Of a stretch of 49,149 nucleotides of DNA, positions 1 through 49,149 are shown one piece after another (the first letter of the stretch is position 1; every line of letters starts with the position of its first letter). The stretch spans positions 1 to 49,149 of the forward strand of contig JACQCA010000031.1 of NCBI GenBank assembly GCA_016201865.1, in the 5' to 3' direction. A program made the position numbers and the translations under genes. The DNA comes from Nitrospirota bacterium. Lineage in GTDB: Bacteria > Nitrospirota > Nitrospiria > JACQBZ01. The notes beneath the pieces are model-generated. The model made no database searches and was not told the origin of the DNA. It saw nothing but the letters and a program-made list of their open reading frames with translations.

Positions 1-54
1 ATGCAACCGCTGCAACTCCTTCATGCTCATGAGTATCCTGTCCTCTCTGACCAT
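1..54 (-). CDS. Transposase, N-terminal 18 residues only (truncated by window edge)
   Basis: Minus-strand ATG at 52-54 preceded by AGGAGGG about 7 nt upstream. The visible residues read MVREDRILMSMKELQRLH. The MS-KELQRL string resembles the start of ISNCY/IS1202-type DDE transposases, which continue into a helix-turn-helix. The rest of the gene lies outside the window, so integrity cannot be judged. It sits just inside the IS end described at 94-141, which supports the call. Confidence 0.55.
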   Translation of the reverse strand, partial: MVREDRILMSMKELQRLH

Positions 55-141
55 CCTGCCCTCCTAATTGGAGCAGGGAGTCTATCAGTAAGAGGACATT
101 TCTACTTTGGCAGAACCGGACATTATCACTTTGGGATGACA
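1..141 (-). mobile_element. One end of an insertion sequence (ISNCY/IS481-like), cut by the window edge
   Basis: On the minus strand the element begins TGTCATCCCAAAG at 141 and runs out of the window. Two copies of an approximately 17-nt motif lie near the end, at 94-112 and 118-137 on the plus strand (GGACATTtCTACTTTGG and GGACATTaTCACTTTGG). Repeated terminal transposase-binding sites of this kind are typical of IS21, IS481 and ISNCY families. A transposase start codon with a good ribosome-binding site follows inside. Family assignment is tentative because only about 140 nt are visible. Confidence 0.65.
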
Positions 142-166
142 CCCCCCTCTTCTTCATCGGAAAAAA

Positions 167-862
167 TCACCACGGGATCTCCTTCTGGTCACGGATGAAC
201 TTTCCGTTGGGAACCGTCGGAGCGGTCGCGAGCCAGACAATCGACTCGGCCCCCTTCTCAACGCTCCGCGTCGCCCCTCGCCCGCCCATCTCGGTCCGGA
301 CCCAACCGGGACAGACCGAATTGACCCTGACGCGGCCATGAAGATCCTCGGCCAGCTGGACCGTCAACGCGTTGAGCGCCGCCTTTGAGATGCTGTAGGC
401 GGGATAGCCTCCCCCGCCGTCGCTCAGCTGGCCCAGCCCGCTTGAGACGTTGATGATCCGGCCCTCGTCGCTCCGTTCCAGCAGCGGAAACAGCGCCTGC
501 GAAAGTCGGAACGGGCCGAAGAAGTTCGTCTCCATCGTCGCCCGCACCGCTTCCATCTTTACATCGATCGAGCGCTTGTCTTCGTCCATCAGCACGCCTG
601 CATTGTTGACCAGTACATCCAGCCGCCAGAGCTCGGCCGAAAGATCGTCGGCCAACCGTCGGATATCCTGCAAATCCGTCACGTCCAGACGATGAAAACG
701 CACGTCGAAGCCCCGGCCCTTCAGAGCGTCGGATGCCTTCCGGCCCTTCGCCTCGTCGCGGGCAGTCAAGATTACGGTCCATCCTTTCTCGGCCAGCTGC
801 CGGACGACCTCGTTACCGATGCCTCGGTTCGCCCCCGTCACGACCGCGATTCGCTTGTCCAT
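167..862 (-). CDS. Short-chain dehydrogenase/reductase
   Basis: 231 residues, the usual length for a classical SDR. The N-terminal Rossmann motif TGANRGIG (about residues 9-16) binds NAD(P). NNAG follows near residue 86, a catalytic serine lies in the INVSSG stretch, and the Tyr-Lys pair is in YSISK. The C-terminal part has the PGWVRTEM loop. The substrate cannot be told; proteins of this subgroup are often annotated as carbonyl reductases. The start is supported by AGAGGG 7 nt before ATG. The gene lies 45 nt downstream of the DoxX gene on the same strand and may be co-transcribed with it. The strand directly downstream is the IS end, so the operon may originally have been longer. Confidence 0.9.
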   Translation of the reverse strand: MDKRIAVVTGANRGIGNEVVRQLAEKGWTVILTARDEAKGRKASDALKGRGFDVRFHRLDVTDLQDIRRLADDLSAELWRLDVLVNNAGVLMDEDKRSIDVKMEAVRATMETNFFGPFRLSQALFPLLERSDEGRIINVSSGLGQLSDGGGGYPAYSISKAALNALTVQLAEDLHGRVRVNSVCPGWVRTEMGGRGATRSVEKGAESIVWLATAPTVPNGKFIRDQKEIPW

Positions 863-907
863 CCAAACCCTCTTGACAACGCAATAAGCGACTTGCCCCT
901 TTGCCGG

Positions 908-1297
908 CTACCGGCGGCCTTGAACGGCATCGATGCTCCAGAGACCGCCGCCTTGCGTCGAGATGAAGAGAAACACGAAACAGTAGAGCGCCGCAAGATC
1001 GCCGCCGTTCTGAATCGGCAGGAGCGCCTTCGTCCCGTGCGCCATCCAGTACGCGACGGCCATCAGACCGCTGCAAAGAAAGGCGGCCCATCGCGTAAAG
1101 AGCCCGATCATGACGAGCGTCCCTCCGATCAGTTCGATCGGACCGGCGATGTATATGATATACGCGGGAACGCCGGGCGGCATCGGGACCGGAAAACCGA
1201 ACAGCTTCTGAGCGCCGTGCCAAAGAAAAAGAAATCCGACCACGATCCGCATCAGCGCGTAACCCTGAGAACTGTAGGACGACATGAATGCGTTCAT
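908..1297 (-). CDS. DoxX family membrane protein
   Basis: 129 residues with four hydrophobic segments. The sequence from about residue 10 (YALMRIVVGFLFLWHGAQKL) is the typical DoxX opening, and the following PAYIIYIAGPIELIGG stretch is the second helix. DoxX proteins are inner-membrane proteins; some associate with quinone oxidoreductases or with thiol redox proteins, but the role here is unknown. A strong GAGGAGGT ribosome-binding site stands 6-7 nt before the ATG. The SDR gene follows 45 nt downstream, a common pairing of a DoxX protein with a soluble oxidoreductase. Confidence 0.85.
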   Translation of the reverse strand: MNAFMSSYSSQGYALMRIVVGFLFLWHGAQKLFGFPVPMPPGVPAYIIYIAGPIELIGGTLVMIGLFTRWAAFLCSGLMAVAYWMAHGTKALLPIQNGGDLAALYCFVFLFISTQGGGLWSIDAVQGRR

Positions 1298-1341
1298 GGA
1301 AATACCTCCTCATTATTATGTTTTATGTTGCGCGGAGGCAT

Positions 1342-2364
1342 CTACCCAGCCGATTTCTCCGCGGCTTGTGCCGTTTTCTGGGCTTTTTGATCGGCATGAT
1401 CGAGCCATTTTCGGATGCGATTGGCATCGCCGTATTTGCTCCATTCGCCCCATGAATTGAGCAGGACAACAATGATCGGGCGATCGGCGATCTCGGCCCG
1501 CATCACCAAACAGTGTCCGGCCTCGGCGATATAACCCGTTTTACTGAGACCGATGTTCCATTGCCCGTTTCGGACCAGGCGGTTGGTATTCACGAATCGG
1601 ATCTCCCATCCCCTCCGGTGATCCGTCACAGAATCCGTTCCAACGGTCGTGAGCTCGCGAATCAGAGGATAGCGATCGGCGGCCTCCACCAGGGCGACCA
1701 GGTCCGCCGCGGTCGAAATGTTCCCGCGATGCAGACCCGCGGCATCCCGGAAAACGGTATCCTTCATTCCGAGCCTCCCGGCCTTGTCGTTCATCGCCGC
1801 AACCAAGGCCTCGGCGCCTCCGGGATACGTGCGCCCCAAGGCCGCGGCCGCCCGATTTTCCGAGCCGGCCAGCGCGATCTTAAGCAGGTCACGGCGTGTC
1901 AACTGTGTCCCAAAACTGAGCTTGGAGCCGGAACCGCGCCGTCGGTCGCGATCCGCCTGAGTAATCGTGATCACCTCCTCCTCCGGCAGCCCGGCGTCAA
2001 GAATGACCATCGCGGTCATCAATTTGGTGAGCGATGCGATCGGCCTTTGGGCATACATCTTCTTTTCGAACAGCACGCGGCCTTCGCGGCCGTCCATGAC
2101 AAGCGCCGCGTCCGAACGCAAGAACAGCTTCTTCGGATCCAGATAGGAGACGAGTGAATTTTTGGTGTTGGGCTGCGGGGGGTCATTCGCCGAGGCCGGC
2201 GGCGGTCCGCCTTGATCGGAACAACCGAGTGTGAGTTGGACGGCGAGAAAGGACGCCGTCCATAGCAGCGTATGGAATTTCAGTTTTGAACCGATGGCCC
2301 ACACTCCCGTGAAGACGCCATGCCGACCATCCGACAAACCACAGATTAGTCTTTTTTCCGGCAA
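1342..2364 (-). CDS. D-alanyl-D-alanine carboxypeptidase/endopeptidase (peptidase S11, PBP7-like)
   Basis: 340 residues by the longest reading. The three penicillin-binding motifs are present: SLTK (residues 111-114, nucleophile Ser111), SEN (168-170) and KTG in LSKTGYIAEAG. This is an S11 family DD-peptidase that trims peptidoglycan stem peptides in the periplasm. A hydrophobic segment ends in LTLGC at Cys48, a likely lipobox, so the mature protein may be a lipoprotein. The start is uncertain: the first codon is TTG and puts the lipobox unusually far in. An in-frame GTG at 2302-2304 would put Cys at residue 28, but neither start has a convincing ribosome-binding site. Family confidence is high, start confidence low. 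Confidence 0.85.
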   Translation of the reverse strand: MPEKRLICGLSDGRHGVFTGVWAIGSKLKFHTLLWTASFLAVQLTLGCSDQGGPPPASANDPPQPNTKNSLVSYLDPKKLFLRSDAALVMDGREGRVLFEKKMYAQRPIASLTKLMTAMVILDAGLPEEEVITITQADRDRRRGSGSKLSFGTQLTRRDLLKIALAGSENRAAAALGRTYPGGAEALVAAMNDKAGRLGMKDTVFRDAAGLHRGNISTAADLVALVEAADRYPLIRELTTVGTDSVTDHRRGWEIRFVNTNRLVRNGQWNIGLSKTGYIAEAGHCLVMRAEIADRPIIVVLLNSWGEWSKYGDANRIRKWLDHADQKAQKTAQAAEKSAG

Positions 2365-2418
2365 CCGTCAAGAACAAATCCGTCTTCGGTTGCCGGCAAC
2401 CGGTAGAAGGGTTTATTT

Positions 2419-3639
2419 TTAGTAAATCAGTTCTCCCCGAAGACCCTGCGGGACAATCACGACACCGGAAGAATCCAGATGATACCGGGCGCGGTCCTGT
2501 TCCGGGTCATACCCCAAATGCGTTCCGGCCTGAAGGACATTGTAGCGGTCGACGATGGCTCGACGAAGACGGGACCCGCGCTGAATGCGAACATAATCCA
2601 TCACAATGGAGTCCTCGATCACCACATCCTCCTCAAGCCATACCTCCCTTCGCACGATCGAATTGCGGACGGTCGCGCCGTTCACCACCGTCCCGGCGCC
2701 CAAGCTGCTGTTCTCGATCTCACCCCGAATGACCTTGGCCACCGGGCCCTGGTAATGGCTTGAATAGATCGGCCATTGAGGATTGAAGATCTCAAACTTC
2801 GCCTCGGCCCCGAGAAGATCCTGGTGCGCGGCGTAATACGCCCCGATGTTCCCCACATCGCGCCAGTAACCCTTTTCCTCAAACGGATAAGCGCCGGGGA
2901 CTTTGTTGCTGAAAAAATCGTAGGCGAACACCCGATGGGTCTTGCATAACCGCGGAATCACGTCCTTTCCAAAATCGTGCTCGCCCCGGTAATGGGCCTC
3001 TTGCAGCGCGGCGGTGAGCACGGGGGTGGAGAACAGGTAGTTGCCCATGGACGCATAGGCGCGCATCGGGTCGCCGGGCATCGAAACGGGCCGCTCCGGT
3101 TTTTCAATAAATTCCCGGATTCGGCCGTCCGCTTCAGCCGAGATGATGCCGAACGAGGAGGCCTGGTCGAGCGGGACGGGCAACGCGGCCACGGTCACGT
3201 CCGCGCCGCGATCGAGATGAAACCCGACCATCTGACGGACATCCATCCGATAGATGTGATCCGCTCCGAAAACGGCCACCAGGTCGGCGTGGTGACGGCC
3301 AAACAGGTTGATGTTTTGGTAAACCGCATCGGCGGTTCCTTGAAACCATTCCGGTCCGGTTCGCATCTGGGGCGGCACGACGGTGACAAAATGATCGGGC
3401 AGTCTCGGGGAGAGGACCCAGGAGCGGCGGACATGCTCGATGAGCGACTGCGATTTATACTGAACCAGCAGATAAATGGACTGAATCTCGGAATTGACCA
3501 GACTGCTCAGAACAAAATCAACGATCCGGTAGCGCCCCCCGAACGGGACCGCGGGCTTCGACCGCTCGATCGTCAATGGATGAAGGCGGCGGCCCTCCCC
3601 GCCGGCCATGACCATCGCCAGGATTCTCGGATGAGTCAT
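2419..3639 (-). CDS. glgC: Glucose-1-phosphate adenylyltransferase
   Basis: 406 residues, normal for GlgC. The nucleotide-binding opening [13 protein letters not shown] is followed by [16 protein letters not shown], the signature of ADP-glucose pyrophosphorylases, and FIEKPE lies mid-protein. The C-terminal half is a left-handed beta-helix ([19 protein letters not shown] and following). It makes ADP-glucose from ATP and glucose-1-phosphate for glycogen synthesis. No glycogen synthase or branching enzyme is adjacent. The gene stands alone, with 54 nt before the DD-peptidase gene and about 125 nt upstream. Confidence 0.96.
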
Positions 3640-3763
3640 ATTCTACTTCCGTTCGTTACGCATGAACTGTCATTACAGGAAAATATCGTTCTCTACTCGT
3701 GTTGAAGCGTGTCAATCATAATTCCGGGATGACGCCAATGTCAAGGATTGTCAGAAGGAAGCG

Positions 3764-4288
3764 TCAAGGAACGTGCGGCGGCTTGGAGGGTTGATCGCGC
3801 GGGAGCACATCCTGGCTGTCGGCAACAATGGTGAAGTCGCCCTGGGCCAAGACATGGTCCTTCAGGTATTTGACGCGATAGGTGCGGCGGCCGATCTTCA
3901 TGCCTTTGGGCGAGAGAAACCAGAAGGCCTGGGTCGTGGTGAAATTGTATAGACCGACATCTGTCGGCTCAACCGTCATCTTGTTTCGATCGAGAGGAAT
4001 TTCGCGTCCGTCGCTCATGATCTCGAAGAGGGCGACCACCAATTCCTTGACCCCGATGTTTTTCTTAAATCGAACCACCCAGGCTACATTCTCTCCGAGC
4101 GTAAAGGTCGTCGTGGGGTTCAGAACATCCTTGCCGGCGGCGTCAAGCGCTTTTCCAAAATAAATAGCGGCCTCCCTCCGATCGGATGGCATCCGGTCGA
4201 GAAAATCCAGCCATTCTTTATGGAAGACCACGCCGCCGATGATCAACAAAAAGATCACGGCCGAGGCGACCGCAATCCCAGTCTTCAT
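3764..4288 (-). CDS. Membrane-anchored protein of unknown function
   Basis: 174 residues starting at MKTGIAVASAVIFLLIIGG, a single N-terminal membrane anchor or uncleaved signal. About 150 residues of predicted extracytoplasmic domain follow, containing two beta-rich stretches (TFTLGENVAWVVRF and RRTYRVKYLKDHVLAQGDF). I do not recognise the family. The longer reading frame reaching 4450 overlaps the adenosine deaminase-like gene by more than 150 nt. The ATG at 4286-4288 is preferred because it lies 7 nt after that gene's stop and is followed directly by the hydrophobic segment. It is likely co-transcribed with the deaminase-like and CBS genes. Confidence 0.7.
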   Translation of the reverse strand: MKTGIAVASAVIFLLIIGGVVFHKEWLDFLDRMPSDRREAAIYFGKALDAAGKDVLNPTTTFTLGENVAWVVRFKKNIGVKELVVALFEIMSDGREIPLDRNKMTVEPTDVGLYNFTTTQAFWFLSPKGMKIGRRTYRVKYLKDHVLAQGDFTIVADSQDVLPRDQPSKPPHVP

Positions 4289-4295
4289 GACGGAA

Positions 4296-5318
4296 TCAGG
4301 CTTCACCTTTTCCGGAACGGATAAATGAAAAGGCGCCGGCATTCTGGTGAATCCGGGCCAGTTGAGAAACGGATAACCGCTGGGCCAGGCGCTTGTTCTC
4401 AAGATTTTGGTCGGTGCCGGAGACGGTCGTGTTGTCGGTGCAGATTGCAACCGGAATCCCGTATTCCAGAAAGGTGAAGATCGGGTGCGGCCGTCCGCGT
4501 TTGACGGCGCCGGTCTGGTAATTGGATGTGATACAGCACTCGATCAGAATTTTGTCGCGGGCCAACCGGCGCAAAAGCGCTTTGTCACGGATGGCGGAGC
4601 AGCCGTGCCCGATCCGGGTCACGCCCAAGACATCGATCGCCTGCCAAAGGGCGTGCGGTCCCTCGTCTTCACCGGCATGGATCGTCAATCCCAGACCCCC
4701 GATTCGCGCAATGGTGTAGGCCTCCTTAAACAGTTTGGGCGGGTTTCCGCGCTCGGCACCGGCGACGTCGAACCCGATCACGCCCGTCCGCTCGTGGAAC
4801 TGCTGCCCTTCCGAAACGGCCGATCGGGCGAGAATCTTGGCGATGTGCGGCCCGTGCTGCCGCATCGCGATGATGATCAATCCGGCCCGGATCGGATACC
4901 GCGCCTTCGCCCGGTTGATGCCGCTTAAGGCCGCGCTGATCGTCTGGCGAAGCGTGAGACCCGCAAAGGTATGGATGATGGGCGAGTATCGAAGCTCCAG
5001 AAGACGGACATGATTTTGGTGGGCCTCCTCGACGATGGCCTCCACGACGCGGGCGATGTTTTCATAAAATTGGGTGATCCAGAGAGGATACTGAAATTTA
5101 TCCAGATAACTGAGCAGCGTTCCTTCTTCCCCATTCTGGAGCGCCAAAAGTTTTTCCATCTGGGTCATCGTTTCAACCGGGTTCAGCCCGTGCCGCTTCA
5201 TCAACTGCCAGGTCAATGGAACCGGAATGGATCCGTCCACATGCTGGTGGAGCTCGACCTTTTCGATGCGGGTCGGATCGGACGCCACCGGTTTTCTTGA
5301 TCGCTTTGCGACGCCCAT
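4296..5318 (-). CDS. Adenosine deaminase-family metal-dependent hydrolase
   Basis: 340 residues, the usual length of the family. The metal-binding HxH is in KVELHQHVDGSI (around residue 24). TIHAGEDEGP supplies the third histidine and catalytic glutamate, RIGHGCSA the catalytic histidine region, and ICTDNTTVSGT the metal aspartate region. Classic adenosine deaminases read NTDDP at the last site, so the substrate could be adenosine, adenine or a modified purine such as 6-methylaminopurine. The ATG overlaps the stop of the upstream CBS gene by one base, which indicates translational coupling. Confidence 0.88.
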   Translation of the reverse strand: MGVAKRSRKPVASDPTRIEKVELHQHVDGSIPVPLTWQLMKRHGLNPVETMTQMEKLLALQNGEEGTLLSYLDKFQYPLWITQFYENIARVVEAIVEEAHQNHVRLLELRYSPIIHTFAGLTLRQTISAALSGINRAKARYPIRAGLIIIAMRQHGPHIAKILARSAVSEGQQFHERTGVIGFDVAGAERGNPPKLFKEAYTIARIGGLGLTIHAGEDEGPHALWQAIDVLGVTRIGHGCSAIRDKALLRRLARDKILIECCITSNYQTGAVKRGRPHPIFTFLEYGIPVAICTDNTTVSGTDQNLENKRLAQRLSVSQLARIHQNAGAFSFIRSGKGEA

Positions 5319-5728
5319 TATTTCGTTGATTTCAGGCTCCCGATCCCGTCGTAATAGACCTTGAAATATCTCAGCAGATCGCGCACCGAGACGATGCCAA
5401 CGAATCGCCCCTTTTCCGTAACGCCCAGATGGCGGATCCTGTTCTCTCTCATCAGATCGTTGGCCCGCTCGGGCGTCTCGGTGATCTCGATCGTGATGAT
5501 CGGACTGCTCATGATGGACGAAACACGCCCCTGATCGGGACTCAGTCCCTCCGCGACGGCCTTCCGGGCCAGATCCGTCTCACTGATGATCCCCACCTCT
5601 TTGCCGCTCCGGGTCACAATCAGAGAACCGATCTCCCGGTCACGCATCTTGCGGGCCGCGGCTTTGAGGGTGGCCTCATGGTCGATGGACTCGACATTCT
5701 TGTTGACAAGCATGTTCAGTAAATCCAT
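5318..5728 (-). CDS. CBS-domain pair protein
   Basis: 136 residues made of two consecutive CBS motifs. The first is around residues 8-55 (VESIDHEATLKAAARKMRDREIGSLIV) and the second around 70-125, ending in GIVSVRDLLRYF. Tandem CBS modules bind adenine nucleotides and act as energy or ligand sensors. This stand-alone form has no attached enzyme domain. Its stop overlaps the start of the deaminase-like gene, so an adenine-nucleotide-sensing link to purine turnover is plausible but inferred. Confidence 0.9.
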   Translation of the reverse strand: MDLLNMLVNKNVESIDHEATLKAAARKMRDREIGSLIVTRSGKEVGIISETDLARKAVAEGLSPDQGRVSSIMSSPIITIEITETPERANDLMRENRIRHLGVTEKGRFVGIVSVRDLLRYFKVYYDGIGSLKSTK

Positions 5729-5769
5729 GGCTCCTGCTCCTCGCGTTATCGGTCAGCCTTGACGAGTGA

Positions 5770-6564
5770 TCATCTCTTTCGTGCCACAACCATGATATTG
5801 AAACCAAAGCGGTTGAACGGGAACATCCCCGACACCGCCAGGTCAATTTTTCCCAGGCCCAAGGCCGCCCTCCCCCAGACGGTCCGACGATCCTGTTCCA
5901 GGACATAGCGGTCCGGGATGAATGAGGCCAGGATATTGTGGCCGTGATACTGGGTGATCTCCAGACCATGCCTCTTCAAGAGGCCGGCCAGCTCGCGATG
6001 CGTAAACGTCTTAAACCGCATGCCTTCCCATTCCCGAGTCGCATGGCCCATCCCCCGTGTTCGGATGACATCCCAAAGCTCACGCGGTTTGTAGAGCAAT
6101 CCGGCATTCCATTTGTTGTCCACCTCGAATGAGATCAAGGCTCCGGGTTTCGAGACCCGGCTGATCTCGAACAGGGCCTGTTCATATCCGTCGGTGATAT
6201 GGCTCAACACATCGCCGTAGGACAGGATGCAGTCGAAGGTCCGATCCGGAAAGGGCAGGTTCCGCGCATCCTCCTTCATGAAGCGGACATGGGCAAAATC
6301 ACGGCACCGCTCCCGTGCAACGGCCAGGAGATCCTCCGCGATATCCACGCCGATCACCTCGTCGCCGTGACGGGCCAGCCGAACCGTCTGGGCCGCGTTG
6401 CCGCAACCGACATCCAGGATCATTCCGTATCGGTGTCCGTCTAAAATCCGATGAAGCAGTTTATCGTAGAGGGCATAGGCGTTGATGAAAAAAGGCTGCC
6501 GCTCGATGATGCGGTCGTAGTCTTCGGTGAGCCGTTTGTAGGCCAGGGCGACTTCGTGATTCAT
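5770..6564 (-). CDS. Class I SAM-dependent methyltransferase
   Basis: 264 residues. Motif I is MILDVGCGNAAQ (around residues 43-54), and the acidic ribose-binding residue is in VIGVDIAEDLL. The motif II/post-II region CILSYGDVLSHI and a C-terminal extension complete a Methyltransf_11-type fold. The substrate is unknown. It lies 12 nt downstream of the metallo-hydrolase gene and 41 nt upstream of the CBS gene, in a long minus-strand gene run. Confidence 0.85.
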   Translation of the reverse strand: MNHEVALAYKRLTEDYDRIIERQPFFINAYALYDKLLHRILDGHRYGMILDVGCGNAAQTVRLARHGDEVIGVDIAEDLLAVARERCRDFAHVRFMKEDARNLPFPDRTFDCILSYGDVLSHITDGYEQALFEISRVSKPGALISFEVDNKWNAGLLYKPRELWDVIRTRGMGHATREWEGMRFKTFTHRELAGLLKRHGLEITQYHGHNILASFIPDRYVLEQDRRTVWGRAALGLGKIDLAVSGMFPFNRFGFNIMVVARKR

Positions 6565-6576
6565 AAACGGTTTCTC

Positions 6577-7248
6577 TTAGCGGCCCATCGTCAGTCGCAG
6601 AAATTGCTCGACCGAACCGGTCATCAGAAACGGGTTGTGTCGTTTCTCATCGCCCAGCGTCGAGACTGGCACGTCGGCGTAATGATGACCCGGATAGACC
6701 TGGGTGTGATCGTCCATCTTCTTGAGCGTCCCGGTCAAACTTCGATACATCTCCTCCGGGCTTCCGCCGGGCAGGTCGCATCGGCCGCAGCCTTTGATGA
6801 AAAGCGTATCACCCGTGATCAACCGGTCGCCGACGTAAAAACACTGGGAGCCGGGGGTATGGCCGGGCGTATGAATAAAGGTGATGTTGAGATCGCCGAC
6901 CTTCACCGCATCGCCGCTTTCGATTTTTTTAATGTTGCCGCCGCCGTACCGAAGCGCCGCCGCCTCTTTTTTATGGACGAAGACGCGCGCGTCGGTCTGC
7001 TTGAGCAGTTCTTCCACGCCGTTGATATGGTCAAAATGGGTATGGGTCAGGAGAATCGTCTTGATCTGAAATCGGTGGTTTTGGGCGATCTTCAGAATAG
7101 CCGGCACATCCCAAGCCGGGTCCACGACGGCCGCTTCCCGCGTCTTCTCACAGCCGATTAAATAAATGAAGTTCTGCATGGGCCCCAGTTCAACCTGGTG
7201 GAGAAACAGGGCCGGTTTGTCTCGGGTCGGTGTATTCGTCATCATCAT
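6577..7248 (-). CDS. Metallo-beta-lactamase-fold hydrolase (glyoxalase II / persulfide dioxygenase group)
   Basis: 223 residues. The metal-binding THTHFDHINGVEEL motif (HxHxDH), HTPGHTPGSQCFYVGDRLITGDTLF and the late histidine in VYPGHHYAD are all present. The order matches the glyoxalase II-like subgroup. The Arg-Cys-Asp and GRCDLPGG context (GCGRCDLPGGSPEEM) is usual in that group. It could hydrolyse S-lactoylglutathione-like thioesters or act on persulfides; sequence alone does not decide. Two more ATG codons lie within the first three residues, so the start could shift by two codons. Confidence 0.88.
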   Translation of the reverse strand: MMMTNTPTRDKPALFLHQVELGPMQNFIYLIGCEKTREAAVVDPAWDVPAILKIAQNHRFQIKTILLTHTHFDHINGVEELLKQTDARVFVHKKEAAALRYGGGNIKKIESGDAVKVGDLNITFIHTPGHTPGSQCFYVGDRLITGDTLFIKGCGRCDLPGGSPEEMYRSLTGTLKKMDDHTQVYPGHHYADVPVSTLGDEKRHNPFLMTGSVEQFLRLTMGR

Positions 7249-7269
7249 GTCCTTCTAAACGGACCGGGC

Positions 7270-8304
7270 CTATTCCGTGTTCAACGCATCGATCAATTGT
7301 CGTAAGCGGCTGAAGTCTTTTCGACTAAACCGGAGCGCGAGCCTCGGCAGATGGGTCAGATCCGGTTCATCCGATTCCTCCCGTAAAACGGGGCAACGTT
7401 CAATGCGCCCTTTGGCCAGAATATCCTTGAATTCGTCATTGAGTTTTGCCAACAGCGCGTCGGAGATCGGCCGTTGCAGACGAAGAATCAAACGATCCCC
7501 GACATACCGGGAGGAGTGATAATTGCGATAAAAACCGGTGATCTCATTAACCGCAACATCCACATTATCTGTAATTTTAATGAAATGCATATCGCCCGAT
7601 GCGATGAGACCCCGTTTGAGGAGATTCTTTTCCAGATAACGGCGCCAGTCCTGCCAATAGGCATCCCCGGGGGCATTGATGAGGACCACCGGCATGATGT
7701 CGCTCTTGCCGGTCTGCATCAGGGTTAATGATTCGAACATCTCATCCAGAGTCCCGAATCCTCCCGGGAAGAGGGCGATGGCGTCCGTCTCTTTGACAAA
7801 GATCAGTTTCCGAGTGAAAAAGTATTTAAAGGTAACCAGTTTGGGATCATTCTCGATATAGACATTCGGCAATTGCTCAAACGGAAGCTGAATGTTGACG
7901 CCGAAACTCATGTTTCGCCCGGCGCCTTGCTGTGCGCCCTTCATGATTCCGTCGCCCGCGCCGGTGATGACCATATACCCGTGGCGGACGATCTTGCGTG
8001 CGAAATTAGCCGTCTGCTTATAGACCGGATCGGTCTCGGCCGTTCGAGCCGAACCGAACACCGTCACTTTGCGAATGTGTCGGTAGCCGGAGAAAAGTTT
8101 GAAGGCAAACCGCAATTCCCTCAAGGCCGCGTTGAGGATCTTGACGTCTCCTCGATCGGCCGGCTCGTCCACCAATTTCAAGGCCGTGACGATGATCTCC
8201 TTGATCAGGTCGGCATGAGGGGAACCGCCCCGCATCTGGATGAGATTCATGATGTGGTCGTCAAAATTTCCCTGCTCAAGGCTGTAACGTTTTCCCATCG
8301 TCAA
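7270..8304 (-). CDS. LOG family protein (TIGR00730-like)
   Basis: 344 residues. The central part carries GAGDGIMKGAQQGAG and the signature PGGFGTLDEMFE, the nucleotide-binding site of LOG (cytokinin riboside monophosphate phosphoribohydrolase / lysine-decarboxylase-like) proteins. The protein is longer than the roughly 190-residue minimal family. The extra N-terminal 80 residues and a C-terminal 90-residue tail match the larger bacterial subgroup of unknown substrate. Its ATG overlaps the upstream thioesterase stop by 4 nt. Confidence 0.85.
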   Translation of the reverse strand: MTMGKRYSLEQGNFDDHIMNLIQMRGGSPHADLIKEIIVTALKLVDEPADRGDVKILNAALRELRFAFKLFSGYRHIRKVTVFGSARTAETDPVYKQTANFARKIVRHGYMVITGAGDGIMKGAQQGAGRNMSFGVNIQLPFEQLPNVYIENDPKLVTFKYFFTRKLIFVKETDAIALFPGGFGTLDEMFESLTLMQTGKSDIMPVVLINAPGDAYWQDWRRYLEKNLLKRGLIASGDMHFIKITDNVDVAVNEITGFYRNYHSSRYVGDRLILRLQRPISDALLAKLNDEFKDILAKGRIERCPVLREESDEPDLTHLPRLALRFSRKDFSRLRQLIDALNTE

Positions 8305-8792
8305 CTCTTCGAATCGGAATGAGAACGGCGTTGTTTCCGTTCCTGATACCGGCGCTCCCCATCCTGATACCGGCGCTTTTCCTCCGGCGTCTCCGCTCGG
8401 AGAGGAGGCACCGGGATCGGTTTCCCGTTGTTGTCAAGGGCAACGTAGGTCAGAATGGCGCTGCTGGTATGATGCCGTTCACCGCTCATGGGATCTTCGG
8501 CATACACCTCCACGCCGACCTCCATCGAGGTGCGGCCCACATAATTCAGCGCCGCCTTCAGAATAGCCACCTGGCCCAATCGGATCGGAGAATGGAACTC
8601 CAGACGTTCCATGGCAGCCGTTACAACGGGCCGGTTGCTGTGTCTGAAGGCAACGACCGCCGCGATCATGTCGATCCAATGCATGACCCGTCCGCCAAGC
8701 ACATTCCCAAGCGGGTTGGTGTCATTTGGAAGGACGACCTGGAGCGCCTCGGCGGCGGACGCTGAAATCGGTTTTGCGCCGATGGGTTGCAT
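8301..8792 (-). CDS. Acyl-CoA thioesterase, hotdog fold (YciA/BFIT type)
   Basis: 163 residues. The motif LPNDTNPLGNVLGGRVMHWIDMIAAVVAFRH carries the conserved Asn/Asp and hotdog helix typical of ACOT7/YciA thioesterases, which hydrolyse acyl-CoA to free acid and CoA. The C-terminal 25 residues are strongly basic (RRYQERKQRRSHSDS) and include a short repeat of YQDGERRYQERK. The gene is first in the minus-strand run that continues through the LOG protein. The region upstream is shared with the divergent pilus promoter. Confidence 0.9.
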   Translation of the reverse strand: MQPIGAKPISASAAEALQVVLPNDTNPLGNVLGGRVMHWIDMIAAVVAFRHSNRPVVTAAMERLEFHSPIRLGQVAILKAALNYVGRTSMEVGVEVYAEDPMSGERHHTSSAILTYVALDNNGKPIPVPPLRAETPEEKRRYQDGERRYQERKQRRSHSDSKS

Positions 8793-8909
8793 GAAGGCAT
8801 CCTAACATAAATTTTCGACCGGTACAAGCACGACAAAAGGACGCGGTAAAGCGCTACATGTATTGATCAAATGGCATTTTATAGACAAACATAATGCCGA
8901 GCGGTGCAC

Positions 8910-8937
8910 TTGACAAATATCCGATCTATGGTATCTT
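8910..8937 (+). promoter_or_regulatory. Sigma-70-type promoter of the pilus operon with overlapping palindrome
   Basis: TTGACA at 8910-8915, a 16-nt spacer, and TATCTT at 8932-8937 predict transcription from about 8944. A perfect palindrome, CTTGATAATCAAG (8935-8947), overlaps the -10 and the start point and could be a repressor operator. The riboswitch begins about 25 nt further on. Confidence 0.65.
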
Positions 8938-8967
8938 GATAATCAAGTATTCAAAACGATTTGGAAG

Positions 8968-9063
8968 CACCACCGATAAGAGCACACCACCCGAAAGGGT
9001 GGGCCGCAAAGCCGGGGGCCCTGATCTTTATAAAAGGAGGGCGGCCAGGCTGCCGAAGTGGTG
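8968..9063 (+). ncRNA. GEMM-I riboswitch, predicted c-di-GMP-binding
   Basis: CACCAC (8968-8973) pairs with GTGGTG (9058-9063) to close P1. Inside are the ACCACCC-GAAA-GGGTGGG hairpin with its GNRA loop, the invariant CGCAAAGCC (9005-9013) and the 3' half GGCCAGGCTGCCG (9043-9055). All are GEMM-I landmarks. Aligned by the GNRA loop to the Vibrio cholerae Vc2 aptamer, the nucleotide at position 20 is G (8982). In established work this favours c-di-GMP, whereas A20 variants bind cGAMP. It lies between the promoter and the first pilin, followed by a terminator. Confidence 0.88.
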
Positions 9064-9075
9064 ATGGTCGCCTTC

Positions 9076-9119
9076 AAGGCCCATGCTCTTATCATGAATA
9101 GAGATGGGCCTTTTAATTT
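9076..9119 (+). terminator. Riboswitch-controlled intrinsic terminator
   Basis: AAGGCCCAT (9076-9084) pairs with ATGGGCCTT (9104-9112). The stem is extended by CTCT/AGAG across one bulged G and followed by TTTTAATTT. Nucleotides 9084-9093 are also perfectly complementary to 8975-8984 inside the aptamer. The terminator's 5' arm therefore competes with an alternative helix that would break the aptamer, the usual layout of a transcriptional riboswitch. Confidence 0.75.
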
Positions 9120-9187
9120 GGGAAAGACAATCGATCACAAATCACCCGCAGGACAGTCGCCTGCGGGCCAAAAAAGGAGGAGAAGCA

Positions 9188-9652
9188 ATGAAAAGGACTG
9201 GAGTAATTCTTTCGAGTCTGGGAATGGTTCTGCTGTTTGCCGGCATGAGCATGGCGACAGGTTCAAATACGTTAACCGTCTCCGCGAACGTGATGGGGAC
9301 ATGCAAGTTCAGCTCGGCGAGCTCAACCTTGGGGTTCGGCGGCCTTGATCCCACGGTGGGGACGAACGTTTCGGCCACGAGCACCACGCAGTTCTGGTGC
9401 ACGAAAGGCGTTACCTTGGATGCGATCACGGCCGACAACGGCGCCCATTTCGCCGCTTCAAGAAACATGCAGGATCCCGTCAGCCTGGATCTGATCCCCT
9501 ATACGTTGTCGCTCACGAAAGACGCCAATCCAAACACGGGTCCTTTGGCTCCGAGGACTCTGACGATCAGCGGTACCGTTTTGGGAATTGATTACACGAG
9601 CAAGACGGCCGGCAACTATTCGGACACCGTGGTATTGACCATCACGCCGTAA
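9188..9652 (+). CDS. Spore coat U domain pilin, probable major subunit (archaic chaperone-usher pilus)
   Basis: 154 residues with a signal peptide (residues 1 to about 24, ending MSMA-TGS). The mature part opens with NTLTVSANVMGTCKF, contains a second cysteine in TTQFWCTKG, has LGFGGLDP, and ends in AGNYSDTVVLTITP. This is the SCPU/CsuA-B pattern. The opening strand resembles the donor strand inserted into the neighbouring subunit in archaic chaperone-usher pili. The start is fixed by AAAAAAGGAGGAG just upstream; an earlier in-frame ATG at 9104 falls in the terminator. It is first after the riboswitch and is followed by a strong hairpin, consistent with being the most abundant subunit. A CCCGCAGG/CCTGCGGG hairpin (9145-9167) lies just before its ribosome-binding site. 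Confidence 0.88.
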   Translation: MKRTGVILSSLGMVLLFAGMSMATGSNTLTVSANVMGTCKFSSASSTLGFGGLDPTVGTNVSATSTTQFWCTKGVTLDAITADNGAHFAASRNMQDPVSLDLIPYTLSLTKDANPNTGPLAPRTLTISGTVLGIDYTSKTAGNYSDTVVLTITP

Positions 9653-9696
9653 CGGATGATGTCTCTGGCGCTTAGACTCGACAAGGCCGGTTTAGA

Positions 9697-9723
9697 GAGG
9701 GGTGGCCCAATCGGCCACCCCTC
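9697..9723 (+). terminator. Intercistronic hairpin between pilin genes (attenuator or mRNA stabiliser)
   Basis: GAGGGGTGGCC (9697-9707) and GGCCACCCCTC (9713-9723) form a perfect 11-bp stem with a 5-nt loop. No long T-run follows (CGGCCTTTC), so it is not a classical terminator. Placed after the first pilin, it could reduce read-through or protect the upstream mRNA, raising that pilin above the rest. Confidence 0.55.
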
Positions 9724-9741
9724 GGCCTTTCAAGAGGGAAG

Positions 9742-10242
9742 ATGAGACGGTCGAGAATTCAGATCTTTCAAGTCCTGCTGATCAGCATGATGCTTCTCAT
9801 CGGCCATGGGATCGTTGAATCCGCCACGGGCACCCTTACCGTAACCGCGACCGTCTTATCCAGGAATAATTGTCGATTTACTGGAATTAATGCGGCCGCC
9901 TCCACGTTGAACTTCGGAAATCTGGATCCCTCAAACCCTGTTGACATTACGGCAACGACAACCATCCGTTTTAGGTGCCGAGGAAGCTCACGGATCGCAA
10001 CATTTTTTATTTCGGATAATGACGGTTTGTACGAAACGGGACCGGGCGCCAACCGGATGAGACACACCGTTGTTCTCACGGAATACCTGCCCTACAGTCT
10101 GAATCTTAACCCCATAACGGCGTCCGTTCCAAGGAATACCAATCAGACGCTTACCATCACCGGAACCGTCCGAGGGGTGGATTACCAAAACGCCTACGTC
10201 GGGAGTTATTCAGACACCGTTATAATCACAATCGTCCCATAG
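9742..10242 (+). CDS. Spore coat U domain protein, second pilus subunit
   Basis: 166 residues with a signal peptide (MLLIGHGIVESA-TG). The mature opening GTLTVTATVLSRNNCRF, a second cysteine in TIRFRCRGSS, LNFGNLDP and the ending VGSYSDTVIITIVP match the first pilin closely in plan but not in detail. This indicates a paralogue with a minor or adaptor role. AGAGGGA stands 6 nt before the ATG. The gene is in the same operon as 9188-9652, with an 89-nt gap holding the hairpin. Confidence 0.87.
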   Translation: MRRSRIQIFQVLLISMMLLIGHGIVESATGTLTVTATVLSRNNCRFTGINAAASTLNFGNLDPSNPVDITATTTIRFRCRGSSRIATFFISDNDGLYETGPGANRMRHTVVLTEYLPYSLNLNPITASVPRNTNQTLTITGTVRGVDYQNAYVGSYSDTVIITIVP

Positions 10243-10256
10243 TCCAGATGAAGATT

Positions 10257-10285
10257 TTGCGAATTTTGCCGATCTCTGGTATACT
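10257..10285 (+). promoter_or_regulatory. Possible internal promoter ahead of chaperone and usher
   Basis: TTGCGA (10257-10262), a 17-nt spacer, then TATACT (10280-10285). It lies between the second pilin and the chaperone start at 10320. It would give assembly genes a riboswitch-independent supply. It is a sequence match only. Confidence 0.45.
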
Positions 10286-10319
10286 CGCAACGCAAGAATG
10301 GGGGCCGGGTAGAGGAGCC

Positions 10320-11093
10320 ATGAATACACAGAAGCGTCAGGATCGCCGTTGCTTCCTCAGTTTTAGCCGAGCCGTCCTGTTCGTTTTATTACTCCCCTCG
10401 ATCGTTCTCGCCGGCCAATTCAGCGTCACGCCGATCATGCTCATTTTTGAAGGCGACACCAAGAGCGGAGTCGTCAACATCTCCAACGAGGAAGACAAAA
10501 CGCTGCAGGTCCAGATGAAGGCCTTTGAATGGACGCAGAACGAGACCGGACAGGATCAGTATACCGAAACGTCGGACATCCTTTTTTTTCCGAAGATCAT
10601 GACCATTGGGAAAAAAGATCAACGTATTCTCCGGGCTGGAATCAAAGCGCCGCCAGGCGCCAAGGAAAAAACCTACCGGTTGTTCATCGAGGAAATCCCC
10701 GAGCCCAAACGGGATGCCAAAGAAACCCAGATCCAAGTGGCGATCCGGTTCGGTGTTCCGATCTTTGTCAAGCCGATTAAGGAAGAGATTCAGGGCAAAA
10801 TAGAAAGGGTCGCCCTCGGGAAGGACCAGATCCAGACCGTTGTCCGGAATACGGGCAACGCTCATTTTGTCATCCACTCCGTTACGATCAAAGGATGGGA
10901 TCGCAATGGAGCGGAAACTTTTTCCAAAGAACTGAGCGGGTGGTATCTGCTGCCCAACACGGTCCGAACCTATACAACCCCCATCACGGAAGAAGTCTGC
11001 AGGGACACGTCAAGATTTGATGTGGAGGTCAAGACAAACGGTTTTACACTGGACGACCGATTGGATGTCGATAAAACCCTGTGCCTGCCTTAG
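10320..11093 (+). CDS. Pilus assembly chaperone (PapD-like fold, archaic type)
   Basis: 257 residues from MNTQKRQDRR, with a signal peptide ending near IVLAG. Two Ig-like domains follow. The first contains GVVNISNEEDKTLQVQMKAFEW and the conserved region QRILRAGIKAPPGAKEKTYRLFIEEIP; the second starts around residue 150. It caps and folds pilin subunits in the periplasm by donor-strand complementation before delivery to the usher. The ATG at 10320 has GAGGAG 5 nt upstream. An earlier in-frame ATG at 10248 lacks a good site and would bury the signal peptide. Its 3' end overlaps the usher start by 29 nt. Confidence 0.9.
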   Translation: MNTQKRQDRRCFLSFSRAVLFVLLLPSIVLAGQFSVTPIMLIFEGDTKSGVVNISNEEDKTLQVQMKAFEWTQNETGQDQYTETSDILFFPKIMTIGKKDQRILRAGIKAPPGAKEKTYRLFIEEIPEPKRDAKETQIQVAIRFGVPIFVKPIKEEIQGKIERVALGKDQIQTVVRNTGNAHFVIHSVTIKGWDRNGAETFSKELSGWYLLPNTVRTYTTPITEEVCRDTSRFDVEVKTNGFTLDDRLDVDKTLCLP

Positions 11094-13401
11094 CCTTCTT
11101 CTTTTAGTGATTCTGAGTTTTAGCTCCATCGCCCATGGAGATCAGACCGTCATCCTCAATATCATCCTCAATTCAGAACCCGAGGGAGACTTCACTGTCC
11201 AGATGACCGACGAACATGATTTTCTCGTTCGGATCGAAGACCTCCGGCAGATGGGTTTCAGCGACCCTTCAGGGACCGTTTACGAGATCGAGGGGGAGCG
11301 ATACATCGCCCTCAGTTCCATCCGGGGAGTCGGATTCAACCTGGACGAAAAAAACCTGACACTTGAAATAACGGCCTTCCCTGCTCTTCTGAGAAAACAG
11401 ATCGTCGACTTCATGCCCGGCCGCCAGCCGAAAGTGGTTTTCACAAACGACACGGCGACCTTTTTAAATTATCGTCTGGACTATTCCGAACTCAATTCTT
11501 TCGATACTCAGCATCTGGACCTCACGAGCCAATTCGGCGCCAGTTACAACCATTTTCTCCTGCTGACCGATTCCGTCTATACCCAAACGGAGGAGACCCG
11601 TCAATATACAAGACTGATGAGCAATCTGACCTACGATCGGCGGACGGAAAAGCAACGGGCGATCCTGGGCGATTTTTTTGCACAGGCCGGCGAGCTCGGA
11701 AGCAGCCTGAATTTAGGCGGGATCAGCTTTTCGAAAAACTACCTGATCGACCCTTATTTTATTAAACATCCCCAGATCAATTATTCCGGAACCGTCTCCC
11801 TTCCGACCGAACTGGACGTATCTCTCGATGGGGTGACGATCCGACGCGAGCGGTTGTCGCCCGGCGAGTTCCGTCTGCAGAACATCTCGACGCATACCGG
11901 AGGAGGCCTGCTGGAAATCGTCCTGAAAGATCCGTTCGGCAAAGAAGAGCGAATCCGATATCCCTTTTATCTAACCGATACGCTTCTTAAAAGCGGCCTC
12001 CATGATTACAGCTATAATCTGGGTTTCCTGCGCGAAAAGTTCGGTGAAGAAAGTTTTAAGTACGGCGATCTGACTTTTTCGGCCTTTCACCGATACGGAT
12101 GGAACGACTCCGTCACGGTCGGTTTTAATCTCGAGGCCTCAAAAGGACTATACAACGGAGGCCCGTCGACCTCGGCCCTCCTGATGAACAATTGGGGCGT
12201 CGTCGTATTAACGCTGGCGGCCAGCCGCGACTCGGAAAACCGGATCGGCCGCGCCCTCTCATTCAACTATGGCTATCAAGGAAAAATAATAAACGGGCAT
12301 CTGCGGGTTCAAGGGTTTACGGAAAACTACGCGCGCTTAATCGAAGTAACGACGACGGATAAGACAAAGTACGAGACGGCCGTCGGAGTCGGTTATGGCA
12401 CGAAGGGGTCGGGTTTTATGACGCTGGACTACGCGACGACAATCCAATACATCGGGAAGGGGCAACGGACCGTCGCAGCGACCTATTCCAGGGTCTTGAC
12501 GCAACGGTCCACCGCGCTGATCACGCTCAAGCGGACGGCGGATGAAGACTCCGCTTACGAAATTATGGTATACTTCCAATATTATCCCGGGAAAGACACG
12601 ACCCTATCGTCCCGTTACGAGAAAAGCAAGGGGGAGCAATCGGGAACGGTCCAGGTCCAGAAAAATCCCCCTGTGGGAGAGGGCTTCGGAGGCCGAATGC
12701 TGCTGGAACGTTCCGTCACGGATATTGAAACGATCGATGCCATGGACGCTTTTGGACAGTATAATCTCAAGTACGGCATTTATGCCGTCGAATATCGTCA
12801 ATCCCAAGGGAATCGCTTTACCGAGGCGTCGGCTTCCGGAGGCATCGCCTACCTCGGAAGGACCCTCGGATTGAGCCGGCCGATCACGGACGGCTTCGCC
12901 CTGGTGCAAGTGGATGATCTTCATGGGGTGCGCGTTTATTACAACAACCAGGAAGTCGGGAGGACAGGCTCTTCCGGCAAGCTGCTCATTCCCGGCCTGA
13001 GTTCGTATTACGACAATCAGATCTCCATCAATGAACACGACATCCCGATCGATCGTTCGATCACGGAGGTGGAGAAGATCATCTCCCCGCCTCTCCGAGG
13101 CGGCGCCTACGTGCCGTTTCAAGCAAAAACGTTTCAGGGGATTACGGGAAAGATCAAAATTTTTAAGGACGGCAAGTTCAAGCCTGTGGAATTTTACGAG
13201 ATCAAGATGACTCAGGATGAAACGACGATCACCTTTCCAACCGGAAAAGAGGGCGAATTTTATATCGAAGATGCGCCGCCGGGGATCTACAAGGCCTCCT
13301 TTGAATCCAAGGAAGAGAAATGCAGTTTCGATCTTGAGATACCGGTTTCTAAAGAATCCTTGTTGGATCTGGGAGATATCCTCTGTGAAACGCCTCATTA
13401 A
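11065..13401 (+). CDS. Outer-membrane fimbrial usher
   Basis: 778 residues with a signal peptide (LLLLVILSFSSIAHG). An N-terminal domain (IILNSEPEGDFTVQMTDEHDFLVRIEDLRQMGF) is followed by a long beta-barrel region, including YPFYLTDTLLKSGLHDYSYNLGFLREKFG, a hallmark of FimD/PapC/CsuD ushers. The C-terminal domain is around residues 640-778. It secretes and polymerises chaperone-bound subunits. The ATG at 11065 lies inside the chaperone 3' end and has only a weak ribosome-binding site, so coupling is likely. The protein is slightly short for classical ushers but normal for archaic ones. Confidence 0.93.
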   Translation: MSIKPCACLSLLLLVILSFSSIAHGDQTVILNIILNSEPEGDFTVQMTDEHDFLVRIEDLRQMGFSDPSGTVYEIEGERYIALSSIRGVGFNLDEKNLTLEITAFPALLRKQIVDFMPGRQPKVVFTNDTATFLNYRLDYSELNSFDTQHLDLTSQFGASYNHFLLLTDSVYTQTEETRQYTRLMSNLTYDRRTEKQRAILGDFFAQAGELGSSLNLGGISFSKNYLIDPYFIKHPQINYSGTVSLPTELDVSLDGVTIRRERLSPGEFRLQNISTHTGGGLLEIVLKDPFGKEERIRYPFYLTDTLLKSGLHDYSYNLGFLREKFGEESFKYGDLTFSAFHRYGWNDSVTVGFNLEASKGLYNGGPSTSALLMNNWGVVVLTLAASRDSENRIGRALSFNYGYQGKIINGHLRVQGFTENYARLIEVTTTDKTKYETAVGVGYGTKGSGFMTLDYATTIQYIGKGQRTVAATYSRVLTQRSTALITLKRTADEDSAYEIMVYFQYYPGKDTTLSSRYEKSKGEQSGTVQVQKNPPVGEGFGGRMLLERSVTDIETIDAMDAFGQYNLKYGIYAVEYRQSQGNRFTEASASGGIAYLGRTLGLSRPITDGFALVQVDDLHGVRVYYNNQEVGRTGSSGKLLIPGLSSYYDNQISINEHDIPIDRSITEVEKIISPPLRGGAYVPFQAKTFQGITGKIKIFKDGKFKPVEFYEIKMTQDETTITFPTGKEGEFYIEDAPPGIYKASFESKEEKCSFDLEIPVSKESLLDLGDILCETPH

Positions 13402-13846
13402 ATACGGAATTTTTTCTGTCTTGTTTTTTTATTTGCCGACACAGGCCGAGGCCGCGTGCACGCTTACGACCACGGCCGTCAATTTCGGAAATTACAATGT
13501 ATTTTCCCCTCTCGCCTTGAATTCCACGGGAAGCGTCACGGTCAGTTGCAGCGCGGGCTCGTCGCAGAACATGACCATCTCGATCGGCCCCAGTCCCAAC
13601 TCCGGAGGATTTATCCCACGAAAGATGAAACATGCGACCTTGCCCGACATGCTGTCCTATAATGTTTATATTAATGCGGCCGGAACCTCCGTCTGGGGAA
13701 ACGGAACCGGTGGAACGAGCACGGTATTTCTCAATAGAGTAAGAAGGAGACCGCAGACCGTAACCGTCTACGGAATCATCCCTCCATTACAAAACGTCAC
13801 GATCGGTTCTTACAGCGACCTTTTGACCGTCACGTTCACTCCGTGA
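13385..13846 (+). CDS. Spore coat U domain protein, third subunit (likely tip), GTG start
   Basis: 153 residues from GTG at 13385, with GGGAG about 9 nt upstream. The start overlaps the usher stop by 17 nt. The signal peptide (IFSVLFFYLPTQAEA) is followed immediately by ACTLTTTAVNFGNYNVF and VTVSCSAGSS, with two cysteines, and the protein ends IGSYSDLLTVTFTP. Unlike the other two SCPU proteins it has no GTLTV strand before the first cysteine. A subunit without a donor strand extension is expected at the pilus tip, so a tip-adhesin role is inferred from this absence and from its position after the usher. Confidence 0.85.
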   Translation: MKRLIKYGIFSVLFFYLPTQAEAACTLTTTAVNFGNYNVFSPLALNSTGSVTVSCSAGSSQNMTISIGPSPNSGGFIPRKMKHATLPDMLSYNVYINAAGTSVWGNGTGGTSTVFLNRVRRRPQTVTVYGIIPPLQNVTIGSYSDLLTVTFTP

Positions 13847-13864
13847 CGAAAAAAAGATCCCCAC

Positions 13865-13885
13865 GGGCGACGCGAGCCCTTATAT
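13865..13885 (+). repeat. Short palindrome, GGGCGACGYGAGCCC family (copy 1)
   Basis: GGGC-GACGCGA-GCCC followed by TTATAT lies just upstream of the ribosome-binding site of the sigma-54 activator gene. Nearly the same string recurs at 48780-48800, again directly before a start codon. Confidence 0.6.
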
Positions 13886-13897
13886 AACAGGAGCCGT

Positions 13898-15193
13898 ATG
13901 CTCAAAGTACTTTTGGCAATTCCTAATCCGGACGACGCGGTGACATCCGCGATAAAACACCAATCGGTCGAGATGCTTCCGGAAAACTCATCCCTCCAAG
14001 AGCTGATGACGAAAGGCAGTTACGACCTGATCCTGGTGGAGGGCGGGCTGGACCTGTTATCGTCCTTGAAGGGCGCGGACCCGCGAGCCGAAGTGATTCT
14101 TTTCGGGCATGACGATCACGACTCGATCGAAGCCGCCAAGCAGGGCGCCGCGGCCCATTTCAAATTCCCGGTCGAGACCGAGCTTCTGCGGGATGTCGTC
14201 AACAAAATCGATGAGCTGATCGAGATCCGGAAGGAAACCGGGCAGCTCGAAAAACTACTGACCGACAAATACAACTTCTGCGGCGTCGTCTCCCGAAATC
14301 CCCTGATGCTGGATATCTTTTCCCTGATCCGCCGCATCGCTCCTTACTTTAAGACCGTCACGATCGCGGGCGAAACCGGATCCGGAAAAGAGGTCCTGGC
14401 AAAAGCGTTGCACGCCTCCAGCCCTTTGGCCCGGCAGCCCTTTTTGGTTTGCAACTGCGGCGCCCTGGTCGAGAGCCTGATCGAATCGGAATTGTTCGGG
14501 CATCTGAAGGGCGCTTTTACCGGAGCCGACCGGGACAAGATCGGACTGTTCGAGGCCGCCGGCGAAGGAACCTTATTCTTGGATGAAATCGGCGAACTCC
14601 CGTTCTCGTTTCAGCCCCATTTATTGAGGGTCCTTCAGAACGGAGAATTCCGTCGGCTGGGCGGCAACAAACCTTCCCGAGCCCGATGCCGGATCATCGC
14701 CGCCACCAACCGAAATCTTGAGCAAGCGGTTAAAGAAGGCCGTTTCAGAGAGGATCTGTATTTCAGGATCACCCCGCTGGTGGTCAAGGTCCCGGCCCTC
14801 CGCGATCGAAAGGACGATATTCCACTGCTGTATCGGGTCATTCTGGAGAAGTTTCGCGAGAGGACCGGGAAGAAGGTGTCCGGAGTTTCACGGCCGGCCC
14901 AGAGCATTCTAATGGCCTATGACTGGCCGGGCAATGTGAGAGAACTCGAAAATGTGTTGGAACAAGCCGCCATGCTGACGAACGAATCCTTCATCCGCGT
15001 TGATGACCTGCCGAGCCGCCTTAAAACCTCGCATGAAGAACCGCCTGCGCCCATGACTCTTGCCGATATCGAGAAAAAACATATCGAGGCCGTCCTTCAA
15101 CAGCATGCCGGAAACAGGACGAAAGCTTCAAAAATCTTGGGAGTAAGCCGACGCGCACTGCTCAGAAAGATTGAAAAATTCGGCATTAAATAG
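13898..15193 (+). CDS. Sigma-54-dependent transcriptional activator with degenerate receiver domain
   Basis: 431 residues in the NtrC layout. Residues 1-110 form a receiver-like domain, about 130-365 the AAA+ domain, and 388-431 a Fis-type helix-turn-helix ending the protein. The AAA+ domain has Walker A GETGSGKE (158-165), the sigma-54 contact loop GAFTGA (205-210) and Walker B LFLDE (226-230), so it should remodel RNA polymerase-sigma-54. In the receiver the phospho-acceptor aspartate position reads YDLILVEGG, with Glu48, and the usual Lys-Pro pair appears as KFP (89-91). Phosphorylation control is therefore doubtful; a cognate histidine kinase is also absent. AGGAG stands 6 nt before the ATG. 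The likely target is the sigma-54-type promoter at 15333. Confidence 0.93.
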   Translation: MLKVLLAIPNPDDAVTSAIKHQSVEMLPENSSLQELMTKGSYDLILVEGGLDLLSSLKGADPRAEVILFGHDDHDSIEAAKQGAAAHFKFPVETELLRDVVNKIDELIEIRKETGQLEKLLTDKYNFCGVVSRNPLMLDIFSLIRRIAPYFKTVTIAGETGSGKEVLAKALHASSPLARQPFLVCNCGALVESLIESELFGHLKGAFTGADRDKIGLFEAAGEGTLFLDEIGELPFSFQPHLLRVLQNGEFRRLGGNKPSRARCRIIAATNRNLEQAVKEGRFREDLYFRITPLVVKVPALRDRKDDIPLLYRVILEKFRERTGKKVSGVSRPAQSILMAYDWPGNVRELENVLEQAAMLTNESFIRVDDLPSRLKTSHEEPPAPMTLADIEKKHIEAVLQQHAGNRTKASKILGVSRRALLRKIEKFGIK

Positions 15194-15203
15194 CCTTCCA
15201 TTT

Positions 15204-15270
15204 CCGCACACCCATCTAAAAACGCTCACTGTATTTCTGCCGTAATCGCTCCAAAACCGCACACCTATTT
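15204..15270 (+). promoter_or_regulatory. Two direct repeats, candidate activator-binding sites
   Basis: CCGCACACCCATCT (15204-15217) and CCGCACACCTATTT (15257-15270) match at 12 of 14 positions. They start 53 nt apart, close to five helical turns, and lie about 65-130 nt upstream of the sigma-54-type promoter. That is where enhancer-binding proteins usually bind. Confidence 0.5.
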
Positions 15271-15332
15271 CATGCCTAAAAAAAGAACGGTAAATTTTCT
15301 TGATTTTATAATAAGTTACATATACTCTTCTC

Positions 15333-15348
15333 AGGCATTGCACTTGCT
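15333..15348 (+). promoter_or_regulatory. Sigma-54 (-24/-12) promoter
   Basis: AGGCATTGCACTTGCT has GG and GC separated by exactly 10 nt. It matches the consensus TGGCAY-N5-TTGCW at all positions except the first T. Transcription would start near 15359, just ahead of AGGAGG (15361-15366). It sits between a sigma-54 activator gene and a secreted pilin-like protein. Confidence 0.72.
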
Positions 15349-15374
15349 CTATAAAAGGGCAGGAGGCAACCGAG

Positions 15375-15845
15375 ATGAAGATGATAAAGACAGCGACAAC
15401 CGGGATGATCACGATGGCCATGATCATTTTTCTTGGGTCAACTGGTTTTGCAGCAGGCAATAAAGGAACATTAACCGTCTCAGCTACGGTTCTGGGCAAA
15501 CTTTCACAGACGACGGTGCGGCAGGAAAAGATGCTGACCATCACCTCAGAGAGCATCACCCGGGGATATGTGGATATACCGGCCGGCACGACTCTTCGGG
15601 TCAAGAGCAATGATAAGAACGGGTATCTTCTGAACTTTTATATTGATGGGATGCTGGTCAAAGAAGCCCAAGTCAGCGTGAACGGTAGACGGGTCTCCGT
15701 CCCGTCCGGTCTCGGACTGATCCATCAACCATTTCCCGGCATTGCCGGAGAAACGCTCCAAATCACCTACCGATTATTTCTCTCGCCCGGAATGAAACCG
15801 GGCAGCTATCAATGGCCCGTTGCTGTTTCGGCCTCACTCCTGTAA
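15375..15845 (+). CDS. Secreted pilin-like protein, cysteine-free SCPU relative
   Basis: 156 residues with a signal peptide (residues 1 to about 27, ending GFAAG). The mature part begins KGTLTVSATVLGKLSQ, nearly identical in plan to the N-terminal strands of the pilins at 9188 and 9742. It ends MKPGSYQWPVAVSASLL, a counterpart of their GxYxDxVxxT ending. It has no cysteine, whereas the pilins carry a pair, and lacks the LxFGxLDP motif. A diverged pilus subunit or anchor served by the same usher is the best inference. AGGAGG lies 8 nt before the ATG and directly behind the predicted sigma-54 start site. Confidence 0.75.
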   Translation: MKMIKTATTGMITMAMIIFLGSTGFAAGNKGTLTVSATVLGKLSQTTVRQEKMLTITSESITRGYVDIPAGTTLRVKSNDKNGYLLNFYIDGMLVKEAQVSVNGRRVSVPSGLGLIHQPFPGIAGETLQITYRLFLSPGMKPGSYQWPVAVSASLL

Positions 15846-15876
15846 CATCGCTTCCCCAAAAACCTTCTTTTGATCC

Positions 15877-15906
15877 TTGATTTGATCGGCACCGCCATCG
15901 TATAAT
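15877..15906 (+). promoter_or_regulatory. Promoter of nadA
   Basis: TTGATT (15877-15882), an 18-nt spacer and TATAAT (15901-15906), 43 nt before the nadA ATG. Sequence match only. Confidence 0.55.
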
Positions 15907-15949
15907 AAGCAATGATTTGCTTCGTTTTGCTTCATGAGGATACGACGCG

Positions 15950-17059
15950 ATGGAACATCCGATTGGATTAAAGATTTCGGAGCCCGATCTGGCCGATTAT
16001 TATCCGCTTCCGCCCGAAACATTGGATGAGCGGATTGCAGACGTAAAAGCACGATTGTCCGACCGGTTATTGATCTTAGGGCATAATTATCAGCGGGACG
16101 AAGTGTACAAGTTTGCCGATTACAAAGGCGACTCGTTGAAGCTGTCCCAGTATGCCGCGCAACAGAAAGATCGGGAATACATCGTCTTCTGCGGCGTCAA
16201 GTTCATGGCCGAAACGGCCGATATCCTGACCACATCGGAGCAGAAGGTCATCCTTCCGGACCTGGCCGCAGGTTGTTCAATGGCCGATATGGCCGATATC
16301 GATACGGTGGAGACGGCATGGCAGGAGATCACCCGCTTTATTCCTGAGAGCTCCATCACTCCGATTACGTATATCAACTCCTCAGCCGACCTCAAGGCCT
16401 TCTGCGGTGAACGGGGCGGACTGGTCTGCACCTCGACGAATGCCGAGAGGATTATCCGATGGGCCTTCAAGCGGCGGGAGAAGATTCTTTTTTTCCCCGA
16501 CCAGCATCTGGGCCGGAACACCTGCAAGCGAATGGGCATTCCGCTGAACGAGATGATCCTCTGGGATCCCGCAAAGCCGAACGGCGGGAATCATCCCGAG
16601 GCGCTTCAAAAAGCGCGCGTCTTTCTCTGGCAGGGCTTCTGCAGCGTCCATCAGATGTTTCAGCCGCACCATGTCGATTATTTCAGAAAACAGTACCCCG
16701 GAATCAAGATCATCGTCCATCCCGAATGCTCGATGGAGGTCGCGGACAAATCGGATCTCATGGGTTCGACGGAATACATCATCCGGACCGTTACGGACGC
16801 GCCGTCCGGGTCCAGGTGGGCCGTCGGAACCGAATTGAATCTTGTTAACCGGCTTAAACGGGACAATCCAGACAAGGAGGTTTATTTTCTCTCCCCGATG
16901 GTCTGCATGTGCTCGACGATGTTCCGAATCGATGCCCCGCATCTTCTCTGGTCGTTGGAGCGGCTTGAGGCCGGTTCGATCGTCAACCGGATCATCGTGC
17001 CGGAGGCGGATCGCACCTGGGCCAAGGTGGCGCTTGAGAGAATGCTCGAACTCGCATAG
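15950..17059 (+). CDS. nadA: Quinolinate synthase
   Basis: 369 residues, the long NadA form. LILGHNYQRDEVYKFADYKGDS is the substrate-binding opening. Three cysteines in DLAAGCSMAD, VHPECSMEV and MVCMCSTMF are the expected ligands of the oxygen-sensitive [4Fe-4S] cluster. It condenses iminoaspartate with dihydroxyacetone phosphate to quinolinate in NAD synthesis. No nadB or nadC is adjacent. GAGGA lies 9 nt before the ATG. Confidence 0.96.
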   Translation: MEHPIGLKISEPDLADYYPLPPETLDERIADVKARLSDRLLILGHNYQRDEVYKFADYKGDSLKLSQYAAQQKDREYIVFCGVKFMAETADILTTSEQKVILPDLAAGCSMADMADIDTVETAWQEITRFIPESSITPITYINSSADLKAFCGERGGLVCTSTNAERIIRWAFKRREKILFFPDQHLGRNTCKRMGIPLNEMILWDPAKPNGGNHPEALQKARVFLWQGFCSVHQMFQPHHVDYFRKQYPGIKIIVHPECSMEVADKSDLMGSTEYIIRTVTDAPSGSRWAVGTELNLVNRLKRDNPDKEVYFLSPMVCMCSTMFRIDAPHLLWSLERLEAGSIVNRIIVPEADRTWAKVALERMLELA

Positions 17060-17102
17060 GTCTCGTTCGCAAACCCGATGAATCATCACGGAGGTGAATA
17101 CA

Positions 17103-18665
17103 ATGCATCGAAGGCATCTCGTTGGGTTCATGGTGATTCTGATAATTTTCACATTGCAGGCATGCGGCTCAAATTCTTCAAACAGCGGCACAGGCTCAGG
17201 TACCGCAGCGGTGTCGTTCACCGATGGGCCCGGGGATTACGATCATGTATGGATCACGGTGAAGGACATTGGGTTCCACACAAGCGATGCGTCTGGACCC
17301 GATGAGCCAGGATGGCTCAAGTTTCCGCTGTCGACGCCCGTAACCGTTGACCTGATCGCTGTAGGCAACGGTAATTCACCTCAATCCATATGGGGCAACA
17401 TCACCCTGCCGGTCGGGAACTACCAGCAGATCAGGCTGTTTCTTGCCCCGACATTTACTGCAAATCCCCCATCCGGTCACACGTATTTTAATGAAGTGGT
17501 CATCGGCTCGAATACCTACCCGCTTCGTATTCCTGATGCCGAGCACGGGATCAAGCTCGTCGGCACGTTCCAGGTCACGGACGGCGGCTCGCTCAATCTG
17601 GCTATCGACTTTGATGCCGGAAGTGACGTGGTGGACTTCAGGAGCGGAAAGGAATATATTCTGAAACCCAGGCTGGCCTATTTCGATCTTGACGATGTGG
17701 GCGCGATCGTCGGCCAGATCGATACGACCTCCGCGGCAACGAACCCAACGGCACGGTTCGTCTTCAAGACCGAGCAGATCTCCGGCGATGGCACGCATCA
17801 TGTTGTGAGACGTTATTCAACCCTCTCGGATTCCACCACCGGCAAGTACGTCATCTATCCAATACCGTCGGGGACCTATGACCTTCTGCTGCGCGGGATT
17901 GGTTATGAGACGGTCATCATCAAGAACGTACCGGTGACCAAAGGGACAACGCCAACATCCAATCCGACTGGGGTTCCCCTGATTGCGATGGTGGCCGGAA
18001 CGGACTATCCCGTCACTGCGTCAATTACCCATCCCACGGGCGCATGGGTGAACTTCTATCAGACCCTACCGGGAGGGGGAGAACTGCCCTATGAGGTGCG
18101 TTTCAGGCATTTCAATCCGCTTACCGGGCAGTTTTCTAATTACGAGCTCTCGAACAGCCAGATTCAGTCGGGGACGTACGACAGCAGCTCGATCTTACTC
18201 ACCGGCATGACTCCCGTTGAAGGCATCGGCGGATACCAGGCCGTTGCCGATGCGATACGGTATGACTCAAGCAGCCCTCAGACAGTGACGTCGGGTGCCG
18301 CCACGGTTACATTCAGCACACCGCTCGCTGTAACCTCGCCGTGGACGAGCAACTCGATCACGGGGAATATCAGCATACCCGCGTCGGGGATGAACAAGAT
18401 GGATCAAGGGGTATTGTTTACTGTCCATGGCGGTATAATCGTGGATACGCTCACCGTAGACAAGGGGGAGATCAACATGCTGGTTGGCGGGTCCTATACC
18501 TTATCGAACATCCCGGGCGGACGACCGGCCGCACTCTACGGCGTGGACGCCGCCGGCTGGTCATCCACAGTGCCGGCCACGAGGGCCATCGCATTACCCG
18601 CCCGTGTTGATTTGCGCACCGGAAACGCGACGGGTGTCAATATGAATATGATCATGTTGCCTTAA
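17103..18665 (+). CDS. DUF4382-type lipoprotein
   Basis: 520 residues from the ATG at 17103, with GGAGGTG 7 nt upstream; the in-frame GTG at 17094 is part of that ribosome-binding site. The signal ends in LQACGS, a clear lipobox, so the protein is lipid-anchored. The first 160 residues (VSFTDGPGDYDHVWITVKDIGFHT through LNLAIDFDAGSDVV) match the DUF4382 beta-domain. A carboxypeptidase-regulatory-like segment (VGQIDTTSAATNPTARFVF) and further beta-rich repeats follow. Surface role unknown. It follows nadA by 43 nt, and a strong terminator lies after it. Confidence 0.82.
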   Translation: MHRRHLVGFMVILIIFTLQACGSNSSNSGTGSGTAAVSFTDGPGDYDHVWITVKDIGFHTSDASGPDEPGWLKFPLSTPVTVDLIAVGNGNSPQSIWGNITLPVGNYQQIRLFLAPTFTANPPSGHTYFNEVVIGSNTYPLRIPDAEHGIKLVGTFQVTDGGSLNLAIDFDAGSDVVDFRSGKEYILKPRLAYFDLDDVGAIVGQIDTTSAATNPTARFVFKTEQISGDGTHHVVRRYSTLSDSTTGKYVIYPIPSGTYDLLLRGIGYETVIIKNVPVTKGTTPTSNPTGVPLIAMVAGTDYPVTASITHPTGAWVNFYQTLPGGGELPYEVRFRHFNPLTGQFSNYELSNSQIQSGTYDSSSILLTGMTPVEGIGGYQAVADAIRYDSSSPQTVTSGAATVTFSTPLAVTSPWTSNSITGNISIPASGMNKMDQGVLFTVHGGIIVDTLTVDKGEINMLVGGSYTLSNIPGGRPAALYGVDAAGWSSTVPATRAIALPARVDLRTGNATGVNMNMIMLP

Positions 18666-18683
18666 GGGAATTGTTCGACGATC

Positions 18684-18713
18684 AAAGACCTTCCAGAAAA
18701 CTGGAAGGTCTTT
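18684..18713. terminator. Bidirectional intrinsic terminator
   Basis: AAAGACCTTCCAG (18684-18696), loop AAAA, CTGGAAGGTCTTT (18701-18713). The 13-bp stem is perfect, with A/T tracts at both feet. It separates the DUF4382 lipoprotein gene from the convergent msrA gene and can serve both. Confidence 0.85.
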
Positions 18714-18728
18714 GCTTAAGGACGGGTT

Positions 18729-19316
18729 TCAAACCCGCACCTGCTTTTTTAGCTTGTCAATAAACTGCTTGCGGAATTTTGCGACTTTAGGTGCGATCAC
18801 CACCCGGCAGTACATCTGTTCCGGATTATTCCTGTAATATTCCTGGTGATCGTCTTCAGCTTGGTAATACATCTTAAACGGTTCGACTTCGGTCACAATC
18901 GGCGCATTCCATATCCCCGCCGCGTTGATCTCCTTCATCACCTGTTCGGCAGTCGCTTTTTGTTCCGGTGCGCGGTAAAAGATCACCGAGCGATACTGTG
19001 TGCCCGTGTCGGCGCCCTGGCGATTTAGCGTCGTCGGATCATGGATTGAAAAGAAAACCTCAAGAACTTCCTTAAAAGAAATCTTCTGCGGATCGAACGT
19101 CACCTGAACCACCTCGGCATGCCCGGTCGTTCCCGAGCAGACTGCGCGGTAAGTCGGATCGACCGCCGTGCCGCCGGAGTAACCGGACTCGACCTTCTCC
19201 ACCCCCTTCAGTTCCGCGAAAACGGCCTCCAGACACCAGAAACAGCCTCCGCCAAGCGTCGCGACTTCCTGTATCTTGTCTTTTGAACTGGCTGGATTTG
19301 TTTCTTTTTTTATCAT
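18729..19316 (-). CDS. msrA: Peptide methionine-S-sulfoxide reductase
   Basis: 195 residues. The catalytic motif GGCFWCLEAVF (around residues 27-37) is followed by VESGYSGG and YRSVIFYRAPEQ, as in MsrA. It reduces methionine-S-sulfoxide in proteins with thioredoxin. No signal peptide is visible, so it is probably cytoplasmic. It starts 3 nt after the Thi4 stop and probably shares the thiC transcript, an unusual partner for thiamine genes that might reflect oxidant sensitivity of the pathway. Confidence 0.95.
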   Translation of the reverse strand: MIKKETNPASSKDKIQEVATLGGGCFWCLEAVFAELKGVEKVESGYSGGTAVDPTYRAVCSGTTGHAEVVQVTFDPQKISFKEVLEVFFSIHDPTTLNRQGADTGTQYRSVIFYRAPEQKATAEQVMKEINAAGIWNAPIVTEVEPFKMYYQAEDDHQEYYRNNPEQMYCRVVIAPKVAKFRKQFIDKLKKQVRV

Positions 19317-19319
19317 GAA

Positions 19320-20111
19320 CTACGACGATAGTTTCTTCTTGATCTGTTCCGCGCCGATCACGCCGGACATCAGCATCGCGCCGAAGGCGGGGCCCATGCG
19401 GGGAGTACCATAGACCGCGGCGACGGAAAGGCCGACGACGAAGAGATTAGGATAAACCTCGCCGGTGTTGTCCAGCACGAGCTGCTCGGATTTTTCGACC
19501 CACATCGCTCCGTTTCCGGGCACGGGTTTATGCAGTCCGCGTTTAGTGAGATACTGCAACGCCACGGCGTCATGGCCGGTCGCATCCACCACGACTTTGG
19601 ATTCCAGCGCGATCGGATCGACATGAACAAGGTCATGCCCCATATTCTCGACCGGCGCCCAGTTCACCACAACGCCCTCGACCTTGTTATCCTTCCGGAC
19701 GATCAGATCGACCACCTTCGTCAGGTTTAAGACCTTCACCCCGGCGTCGTACGCCGCGCCGATCAGCTTTGCGCAGGCGTGTCCGGCCTCGACGATATGC
19801 ATCCCCGGCTTCACCTCGGTGCAATGGACGCCGAGCTTCACGAGCATCTCGTGCGCCGGTGAAGCGATCGCGGCCTTGGTCATGAGATACCCGCCGGACC
19901 AAAATCCGCCGCCGAGATGCGTATTCTGCTCGACGATCAGGACTTTTTTCCCGGCCATCGCCAGTTCCCGCCCGCAGACAAGGCCCGATGGGCCGGCGCC
20001 GATGATGATCACATCCGACTCGATGAGTTGGTCGAACTGTTTGTAGAATTCCTGCGCGATGCTCCGTGTGATATCGGCCTCGCGCAGCGGGGTGATGCGT
20101 TTTTTATTCAT
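19320..20111 (-). CDS. thi4: Sulfide-dependent thiazole synthase, Thi4 family with active-site His
   Basis: 263 residues from the ATG at 20111; an upstream TTG at 20123 is less likely. The FAD/NAD-binding motif IIIGAGPSGLVCGREL is followed by VEQNTHLGGGFWSGGYLM, the Thi4 signature, and MGPAFGAMLMSG near the end. Yeast and plant Thi4 have a sulfur-donating cysteine before MDP and act once. Here the aligned position is His163 in LVHVDP, as in methanogen-type enzymes that use free sulfide catalytically. It makes the thiazole half of thiamine. It follows thiC by 54 nt and lies under the same TPP riboswitch. Confidence 0.9.
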   Translation of the reverse strand: MNKKRITPLREADITRSIAQEFYKQFDQLIESDVIIIGAGPSGLVCGRELAMAGKKVLIVEQNTHLGGGFWSGGYLMTKAAIASPAHEMLVKLGVHCTEVKPGMHIVEAGHACAKLIGAAYDAGVKVLNLTKVVDLIVRKDNKVEGVVVNWAPVENMGHDLVHVDPIALESKVVVDATGHDAVALQYLTKRGLHKPVPGNGAMWVEKSEQLVLDNTGEVYPNLFVVGLSVAAVYGTPRMGPAFGAMLMSGVIGAEQIKKKLSS

Positions 20112-20130
20112 CGTTGTACCCAATGGTTTT

Positions 20131-20158
20131 GTAGGGGCGCAGCATGCTGCGCCCCTAC
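20131..20158. repeat. 28-bp perfect palindrome between thiC and thi4
   Basis: GTAGGGGCGCAGCA (20131-20144) and its exact reverse complement (20145-20158). It resembles the GTAGGGGC...GCCCCTAC short palindromes found between genes in many genomes. Related copies are at 38821 and 39578 in this window. It could act as an mRNA stabiliser between the two cistrons. Confidence 0.75.
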
Positions 20159-20165
20159 GGTGGGG

Positions 20166-22287
<2,122 letters not shown>

Positions 22288-22347
22288 CCGAATATTTCGG
22301 ACCGGGAGCCGATACGTTAACACAGCGATCCGAAAAGCTTCAAAGGA

Positions 22348-22367
22348 TAGGGTCAACTTGACCCCTA
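22348..22367. repeat. Solo palindrome resembling RAYT ends
   Basis: ATAGGGTCAACTTGACCC followed by CTAT. The GGGGTCAAGT string on the minus strand equals the outer bases of the RAYT element at 36616. It may be a remnant repeat end and could also act as a weak hairpin 3' of the hemoglobin gene. Confidence 0.45.
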
Positions 22368-22389
22368 TTCTATCTGATCCCTGTCCAGG

Positions 22390-22752
22390 CTATCGGTTGA
22401 GAACGTCGTTCCGTCCACCTTCGGCGATTTTCACGATCTCGGCAATCTTCGCCGGCGGCACCGCAAGCTCTTCGAGCGTCGCACGGAAGTGGCCCATGAA
22501 CACCTCGAAGTGCGCTTCGTTCAGCCCTTGACCTCTGGCCCGTTGATGTGCGGTGCGGAGATCACGGCCCTTGTAGTGGTTCGGACCGCCGAAGGCCATC
22601 GTGAGAAACGCGCGCGCATGTTTCCTGAGCTGCGTCATGTCTATCCCCTTGAAGAGAAAGTTCACGCGTTTGTCTCCCAGTATCTTGGGGTAGAACTTGT
22701 CCAGAGCAGCGTCGATCGACGCCTCGCCACCGATCTCCTCGTAGAGCGACAT
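22390..22752 (-). CDS. Truncated hemoglobin, group I
   Basis: 120 residues, the usual size of TrHbN. SLYEEIGGEASIDAALDKFY opens the fold. Phe-Gly-Gly-Pro (MAFGGPNHYKGRDL) is the group-specific loop, and the proximal heme-binding histidine lies in LRTAHQRARG. Such proteins bind oxygen and NO and often detoxify NO. A GGATC-rich leader with AGGAGG-like sequence lies before the ATG. It stands alone between repeat fragments on both sides. Confidence 0.92.
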   Translation of the reverse strand: MSLYEEIGGEASIDAALDKFYPKILGDKRVNFLFKGIDMTQLRKHARAFLTMAFGGPNHYKGRDLRTAHQRARGQGLNEAHFEVFMGHFRATLEELAVPPAKIAEIVKIAEGGRNDVLNR

Positions 22753-22842
22753 TTCGATCCTCCTTGTATGGTTGTCTCCGATCCAGTCATGGGTTCACAT
22801 CAAACGGCCCCGGAGCTTCAAATCACAGCATTGCCTTCGATT

Positions 22843-22873
22843 GTTGGGCTTCATTCATTCAGCCCAACCTACC
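22843..22873. repeat. GTTGGGCT/AGCCCAAC palindrome
   Basis: GTTGGGCT (22843-22850) and AGCCCAAC (22861-22868) with a 10-nt spacer of TCATTCATTC, followed by CTACC. The same type of GTAGGTTGGGCT repeat is scattered in many proteobacterial genomes. It sits between the lipoprotein gene's 3' end and the hemoglobin gene. Confidence 0.6.
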
Positions 22874-22880
22874 GTGCTTC

Positions 22881-24371
22881 TTAATTAACTTGGATACGCG
22901 CTGATGCGCTGGCTCCTGTGGAATCTGTTACATTAACAATAACGCCTCCAGACCAGTCGCAGAAGCGTTCTGTTGTGTCACTCCACTGTGCCTGTGTTGC
23001 ATTGATAACAGTTAATCCATTCACGCTTGCGCTCCAGTAGTACGGCGGTGTGCCGTCGCTTGCTGTGAATGTAACAGTAGAATTAATTCCACCAAAACAG
23101 AGCGTATCAGTAGCAGAAGCATTAATGGGGGAGATGGCAAGAGCAAGACCGCAGCTCACCGCCACATTGGAGACATTCGTCAGCGCCGTGCCGCTGCCGT
23201 TCTGCACGGTGCAGAACTGGCCGGAGGGTTGGGTCTGTACGCTCACACTGTAAGGCGTGTTATCCGGGATAGTGGTGGCGAACGTAAATGAACCATTCGT
23301 TGTAACGGCCAGGTTATCGACGCTGTTGTTCTGCAACACCAGGCCCGTTCCCGTCAGGCCGGTGACGCTGCCGCCCACGGTATAAATGCCGTTAAGCGGT
23401 ACAATGTTGCCTTCCACCCGCGTGGTCACAAACGCCCCGTCGCTGCTATAGTTGCTGTAGTCCCAGCCCACGACATCACCGCGTGCGTCGAGAAGAACAC
23501 CGGGGCAATCAGTGGAAAGATCCCATTTAAAGTCGTTCTTGCCATTGTCCTGATATGTGAAAGGCAAGTCGAAGGCGGCAGTGCCGCTCAAGTCCGAGCC
23601 ATCCACTGTTAATGCCGGATGTTGCGTCGAGATGGTTTGCGGGGGACCCCATGTCATGGTGGATTCATTCCAACGGCGGCGCCTTAGCTCCACCGTCACA
23701 TTGCCGCAGTTCCCGGGCACGTAGACTTGCGACTGGAAATGCAGAGTAGCGGCCTGATCGACGCGGCCGAAATAATGATAAGGGTAGACCGGAGTCTGCG
23801 TCAGCGCCTGTGGCGGCGTGGCGCTGAGGCTAGCGCCGATGCCAGGCAATCCACACCAATACGGATCGTTCAACATGCTCGTCGGTATGGAGCAGGACCT
23901 GCCCGCGCCATGGCCCTCGTACTGCCATGCGCTCCAGTACATCCATGAAAAACTGCCGAGATCCCACTCTGCCACGCCATTGACCACAGTGGCATTCTTC
24001 ACGTTCCAATCTTGACCGGGGCTGGCCATGAACACCGAGCCCGACGCGCCACCGCGCACGGGCATGCGAATGGTGACCGGCAAGTTGAAGAGCAGATCGT
24101 GCGGTGTGAGTTCATAGATATTGCTCGCAACAGGGTATGCCTCCAGCGCAGCAGGCGCACCCTCGGATTTGCGCGCAATGCCGATCTCGGTCGGCTGGTC
24201 CAGCGCACCGGCGGGCACCACGACCTGCACGCCGTCCGGCCCGGTGAGCGTGCCGCCCGCGGAGTCGATTACGGCTGTGGCCGCGCCCTCTCCCCCTCTA
24301 CCAGGGCAAGCGGTGAGCAGCAGCATTGAGGCGACGAAGACGTAACGGACGGTAGCGTTAAAACGGTTCAT
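22881..24371 (-). CDS. Surface lipoprotein with ZU5-like and repeat domains
   Basis: 496 residues. The signal ends LLLTACPGR, a lipobox. Residues about 36-110 (IDSAGGTLTGPDGVQVVVPAGALDQPTEIGI) resemble the ZU5-like domain of surface proteins. Around residues 330-405 a module GGSVTGLTGTGLVLQNN through FCTVQNGSG and VAVSC belongs to a repeat common in secreted proteins. A C-terminal Ig-like segment follows. Function unknown. Codon choice appears more relaxed than in neighbours and the gene is flanked by repeats, so it may have been acquired. Confidence 0.72.
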   Translation of the reverse strand: MNRFNATVRYVFVASMLLLTACPGRGGEGAATAVIDSAGGTLTGPDGVQVVVPAGALDQPTEIGIARKSEGAPAALEAYPVASNIYELTPHDLLFNLPVTIRMPVRGGASGSVFMASPGQDWNVKNATVVNGVAEWDLGSFSWMYWSAWQYEGHGAGRSCSIPTSMLNDPYWCGLPGIGASLSATPPQALTQTPVYPYHYFGRVDQAATLHFQSQVYVPGNCGNVTVELRRRRWNESTMTWGPPQTISTQHPALTVDGSDLSGTAAFDLPFTYQDNGKNDFKWDLSTDCPGVLLDARGDVVGWDYSNYSSDGAFVTTRVEGNIVPLNGIYTVGGSVTGLTGTGLVLQNNSVDNLAVTTNGSFTFATTIPDNTPYSVSVQTQPSGQFCTVQNGSGTALTNVSNVAVSCGLALAISPINASATDTLCFGGINSTVTFTASDGTPPYYWSASVNGLTVINATQAQWSDTTERFCDWSGGVIVNVTDSTGASASARIQVN

Positions 24372-24434
24372 GGTGATTTCCTCTCAAACTGGGTCATGGT
24401 TGGTTACTGGATCGTGCTGGAGGTGTAAGAACAG

Positions 24435-24550
24435 GGGGTCATGTCTGCTCTTGGCTCATCTTTGAGAATCAGATAAGATCGCTTCGCAATCTCCTTGTGG
24501 TTCATTCCTGCGACCTTCCGGCAAACATACATCGCCCGTCCCTCATTATC
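24435..24550 (-). pseudogene. Decayed RAYT transposase 3' remnant
   Basis: GGGGTCATGTCTGCTCTTGG and the following CTCATCTTTG (24435-24464) match the left end of the RAYT element at 36616 with one mismatch. Upstream on the minus strand the frame reads DNEGRAMYVCRKVAGMNHKE then IAK, aligned with NEARAMAMVVCRRLAGMKHD of the intact transposase. The frame then jumps to the tail, so the middle of the DnaA-like domain is deleted. The surrounding 24372-24728 stretch holds nothing else recognisable. Confidence 0.72.
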
Positions 24551-24728
24551 CGGGGTTTGATGGGCCTTAAAGCCGCCATCGGCGCTGTAAAAAGCAATTA
24601 AAATACGGAGAAGGATAAATGGATGATCCAAGTGCGGTACCTAATTTATAGAGATTTATAAAATTTGTCAACAAAATTCCTTTCTGGTGATTTCCTGTTT
24701 CAACGGAGATTGCGCTTGCTGTGCGGAT

Positions 24729-25520
24729 TCACTCCCCGACGCGAACCAGCAGCCCCTTTACTTTGACGATCCGGAACATCCCGTTGAAGAACAGAATGGC
24801 GCAAGCAAGATAGATGACATTCAGGCCTGCGGCCCAGATCAATTCGTTTAAAGGAAAGCCCTTTGTCTCGATCACGGCGCGCATTCCCTCGAACACATGG
24901 GCCGCCGGAATGCCGTTTGCGATCACCTGCATGAACGGCGGCAGCACGGAGACCGGATAGAAGACGGCCGAGACGGGTTGAAACAGGAAGGCCAGCCCCC
25001 AGGCCATCACCTCGGCCTCCTGACCGTATCGGAGGATGATGGCCGTCGTGAAGATGCCGATCGCCCATCCCGTCACGATCAGATTGATCACAAACGGAAC
25101 CAGCGACAGACCGATCATAAACAGATTAAAGGAGTATAATAGGTAGGCCAGACCGATCGTCATGATCGCGGCGCCGATCACCTTGATAATGCTGACCAGC
25201 ATCGTGGAGGCCAGGAACTCGCCTGTTCGGAGCGGGCTGACGAACAGGTTTAAAAGATTCCGCGACCAGATCTCTTCCAAAAAAGAGATGCAGATCCCCT
25301 GCTGTGCGCGAAAGAGGATATCCCAGAGAATGAGCGCGCCGAGGAAAAAGGTGACGAAGGCCGGAAGCCCCTCTTTGTATCGAGCGAGATACATCGTGAT
25401 GAAGCCCCAGACGAGCAGATCCAGAAGCGGCCAGTAGACGATTTCCATCATCCGCTGCGGGCTGCGTTTGTACAGCATGAGATGACGATTCACCAGGGCC
25501 AGGATTCGGTGCAGTTTCAT
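24729..25520 (-). CDS. ABC-2 type transporter permease
   Basis: 263 residues with about six hydrophobic segments. The first begins near residue 23 (MMEIVYWPLLDLLVWGFITM). FLFQPVSAVFYPVSVLPPFMQVI is the conserved ABC-2 segment late in the protein. It is the membrane half of an exporter with the ATPase encoded 2 nt upstream. Substrate unknown; polysaccharide, lipid or drug are all possible in this family. Confidence 0.9.
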   Translation of the reverse strand: MKLHRILALVNRHLMLYKRSPQRMMEIVYWPLLDLLVWGFITMYLARYKEGLPAFVTFFLGALILWDILFRAQQGICISFLEEIWSRNLLNLFVSPLRTGEFLASTMLVSIIKVIGAAIMTIGLAYLLYSFNLFMIGLSLVPFVINLIVTGWAIGIFTTAIILRYGQEAEVMAWGLAFLFQPVSAVFYPVSVLPPFMQVIANGIPAAHVFEGMRAVIETKGFPLNELIWAAGLNVIYLACAILFFNGMFRIVKVKGLLVRVGE

Positions 25521-25522
25521 GA

Positions 25523-26254
25523 TCAGGTCTTTCCCCGCGCGACTTTTAAAAACACCTCTTCCAGATCCTCTCCCTGGAACCGTTTCATTATCTCATCCGG
25601 CGTTCCGGTCGAGATAATCTCGCCTTTATTTAAGAAGATGATCCGATCCGACATCTCTTCCATCTCACGCATATTATGGGAGGTGTAAAGAATCGTCAGC
25701 CCCGACTGCGCGCGAATCGTTTTCAGCATGGAACGGGTCTTGTCGGCGATATCCGGATCGAGACTGGCGGTGGGTTCGTCTAAGAAAAGGATCTTCGGGT
25801 CATTTAAGAGCGCCTTGGCAAGCGAAACACGGGTCAACTGTCCGGTCGAGAGTTTGCGCGTCACGGTATTGCGAAGCGGCGCGATCTCGAACACCGACAG
25901 CAGTCGGTCGATCTTCTCCCGATAGTTCCGGACGTGATAGAGCTGCGCGAAGACGCGGAGGTTCTCCCAGACCGTCAGTGATTGCGGGAGGGAGACATAG
26001 GATGAAGAAAAATTGACCTGGGACAGGATCTCTTCCCGGTGACGGCCCAGATCGAGCCCCAAGATCCGGATCTCGCCGCCGGTCGGCGTTGTGACCCCCA
26101 GAAGCATCTGGATCGTCGTGGTCTTGCCGGCGCCGTTGGGGCCCAACATCCCCAGGATCTCGCCTTGATGAATCTCGAACGATATTTCGTTGACGGCCGT
26201 GACCTGTTCAAAACGCTTCGTGAGTTTTCGGACTTCAACGACGGAATGGGCCAT
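25523..26254 (-). CDS. ABC-2 exporter ATP-binding protein
   Basis: 243 residues. Walker A GPNGAGKTTTIQ (about 37-48), the Q-loop in VNFSSSYVSLPQSLTVW, an ABC signature reading LSTGQLTR rather than LSGGQ, and Walker B ILFLDEPTASLDPD. It powers the permease encoded immediately downstream. The Thr in the signature motif is an uncommon but known variant. Confidence 0.95.
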   Translation of the reverse strand: MAHSVVEVRKLTKRFEQVTAVNEISFEIHQGEILGMLGPNGAGKTTTIQMLLGVTTPTGGEIRILGLDLGRHREEILSQVNFSSSYVSLPQSLTVWENLRVFAQLYHVRNYREKIDRLLSVFEIAPLRNTVTRKLSTGQLTRVSLAKALLNDPKILFLDEPTASLDPDIADKTRSMLKTIRAQSGLTILYTSHNMREMEEMSDRIIFLNKGEIISTGTPDEIMKRFQGEDLEEVFLKVARGKT

Positions 26255-26259
26255 GGGGT

Positions 26260-26730
26260 TTAACTTTTTCTGCCGAAGATCTTTGCGTTCTCGCGCGCAT
26301 CGTCCGAGAGAATTTTCTGCCAGTCCCGTTTTTTACGGGGCGACTTCCGAAAGGTTTCGTATATACCCTTGGCCAGTTCGACGCGGTCGATCCCCTCCGG
26401 CGCCACCTGAATATCCATCTGGGCCATCGTGATATCGAAATCGGTGTCGAGCATGGTTTCCGGATCCATCCCGTATTCCTGAAGCGTCTGGCGGATCACG
26501 CCCGCATCCACGCCGAAGCGCCGGGCCACGTCATGGATATTCGCGGGCCGATAGGACTTATCCGGCCCGATGCCCAGATGATAGGCGCAAAACAGATCGA
26601 ACGGATCGATTCCGCGTTTTTCGGTGAGAGGACGCGCAGTCGGCCGCCGATCATTTTCTCTGCCCGGACGGTCCGTCGAATGACGACGACCGCCGCGGCC
26701 TTGACGGATCGGATCTCGGTGATGTCTCAC
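26260..26730 (-). CDS. Conserved protein of unknown function, basic N-terminus
   Basis: 156 residues from the GTG at 26730, which has GGGGGAGGG 5 nt upstream and lies 11 nt after the groES stop. The first 40 residues are rich in Arg and Asp. The body (IDPFDLFCAYHLGIGPDKSY, then IHDVARRFGVDAGVIRQTLQEYG) looks like a helix-turn-helix with a regulatory feel. It ends in a basic KSPRKKRDWQKIL segment. I do not recognise the family. It stands between groES and the ABC exporter. Confidence 0.65.
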   Translation of the reverse strand: MRHHRDPIRQGRGGRRHSTDRPGRENDRRPTARPLTEKRGIDPFDLFCAYHLGIGPDKSYRPANIHDVARRFGVDAGVIRQTLQEYGMDPETMLDTDFDITMAQMDIQVAPEGIDRVELAKGIYETFRKSPRKKRDWQKILSDDARENAKIFGRKS

Positions 26731-26741
26731 GAACCCTCCCC

Positions 26742-27056
26742 CTACTGAAGCCACCCCAGGATATGATCCTCGCGCGCCAAGATCAGTTCTTCCCCATCCA
26801 GCTCCACCTTGGTGACGCCGTACTTTTCGTACAGAACACGGTCGCCCGGTTTGACGACCGTCGGAACAAACTTCTTCTCGATCACCTTTCCCTTTTTATC
26901 GCGTTCCTCTTTGTAACGCCCCTTTCCGACGGCCAAGACCTCCCCGGCCTGCGGTTTTTCTTTGGCCGCGTCCGGGATGATGATTCCGCCGGAGGTTTTC
27001 TCTGCCTCTTCTTTAGGCCGGATTAGAGCCCAGTCCTGCAATGGTCGAATCTTCAT
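26742..27056 (-). CDS. groS: Co-chaperonin GroES, without adjacent groEL
   Basis: 104 residues. The mobile loop EEAEKTSGGIIIPDAAKEKP and the ending DGEELILAREDHILGWLQ are canonical. It differs by a charged insertion, GRYKEERDKKGKVIEKKF, before PTVVKPGDRVLYEKYG. It caps the GroEL folding chamber. No groEL follows; an unknown gene and an ABC exporter do. The ATG overlaps the upstream cupredoxin stop (ATGA) and is preceded by three tandem GGAGGTGA ribosome-binding sites. Confidence 0.92.
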   Translation of the reverse strand: MKIRPLQDWALIRPKEEAEKTSGGIIIPDAAKEKPQAGEVLAVGKGRYKEERDKKGKVIEKKFVPTVVKPGDRVLYEKYGVTKVELDGEELILAREDHILGWLQ

Positions 27057-27514
27057 TTTTCTTTCACCTCCTTTTCTTTCACCTCCTTTTCTTTCACCTC
27101 CAATGTTCCCTTCATTCCTTTTTCCTCATGGCTTTTGAAAAAGAGCAGTTTCTTGTCGCAGTAGAATTTCGCTTTCCCCGGATGGGTCGGCGTAAAACGA
27201 ACCGTCACGGTCTTGCCGGCCGGAACGTTCTGGTTGATCTCCACGCCGAGCTCGGGCGCCTTGATCACAAAATTATGCGGCACGATGACCGTCACGCTTT
27301 TGAGCGTCAGCTCGACCGGATGATCCACCGTCACGATCAGATCGGCCGGCGTATACGAATAGCTGTCCACCGCCAGCTCGGCGCGGAGAATGCCGTTCTC
27401 GGAAGGCTTCAGCACGAGCGGTTCGGCTGAATCGGCCGGGGCGATGATGACCCAGGACAACAGGACGAATAAAATCCAGGGCTTTAATACGTTATGCATC
27501 GGTCCATTCCACAT
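27053..27514 (-). CDS. Exported cupredoxin-like protein with KE-repeat tail
   Basis: 153 residues with a signal peptide (WILFVLLSWVIIAPADSA). A cupredoxin fold follows. HNFVIKAPELGVEI supplies the first histidine, and FTPTHPGKAKFYCDKKLLFFKSHEEKGMKGTLEV the Cys and His ligands of a type 1 copper-like site. The last residues are a VKEKE repeat, encoded by a 15-bp tandem repeat that also provides the groES ribosome-binding sites. The ATG at 27514 directly abuts the upstream stop; MHNVLKP at 27499 is an alternative start. Likely periplasmic electron transfer or copper binding. Confidence 0.78.
   Translation of the reverse strand: MWNGPMHNVLKPWILFVLLSWVIIAPADSAEPLVLKPSENGILRAELAVDSYSYTPADLIVTVDHPVELTLKSVTVIVPHNFVIKAPELGVEINQNVPAGKTVTVRFTPTHPGKAKFYCDKKLLFFKSHEEKGMKGTLEVKEKEVKEKEVKEK
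27061..27101 (-). repeat. 15-bp tandem repeat, 2.7 copies, doubling as ribosome-binding sites
   Basis: Units CTTTCACCTCCTTTT at 27061-27075 and 27076-27090 plus a partial copy to 27101. On the minus strand each unit carries GGAGGTGAAAG. It encodes VKEKE in the cupredoxin tail and places three ideal Shine-Dalgarno sequences before groES, the last 7 nt from its ATG. Confidence 0.88.
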
Positions 27515-27844
27515 TCAGGGCGCGGACCAGATGACTTTTCCGTTCTTATCGATCAGAACCAACCTCGGATCGTCGGTCTGGAGATTCAAACTGGTATTCG
27601 GAATGCCGTCCTTGTCATACGCAAAAAACCCCGGCCTCCCGTTGGGCCAAAGGCCTAACTTGGCACGCGTCCTTCCGTCCGAATCCACGAGAAGAAACTT
27701 TTCGGCCGCGATCACTTTTTCATGCGGGATCGTCTTCTGGGCCCAGGCCGGTTCACCCATAAAAAATCGCCCGGAGACTGCGCCGCCGATCATGCCGGCC
27801 GTCGCGGTCAACATCAACATGAGGAGATACTGTCCCCTGCTCAT
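27515..27844 (-). CDS. Small exported protein with NGRPG-type repeat domain
   Basis: 109 residues from the ATG at 27844, with GGAGGGAG 7 nt upstream; a GTG at 27871 overlaps the TPR gene stop. One N-terminal membrane segment (YLLMLMLTATAGMIGGAVSG). The exported part has two related units, VDSDGRTRAKLGLWPNGRPG and DKDGIPNTSLNLQTDDPRLV, ending IDKNGKVIW. This DxxGxxRAxLG repeat occurs in surface proteins of unknown function. It lies between the TPR lipoprotein and cupredoxin genes in one operon. Confidence 0.65.
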   Translation of the reverse strand: MSRGQYLLMLMLTATAGMIGGAVSGRFFMGEPAWAQKTIPHEKVIAAEKFLLVDSDGRTRAKLGLWPNGRPGFFAYDKDGIPNTSLNLQTDDPRLVLIDKNGKVIWSAP

Positions 27845-27867
27845 CGTTAAGCTCCCTCCGTCAACCG

Positions 27868-28515
27868 TCACAGCTTTGCCAGTTCGCCCTTGACCTGTTG
27901 CGTTAGCGGGTGTTCCGGATGCGACTGCGTCAAACGGGTCCAGGCCTGCTTCGCCCCGGCCGCGTTTCCCTTGGACTGGAGCAGGATAAGCCCCTTGTTG
28001 TAAAGGGCCTCGGGAGAATTTTTTTGTATCGCCAGTATCTGGTCGAGTTGCTTGATCGCCTCATCCGGCTTCTGCATGAAGATAAGGCAGTTGGAAAGGC
28101 TCAAACGGGCATTGATATTTTTGGGATCCGCTTTCAAGGCCCGTTCGTAATAGCCCTGCGAGGCTTCGAATCGCTGAATCATGAAGTTCGCATCCCCAAG
28201 ACTGATCAAGGACGGGACGTCGTTCGGTTCTTTTTCGATTTTCTTTTTACTGGCCTGAATGGACTCCATCGAAAAGCCGCCGGGATTCTGCTGCACCATA
28301 TACAGCGACAGTTGTTGCGGCTGCGGCGGCTCCGGCGGAGTCATCGGTGAAACGGCCTGCGGCATGGCCAGGGGCTCCGCCTGAGGTGGAGGCGTATTGG
28401 CCGGAGCGGACGGCGCGGGCGGGCTGTTCTGAGTACAGCCGATCAGCAGGACCCCCGACAGGGTTAGATGGGACAGGTAAAAGATCGGGCGCGTTCGCCG
28501 GAATACCTTTTTCAT
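27868..28515 (-). CDS. TPR-repeat lipoprotein
   Basis: 215 residues from MKKVFRRTRP, with AAAAAGGAG 6 nt upstream; the frame's extension to 29046 antisense to tatD is spurious. The signal ends SGVLLIGCTQ, a lipobox. A Pro-rich linker (residues about 32-70) precedes three or four TPR units, for example EASQGYYERALKADPKNINA and DEAIKQLDQILAIQKNSPEA. Probably a periplasmic or outer-membrane scaffold. First gene of the minus operon running to the ABC exporter. Confidence 0.82.
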   Translation of the reverse strand: MKKVFRRTRPIFYLSHLTLSGVLLIGCTQNSPPAPSAPANTPPPQAEPLAMPQAVSPMTPPEPPQPQQLSLYMVQQNPGGFSMESIQASKKKIEKEPNDVPSLISLGDANFMIQRFEASQGYYERALKADPKNINARLSLSNCLIFMQKPDEAIKQLDQILAIQKNSPEALYNKGLILLQSKGNAAGAKQAWTRLTQSHPEHPLTQQVKGELAKL

Positions 28516-28552
28516 TGCAATCTCCTTTTTGTAAATGGATAAGAGGGGATTG

Positions 28553-28581
28553 AAGATACCAGTTTCACGCAAAAAATTCAA
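28553..28581 (-). promoter_or_regulatory. Promoter of the TPR lipoprotein operon
   Basis: Minus strand TTGAAT (28581-28576), a 17-nt spacer and TATCTT (28558-28553). It lies back to back with the tatD promoter, 12 nt apart. Confidence 0.55.
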
Positions 28582-28592
28582 GACAAGTTTAC

Positions 28593-28621
28593 TTGAAAAA
28601 CGGCCCCGCCTAAAGTACAAT
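28593..28621 (+). promoter_or_regulatory. Promoter of the tatD-kinase operon
   Basis: TTGAAA (28593-28598), a 17-nt spacer and TACAAT (28616-28621), about 40 nt before the tatD start. Confidence 0.6.
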
Positions 28622-28661
28622 ACAGGCCGATGAAAAAAGGCCATACGCAAGAGGCGCGACC

Positions 28662-29432
28662 TTGATCGACAGCCATACCCACCTTTACGATCCGATCTTC
28701 GACGCCGACCGCGAGGGGGTTTTGGGCCGGGCGCGGGAAACCGGCGTTCAGTCCATGATCGCCGTCGGATGCGATCTCGAGACCAGCCGCCGCGCCGTTG
28801 AACTGGCCGATCGCCACGACGAGCTCCATGCCACGATCGGCGTCCATCCGCACGAGGCGAAAGATGCGGACGACGCCGTCTTGAGCGAACTTGAAAATTT
28901 GGCCGCGCATCCCAAGGTCGTGGGCTACGGCGAAATCGGCCTGGACTATTACTACCTCCATTCTTCGAAGGAAACACAACAGCGGCTGTTTCGGACCCAG
29001 ATCGGAACGGCCAAGCGGCTGTGTTTGCCGATCGTGATTCATTCACGCGACGCGAAGTCCGACACGCTGGCCATTCTCAAAGAAGAGGGCGCCGACGCGG
29101 TCGGCGGAGTGATGCATTGTTTCACGGGCGATCTGGAAATGGCGCAGGCCGCAATCGATCTGAATTTCCATATTTCGTTTTCGGGTGTCCTGACCTTCGC
29201 GAACGCGCGCGCGCTTCGCGAGACGGCCCGTCGGATTCCGTTGGAGCGGATCCTGGTCGAGACCGATTGCCCTTATCTGGCTCCCGTTCCCCATCGCGGC
29301 CGACGGAACGAACCGGCTTACGTCCGGCATACGGTCTCGGCACTGGCCGAACTGCATCCTTCAATGTCCATGGACGACATGATCCGGACCACGGCCTCAA
29401 ACACGGCCCGATTGTTTCGGCTGAAACCATGA
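28662..29432 (+). CDS. tatD: TatD-family metal-dependent hydrolase (DNase)
   Basis: 256 residues starting with TTG. IDSHTHLYDPIFDADRE gives the first metal histidines, YGEIGLDYYY the bridging glutamate, VIHSRDAK and MHCFTGD further histidines, and ILVETDCPYLAPVPHRGRRNEP the last aspartate and the family signature. TatD proteins are 3'-5' nucleases acting in DNA repair and D-aminoacyl-tRNA metabolism. Its stop overlaps the kinase ATG by 2 nt (ATGA), so the two genes are coupled. Confidence 0.94.
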   Translation: MIDSHTHLYDPIFDADREGVLGRARETGVQSMIAVGCDLETSRRAVELADRHDELHATIGVHPHEAKDADDAVLSELENLAAHPKVVGYGEIGLDYYYLHSSKETQQRLFRTQIGTAKRLCLPIVIHSRDAKSDTLAILKEEGADAVGGVMHCFTGDLEMAQAAIDLNFHISFSGVLTFANARALRETARRIPLERILVETDCPYLAPVPHRGRRNEPAYVRHTVSALAELHPSMSMDDMIRTTASNTARLFRLKP

Positions 29433-31324
29433 ATCAACCGGCCCATTTCGGAAAATACCTGCTGATCGACAAGGTCGGAACGGGCGGCATGGCCGAGCTG
29501 TTCATGGCCAAGCAGACCGGTCTCAAAGGCTTCGAGAAGGTCATGGCGATCAAACGGATCCTCCCCCATCTCACCGAAGACGCCGAGTTCGTTTCGATGT
29601 TCATCAACGAGGCCAAGCTGGCGGCGCTGTTGTCCCACCAGAACATCGTCCAGATCTTCGATCTCGGCCATATCGAAAACGCCTACTTCATCGCAATGGA
29701 ATACGTCATGGGCAAGGACCTGCGGACGATTCTCCAGCGGGCCAAGGCCGCAAACCAGCCGATGTCGGTCAGCCATGCCTCGTCGATCGTCAGCAAGGTC
29801 TGCGCCGGGCTGGATTATGCCCACCGCAAAAAGGACCTGACCGGCCGCGACCTGAATATCGTTCACCGCGACATCAGCCCCCAGAACATCCTGGTCTCCT
29901 ACGAGGGCGAGGTGAAGCTGGTCGATTTCGGAATCGCAAAGGCCGCCGGCCAGAGTTCCGAAACGCGCACCGGCATCCTCAAGGGAAAGCTTTCCTACAT
30001 GGCGCCCGAGCAGGCCCGGGGGAAGCCGGTGGACCGGCGCACCGACATCTTTGCGATCGGGATCGTCCTGTACGAAATTCTGACCGGGCACAAACTGTTC
30101 AAGGGGGACAACGACTTCAACACGCTTGAAAAGGTGCGGGAGGCCAAGGTCGAACCTCCGCCGACGACGCTCAACCGAGAGGTGTCGCCGGAGCTCGAGG
30201 CGATCATCCTGAAGGCCCTGGCCCGTGAACCCGAAGACCGTTTTCAATCGGCGGCCGAGCTCCAGAGCGCGCTTGAAGACCATATGTCCCGGATGGGATA
30301 TGACTTCAGCACGGTTCGTCTGGCCCAGTATCTCCAAGGCCTGTTTCAGCAGGACATCCGACAGGACGTGGAGCGGTTTCAGATGGCCGTCGGCGCGCTC
30401 GGAACGACCGTCGCGGTCGGCGCCGCCGATCAAAGCACCCTCATCCGTCGTCGCCCGTCTCCGGATGCGGCTCTGCCCCAACCGTCCCGTCGGATCCGTA
30501 CGCCCGTGCCGCCCCGACCGACTGAGCGGGGACCGTCAGCGTTTCGGATCATGATCTTAACCGTCCTGCTCCTGATGGGATCGGCGACGCTGCTCTCGAT
30601 GATCAATCCGCCTTTCTTAACGATGTGGCGCGACGCCTCGCCCGAGATTCATGCCGCCGCGCTGCGCCTGTCCCAATGGCCCGCATGGGTCCTGGAGCAG
30701 GCCATCGGTCTCCTTCAAACCGTCTCGAAACCGTCCAGGCCCTCCTCCTCTCCCTCCGGCAAGCCGCCGACGGCATCCGTCGAAACCTCGCCGCCGGCCG
30801 CTTCGCCCCAACCTCCGGTTGAGACCGGCCGGTCCGGGTCTTCGGCCGCGGCCGGAACCGCTTCGTTGGAGCCGCCGCCCGGACCGATTGAACTCACCGA
30901 CGAACCGGACCGGAAAATACCGGCGGCCGAAAGAGAAGGCATGCGGGCGATGCTCAAAGAGGCCAGAACGGCCTACGACGAACGGCGATTGGATGACGTG
31001 GAACATATCCTCCGCCGGATTATTGATCGAGATCCCGGAGTCCCGTTCGTCTACCATCTCCTCGGAACGGTCGGTCTGGAACGATCCGATCCGGACGGGG
31101 CCGCTCGAATTTTTGAAGAGGCCTCGCGAAAATTTCCGGGTGACTCCCTCTTGCATTACGATCTCGGTTTTTTGTATTTTAATCGGGGCGTGGCTTCACT
31201 GGCACGGGATGAACTGAAAAAGGCGCTGCGGTTAAAACCCGACGCGCCGACGGCCGATCGGGCGCGGGCCGTCCTTCAGGAAATCGAACGCTCATCAAGC
31301 GCTCAGAAACCGGCCGGGCCGTGA
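29429..31324 (+). CDS. Membrane Ser/Thr protein kinase with C-terminal TPR domain
   Basis: 631 residues. Residues about 9-285 form a Hanks-type kinase: GTGGMAELF loop (17-25), MAIK with Lys42, HRDISPQN with catalytic Asp148, DFG at 167-169 and APE at 192-194, so it should be active. A Pro-rich juxtamembrane segment precedes one transmembrane helix (about 373-392). A second Pro/Ser-rich linker and TPR units (about 550-625) lie outside. HRDIS instead of HRDLK is typical of deltaproteobacterial-type kinases. Unlike PknB it carries TPR rather than PASTA repeats. It overlaps tatD and leads an FHA gene by 25 nt. Confidence 0.95.
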   Translation: MNQPAHFGKYLLIDKVGTGGMAELFMAKQTGLKGFEKVMAIKRILPHLTEDAEFVSMFINEAKLAALLSHQNIVQIFDLGHIENAYFIAMEYVMGKDLRTILQRAKAANQPMSVSHASSIVSKVCAGLDYAHRKKDLTGRDLNIVHRDISPQNILVSYEGEVKLVDFGIAKAAGQSSETRTGILKGKLSYMAPEQARGKPVDRRTDIFAIGIVLYEILTGHKLFKGDNDFNTLEKVREAKVEPPPTTLNREVSPELEAIILKALAREPEDRFQSAAELQSALEDHMSRMGYDFSTVRLAQYLQGLFQQDIRQDVERFQMAVGALGTTVAVGAADQSTLIRRRPSPDAALPQPSRRIRTPVPPRPTERGPSAFRIMILTVLLLMGSATLLSMINPPFLTMWRDASPEIHAAALRLSQWPAWVLEQAIGLLQTVSKPSRPSSSPSGKPPTASVETSPPAASPQPPVETGRSGSSAAAGTASLEPPPGPIELTDEPDRKIPAAEREGMRAMLKEARTAYDERRLDDVEHILRRIIDRDPGVPFVYHLLGTVGLERSDPDGAARIFEEASRKFPGDSLLHYDLGFLYFNRGVASLARDELKKALRLKPDAPTADRARAVLQEIERSSSAQKPAGP

Positions 31325-31349
31325 GAAGACCGTTGCGCGAATCGAATCC

Positions 31350-31937
31350 ATGAACGTCGCCTGCGAAAATTGTCATACGGTCTACGACCTCCCGGAAGGC
31401 CGGGAGGGGATGGTCGGCTGCCCCTACTGCGAGCATGTGAATCTGCCCAAACGGCCGCGGCCGGCGAAGCCGGCGGCCCCGCTTCCCGAGGAGGATCTCC
31501 TCGACCACAACAAAACCATGCTGGGCCCGATGGACGGGTCGGTCTCGAATGAGACCACGGCCGTTCAACGGGCCGTGGCGGGACGCACGGCCGGTCCGTC
31601 CCAAAATCGGGAGGCGAGCCTGACGGTTCTGGAGGGAAACGAGAAGGGAAAACGGATCGTGCTGACGAAAAGTGAGACCACCTTGGGACGGACACAGGCC
31701 GATCTGATCGTGACCGATCCGGAGGCCTCGCGCCGGCATTGCGTATTACTTCTGTACGGCGACCTGGCGGTGGTAAAGGATATGGACAGCGCCAACGGGA
31801 CGAAGATCAACGACCGCGTCATCAAAGAGGGACTGCTGAAGACCGGAGACAGGCTCCAGATCGGCGCCACCGTCTTCCAATTCCGGTCATCCTCCAAAAA
31901 CGATCCGTCCGCCGGTCCTTCCGGGCGAAATGCGTAG
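31350..31937 (+). CDS. FHA-domain protein with N-terminal zinc ribbon
   Basis: 195 residues. The N-terminus has two Cys pairs, C5-x2-C8 and C24-x2-C27, a small zinc ribbon of the MJ0042 type. After an acidic/Pro linker the FHA domain (about residues 90-185) shows LGRTQADLIVTDPEASRRHC and MDSANGTKINDR, the phosphothreonine-binding Gly-Arg, Ser-x-x-His and Asn-Gly residues. It should read phosphorylation made by the kinase encoded just upstream. The linker contains NKTMLGPMDG, a possible phosphothreonine site. Overlaps the next gene by 8 nt. Confidence 0.9.
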   Translation: MNVACENCHTVYDLPEGREGMVGCPYCEHVNLPKRPRPAKPAAPLPEEDLLDHNKTMLGPMDGSVSNETTAVQRAVAGRTAGPSQNREASLTVLEGNEKGKRIVLTKSETTLGRTQADLIVTDPEASRRHCVLLLYGDLAVVKDMDSANGTKINDRVIKEGLLKTGDRLQIGATVFQFRSSSKNDPSAGPSGRNA

Positions 31938-32799
31938 GATGCCGCGACCGGAACGGTCCGTCCTCCTGATCGTAACGGCGCTCTTCTGCCCGCTGCTCCC
32001 ACTCGGCCTGACGGGCTGTGAGAAGAAACCGGCCGAGATGGTTCGGGTCCCGGCCGGGGAATTTCTGATGGGAACGGACGAGGCGGATGCCGACAACGAA
32101 GCGTTGGAATTCGGACTGCCGCATCCCTGGTATGAAGACGAACATCCGTTGCATCGCGTGAACCTTCCGGCCTTCTATATCGACGCCTATGAAGTGACCA
32201 ACGAAAAGTACAAGCGTTTCGTCGATGCGGTCAAGCGCCCCCTCCCCGACGACTGGATGAACGGAACCTATCCGGAGGGCCAGGCCAGGTTTCCGGTCGC
32301 CTATGTGACCTGGTTCGATGCGGATGAGTACTGCCGGTGGGCCGGAAAACGGCTGCCCACCGAGGAGGAATGGGAGAAGGCCGCGCGCGGACCGGACAGT
32401 TTCAAATATCCCTGGGGAAATCTCTTTAATCCCGCGCCGGCCCATATCTCCAAAGGACCTGTGATGTTCGCCTCGGCCGTCGCGGTGGGACAGTACGAGA
32501 GGGGCAAGAGCCCTTACGGGGCCTACGACATGATCGGCAATGTCTGGGAATGGACGGCCGGCTGGTATCAGCCCTATCCCGGCAATGAGGCTAAAAATGA
32601 AAACTTCGGCCGGGTCTTTCGCGCCACGCGCGGACTTTCCTTTATGGGAATCGGGCATTACCCGCCGGACGCCTACATGAAGGTCGCCGCGATCATCGCC
32701 CGCGCCTCATTCCGTTCTTATGACTATCCCAATTCGCGTCTGACCGATCTCGGCTTCCGATGCGCGCGACCGGCAATGTGGTATGACGTTGTAATGTGA
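31930..32799 (+). CDS. SUMF1/formylglycine-generating-enzyme-fold lipoprotein
   Basis: 289 residues with a signal ending LGLTGCEKK, a lipobox. The rest is one SUMF1 domain: MVRVPAGEFLMGTDEADAD, YIDAYEVTNEKYKRFVDA, VTWFDADEYCRWAGKRLPTEEEWEKAARG, NVWEWTAGWY and a GFRCARP ending. The catalytic cysteine pair of true formylglycine-generating enzymes is not seen in the C-terminal part (RASFRSYDYPNSRLT). It is therefore more likely a binding or sensory domain, as often found beside Ser/Thr kinases. Same operon as kinase and FHA genes. Confidence 0.88.
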   Translation: MRRMPRPERSVLLIVTALFCPLLPLGLTGCEKKPAEMVRVPAGEFLMGTDEADADNEALEFGLPHPWYEDEHPLHRVNLPAFYIDAYEVTNEKYKRFVDAVKRPLPDDWMNGTYPEGQARFPVAYVTWFDADEYCRWAGKRLPTEEEWEKAARGPDSFKYPWGNLFNPAPAHISKGPVMFASAVAVGQYERGKSPYGAYDMIGNVWEWTAGWYQPYPGNEAKNENFGRVFRATRGLSFMGIGHYPPDAYMKVAAIIARASFRSYDYPNSRLTDLGFRCARPAMWYDVVM

Positions 32800-32816
32800 C
32801 ACAGAGGGCCTCACGA

Positions 32817-33932
32817 ATGAAATCGGTCGTTATCGGAATCGCGAGCGGCCTCGCCGTCTCGTGCGGATTGCTGATCCTCTTGGCGCTGTGGCCTCTTGCC
32901 ACCGAAACATTCGTCCCTCCGTATCCTCCGGCCGCCGCGCCCACCGCTCCCATGACAACGGACTCGCCGAAACCGGCCGAAACCAAGGCCGACCGGCCGA
33001 CCCCGGCGCAGCCGATCCCGTTCAAAAATGAGACACCGGCCGCGCCGAAAGGTCCGGACGCCTCCCCAAAAAATAAACCCGCTCGACCTCCGACTCCGGG
33101 GAAACCGGCCGCAAAACCCAATCCCGATTCTGAACCGACGAAAACAGTCCAAACGGTCAGGGAAACCGCTCCTTTGAGCGGTGATTCGGATCGCTCCAAA
33201 CCGGCCGAAACAGCGACGATTGCGCCCGCGCCTTCGCCCGCCCCGCAATTCAGTCCCGATCTGAATGCCGTCAACGCATTGCTGGATAGACTTCGATCCG
33301 CCTACAGCGAGAAAAATCTTACGGCGATCAAGGAGTTGTCTTTTTTATCAGGAGATGACGAAGAACTCCTAAAGAAAATCTTTAATTATTACAAAACCCT
33401 TCAAGTGGATGCCGACGCGTTGAAGACGACGGAGAGCGGGGTGGCGACCGCCGTGGTTATTCGATCGTTGGAAAACGAAAAGGGCAATGTCGTGATTCCG
33501 TCTCCGAAATGGGGAAAACAACCCCTGCTCATCACGCCGCAAAATAATCGCTGGGACCAAGTCCGTTTTCTAAGCAGCCCGTCCGGCGCCTCGATCGATC
33601 TTGCGGCGCCGACCATTCTCCACGCACTCCCCATGTATGCCGCAAGACCGGGCGAGGCGCTCGAGATCTCGGCCACGATTACGGACAACGCGAAGGTGGC
33701 CGCGGCCGCCCTCCGCTTCCGGGCCTCGGGGGACCCGAAGTATGAATCCACGCCGATGTCCGAAGGTCCGGATCATACCTATTCGGCGCGCATCCCGGGT
33801 TCGATGATCAAAGGAAACAACATTGAATATTATATCGAGGCGAGGGATGCGGAGGGGAATCTCTCCATGGAAGGCCGGCCGTCTTCCCCGCTCGCCATCG
33901 CCGTGCTGCCTTCAAAAAACGGCAACGAATAA
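32817..33932 (+). CDS. Pro-rich exported protein with NTF2-like and Ig-like segments
   Basis: 371 residues from the ATG at 32817 with GAGGG 9 nt upstream; an in-frame GTG at 32796 overlapping the previous stop is the alternative. One N-terminal membrane anchor (VVIGIASGLAVSCGLLILLAL). A region of about 100 residues rich in Pro, Lys and Thr would span the periplasm. A domain like SnoaL/NTF2 (VNALLDRLRSAYSEKNLTAI) and an Ig-like domain (MYAARPGEALEISATITDNAK, then NNIEYYIEARDAEGN) follow. Function unknown. Last gene of the kinase operon. Confidence 0.7.
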   Translation: MKSVVIGIASGLAVSCGLLILLALWPLATETFVPPYPPAAAPTAPMTTDSPKPAETKADRPTPAQPIPFKNETPAAPKGPDASPKNKPARPPTPGKPAAKPNPDSEPTKTVQTVRETAPLSGDSDRSKPAETATIAPAPSPAPQFSPDLNAVNALLDRLRSAYSEKNLTAIKELSFLSGDDEELLKKIFNYYKTLQVDADALKTTESGVATAVVIRSLENEKGNVVIPSPKWGKQPLLITPQNNRWDQVRFLSSPSGASIDLAAPTILHALPMYAARPGEALEISATITDNAKVAAAALRFRASGDPKYESTPMSEGPDHTYSARIPGSMIKGNNIEYYIEARDAEGNLSMEGRPSSPLAIAVLPSKNGNE

Positions 33933-33982
33933 ATCCGCACGGCGAGCGAATCAACATAGAGACTTTTTCCGCCTGTTACGGC

Positions 33983-34027
33983 TTGACACGGATCCATAGA
34001 GCCATTATAATGGCTATTATTATAGCC
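33983..34027 (+). promoter_or_regulatory. Toxin-antitoxin promoter with two operator palindromes
   Basis: TTGACA (33983-33988), a 17-nt spacer and TATAAT (34006-34011), a perfect consensus. AGCCATTATAATGGCT (34000-34015) is a 16-bp perfect palindrome covering the -10. GGCTAT-TATT-ATAGCC (34012-34027) follows directly. Both fit autorepression by the antitoxin or the toxin-antitoxin complex. Confidence 0.85.
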
Positions 34028-34043
34028 TGGAGGAGGAACGCCC

Positions 34044-34322
34044 ATGAAACAAGTGGACCAATTTATATCGGTCACGGACGCCAAGAACCGCCTCTTGGAT
34101 CTCATTCGAAGCCTTGCCGAGAAAGATGAAGTGCTGGCGATCACGCGCGGCGGCGTCCCGGCCGCGGTGGTTCTCAGCCCCGATCGATACGAGGGCCTCA
34201 TCGAGACGATCGAGGTGCTCGGCGATTCGCAGGCCATGCAGTCCCTCCGCCGTTCGCTCAAGCAAGCCCGGAAAGGCCGATGGGTGAGCGATGAAAAGGT
34301 CTTTGGAAAAGAGAAGGCGTGA
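34044..34322 (+). CDS. Phd/YefM-family antitoxin
   Basis: 92 residues. FISVTDAKNRLLDLIRSLAEKDEVLAITRGGVPAAVVLSPDRYEGL is the Phd/YefM DNA-binding fold. The C-terminal 35 residues should wrap and neutralise the toxin. GGAGGAGG lies 9 nt before the ATG. Its stop overlaps the toxin start (GTGA). Confidence 0.92.
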   Translation: MKQVDQFISVTDAKNRLLDLIRSLAEKDEVLAITRGGVPAAVVLSPDRYEGLIETIEVLGDSQAMQSLRRSLKQARKGRWVSDEKVFGKEKA

Positions 34323-34612
34323 AAGCCCTGCGGGTCCGGTACACCCCGGAAGCGGCATCGCTCATCCGCAAGCTGCATCCGGAGATCAAGCGCGTGATCC
34401 GCGACGGCGTGCGGGCTCTTCTTGAAAACCCTCTCATAGGCCATGATCTCAGGCTCGAACTGTCCGGTTTCCGTTCTCACCGCATTAAAAACTACCGCAT
34501 TCTGTACCGGATCAACGACCATGAAAGTTTTGTCGAAGTGCATTTCGTCGGCCACCGCCGGGATGTCTACGAAAGTTTTCGGGCCCTCCTCCTTGAGAAA
34601 GAAGCGGAGTAA
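34319..34612 (+). CDS. RelE/ParE-family toxin
   Basis: 97 residues from a GTG overlapping the antitoxin stop. VRYTPEAASLIRKLHPEIKRVIRDGVRALLENPLIG, then LRLELSGFRSHRIKNYRILYRINDHES, is the RelE/ParE barrel with basic residues in the place used for ribosome-dependent mRNA cleavage. It ends VHFVGHRRDVYESF. Either an mRNA interferase or a gyrase poison; the paired Phd/YefM antitoxin favours RelE. Confidence 0.92.
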   Translation: MKALRVRYTPEAASLIRKLHPEIKRVIRDGVRALLENPLIGHDLRLELSGFRSHRIKNYRILYRINDHESFVEVHFVGHRRDVYESFRALLLEKEAE

Positions 34613-34627
34613 TCAACCGCCTTCGGT

Positions 34628-35386
34628 TCACCCTGAATAGAATGCGATGAATCGGCTGAGCCTCGCCCGTCCCGAAGGACGGGCGCTATCCCACGCGCGC
34701 GAGGGCGGGAGGGGTAGCTCACCCGTCTTTTTTTGCCGGCCTCCGCCTTCCACGGCCACGGCGATCACGATGAGAACCGCATAGTCTTGCTTGTTGCAGC
34801 CCACGACGGGAGGCATCACTCCTCCTGGAGGAACCGGAAACGCCGTCTGCCGCGCGTTGGACGGAGAACACGAACCATCTCCGGCCGCCGGCGTATAGCG
34901 CGCGGAGCGGCACGCCAGGTGCGTCACGTCATGGAGCGTGGCGTGGTCATCGAGCTCCCAGCGCGCATGGCCGTCTTTGTCGGCCGGATGAATGGTCAGC
35001 ACCGTCGTAACCTCGCGATTACCCGTGACCCGGTATTTTCCGGGAGGGAGCGGAAATTCCGGCTGCTCCATGATTAAGCCGTGTTCCTCCAGCCACCAGT
35101 CGGCTGGGTCGAACTTCCAGTGTGACGGGGCGACTCCACCCGCCTCTTCCAGCTTTTCAAAGCGGCTCAATCGGACTCCCCGGGGACCCGGATCCAGAGG
35201 CCAGAGACCCCACAATTGCGCGCCGCTCCCGGAGCTCGCACCCGGATCACCCAATGCCGCGATGAACTGCGTCGGAATACGCTTAAACTTCACCAGACCT
35301 CCGCCTGCGGCATGAACCGACGGACCCCAGGCGGCCGGCATCACGAACAAGACCGTCGCAAGGCAGACCCGGCTAATCAGGACCAT
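34628..35386 (-). CDS. Secreted protein of unknown function with odd C-terminal tail
   Basis: 252 residues from MVLISRVCLATVLF, with a signal peptide ending SVHAAGG; the longer frame to 35644 has no support. The conserved-looking core includes FIAALGDPGASSGSGAQLWG, DWWLEEHGLIMEQPEFPLPPGKY and LHDVTHLACRSARYTP. I do not recognise a function. The last 40 residues (KKTGELPLPPSRAWDSARPSGRA) read through a GCCCGTCC/GGACGGGC palindrome (34665-34684). They look non-native, so the original stop may have been lost when a repeat inserted. Confidence 0.62.
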   Translation of the reverse strand: MVLISRVCLATVLFVMPAAWGPSVHAAGGGLVKFKRIPTQFIAALGDPGASSGSGAQLWGLWPLDPGPRGVRLSRFEKLEEAGGVAPSHWKFDPADWWLEEHGLIMEQPEFPLPPGKYRVTGNREVTTVLTIHPADKDGHARWELDDHATLHDVTHLACRSARYTPAAGDGSCSPSNARQTAFPVPPGGVMPPVVGCNKQDYAVLIVIAVAVEGGGRQKKTGELPLPPSRAWDSARPSGRARLSRFIAFYSG

Positions 35387-35450
35387 CGTTCCGCGCGTTG
35401 ACCGCTGCACAGCACCTCGATGTAAAGGGGTTCGCACTCTGGGTATAGGG

Positions 35451-35789
35451 TTACGATTCCGAGAGAATCTGTTTGACCCGTTTTTCGAGAGTGGGCAGTT
35501 TGATTTGAATAATATCCCAGATGATTTCCGGATCAATCCCGAAGTATTCATGAATGAGAATATCGCGAAGACCGGCAATCTTCTTCCAATCCACATCGGC
35601 ATGTTTCGAACGAACATTCTCCGGGGTCTTCTTGACCGCCTCACCGATCACTTCGAGGTTTCGGACAACGGCATCAAGCGTCTTAGCGTCGGCGGCAAAG
35701 GTTTTGAACGACATCCCCTTTGTATATTCGTGGATCTTTTGAATAGCCTCCAGGATATCTTCCAGCCAGACTTTATAGTCCCGGGGCAT
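35451..35789 (-). CDS. hepT: HepT-like ribonuclease toxin (HEPN, DUF86)
   Basis: 112 residues from MPRDYKVWLEDILEAIQKI. The HEPN active-site motif RX4HXY is present as RDILIHEY in KIAGLRDILIHEYFGID. HepT toxins cut RNA and are inactivated when the partner MntA adenylylates the tyrosine. The gene follows and overlaps mntA by 17 nt, the usual order. Confidence 0.92.
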   Translation of the reverse strand: MPRDYKVWLEDILEAIQKIHEYTKGMSFKTFAADAKTLDAVVRNLEVIGEAVKKTPENVRSKHADVDWKKIAGLRDILIHEYFGIDPEIIWDIIQIKLPTLEKRVKQILSES

Positions 35790-36072
35790 GAACGGCCTCT
35801 TCCAGGATGATCCGACGAAGCCTGGGTTTAATGACATCGGCGATCACCAAGTCCACCCGGTAACCCAAAACTTCTTCAAGAAATAGCTTGAGGTCCATAT
35901 AGGCGTCGAAGGATTTGCGATCGAACTCAACGACAAAATCGATGTCGCTCGATTCGGTGGCCGTGCCCCGGGCGCTGGAACCGAACAGACCAAGGCGTTT
36001 AACGCCATAACCCCGGATTCGCTCCCGTTGTTCTTTAAGAACCTTCAGAATCTCTTCTCGATTCTTCCGCAT
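35773..36072 (-). CDS. mntA: MntA-like nucleotidyltransferase antitoxin
   Basis: 99 residues. LGLFGSSARGTATESSDIDF holds the minimal nucleotidyltransferase motif GSx10DxD. VDLVIADVIKPRL is the third acidic region. It should transfer AMP to the HepT active-site tyrosine. GGAGGG stands 5 nt before the ATG. Confidence 0.93.
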   Translation of the reverse strand: MRKNREEILKVLKEQRERIRGYGVKRLGLFGSSARGTATESSDIDFVVEFDRKSFDAYMDLKLFLEEVLGYRVDLVIADVIKPRLRRIILEEAVHAPGL

Positions 36073-36178
36073 AAACCCTCCAAATCGGATTGTTGGTTCC
36101 GGGGATGATTATAGACATTTAAAGCCAATGATTCAACACCCGCACACTTTTCCCTCCCCCCGCTCCATGGACGTAGGC

Positions 36179-36562
36179 CTATGAACCTTTCAGCGCCGTG
36201 ACTTCGATTTCGATCTTCATCCGCGGGTCCGATAGACCGGCCGAGATCATCATGGCCGCCGGGCGCACCGCTCCGAAATACGTTTGCAACACCGGCCAGC
36301 ATTGCTCAAACTCGCCGCCGTTCGGCAGTACGTAAGTGACGCGAACGACATCCTTCAAGCCCGATCCGGCCTCCCGCAGCGCGGACTCGATATTCTTCAA
36401 GCATTGCTCCGTTTGCTCAGGCAGACTGTCCGAGATGGTCATCGTCGCATAGTCAAACCCCGTCGTCCCCGAAACAAACACCCAATCCCCGGCGACCACC
36501 GCCCGCGAATAGCCGATCTGCTTTTCAAAACTGGAGCCCGAACTGATGAGCCTTCTCGTCAT
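36179..36562 (-). CDS. RidA (YjgF/UK114) family protein
   Basis: 127 residues. VVAGDWVFVSGTTGFD, NIESALREAGSGLKDVVRVTYVLP and the ending DPRMKIEIEVTALKG match Rid proteins, which hydrolyse reactive enamine/imine intermediates. The arginine before the last strand (DPRMKIEIE) is kept, so imine deaminase activity is possible. It stands alone between the MntA/HepT locus and the RAYT element. Confidence 0.9.
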   Translation of the reverse strand: MTRRLISSGSSFEKQIGYSRAVVAGDWVFVSGTTGFDYATMTISDSLPEQTEQCLKNIESALREAGSGLKDVVRVTYVLPNGGEFEQCWPVLQTYFGAVRPAAMMISAGLSDPRMKIEIEVTALKGS

Positions 36563-36615
36563 TGGATCTCCTAAAAAGTAAAGTGAACTTTCAGTTAAAA
36601 TATCCTGCCCGGTTT

Positions 36616-37654
36616 GGGGTCAAGTCTGCTCTTGGCTCATCTTTGGAGAAGGGTGCGGATCTGCTCAAATCGCCCTGCGGCTTCCCTCCCCCTCTCGATT
36701 TCAGCCTGCAACCTTCCGATCGCGCTGCTGACGGCGGAATATCCCGCCACCCCGAACACTTTCGCAATGTCGTCATGCTTCATCCCGGCCAGGCGCCGGC
36801 AGACAACCATCGCCATCGCCCGGGCCTCGTTTCGTTTCCCCCGTTGACCCCGAAGGAGATCTTCCTCGCCCACTCCGTAGACCCGCCGCACGATTTTAAG
36901 ACACGTTTTATAATCGTGTTTGAGATAGGTCTTTGCTTCCGATACCTCTCTTAAATCCCCCGATTTTATTCTTACCTTCGCCCGGATCTTTTCAACAAAA
37001 CTTTCCGCTCCCAGCACCGGCAGCCCGCGCTTGGCCGAATAAAAAGCCTCCACCGGCTCCTCGATCTTGGACCGCATGAAGGCCCGGAATGACTTGAGGC
37101 GATTCTTTCCAGGAAACCAGGATAAGAGTTGATCCGCATCCAGCCATTCCGGCCGGCCCCGCTCGTTTAAATAAATCCGACAACTGCTCCATTCATACGC
37201 CTCGGGAGACTTCACCCGTCCCGCCGCCACCGGATCATGATGGATATACCTCGCAACGGCGAGCAAATACATTTCCGCATCCACCACGATCGCCTTGTAA
37301 CGGCCTCGAAACAGGGGGCCGTCCCGTTTGTGTCGCCGGTTGTACCGTTGTGTGTAATGCCCATCCAAATGCCGCATGGCCCTTGAGAGATTCGCCTGCG
37401 GGGTTTGGATAAGAAGATGATAATGATTATTCAGAAGGCAGTAGGCCAGAACCCGAATTCCCCACATCTCATGGCATTCGGAGAGGAGATTGAGGAACTG
37501 TTCACGATCGGACCGATCCGAAAACACAACCTGATAGGCCAGGCCGCGATTCATGACATGATAGTAGGCGCCGGGATATTCAATGCGGAGGGGACGCGAC
37601 ATAGCGGGAAGATAACACGATCATTCAAGATGAGTCAAGAGCAGACTTGACCCC
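36616..37654 (-). mobile_element. Complete RAYT-type transposon with imperfect inverted ends
   Basis: Left end GGGGTCAAGTCTGCTCTTGG followed by CTCATCTT (36616-36643). The right end is the reverse complement with one mismatch (37627-37654). The single gene inside is a Y1 transposase whose stop codon lies in the left repeat. A truncated relative lies at 24435 and a solo end-like palindrome at 22348. Confidence 0.8.
36637..37602 (-). CDS. REP-associated tyrosine transposase with DnaA-like C-terminal domain
   Basis: 321 residues. N-terminal Y1 HUH domain: YHVMNRGLAYQVVFSDRSDR and LLNNHYHLLIQTPQANLSRAM (HxH metal site), followed by the tyrosine in LDGHYTQRYNRRHKRDGPLFRGRYK. The C-terminal 90 residues resemble DnaA domain IV (NEARAMAMVVCRRLAGMKHD, then AVSSAIGRL). 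These enzymes cut and join single-stranded hairpin ends. The gene looks intact. Confidence 0.93.
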   Translation of the reverse strand: MSRPLRIEYPGAYYHVMNRGLAYQVVFSDRSDREQFLNLLSECHEMWGIRVLAYCLLNNHYHLLIQTPQANLSRAMRHLDGHYTQRYNRRHKRDGPLFRGRYKAIVVDAEMYLLAVARYIHHDPVAAGRVKSPEAYEWSSCRIYLNERGRPEWLDADQLLSWFPGKNRLKSFRAFMRSKIEEPVEAFYSAKRGLPVLGAESFVEKIRAKVRIKSGDLREVSEAKTYLKHDYKTCLKIVRRVYGVGEEDLLRGQRGKRNEARAMAMVVCRRLAGMKHDDIAKVFGVAGYSAVSSAIGRLQAEIERGREAAGRFEQIRTLLQR

Positions 37655-37685
37655 TTTACAGGTGTGCCATATGCTCTTTATCTTA

Positions 37686-38630
37686 TCAACCCCTAAACAC
37701 CTGACTATTGTGCCACTCCAACAGTGCGGGATCTGGACGATCCACCTGTTTTCCGGGCAGATGAATCAAGTTTCCATGAAGGGGATAATAAGATTTTCCA
37801 TTATCAAAATCCTGTTTCAATCGTTGGCTGACCTCAAATCGGTGATCCGGTGTCACCGTGACATAGCCGCGATCAAAGAGGGCGTGAATATCGGAACGCA
37901 ACAATAGTCCATTCGGCACCGCGTGATCGCCTTTTTGTGCGTATGGTTTAATGTGAGCGGCCTCAAGCACAGGTAAGGTGTGCTCTCTTGTTACTGCACA
38001 GGAACGCCCATAGGCATCCAGCACTTCAATTCGGAATGCTCCCTGGCCCAATCGAGGAGTGACAAGAGCTGCCTCCCCATAGCGGGGTGACTCTTCTTTC
38101 TGCACGCTGGCTCCTGCCAGTCCAGCGTTTTTATATCGCTCCAGTTGCGTGCGCAGTCTGCATTCTTCCCATATTCGTTTCCCTTCGCCCTGCGTTAAAT
38201 CAAACGTTGCTCCTTGGACCGTTGGACGACCCCAATCTTTAGGTTGAGGAATCCAATCCGATTCACTAAAGAAGGTTGGCTGAGTCACTATTATGCATCC
38301 GATGCCATACTCCCCGCGTGGGTCGCGGTGCGCAGGCTTACGATATTTCTCAATACGTGCATTCATGGTTTCAAAATCAGGCGCGCCATTGGCATGGCCA
38401 AAAGTATCCCATGCTAGCCGTGCGGGTATGATCGAAAAATGTCTAAAGTACCCAAAGCCGCTTATAGCATAATACGGCTTCTTCAGCTTGAAAAAGAAGG
38501 GTGCGTATTTTGAGATTGCCTTGAACTGACGACCGCCTGAAGGCTGCCAGAAGTTGACCTCGTCAAGATCCGTCTGCTGTTGAAGGAACAAATACCAGTC
38601 GTAATCGGTATTCGCGATGTAACCCTTCAT
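37686..38630 (-). CDS. HNH endonuclease with EVE-like N-terminal domain
   Basis: 314 residues. The C-terminal half has VLEAAHIKPYAQKGDHAVPN, LLLRSDIHALFDRGYVTV and a late histidine, an HNH nuclease core. The N-terminal half (YIANTDYDWYLFLQQQTDLD, VNFWQPSGG, FFFKLKKPYYAISGFGYF) resembles PUA/EVE-type modified-base readers. This suggests a modification-dependent restriction enzyme that cuts DNA with altered cytosines. No methylase is adjacent, as expected for that type. The gene is A+T-richer than neighbours and lies right against a transposon, so it was probably acquired. Confidence 0.82.
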   Translation of the reverse strand: MKGYIANTDYDWYLFLQQQTDLDEVNFWQPSGGRQFKAISKYAPFFFKLKKPYYAISGFGYFRHFSIIPARLAWDTFGHANGAPDFETMNARIEKYRKPAHRDPRGEYGIGCIIVTQPTFFSESDWIPQPKDWGRPTVQGATFDLTQGEGKRIWEECRLRTQLERYKNAGLAGASVQKEESPRYGEAALVTPRLGQGAFRIEVLDAYGRSCAVTREHTLPVLEAAHIKPYAQKGDHAVPNGLLLRSDIHALFDRGYVTVTPDHRFEVSQRLKQDFDNGKSYYPLHGNLIHLPGKQVDRPDPALLEWHNSQVFRG

Positions 38631-38820
38631 GCCAGCCTTCTAATGGTTAATCCTTTCATTCCAACATCTCTCGCCCGCCAGAAATTTTCTTCGAACCCAA
38701 GATTCACGCCATTATTTTTGCACAATCACGGTCAGTTCTTGCGATCAACTATTTTTCGCTTCCCCTCACCCACCCGCGCAACACCGCCCGGTTGATTTTA
38801 CGGGGGCAACGTGAAAATGC

Positions 38821-38846
38821 GGGCGAACACATGAGTTCGCCCCTAC
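38821..38846. repeat. Short palindrome, GGGCGAAC...GTTCGCCCCTAC family (copy A)
   Basis: GGGCGAAC (38821-38828), loop ACATGA, GTTCGCCC (38835-38842), then CTAC. A TTGATTTTA leader at 38792-38800 and ATGC before the stem are shared with copy B at 39578-39615. Confidence 0.72.
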
Positions 38847-38855
38847 GCGAGAAAA

Positions 38856-39083
38856 TCATGCAGCGATGTATTCGCGGATGTCCACCTGGACGCCGGCGCG
38901 CGCCGCTTCTTCCGCTTCCTTTAGTAAGCGGGAAGTCGTCTTTTCATCCACATATTCCTCCCCGCAATTGGCGCAAACACGCGCCGGGACATTTTTAACG
39001 ACGAGTGTCATGCCGTTCCGTTCCAGGGTCACGGTCGCCTTCCCCGGACGTGTCTCTCCTTGTTTACAGATCACGCATTTCAT
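38856..39083 (-). CDS. YgiT-type zinc-finger antitoxin, orphan
   Basis: 75 residues from MKCVICKQGETRPG, with GAGGA upstream. Two Cys pairs (CxxC at residues 3-6 and CANCG near 37-40) form the MqsA/YgiT zinc finger, followed by EEYVDEKTTSRLLKEAEEAA. The usual toxin (MqsR or DUF4258 type) would lie next to it, but none is seen on either side. It is flanked by palindromes. Confidence 0.88.
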   Translation of the reverse strand: MKCVICKQGETRPGKATVTLERNGMTLVVKNVPARVCANCGEEYVDEKTTSRLLKEAEEAARAGVQVDIREYIAA

Positions 39084-39143
39084 GGTATCTTCCTCTTCAA
39101 CGGTTGCAATGTGCAATTCCTGCACAATGCTTTCGTCGCCCTT

Positions 39144-39524
39144 TCACGCCGCGGTTCGGTTCGATTTGACTTCAAGATGCACGCGCTCGTGGACCTGAAG
39201 GGCCTTGATGATGCCCAGCAGGCTTTCGGCGGTGGGATTGCCGCTCGGTCCCAGCATCCTATGAAGGCTTTTACTGGACTTTTTGAGTGCGCGCGCCAGA
39301 CGTTCGAACGAGATCGTCGCGTTGATGTAGTCGCGCAGCATGGCTTTTCCCGCGGCAAGATCGCCGGCCAGAAACTGGTTGATCGCCTCGGTCAACAGAC
39401 GCTGTCGGAACCGCGTGTCACGCGCGGCGCGTTCCATGATCGTTATGCGAAAGGATCGTATTATCGACTTCAACCGAGGGTCCTTTTTGATCTGTTCCTT
39501 TACGTATTGACGATGTGATTTCAT
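39144..39524 (-). CDS. HTH addiction-module-type regulator, orphan
   Basis: 126 residues from MKSHRQYVKEQIKKDP. The C-terminal half (SFERLARALKKSSKSLHRML, then NPTAESLLGIIKALQ) is a helix-turn-helix like those of HigA/YdaS-type antidotes. A longer frame to 39599 has no ribosome-binding site. No RelE/HigB-type toxin lies beside it. It is 60 nt upstream of the YgiT gene on the same strand and may be co-transcribed. Confidence 0.72.
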   Translation of the reverse strand: MKSHRQYVKEQIKKDPRLKSIIRSFRITIMERAARDTRFRQRLLTEAINQFLAGDLAAGKAMLRDYINATISFERLARALKKSSKSLHRMLGPSGNPTAESLLGIIKALQVHERVHLEVKSNRTAA

Positions 39525-39577
39525 TTTATTGTCCAGTTTCTTCGCCCTCCGCTCGCCACGCTGCAAAATCCATCGGG

Positions 39578-39615
39578 TGATTTTAATGCGGGCAAACACA
39601 TGGGTTCGCCCCTAC
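39578..39615. repeat. Short palindrome family (copy B)
   Basis: TGATTTTAATGCGGGCAAAC and, after ACATGG, GTTCGCCCCTAC. The stem has one A-C mismatch. It shares about 35 nt with copy A at 38821. Confidence 0.65.
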
Positions 39616-39728
39616 TCAGGCTGCCTTGTTTTCCCGGAACTTGATGTTGCAAATTGCAACACCAAGTTATCAAACTCCTCTTTCGTCAGTTGGAACATGA
39701 ACTCTGCCGGAAAACGGCTCTGATTCCT
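39612..39728 (-). pseudogene. ORF6N (KilA-N-associated phage regulator) remnant
   Basis: On the minus strand one frame reads NQSRFPAEFMFQLTKEEF, then DNLVLQFATSSSGK, then a TAG stop. RFPxxFMFQLTxEEFxxLxxQxxTSS is the well-known core of ORF6N domains in phage antirepressor-like proteins. There is no start codon or upstream part, and palindrome copy B replaces the rest. It lies in the gap between the HTH and FHA genes. Confidence 0.72.
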
Positions 39729-39732
39729 CTTG

Positions 39733-40086
39733 TCATTTCTTTTTCTTGACATGGATCTGGATTGCGGTGCCGCCGAGCCGGATATTGTCCTTATCCTTCA
39801 GCAGTTCATCCTTGATTTGGAAGTCGTTGAGGAAGGTTCCGGAGGCGCTGCCGAGATCCCGGAGGACGATCACATCGCCGTAGACCTCGATCGCGCAATG
39901 AAGCTTGGAGACGGCCGGGTCTTGAACGTCCAGATCCGCCCCGTCGCGGCCGAATGTGATCCGGCATTTCTTGGAAAGCACAAAGGCATGGCCGGCATCC
40001 GCGCCTTCGAGAATCCGAAGGCCGATCATCCGGTCGTCCGGAAGAGCCATCCTCTTTCCCTGAATCGCCTCTTCAACCGGCGTCAT
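39733..40086 (-). CDS. FHA-domain protein, single-domain
   Basis: 117 residues. IGLRILEGADAGHAFVL opens the FHA fold; FGRDGADLDV, VSKLHCAIEV and SASGTFLND are the phosphopeptide-binding positions. The usual Asn-Gly is replaced by Ser-Gly. It ends in KKKK. Its ATG overlaps the stop of the NYN-domain gene by 4 nt, so the two are translated together. Confidence 0.9.
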   Translation of the reverse strand: MTPVEEAIQGKRMALPDDRMIGLRILEGADAGHAFVLSKKCRITFGRDGADLDVQDPAVSKLHCAIEVYGDVIVLRDLGSASGTFLNDFQIKDELLKDKDNIRLGGTAIQIHVKKKK

Positions 40087-40592
40087 AGCTTGTTCAACCG
40101 GAGACGTTTCTTCCGTTCCTGCTTCGACAACCGCCGCGGGTTGCCCTTCTTCTCCGTCCGGGCGGCGGGCCGGCCGCCCTCGGCCGGCTCCGACGCATCG
40201 GGGGCCGCGTCCAGCGCCTGAGTCACTCGCGCCTCGAATTCGCCGATCGAAACGGCCGTGCCGCCGGCCGCGCGAACCTGCCGGGCCACGTCCCGATCGG
40301 AAGAAACGATCAGGCTTGCGCTGCCCAAGGCCTCGGCCATGCGGACGATGACCTGATCGGCCTTCTCGCCGTGCCGGGAGAAAACGACCTCGAGACCCCG
40401 ACGGAGTTCGCCGTGTTCATCCGGCCACCCGGACCGCCAGCCGTCGAACACCACCGTCATCGCGTATCCCTTGACGGACCGGTAGCGGGCCAGCCGGTCG
40501 ATCAACCGTTCCCGTTGGACCTCGATATCCCCGCGCAGTCCTTTTTGCGCGCCGATGAAATTATACCCGTCCACGATGATCCGGATCGCCAT
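40083..40592 (-). CDS. NYN-domain (YacP-like) RNA nuclease
   Basis: 169 residues from MAIRIIVDGYNFIGAQKGLR. The aspartate-rich PIN/NYN site is visible as VDGYN, VVFDGW, EKADQVIVRMAEAL and VSSDRDVARQV. YacP/Rae1-type proteins cut mRNA or process rRNA. A basic tail of 40 residues (RTEKKGNPRRLSKQERKKRL) may bind RNA. Coupled to the downstream FHA gene, an uncommon pairing. Confidence 0.88.
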   Translation of the reverse strand: MAIRIIVDGYNFIGAQKGLRGDIEVQRERLIDRLARYRSVKGYAMTVVFDGWRSGWPDEHGELRRGLEVVFSRHGEKADQVIVRMAEALGSASLIVSSDRDVARQVRAAGGTAVSIGEFEARVTQALDAAPDASEPAEGGRPAARTEKKGNPRRLSKQERKKRLRLNKL

Positions 40593-40660
40593 GCCACCAA
40601 GATAATCCAGGCCCATGCGAAAGTCAATCGTGAAGAAAGCCGGGGGCCGCCCGCGATCAA

Positions 40661-40714
40661 TAACCGTCGCGCATAACCGTCGCGCATAACCGTCGCGCTA
40701 TAACCGTCGCGCTA
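40661..40714. repeat. Tandem repeat TAACCGTCGCGCA/TA, four copies
   Basis: Two units of TAACCGTCGCGCA (13 nt) followed by two of TAACCGTCGCGCTA (14 nt), then TATTGACAATG. It fills the gap between the divergent NYN and amidase genes, where promoters or operator sites would be expected. Confidence 0.85.
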
Positions 40715-40752
40715 TATTGACAATGCCGACGGAGTCAGCTAAATTAGGGGCG

Positions 40753-42300
40753 ATGCAACCGGATCAGCCCTCTCAAAAAAGACGCGCGGTCCGATGGACC
40801 GTTGCCCTTTTCATTCTCACCGGCTGGACCCTGTCGGCAACGGTCCCGCCTTCGGAAGCGGGACGCGGCCCCGAAGACCTCTACCAGACCGGAAAGACCT
40901 GTCAGGACCGCCTGAACCGCTCACCGAAACTCTGGCAGGCCCGCCACAACTGGGAGGCCTGCATACGGACTTTGAACACGATCCTGACCCGATATCCCAA
41001 GAATCGCTTGCTGCCGAAGGCGCTCTTCAGCCTCGGCGAGCTGTACGCCGGCCTGTATCGCTATTCCGGAGATCACCGGGATGCCGAAAAATCACAGGAC
41101 TATTATCGTGAACTGATCTCGACCGATCCCGACGGCCCTTCGGCTAAAACGGCTCAAAAACGGCTGGAGCGGCTCGGAATACCGGATCGTCGGCCTCCCC
41201 TCGCCACGGTGCAAAATGTCCGGCACTGGGCCTATCCGGACTATACCCGGCTGGTTTTAGATCTGGATCACGACACGGAGTATCGGCCGGACCTCTCCGA
41301 TCGGACTCTTGTGCGGATCACGCTCCGCCGAGCCCGCCTGGACCCGACGTCTCAAAAGACGGCGGCGACGTTTGCCGATGGACTTCTCCGGAGCGTCGCG
41401 CTGGAACAGCCCGATTCCGATACGGTGCTTTTGACCGTCGCGCTGAAACACCGCTCAAAACAACCGAGGATCGCCTTGCTGAGCAACCCGGACCGGTTGG
41501 TCATCGATCTTTTCGGCCGCGGTTCGACCGAGACCATCAATCCGCCGCGCATGTCCGACGGGCCGTCCGGATCGGGTTCCGCGCTTGCCCAGTCGACGCC
41601 TTTTGATGTGCGGACCATCGTGATCGATCCCGGTCACGGAGGAAAAGATCCGGGGGCGATCGGACGGACCGGCCTGACCGAGAAGGATGTTGTTCTCGAC
41701 ATCGGCTTTCGCCTCCGGAGCCTGATCCGCGACCGGATGGAAAAAAACGTCATGATGACGCGGGAAGACGACACCTTCGTCGCCTTGGACGACCGCACGT
41801 TGCTCGCCAACTCGAAAAACGCCGATCTGTTCATCTCGATCCATGTCAATTCGCACCCCCAGGGCCGCACCCGCGGCGTGGAGATCTACCACCTCGGTCA
41901 GGCCTCCGACCATCGGGCCATGGCCGTGGCCGCGCGGGAAAACAATGTTTCGATGCAGTCCTTGGGAACATTGGAACAATCGGTCAAACAGATTTTGTTT
42001 GATCTCGATCGGGAATACACCATGAATCAATCCCAGGAACTGGCTCATCTCACGCGCCAATCTTTCCAGACCACGCTGGCGAATCGGTACGACTACAACG
42101 TCGTGGACCACGGCGTGAAACGGGCCCCCTTTTACGTCCTGCTGAACTCCAACATGCCGAGCATCCTGGCCGAGGTCTCCTTCATCAGCAACCCGGACGA
42201 GGAAAAACTTCTTCGTCAAGGTCCGTACCGACAGGCGATCGCCGAATCCCTCTTCCAGGGGATCCGCGCCTACCTGGCCTCGCTCAAGCCGGTTTCCTGA
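40753..42300 (+). CDS. N-acetylmuramoyl-L-alanine amidase with TPR-like and AMIN domains
   Basis: 515 residues from the ATG at 40753; ATG 40723 and TTG 40717 are in frame and none has a clear ribosome-binding site. Signal segment WTVALFILTGWTLSATVPPS. Residues about 45-130 are helical repeats, about 150-260 an AMIN domain (NVRHWAYPDYTRLVLDLDHD). The rest is Amidase_3: IDPGHGGKDPGAIG, a glutamate in LTEKDVVLD, SIHVNSHP as zinc ligands and the catalytic glutamate in LAEVSFISNPDEE. It cleaves stem peptides from glycan strands at division. Confidence 0.93.
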   Translation: MQPDQPSQKRRAVRWTVALFILTGWTLSATVPPSEAGRGPEDLYQTGKTCQDRLNRSPKLWQARHNWEACIRTLNTILTRYPKNRLLPKALFSLGELYAGLYRYSGDHRDAEKSQDYYRELISTDPDGPSAKTAQKRLERLGIPDRRPPLATVQNVRHWAYPDYTRLVLDLDHDTEYRPDLSDRTLVRITLRRARLDPTSQKTAATFADGLLRSVALEQPDSDTVLLTVALKHRSKQPRIALLSNPDRLVIDLFGRGSTETINPPRMSDGPSGSGSALAQSTPFDVRTIVIDPGHGGKDPGAIGRTGLTEKDVVLDIGFRLRSLIRDRMEKNVMMTREDDTFVALDDRTLLANSKNADLFISIHVNSHPQGRTRGVEIYHLGQASDHRAMAVAARENNVSMQSLGTLEQSVKQILFDLDREYTMNQSQELAHLTRQSFQTTLANRYDYNVVDHGVKRAPFYVLLNSNMPSILAEVSFISNPDEEKLLRQGPYRQAIAESLFQGIRAYLASLKPVS

Positions 42301-42306
42301 TCCGGC

Positions 42307-43044
42307 ATGCCGAACATCAAATTGATCATCGAATACGACGGCGCGCGGTATCACGGTTGGCAACGTCAGCCCGATGTTCCGACGATTCAGGGGGAACTTG
42401 AAGAAGCCGTTTTCAAGATCACGAAAGAGCGGCTGACGGTCGTCGGCGCCGGCCGGACCGATGCCGGGGTTCATGCCGAAGGCCAGGCGGCCCACTTCAA
42501 AACAAAGGCCCGTCTCACCCCCGACGCATGGCAGCGGGCCTTAAACAGCCTCTTGCCGGAGGACATCGTCGTGTTAACGGCCCAAAAAGTTCCGGACCGC
42601 TTTCACGCCCGTTATTCGGCCGTCGGCAAGACCTACCGGTATCGCATTTTAAACCGCCGATACCGGCCCGCCATCGGCCGTCGGCATGTATGGACGGTTT
42701 ACCTTCCCTTGAACATGCGACGGATGAGGGCCGCCGCAAAGACCCTGATCGGAAAACACGACTTCTCTTCTTTTCAAGGATCGAACCATTCAGCCCGGAC
42801 CGCCGCCTGCACCATCCGTCGTTTGGAACTGGTTAAGCGGAAGGATGAAGTCGTTCTGACGATCGAGGCCGATCGTTTTTTGCAACACATGGTCCGGACG
42901 ATCGTAGGGACGCTGGTCGAGGTCGGACGGGGAAGGCGCAACCCCGGGGAAATGGCGGCGCTGCTTCAAAAAAAAGACCGCCGATTCGGCGGTCCGACGG
43001 CCCCTCCGCAGGGGTTGTGTTTAGTAAAGGTCGTTTATAAATGA
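42307..43044 (+). CDS. truA: tRNA pseudouridine(38-40) synthase
   Basis: 245 residues. IIEYDGARYHGWQRQPDVPTIQ, the catalytic Asp in GRTDAGVHAEGQ, and RFLQHMVRTIVGTLVEVGRG are TruA hallmarks. It modifies the anticodon arm of several tRNAs. It starts 6 nt after the amidase stop and is probably co-transcribed. Confidence 0.96.
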   Translation: MPNIKLIIEYDGARYHGWQRQPDVPTIQGELEEAVFKITKERLTVVGAGRTDAGVHAEGQAAHFKTKARLTPDAWQRALNSLLPEDIVVLTAQKVPDRFHARYSAVGKTYRYRILNRRYRPAIGRRHVWTVYLPLNMRRMRAAAKTLIGKHDFSSFQGSNHSARTAACTIRRLELVKRKDEVVLTIEADRFLQHMVRTIVGTLVEVGRGRRNPGEMAALLQKKDRRFGGPTAPPQGLCLVKVVYK

Positions 43045-43093
43045 ACGGCGATCATTTGAAACGTCGCGTCCTCCACCCATAAAATCTTGCCCT

Positions 43094-43774
43094 TCACGGT
43101 TTGTCCTTTTGGGGTTGATGAAGACCTTCCCCCAAGGCCTCTTCCAGACGCTTCTTCAGATCAAGAATCATCCGTTCCTGGGCTTCCAGACGTTCCGCGA
43201 TGGGATCCGGAATATTCGCGTGGTCCATGAGGATCTCCGGGGCCTGCCCGCCGGCGGCCTTGATGATCTTTCCCGGAATCCCCACCACCGTCGCATGCGG
43301 GGGCACCGACCGCAACACAACCGAATTCGCGCCGATCTTGACGTGATCCCCGATCGTGATGGCGCCGAGGACCTTCGCGCCCGCGCCGACCACCACGTGA
43401 TTTCCCAACGTGGGATGCCGTTTCCCCCGTTCCTTTCCGGTTCCGCCCAGGGTGACTCCCTGGAAAAGGGTGACCTCGTCTCCGATCTCGCTCGTCTCCC
43501 CGATCACCACGCCCATGCCGTGATCAATGAAAAAACCGCTTCCGATGCGCGCCGCCGGATGGATCTCGACCCCGGTGAGCCAGCGGGCCAGCGCCGCGAT
43601 CAGCCTCGGCATCACCGGAACGCGCTTTAACCAAAGCCCATGGGCAACCCGATGGAACAGGATGGCATGGAAACCGGCATACGTCAGCAAGACCTCCAGC
43701 CGACCGGTGGCGGCCGGGTCGCGTTCAAAGACGACTTGAAAATCACGCCGAATGCGCTCGAACATCCGTTTCAT
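43094..43774 (-). CDS. cysE: Serine O-acetyltransferase
   Basis: 226 residues. [15 protein letters not shown] and [24 protein letters not shown] lead into the left-handed hexapeptide helix ([20 protein letters not shown]) of CysE. It makes O-acetylserine for cysteine synthesis. The C-terminal 40 residues form a helical tail. The ATG overlaps the ispF stop by 4 nt. Confidence 0.95.
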
Positions 43775-44259
43775 TCCTTCATAATCGTGCAGACGGCCTG
43801 AGCCGCGATGGCCTCTCCGCGGCCGATCGAATCCAATCCCTCGGCCGTCTTGGCTTTAATATTCACGGCCCCTTCCTCCATATTCATTGTCTCGGCGATA
43901 CGGGTCCGAATCCTGCCCATGTACGGCTGCAGTTTCGGGGCCTGAGCGATCACCACCGTATCGATATGGAGAACGACAAAACCGCCGGCCTTCAACCGGT
44001 CTCTCACGCGCTCAAGAAGCCGGAGACTGGAAATGCCGCGGTATTGAGGATCGGTATCCGGAAAATGGGTTCCCAGATCGCCGTCTCCGGCGGCGCCCAG
44101 CATGGCATCGGCCACCGCGTGAAGAAGGACATCGGCATCGGAATGGCCCGCCGGTCCCTTGGGATAGGGAATCTCCACTCCGCCGATGATCAAGGGACGT
44201 CCTTCCTGTAACGGATGAATATCATAACCGATCCCGGTGCGAATCTGAGGCGGCTTCAT
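43771..44259 (-). CDS. ispF: 2-C-methyl-D-erythritol 2,4-cyclodiphosphate synthase
   Basis: 162 residues. [20 protein letters not shown] carries the zinc ligands Asp and His; [20 protein letters not shown] carries the third. [20 protein letters not shown] is the C-terminal signature. Fifth step of the MEP isoprenoid pathway. Overlaps ispD by 4 nt. Confidence 0.97.
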
Positions 44260-44975
44260 CGCGTCTTCCGTTTATTCCTCCGGCGGCGCATTTCCACGAT
44301 CTCTTCCGCAAGACGAAGATCGTGAGCCGTCGTGATCTTGATATTGTCCCAGGATCCTTCGACCACCCGCACGCGATATCCCAACCGCTCGACGAGCGCG
44401 GAATCATCCGTGCTGTTGACGCCGTCGGCATAGGCCTTTTCGTAGGCCGCCGTCAAGATTTCTCTTTGGAAAACTTGAGGGGTTTGAGCCAGATACAGGC
44501 CGGTTCGGTCCAGGGTCGAAGCCACGGTTCCGTCGTCGCGAACCGACTTCGGCGTATCCTTCATCGGCACCGCCGCGATCGCGCCGTCGGCCCCTTCCAC
44601 GGCCTTCACGAGTCGTTCAAGCAATTCCATCGATAAAAAGGGACGGACGCCGTCATGCACCACGACCCGGGTGACGTCGCCGGACATCGTCATGAGGCCA
44701 TGATAAACCGAATCCTGGCGAGTCGGCCCCCCGGCCGCCACGCGGGTTACTTTTTTGAGGCCGTAAGGCTTCACCAGATCGCCGCGGCATCGCCCTTCCA
44801 TGCCGCCGGGAACCACCACACAAATCTCATGGACAAGCGGCGAAGCCTCGAATACCCTAAGGGTATGGACGAGGATCGGAACACCGTCGAGCGACAGAAA
44901 CTGTTTCGGCGTCGCGAGCCCCATTCTCCGACCGACCCCGGCCGCCGGGATCACCGCCGCAACCCTGAGAGTCAT
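44256..44975 (-). CDS. ispD: 2-C-methyl-D-erythritol 4-phosphate cytidylyltransferase
   Basis: 239 residues. VIPAAGVGRRMGLATPKQFL is the CTP-binding loop; VVVHDGVRPF and the VNSTDDSALVE/VEGSWDNIKITT region complete the family pattern. Third step of the MEP pathway. Linked to ispF, ispD being upstream, as in many bacteria. Confidence 0.97.
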   Translation of the reverse strand: MTLRVAAVIPAAGVGRRMGLATPKQFLSLDGVPILVHTLRVFEASPLVHEICVVVPGGMEGRCRGDLVKPYGLKKVTRVAAGGPTRQDSVYHGLMTMSGDVTRVVVHDGVRPFLSMELLERLVKAVEGADGAIAAVPMKDTPKSVRDDGTVASTLDRTGLYLAQTPQVFQREILTAAYEKAYADGVNSTDDSALVERLGYRVRVVEGSWDNIKITTAHDLRLAEEIVEMRRRRNKRKTR

Positions 44976-45008
44976 ACGTCGTTCATCCCTTCGGAAGGGC
45001 GCCGCCGG

Positions 45009-46046
45009 CTATGCGTGTTGCTCGCGCGCGGTATGGACTTCTTCCTTGTCTTTTTCGCCGCTCTCGCGCAGCCGCGTGAAAATCATCCGACCCGCGGTGG
45101 TCTGCAGAACGCTGGTCACGACCACATCCGCGTTTCGGCCGATCAATCGTTTGGCGTTGTCCACAACGATCATCGTCCCGTCGTCCAGGTAGGCCACTCC
45201 TTGACCCGACTCCTTCCCTTCCTTCAAGATAAAGACGCGCATGACCTCCCCGGGCAGAACCGCCGGTTTGAGCGCGTTGCATAACTCGTTGATGTTCAAA
45301 ACCTGAACCCCCTGGAGTTCCGCCACCTTGTTCAGGTTCAGGTCGTTTGTGATGATCTTTCCATTGATCTCTTTGCCGAGCGCCACCAATTTCGCATCCA
45401 CATCCCGGATGTTCGGAAAATCGTTTTCCACAATCCGGACATCGATGTCCACCATCTTTTGAATACGGTGAAGCACATCCAGCCCCCTTCGCCCCCGTGC
45501 GCGTTTCATCGAATCGGACGAATCCGCAATATGCTGAAGTTCATGAAGAATGAATTGCGGAATCACAAACACTCCCTCCAAAAACCCGGTCTCGCACAGA
45601 TCCGCGATCCGTCCGTCAATGATGACGCTGGTGTCCAGAATTTTGTTGGAGGGCTCGCCGGCCGCCGTCGGTCCGGACCCGACCGGCTTCTTCGCGCGAA
45701 GTTCGCTCCCGACCTTGATTCCGATCATGACGCCCAAATAACTGAGCAGCAGAAAAAGAAATAATCGGAACGGGAGATGAACCGTCGGCAGGTCCGGAAG
45801 GAGATGTCCGCCCGTCAGTCCGATGATCCCCGCCGCCGCGATGCCCGAAATCAAGCCCGCCGCCGCTCCCAAGACGGCCGTCGACGGGACACGACGGATG
45901 GCGTTCTCAATGAGAAAACCCAAGGCGGCCGTCAGCAGCCCCCCGACAATGCCGATAACATAGAACTCCTTTGCTTCCAAACCGCGAGAGAACAGATAAA
46001 GACCGGCGATTCCGCAGAGGAACAAAAAAACAATCCGTATGACCAT
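45009..46046 (-). CDS. Membrane PIN/TRAM-domain protein (YacL-like)
   Basis: 345 residues. Four hydrophobic segments occupy the first 120 residues. The PIN domain follows (ILDTSVIIDGRIADLCETGF; KIITNDLNLNKVA with acidic residues) and a TRAM RNA-binding domain (VLPGEVMRVFILKEGKESGQ to VVVTSVLQT). A probable membrane-bound RNA nuclease. First gene of the ispD-ispF-cysE run, a common arrangement. Confidence 0.92.
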   Translation of the reverse strand: MVIRIVFLFLCGIAGLYLFSRGLEAKEFYVIGIVGGLLTAALGFLIENAIRRVPSTAVLGAAAGLISGIAAAGIIGLTGGHLLPDLPTVHLPFRLFLFLLLSYLGVMIGIKVGSELRAKKPVGSGPTAAGEPSNKILDTSVIIDGRIADLCETGFLEGVFVIPQFILHELQHIADSSDSMKRARGRRGLDVLHRIQKMVDIDVRIVENDFPNIRDVDAKLVALGKEINGKIITNDLNLNKVAELQGVQVLNINELCNALKPAVLPGEVMRVFILKEGKESGQGVAYLDDGTMIVVDNAKRLIGRNADVVVTSVLQTTAGRMIFTRLRESGEKDKEEVHTAREQHA

Positions 46047-46109
46047 TCGGGCCTCCGTTTCCGTCCTGATGATAAGTTAAACCTCAAGACAATTGATTTC
46101 CCTTTAATA

Positions 46110-46138
46110 ATCATAGCATCTTGCCTTCGGTCCGTCAA
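46110..46138 (-). promoter_or_regulatory. Promoter of the PIN/TRAM-ispD-ispF-cysE operon
   Basis: Minus strand TTGACG (46138-46133), a 17-nt spacer and TATGAT (46115-46110), about 64 nt before the start codon. Confidence 0.6.
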
Positions 46139-46159
46139 ACGAGTCCGGGCGGCCCTATC

Positions 46160-46948
46160 TTAGAGAAGGTTTCGCTCGCCCAACCGCATCCGGAGCTCAT
46201 GGACCGCGGACTCGGCCGCCTTCCGTCCACGGTTCAGAAGCTCCGGGCCTTGGCGGAGATCGGTCAGGCCGATCCCCGAAACGTTCACCCGCACCAAATA
46301 ATCGGCTTGTCGCCCCTCCTCTTCCGCATTCTTCCGGGCCCAAAGCGACGCCATATGAATGGCGATCTGAACCATATGGCGAGGCGGTCCCGCCCCTTCC
46401 ATCCCGCCGTAATTGACATCCACGGCGATCACAAAGTCCGCCGCCAAATCCTGTTTTGCGGCCAGGACCGGGATCTGGCTGACAAATCCCCCGTCGATCA
46501 ATAGACGGCCCTGATGCTCCGTCGGCTTGAAAATAACGGGCAGGCTGCAACTGGCCTGGACGGCCTTCCATACGGATCCCTCCCGGAGGACCGCCTTCTT
46601 TCCGGTGCGCATCTCGGTCGCAACCACCGCCAAGGGCACCGCCATGCGGTCAAAGGTCGCGTCCCCGATCAGGCGATGCAAAAACCGACCGATCTGATCG
46701 CTGCTGAGCAGCCCCTCCCTGGATAAGACCGGTCGCGTCACCTGCCACCAGCCGAGATGACCGACAAGACGGACCAGCTCCGCGACCGTGTACCGTCCGG
46801 AGGCGTAAAGCGCCCCCACCAATCCTCCGCCGCTTGTTCCGGAAACGGCTTGGATCGGGATGCTCGCTTTTTCGAACACCTCAAGAACACCGAGATGGGC
46901 GATGCAGCGGGCCGCGCCGCCGCTTAAGGCGATTCCGATTTTAGCCAC
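46160..46948 (-). CDS. Patatin-like phospholipase family protein
   Basis: 262 residues. The oxyanion loop SGGAARCIAHLGVLEVFE, the nucleophile elbow GTSGG with its serine, and the aspartate of LLIDGGFVSQIPV form the patatin Ser-Asp dyad. No signal peptide; a cytoplasmic or membrane-associated lipid acyl hydrolase of the RssA/YlbK type. A terminator at 46971-46998 separates it from the protease gene upstream. Confidence 0.93.
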   Translation of the reverse strand: MAKIGIALSGGAARCIAHLGVLEVFEKASIPIQAVSGTSGGGLVGALYASGRYTVAELVRLVGHLGWWQVTRPVLSREGLLSSDQIGRFLHRLIGDATFDRMAVPLAVVATEMRTGKKAVLREGSVWKAVQASCSLPVIFKPTEHQGRLLIDGGFVSQIPVLAAKQDLAADFVIAVDVNYGGMEGAGPPRHMVQIAIHMASLWARKNAEEEGRQADYLVRVNVSGIGLTDLRQGPELLNRGRKAAESAVHELRMRLGERNLL

Positions 46949-46970
46949 TTGAATCCAGTTCCATCAAAAT

Positions 46971-46998
46971 GAAAAAGTCCTCCTTCGAGGACTTTTTC
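46971..46998 (-). terminator. Intrinsic terminator of the protease gene
   Basis: GAAAAAGTCCTC, loop CTTC, GAGGACTTTTTC, a perfect 12-bp stem with T-rich foot on the minus strand, 35 nt after the protease stop. Confidence 0.88.
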
Positions 46999-47032
46999 GA
47001 GACCGATAAGAATCTTTTTCCGGATCACGAAA

Positions 47033-48562
47033 TCAGGGCTTAAGCGCGAAATACGTATTCCTCCCCTGTCGGTTGATCAGGAACAAAACCGGATCCTCTT
47101 TTCCCACCTTGGCCGCAAGACGATTATAATCCTTAACCGACTTCACCGCCTGCCGATTCATTTCGACGATCAAATCGCCTTCCCGAAGTCCGGCCTCGGT
47201 CGCCGTGCTTCCCGGCTCGATCTTCGTGATGACGACGCCTTTGTCGGCCTTGGACAGACCGAGTCGCCGAGCCAGATCCGGGGTCAGATCCCGCACCTCG
47301 ATGCCGGTCAGCGCGGTGCTGACCTCCTCATCGGGGGTCGGGCCCGATTCCCCCTCGCCGGCGCGCCCCATCTCCCTCGGCTGTTCGGCAATCATGACCT
47401 CCAATACCTTTTCCTTTTTGTCCCGAACGATGCCGACCTTCACCCGTTTGCCGATCTCGGTCTGCGCGACGTGATTGCGAAGGCTGCTGGGATTTTCAAC
47501 CGGTTTGCCGTCATAGGAAACGATCACGTCCCCCTGTTGGAGTCCCGCTTGGGCCGCGGGACTGCTCCCCAACACGTCGGTGACCAAGGCCCCCTTGGCC
47601 TCCGGCAATGAAAACTGTTTAGCCAGCTCCGGCGTCACCTCCTGAATCGAAATGCCCAGCCAGCCCCGAGTCACTTTACCGCTCTTGACCAGATTGTCCA
47701 TCACGGACTTCGCCATGTTGCTTGGAACGGCGAACCCGACGCCCATGTAGCCCCCGCTCTGACTGAAGATGGCCGTGTTGATCCCGATCAGTTCTCCGCG
47801 GACGTTGACCAGCGCCCCGCCCGAGTTTCCGGGATTGATCGCCGCATCGGTCTGAATAAAGTCCTCGTATTCGGCAATGCCGACGTTCGCCCGTCCCACC
47901 GCGCTGACGATCCCCATCGTCACGGTCTGGTTCAGGCCGAACGGATTGCCGATCGCCAGCACATACTCGCCCACCTGCAACTTGTCGGAATCCCCCCACG
48001 GCACGGCAGGCAACTCTTTCGCGTTAATCTTGACCACGGCAATATCGGTCTTCGGATCGGTCCCGACCACCTTGCCCTTGAACTCCCGCTTGTCTCCCAG
48101 AAGAACCTTGATCTCATCCGCCTTGGCCACTACATGATTGTTCGTGATGATGAGCCCGTTCGGGTCGACGATCACGCCGGATCCAAGACTCTGTTCACGG
48201 CGTTCCTTCGGGATCTGAAACTGGCGATAAAATTCATCTCCGAAAAATTGACGGAAAAAGGGATCCTCAAAAAAAGGCGTCAAGGGCGCGCCGGAGGGCC
48301 CCTTGATGGTGCGCGTCGTTGAAATATTGACGATCGCCGGCGTCGCGGATTTGGCCACGCCGACGAAGCCTTGATCCATCGGAGGCGCGGCGACGACCTC
48401 GCTCGTGTGGAAAGACGGAGCAGACCTCGATGCCGAACCGGAAATCACCGGACCCCACCAACCCTCATTCGTGGCCAGGATCAATCCGATAATGATGCCC
48501 AAAGACAAGAAGCTCCCCGCAATCAGTCCAACGACAAAAAACGTTCGCCTCAACCCTCTCAT
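47033..48562 (-). CDS. Do-like periplasmic serine protease (DegP/HtrA family)
   Basis: 509 residues from MRGLRRTFFVVG, with GGAGGAG about 10 nt upstream; GTG at 48580 lies inside that site. One N-terminal membrane or signal segment. The catalytic triad is His in NNHVVAKADE, Asp in DIAVVKI and Ser in GNSGGALVN. Two PDZ domains follow (about residues 290-380 and 420-505). It degrades or refolds damaged envelope proteins. Monocistronic. Confidence 0.95.
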   Translation of the reverse strand: MRGLRRTFFVVGLIAGSFLSLGIIIGLILATNEGWWGPVISGSASRSAPSFHTSEVVAAPPMDQGFVGVAKSATPAIVNISTTRTIKGPSGAPLTPFFEDPFFRQFFGDEFYRQFQIPKERREQSLGSGVIVDPNGLIITNNHVVAKADEIKVLLGDKREFKGKVVGTDPKTDIAVVKINAKELPAVPWGDSDKLQVGEYVLAIGNPFGLNQTVTMGIVSAVGRANVGIAEYEDFIQTDAAINPGNSGGALVNVRGELIGINTAIFSQSGGYMGVGFAVPSNMAKSVMDNLVKSGKVTRGWLGISIQEVTPELAKQFSLPEAKGALVTDVLGSSPAAQAGLQQGDVIVSYDGKPVENPSSLRNHVAQTEIGKRVKVGIVRDKKEKVLEVMIAEQPREMGRAGEGESGPTPDEEVSTALTGIEVRDLTPDLARRLGLSKADKGVVITKIEPGSTATEAGLREGDLIVEMNRQAVKSVKDYNRLAAKVGKEDPVLFLINRQGRNTYFALKP

Positions 48563-48615
48563 GATCTGTTTCTCCTCCACCGATCGCGTGAAAAAACCCG
48601 TTTATCAACAAGAAA

Positions 48616-48645
48616 ATTATAAACGATTGCCGGTGTCAAAGTAAA
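48616..48645 (-). promoter_or_regulatory. Weak promoter candidate for the protease gene
   Basis: Minus strand TTTACT (48645-48640), an 18-nt spacer and TATAAT (48621-48616). The -35 fits poorly, which may point to an activator or a stress sigma factor. Confidence 0.4.
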
Positions 48646-48651
48646 GTTTTG

Positions 48652-48680
48652 TTGACAAGGAAAAGACTGTCTCTTATACT
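48652..48680 (+). promoter_or_regulatory. Promoter reading toward the small gene at 48805
   Basis: TTGACA (48652-48657), a 17-nt spacer and TATACT (48675-48680). It is back to back with the protease promoter and would give a 5' leader of about 118 nt. Confidence 0.72.
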
Positions 48681-48745
48681 TAGAACTATCAAATCTGATT
48701 TTTCAGCAGCGAGCAACGCGAGCGAGAGGGGGAGGCTCCAAAGGT

Positions 48746-48770
48746 GGGGACAGATTTGAAATCTGTCCCC
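48746..48770. repeat. Perfect palindrome in a 5' leader
   Basis: GGGGACAGATTT (48746-48757), G, AAATCTGTCCCC (48759-48770). Repeats of GGGGACAGATTT type are seen at RAYT-element ends in many genomes. In RNA it would form a stable hairpin in the leader of the 48805 gene. Confidence 0.75.
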
Positions 48771-48779
48771 ATTCGGGAG

Positions 48780-48800
48780 GGGGCGACGTGAGCCCCTATA
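48780..48800 (+). repeat. Short palindrome, GGGCGACGYGAGCCC family (copy 2)
   Basis: GGGGC-GACGTGA-GCCCC followed by TATAAA, ending 4 nt before an ATG. It matches copy 1 at 13865 nearly base for base. It occupies the place of a ribosome-binding site, and no Shine-Dalgarno sequence other than AGGGGG at its left edge is visible. Confidence 0.6.
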
Positions 48801-48804
48801 AAAA

Positions 48805-49080
48805 ATGGACACGCACGAACAAGAAAAATTGAAGATATTGGTCCAGGAACTGGCCCAACTGATTCATGCCGTCCTGGTCCGTAGCCCGGAACTGCAATCG
48901 ACCGTCCAGGGCATTGAAGAAAGGGGCTATCGCGTGGATCTGGTCTTGGCCTCCATGACCCGCATTCAGAAGAAAGAGTTTCAACATCAACCGGAACCCG
49001 CGGAAACAGAACCGACCGAGTTCGACAAGGAATTTTTAAAGGCCCTTCGAATCCGTTCGGACGACGCTCCCAACCCCTAA
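48805..49080 (+). CDS. Small conserved-looking protein of unknown function
   Basis: 91 residues, acidic, without signal peptide or membrane segment. An N-terminal helix (EQEKLKILVQELAQLIHAVL) and IEERGYRVDLVLASMTRIQK suggest a helical protein; the tail is rich in Pro and Glu (HQPEPAETEPTEF). I do not recognise the family. It has its own promoter and a leader packed with two palindromes. Confidence 0.65.
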   Translation: MDTHEQEKLKILVQELAQLIHAVLVRSPELQSTVQGIEERGYRVDLVLASMTRIQKKEFQHQPEPAETEPTEFDKEFLKALRIRSDDAPNP

Positions 49081-49104
49081 CCCGCCGCCGACAACATAAA
49101 AACG

Positions 49105-49133
49105 TTGACAAGCCCGCACCCCTTTGCTATTTT
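49105..49133 (+). promoter_or_regulatory. Promoter reading out of the window
   Basis: TTGACA (49105-49110), a 17-nt spacer and TATTTT (49128-49133). The transcript would begin about 49140; the gene it serves lies beyond the right edge. Confidence 0.55.
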
Positions 49134-49149
49134 AACCCCCCGTGCCGAG

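Follow-up and report, generated by a model that had tools for sequence, protein, structure and literature searches.

A GEMM-I leader predicted to switch off an archaic chaperone-usher pilus operon in a Nitrospirota bacterium, with 3',3'-cGAMP as the probable ligand

A riboswitch aptamer of the GEMM-I family stands directly ahead of a pilus operon in the 49,149-nucleotide stretch of Nitrospirota DNA analysed here (contig JACQCA010000031.1, hereafter the window), and the locus thus poses two questions: which cyclic dinucleotide the leader would sense, and whether that ligand would turn the pilus on or off. The operon lies on the forward strand and opens with a pilin bearing an SCPU domain (9188–9652; PF05229, 4e-12), followed by a second SCPU pilin (9742–10242; PF05229, 2.5e-9), a periplasmic chaperone with a PapD N domain (10248–11093; PF00345, 9e-17 on 10314–11093), an outer-membrane usher (11017–13401; PF00577, 2.7e-21 on 11065–13401) and a third SCPU protein (13364–13846; PF05229, 1.9e-27) that is possibly the tip subunit. 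The presence of SCPU pilins, a PapD-type chaperone and an usher in one operon agrees with the archaic chaperone-usher pilus, headed by a pilin gene, that an earlier note had read from the letters of this DNA. A sigma-54 activator adjoins the operon on the same strand (13898–15193; PF00158, 3.7e-63), and beside it lies a small secreted protein without a Pfam match (15375–15845).

The leader begins with a promoter-like site, TTGACA-16-TATCTT at 8910–8937 of the forward strand, which scores 10 of 12 in a consensus scan and carries a TG before the second hexamer; two sites scoring thus were found where 0.8 are expected by chance, so that the promoter proposed earlier stands, as weak evidence when taken on its own. 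The GEMM-I aptamer itself is equally as proposed, matching RF01051 at 8971–9057 on the forward strand over the complete model (positions 1–87) with 63.7 bits, above the curated gathering score of 35. It is the single GEMM-I aptamer that Rfam returns for the whole window, the only other match being an ordinary TPP riboswitch on the minus strand (22252–22149, 76 bits) before a ThiC-like ORF. Helix P1 is formed by six standard pairs between CACCAC at 8968–8973 and GTGGTG at 9058–9063, and the same CACC...GTGG aptamer ends are present at loci L027, L028 and L036. The 5' core of the aptamer contains GATAAGAGCA (8975–8984), within which A8981 occupies the specificity position, a base that the earlier note overlooked. 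In the Rfam alignment this is model position 11, where the window aptamer carries A in place of G, the mark of GEMM-Ib, and which we take to be nucleotide 20 of Vc2 from that alignment and a count along the Vc2 sequence.

Downstream of the aptamer, minimum free energy (MFE) folding predicts an intrinsic terminator hairpin at 9076–9112 of the forward strand, composed of a 9-bp base (9076–9084/9104–9112), a bulged G9085, a 4-bp upper stem (9086–9089/9100–9103) and a loop at 9090–9099, and followed by a U-rich tail, UUUUAAUUU, whose U tract is interrupted, a feature that speaks against the reading favoured below. The terminator claimed previously is thus present, with a stem slightly longer than the 8-bp base then described. 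The hairpin is absent from the listing of a generic terminator scan of the window, which covered loops of 3–8 nucleotides and at least five T in eight; the loop here has 10 nucleotides and the T tract is broken. A second hairpin on the forward strand, without a T tail, lies directly 5' of the ribosome-binding site (9144–9168) and is possibly a 5' stabiliser; a similar one is found in genome G001.

The 10 nucleotides of GATAAGAGCA are the exact complement of TGCTCTTATC at 9084–9093 (forward strand), a stretch shared between the loop of the terminator and the upper part of its 5' arm; the match lies beyond chance in shuffles. Specifically, when the aptamer was compared with the 130 nucleotides that follow it, dinucleotide shuffles gave an exact 10-nucleotide complement in 1.1% of cases, and in 0 of 5000 when the comparison was limited to the conserved 5' segment of the aptamer. 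This long-range helix cannot form together with the ligand-bound aptamer, as had been argued before, and the aptamer, P1 and the terminator form a compatible fold. By anatomy and computed folds, the leader combines an aptamer-compatible terminator with an exclusive antiterminator, the arrangement of an OFF switch.

The earlier note had proposed a search for the same platform in related genomes, and had named absence of covariation as grounds for refuting its reading; the platform was found in several Nitrospirota families, and covariation was seen at nucleotides 19 and 20. Among 150 GEMM-I aptamers sampled from the class Nitrospiria, to which the organism belongs, the complementarity between the aptamer 5' segment and the following leader reached p ≤0.01 in 15 of 147 cases (1.5 expected) and p ≤0.05 in 27 of 147 (7 expected), some of these being artefacts of tandem aptamers. 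In the genuine group, about 16–31 nucleotides separate the aptamer from the start of the complement, which falls within a hairpin, either in its loop or in the upper part of its 5' arm; most of these hairpins are followed by a T tail, which L103 lacks. This group comprises the window and G001 (f1), two loci of G008 (f3), G012 (f7), and G017, G021 and G035 (f8), and terminators that otherwise differ in sequence also contain the helix (L028, L036 and L113), which takes up nearly the whole terminator loop at L036. In Desulfuromonas L055 the complement lies just 5' of the terminator, outside the hairpin. Nucleotides 19–20 read GA, AA, AG or GG across loci and the partner strand changes accordingly, so that in 14 distinct rows the pairs at both positions vary on both sides; 85.7% of helix cells are paired, versus 40–54% for slid helices, and the covariation score was matched in 3 of 500 shuffles, a signal that consists of two base pairs in loci partly selected for complementarity. 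In addition, aptamer segments pair better with their own platforms than with swapped ones (mean −8.8 versus −8.0 kcal/mol; sd 0.19; 0 of 5000).

Several candidates were set aside. The CTTTG-type loci L152, L149, L190 and L199 mostly owe their signal to a tandem aptamer next to them, whose TTGCTCAGAGCAA is palindromic, or to a site far downstream, and L073, L116 and L104, despite low p values, lack either the helix-in-terminator-loop layout or the predicted transient helix. A phylum-wide search for the exact helix pattern gave three matches, two of them already known; the third, from a family of genomes that lacks the synthase considered below, is likely due to chance. No consistent platform was found on the GATAA aptamers of Acidobacteriota.

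Partial-transcript folding indicates how the helix could act. In transcripts ending at 9090–9108 the long-range helix has a probability of 0.99–1.0 and thus precedes terminator closure; when the terminator arm has emerged this value drops to near zero, and from 9111 the terminator wins at equilibrium. In the ligand-free fold at 9105, computed for the window, the terminator base 9078–9082 is predicted to pair with GGGCC of aptamer P3 (9016–9020, forward strand), so that hardly any of the terminator's 5' arm remains free; the worry voiced previously, that the base of the terminator could still form, is thereby eased for the window, base formation becoming less likely rather than impossible. The MFE folds of the leader and of partial transcripts further contain an anti-aptamer hairpin at 9037–9075 of the forward strand, in which 9039–9047 pairs with 9065–9073 and which would open P3 and P1 when ligand is absent. 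At 9112 the finished terminator is more stable than the long-range fold (nearest-neighbour energies of −70.6 versus −65.4), and at 9105 the apo fold is favoured by 15 kcal/mol over the bare fold of aptamer plus P1. The switch must therefore be kinetic, and must rely on the ligand and on tertiary contacts that are absent from the model.

Mechanistically, we suggest that in the ligand-free leader 8975–8984 would remain free during transcription and capture 9084–9093 on its exit from the polymerase, before the 3' arm of the terminator exists. The ligand-free fold would also hold the terminator base through 9016–9020, hence delaying the terminator and allowing RNA polymerase to read through into the pilus operon. 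Binding of ligand would instead lock 8975–8984 into the aptamer, by way of P1, P2, P3 and the pocket, such that the terminator could fold unopposed and the pilus would be off. The computed barriers to the terminator support this direction: across 12 homologues they amount to 11.7–20.8 kcal/mol for the ligand-free and 0–10.4 kcal/mol for the ligand-locked state, the ligand-free value being higher in 12 of 12, where all values are findpath upper bounds from nearest-neighbour energies without ligand, Mg or tertiary terms and the ligand-locked state is modelled as the platform alone. For the window they are 16.7 and 5.5 kcal/mol, and the smallest difference is 7.5 (L028). Given the recurrence of the helix with covariation and these folding computations, the OFF mechanism put forward earlier gains support, and we consider it likely, on modelled energies, that the ligand turns the pilus off.

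The full-leader MFE, which combines the anti-aptamer hairpin with the terminator, is also the basis on which the opposite sign could be argued. In a cGAMP ON switch this global energy minimum would be the ligand-free state and the ligand would rescue read-through, as in G. sulfurreducens, where the reported GEMM-Ib-controlled genes all fall in the gacA synthase mutant and are thus ON (PMC6456294). We judge this improbable for the window: its terminator is separate from the aptamer and P1, and the two can coexist, whereas the leaders of ON type place the 5' arm of their terminator within the 3' end of the aptamer; the conserved long-range complementarity would be left unexplained, and it is the ligand-locked platform that presents the lower barrier to the terminator. 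The greater stability of the finished terminator would also suit a reading in which the complementarity is real but plays its part within the terminated structure, perhaps as a contact to the loop that hardly affects gene expression, so that the switch would be weak or non-functional, and on geometry alone the terminator base could close around the helix as a pseudoknot. To this we assign only a slight probability, as the helix occupies upper-stem nucleotides of the window terminator and is conserved across families, the apo fold of the window holds the terminator base too, and at L036 a helix spanning nearly the whole loop would be hard to form around a closed stem.

Returning to the OFF reading, the two leader designs appear to follow the 5' segment of the aptamer. 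Among A-type aptamers of the CTTTG kind, 30 of 34 show the ON arrangement, in which the 5' arm of the terminator lies within the aptamer 3' end, and none of the 34 carries the long-range helix in a hand-listed classification. The GATAA kind has the long-range OFF-type helix in 12 of 16, a set hand-listed after inspection, and the ON arrangement in 0 of 16. An automatic helix criterion gives 11 of 16 GATAA-type versus 2 of 34 CTTTG-type A aptamers, with L073 meeting this criterion although it is excluded from the helix group. Within the organism's own genome, which has ON-type relatives (L004–L006), the ON type stands before multiheme cytochromes, L004 and L005 preceding ORFs with 12 and 7–8 CxxCH motifs, and the OFF type stands before the pilus. 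Elsewhere, GATAA helix platforms precede five SLT transglycosylases, an HDOD protein and a cytochrome c, and one with G at nucleotide 20 precedes a PilZ protein. We note that a further A-type aptamer of this genome with GATAAGAGCA (L008, G000:C71:9187–9265) lies right against the start codon of an ORF that matches no Pfam family, with no terminator immediately 3' of the aptamer; control here is possibly translational.

The identity of the ligand is addressed by the specificity base and by the enzymes of the genome. Seventeen GGDEF matches were found, many of them canonical, and a 377-residue GAF-GGDEF protein on contig C40 combines Ser at the GHxxG[D/S] position (GHLMGS) with RYGGDEF, the D included, which is the Hypr signature. 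Its top PDB match is 6d9m (1.3e-49; next chain 1.5e-36), which, going by the entry title, we take to be the Geobacter Hypr GGDEF fusion. Strong orthologues of the C40 enzyme occur in families f1, f3, f5, f6, f7, f8, f9 and f14, that of G019 (f5) being seen solely as a fragment at a contig end, and were not found in families f2 and f12; Ser is conserved in 15 of 15 orthologues read, a set outside which those of f6 and f14 fall. A-type aptamers make up 56 of 114 in enzyme-bearing families versus 3 of 36 in families without the enzyme, a co-occurrence across the class with a Fisher p of 5e-6, uncorrected for phylogeny. The genome itself has nine RF01051 matches, and among the eight read, A is present in six (L002–L006 and L008) and G in two (L001 and L007). 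Two of these, L001 (G000:C62) and L002 (G000:C18), have near-identical aptamers and terminators that differ in G versus A at the specificity base and precede two different predicted secreted proteins, forming a natural pair for a ligand switch.

Published work bears on this base. When G was replaced by A at the position contacting the ligand, in-line probing showed that binding moved toward c-AMP-GMP (PMC9481103), and a GEMM-I aptamer with G20A serves as a c-AMP-GMP sensor (PMC11352751); A at nucleotide 20 confers a preference for cGAMP that is not always exclusive, the omcST aptamer sensing both dinucleotides (PMC6456294). Three observations, namely A at nucleotide 20, the presence of a Hypr-type enzyme and the tendency of A aptamers and this enzyme to occur together across the class, point to 3',3'-cGAMP rather than c-di-GMP as the ligand of the window aptamer, an assignment from sequence that we hold with good confidence and that departs from the c-di-GMP named in the earlier note. 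The same three observations weigh against an OFF switch whose physiological ligand is c-di-GMP, or both dinucleotides, which we think unlikely, although the aptamer is an RF01051 member, A-at-20 aptamers can keep c-di-GMP binding (PMC6456294), the genome holds many canonical GGDEF genes, and the same platform is built on aptamers with G at nucleotide 20 at L113 (G021) and at the Omnitrophota loci L051 and L068. This c-di-GMP reading also draws on related pilus operons. SCPU proteins are present in 9 of 197 sampled genomes, and the first SCPU gene lies directly 3' of a GEMM-I aptamer in all five SCPU genomes outside family f2; three of these five aptamers, all in family f8, carry G at nucleotide 20, so that ligand or specificity would differ among lineages.

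These three f8 aptamers (L139, L148 and L150, in G021, G017 and G029) have different terminators, and at L139 and L148 a short loop complement of TGGCT with AGTCG is possible but weak. G001 retains the leader without the genes for pilin, chaperone and usher; what follows the leader there is a truncated sigma-54 activator ORF (L233, G001:C61:80000–90751), an arrangement that could be due to a genuine deletion or an assembly effect, and a similar small secreted protein is kept despite the loss of the pilus genes. In G008 (C7), the SCPU pilin behind a homologous leader is an 88-residue fragment closed by a stop codon (L234:260–523), and an ORF resembling a transposase lies about 1.4 kb beyond it. 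A search of genome contigs for usher proteins yielded zero confirmed relatives.

The closest known counterpart to the proposed OFF switch is Cd1, the c-di-GMP-I riboswitch of the Clostridioides difficile flagellar operon, which likewise pairs a GEMM-I aptamer with a separate, aptamer-compatible terminator, is OFF with ligand, and has a ligand-free antiterminator that destroys the pocket (PMC9262584). Cd1 responds to c-di-GMP, however, and builds its antiterminator from the aptamer 3' strand (C87 and G86 with G147 and C148) (PMC9262584); the window instead uses the 5' core 8975–8984, including the specificity base, against the terminator loop and upper arm, together with the P3 5' strand 9016–9020. 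The Geobacter GEMM-Ib switches share with the window aptamer A at the specificity position, a Hypr-type GGDEF gene in the genome and a link to surface-structure genes (PMC9262584, PMC6456294), but they are ON, and in the cGAMP ON switch pilM aptamer and terminator are mutually exclusive (PMC9262584), unlike the separate terminator and opposite predicted sign of the window. With cGAMP as ligand, the contrast to the common c-di-GMP rule drawn earlier becomes one to the Geobacter GEMM-Ib-controlled genes (PMC6456294). The Csu pili of Acinetobacter are archaic chaperone-usher pili also linked to cyclic dinucleotide signalling, being promoted by high c-di-GMP in a paper that mentions no riboswitch (PMC10721868), whereas an RNA switch in the leader and repression are predicted here. 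In the literature searched, from which most subscription papers were out of reach, we found neither an OFF-type GEMM-Ib nor a GEMM ahead of an archaic chaperone-usher operon, and no mention of Nitrospirota in the papers found on cGAMP, Hypr, GGDEF or GEMM, whose coverage is incomplete.

Taken together, we favour, at somewhat better than even odds, a leader that would act as a transcriptional OFF switch, in which a GEMM-Ib-type aptamer responds to 3',3'-cGAMP and the antiterminator is made from the pocket strand. Which ligand is bound, how efficiently transcription terminates and which sign the switch has in vivo are what we infer, ligand and sign from sequence and folding energies. More tentatively, and at a little under an even chance, Nitrospirota with Hypr/cGAMP signalling may run two opposite riboswitch sets from one signal in one cell; within that reading, and with the same reserve, the CTTTG type would be ON, for multiheme cytochromes, and the GATAAGAGCA type OFF, for the archaic pilus and, in relatives, lytic transglycosylases. 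As the antiterminator of the OFF set would be built from the pocket strand, the specificity base would also have to covary with the terminator loop. An OFF-type GEMM-Ib alongside the ON type in one genome would, if true, contrast with the reported genes of G. sulfurreducens, all of which are ON (PMC6456294), and the platform offers a simple sequence rule, with the aptamer 5' segment predicting ON or OFF. Hypr/cGAMP signalling would then extend to Nitrospirota, where one cyclic dinucleotide would promote electron-transfer cytochromes and shut off attachment pili.
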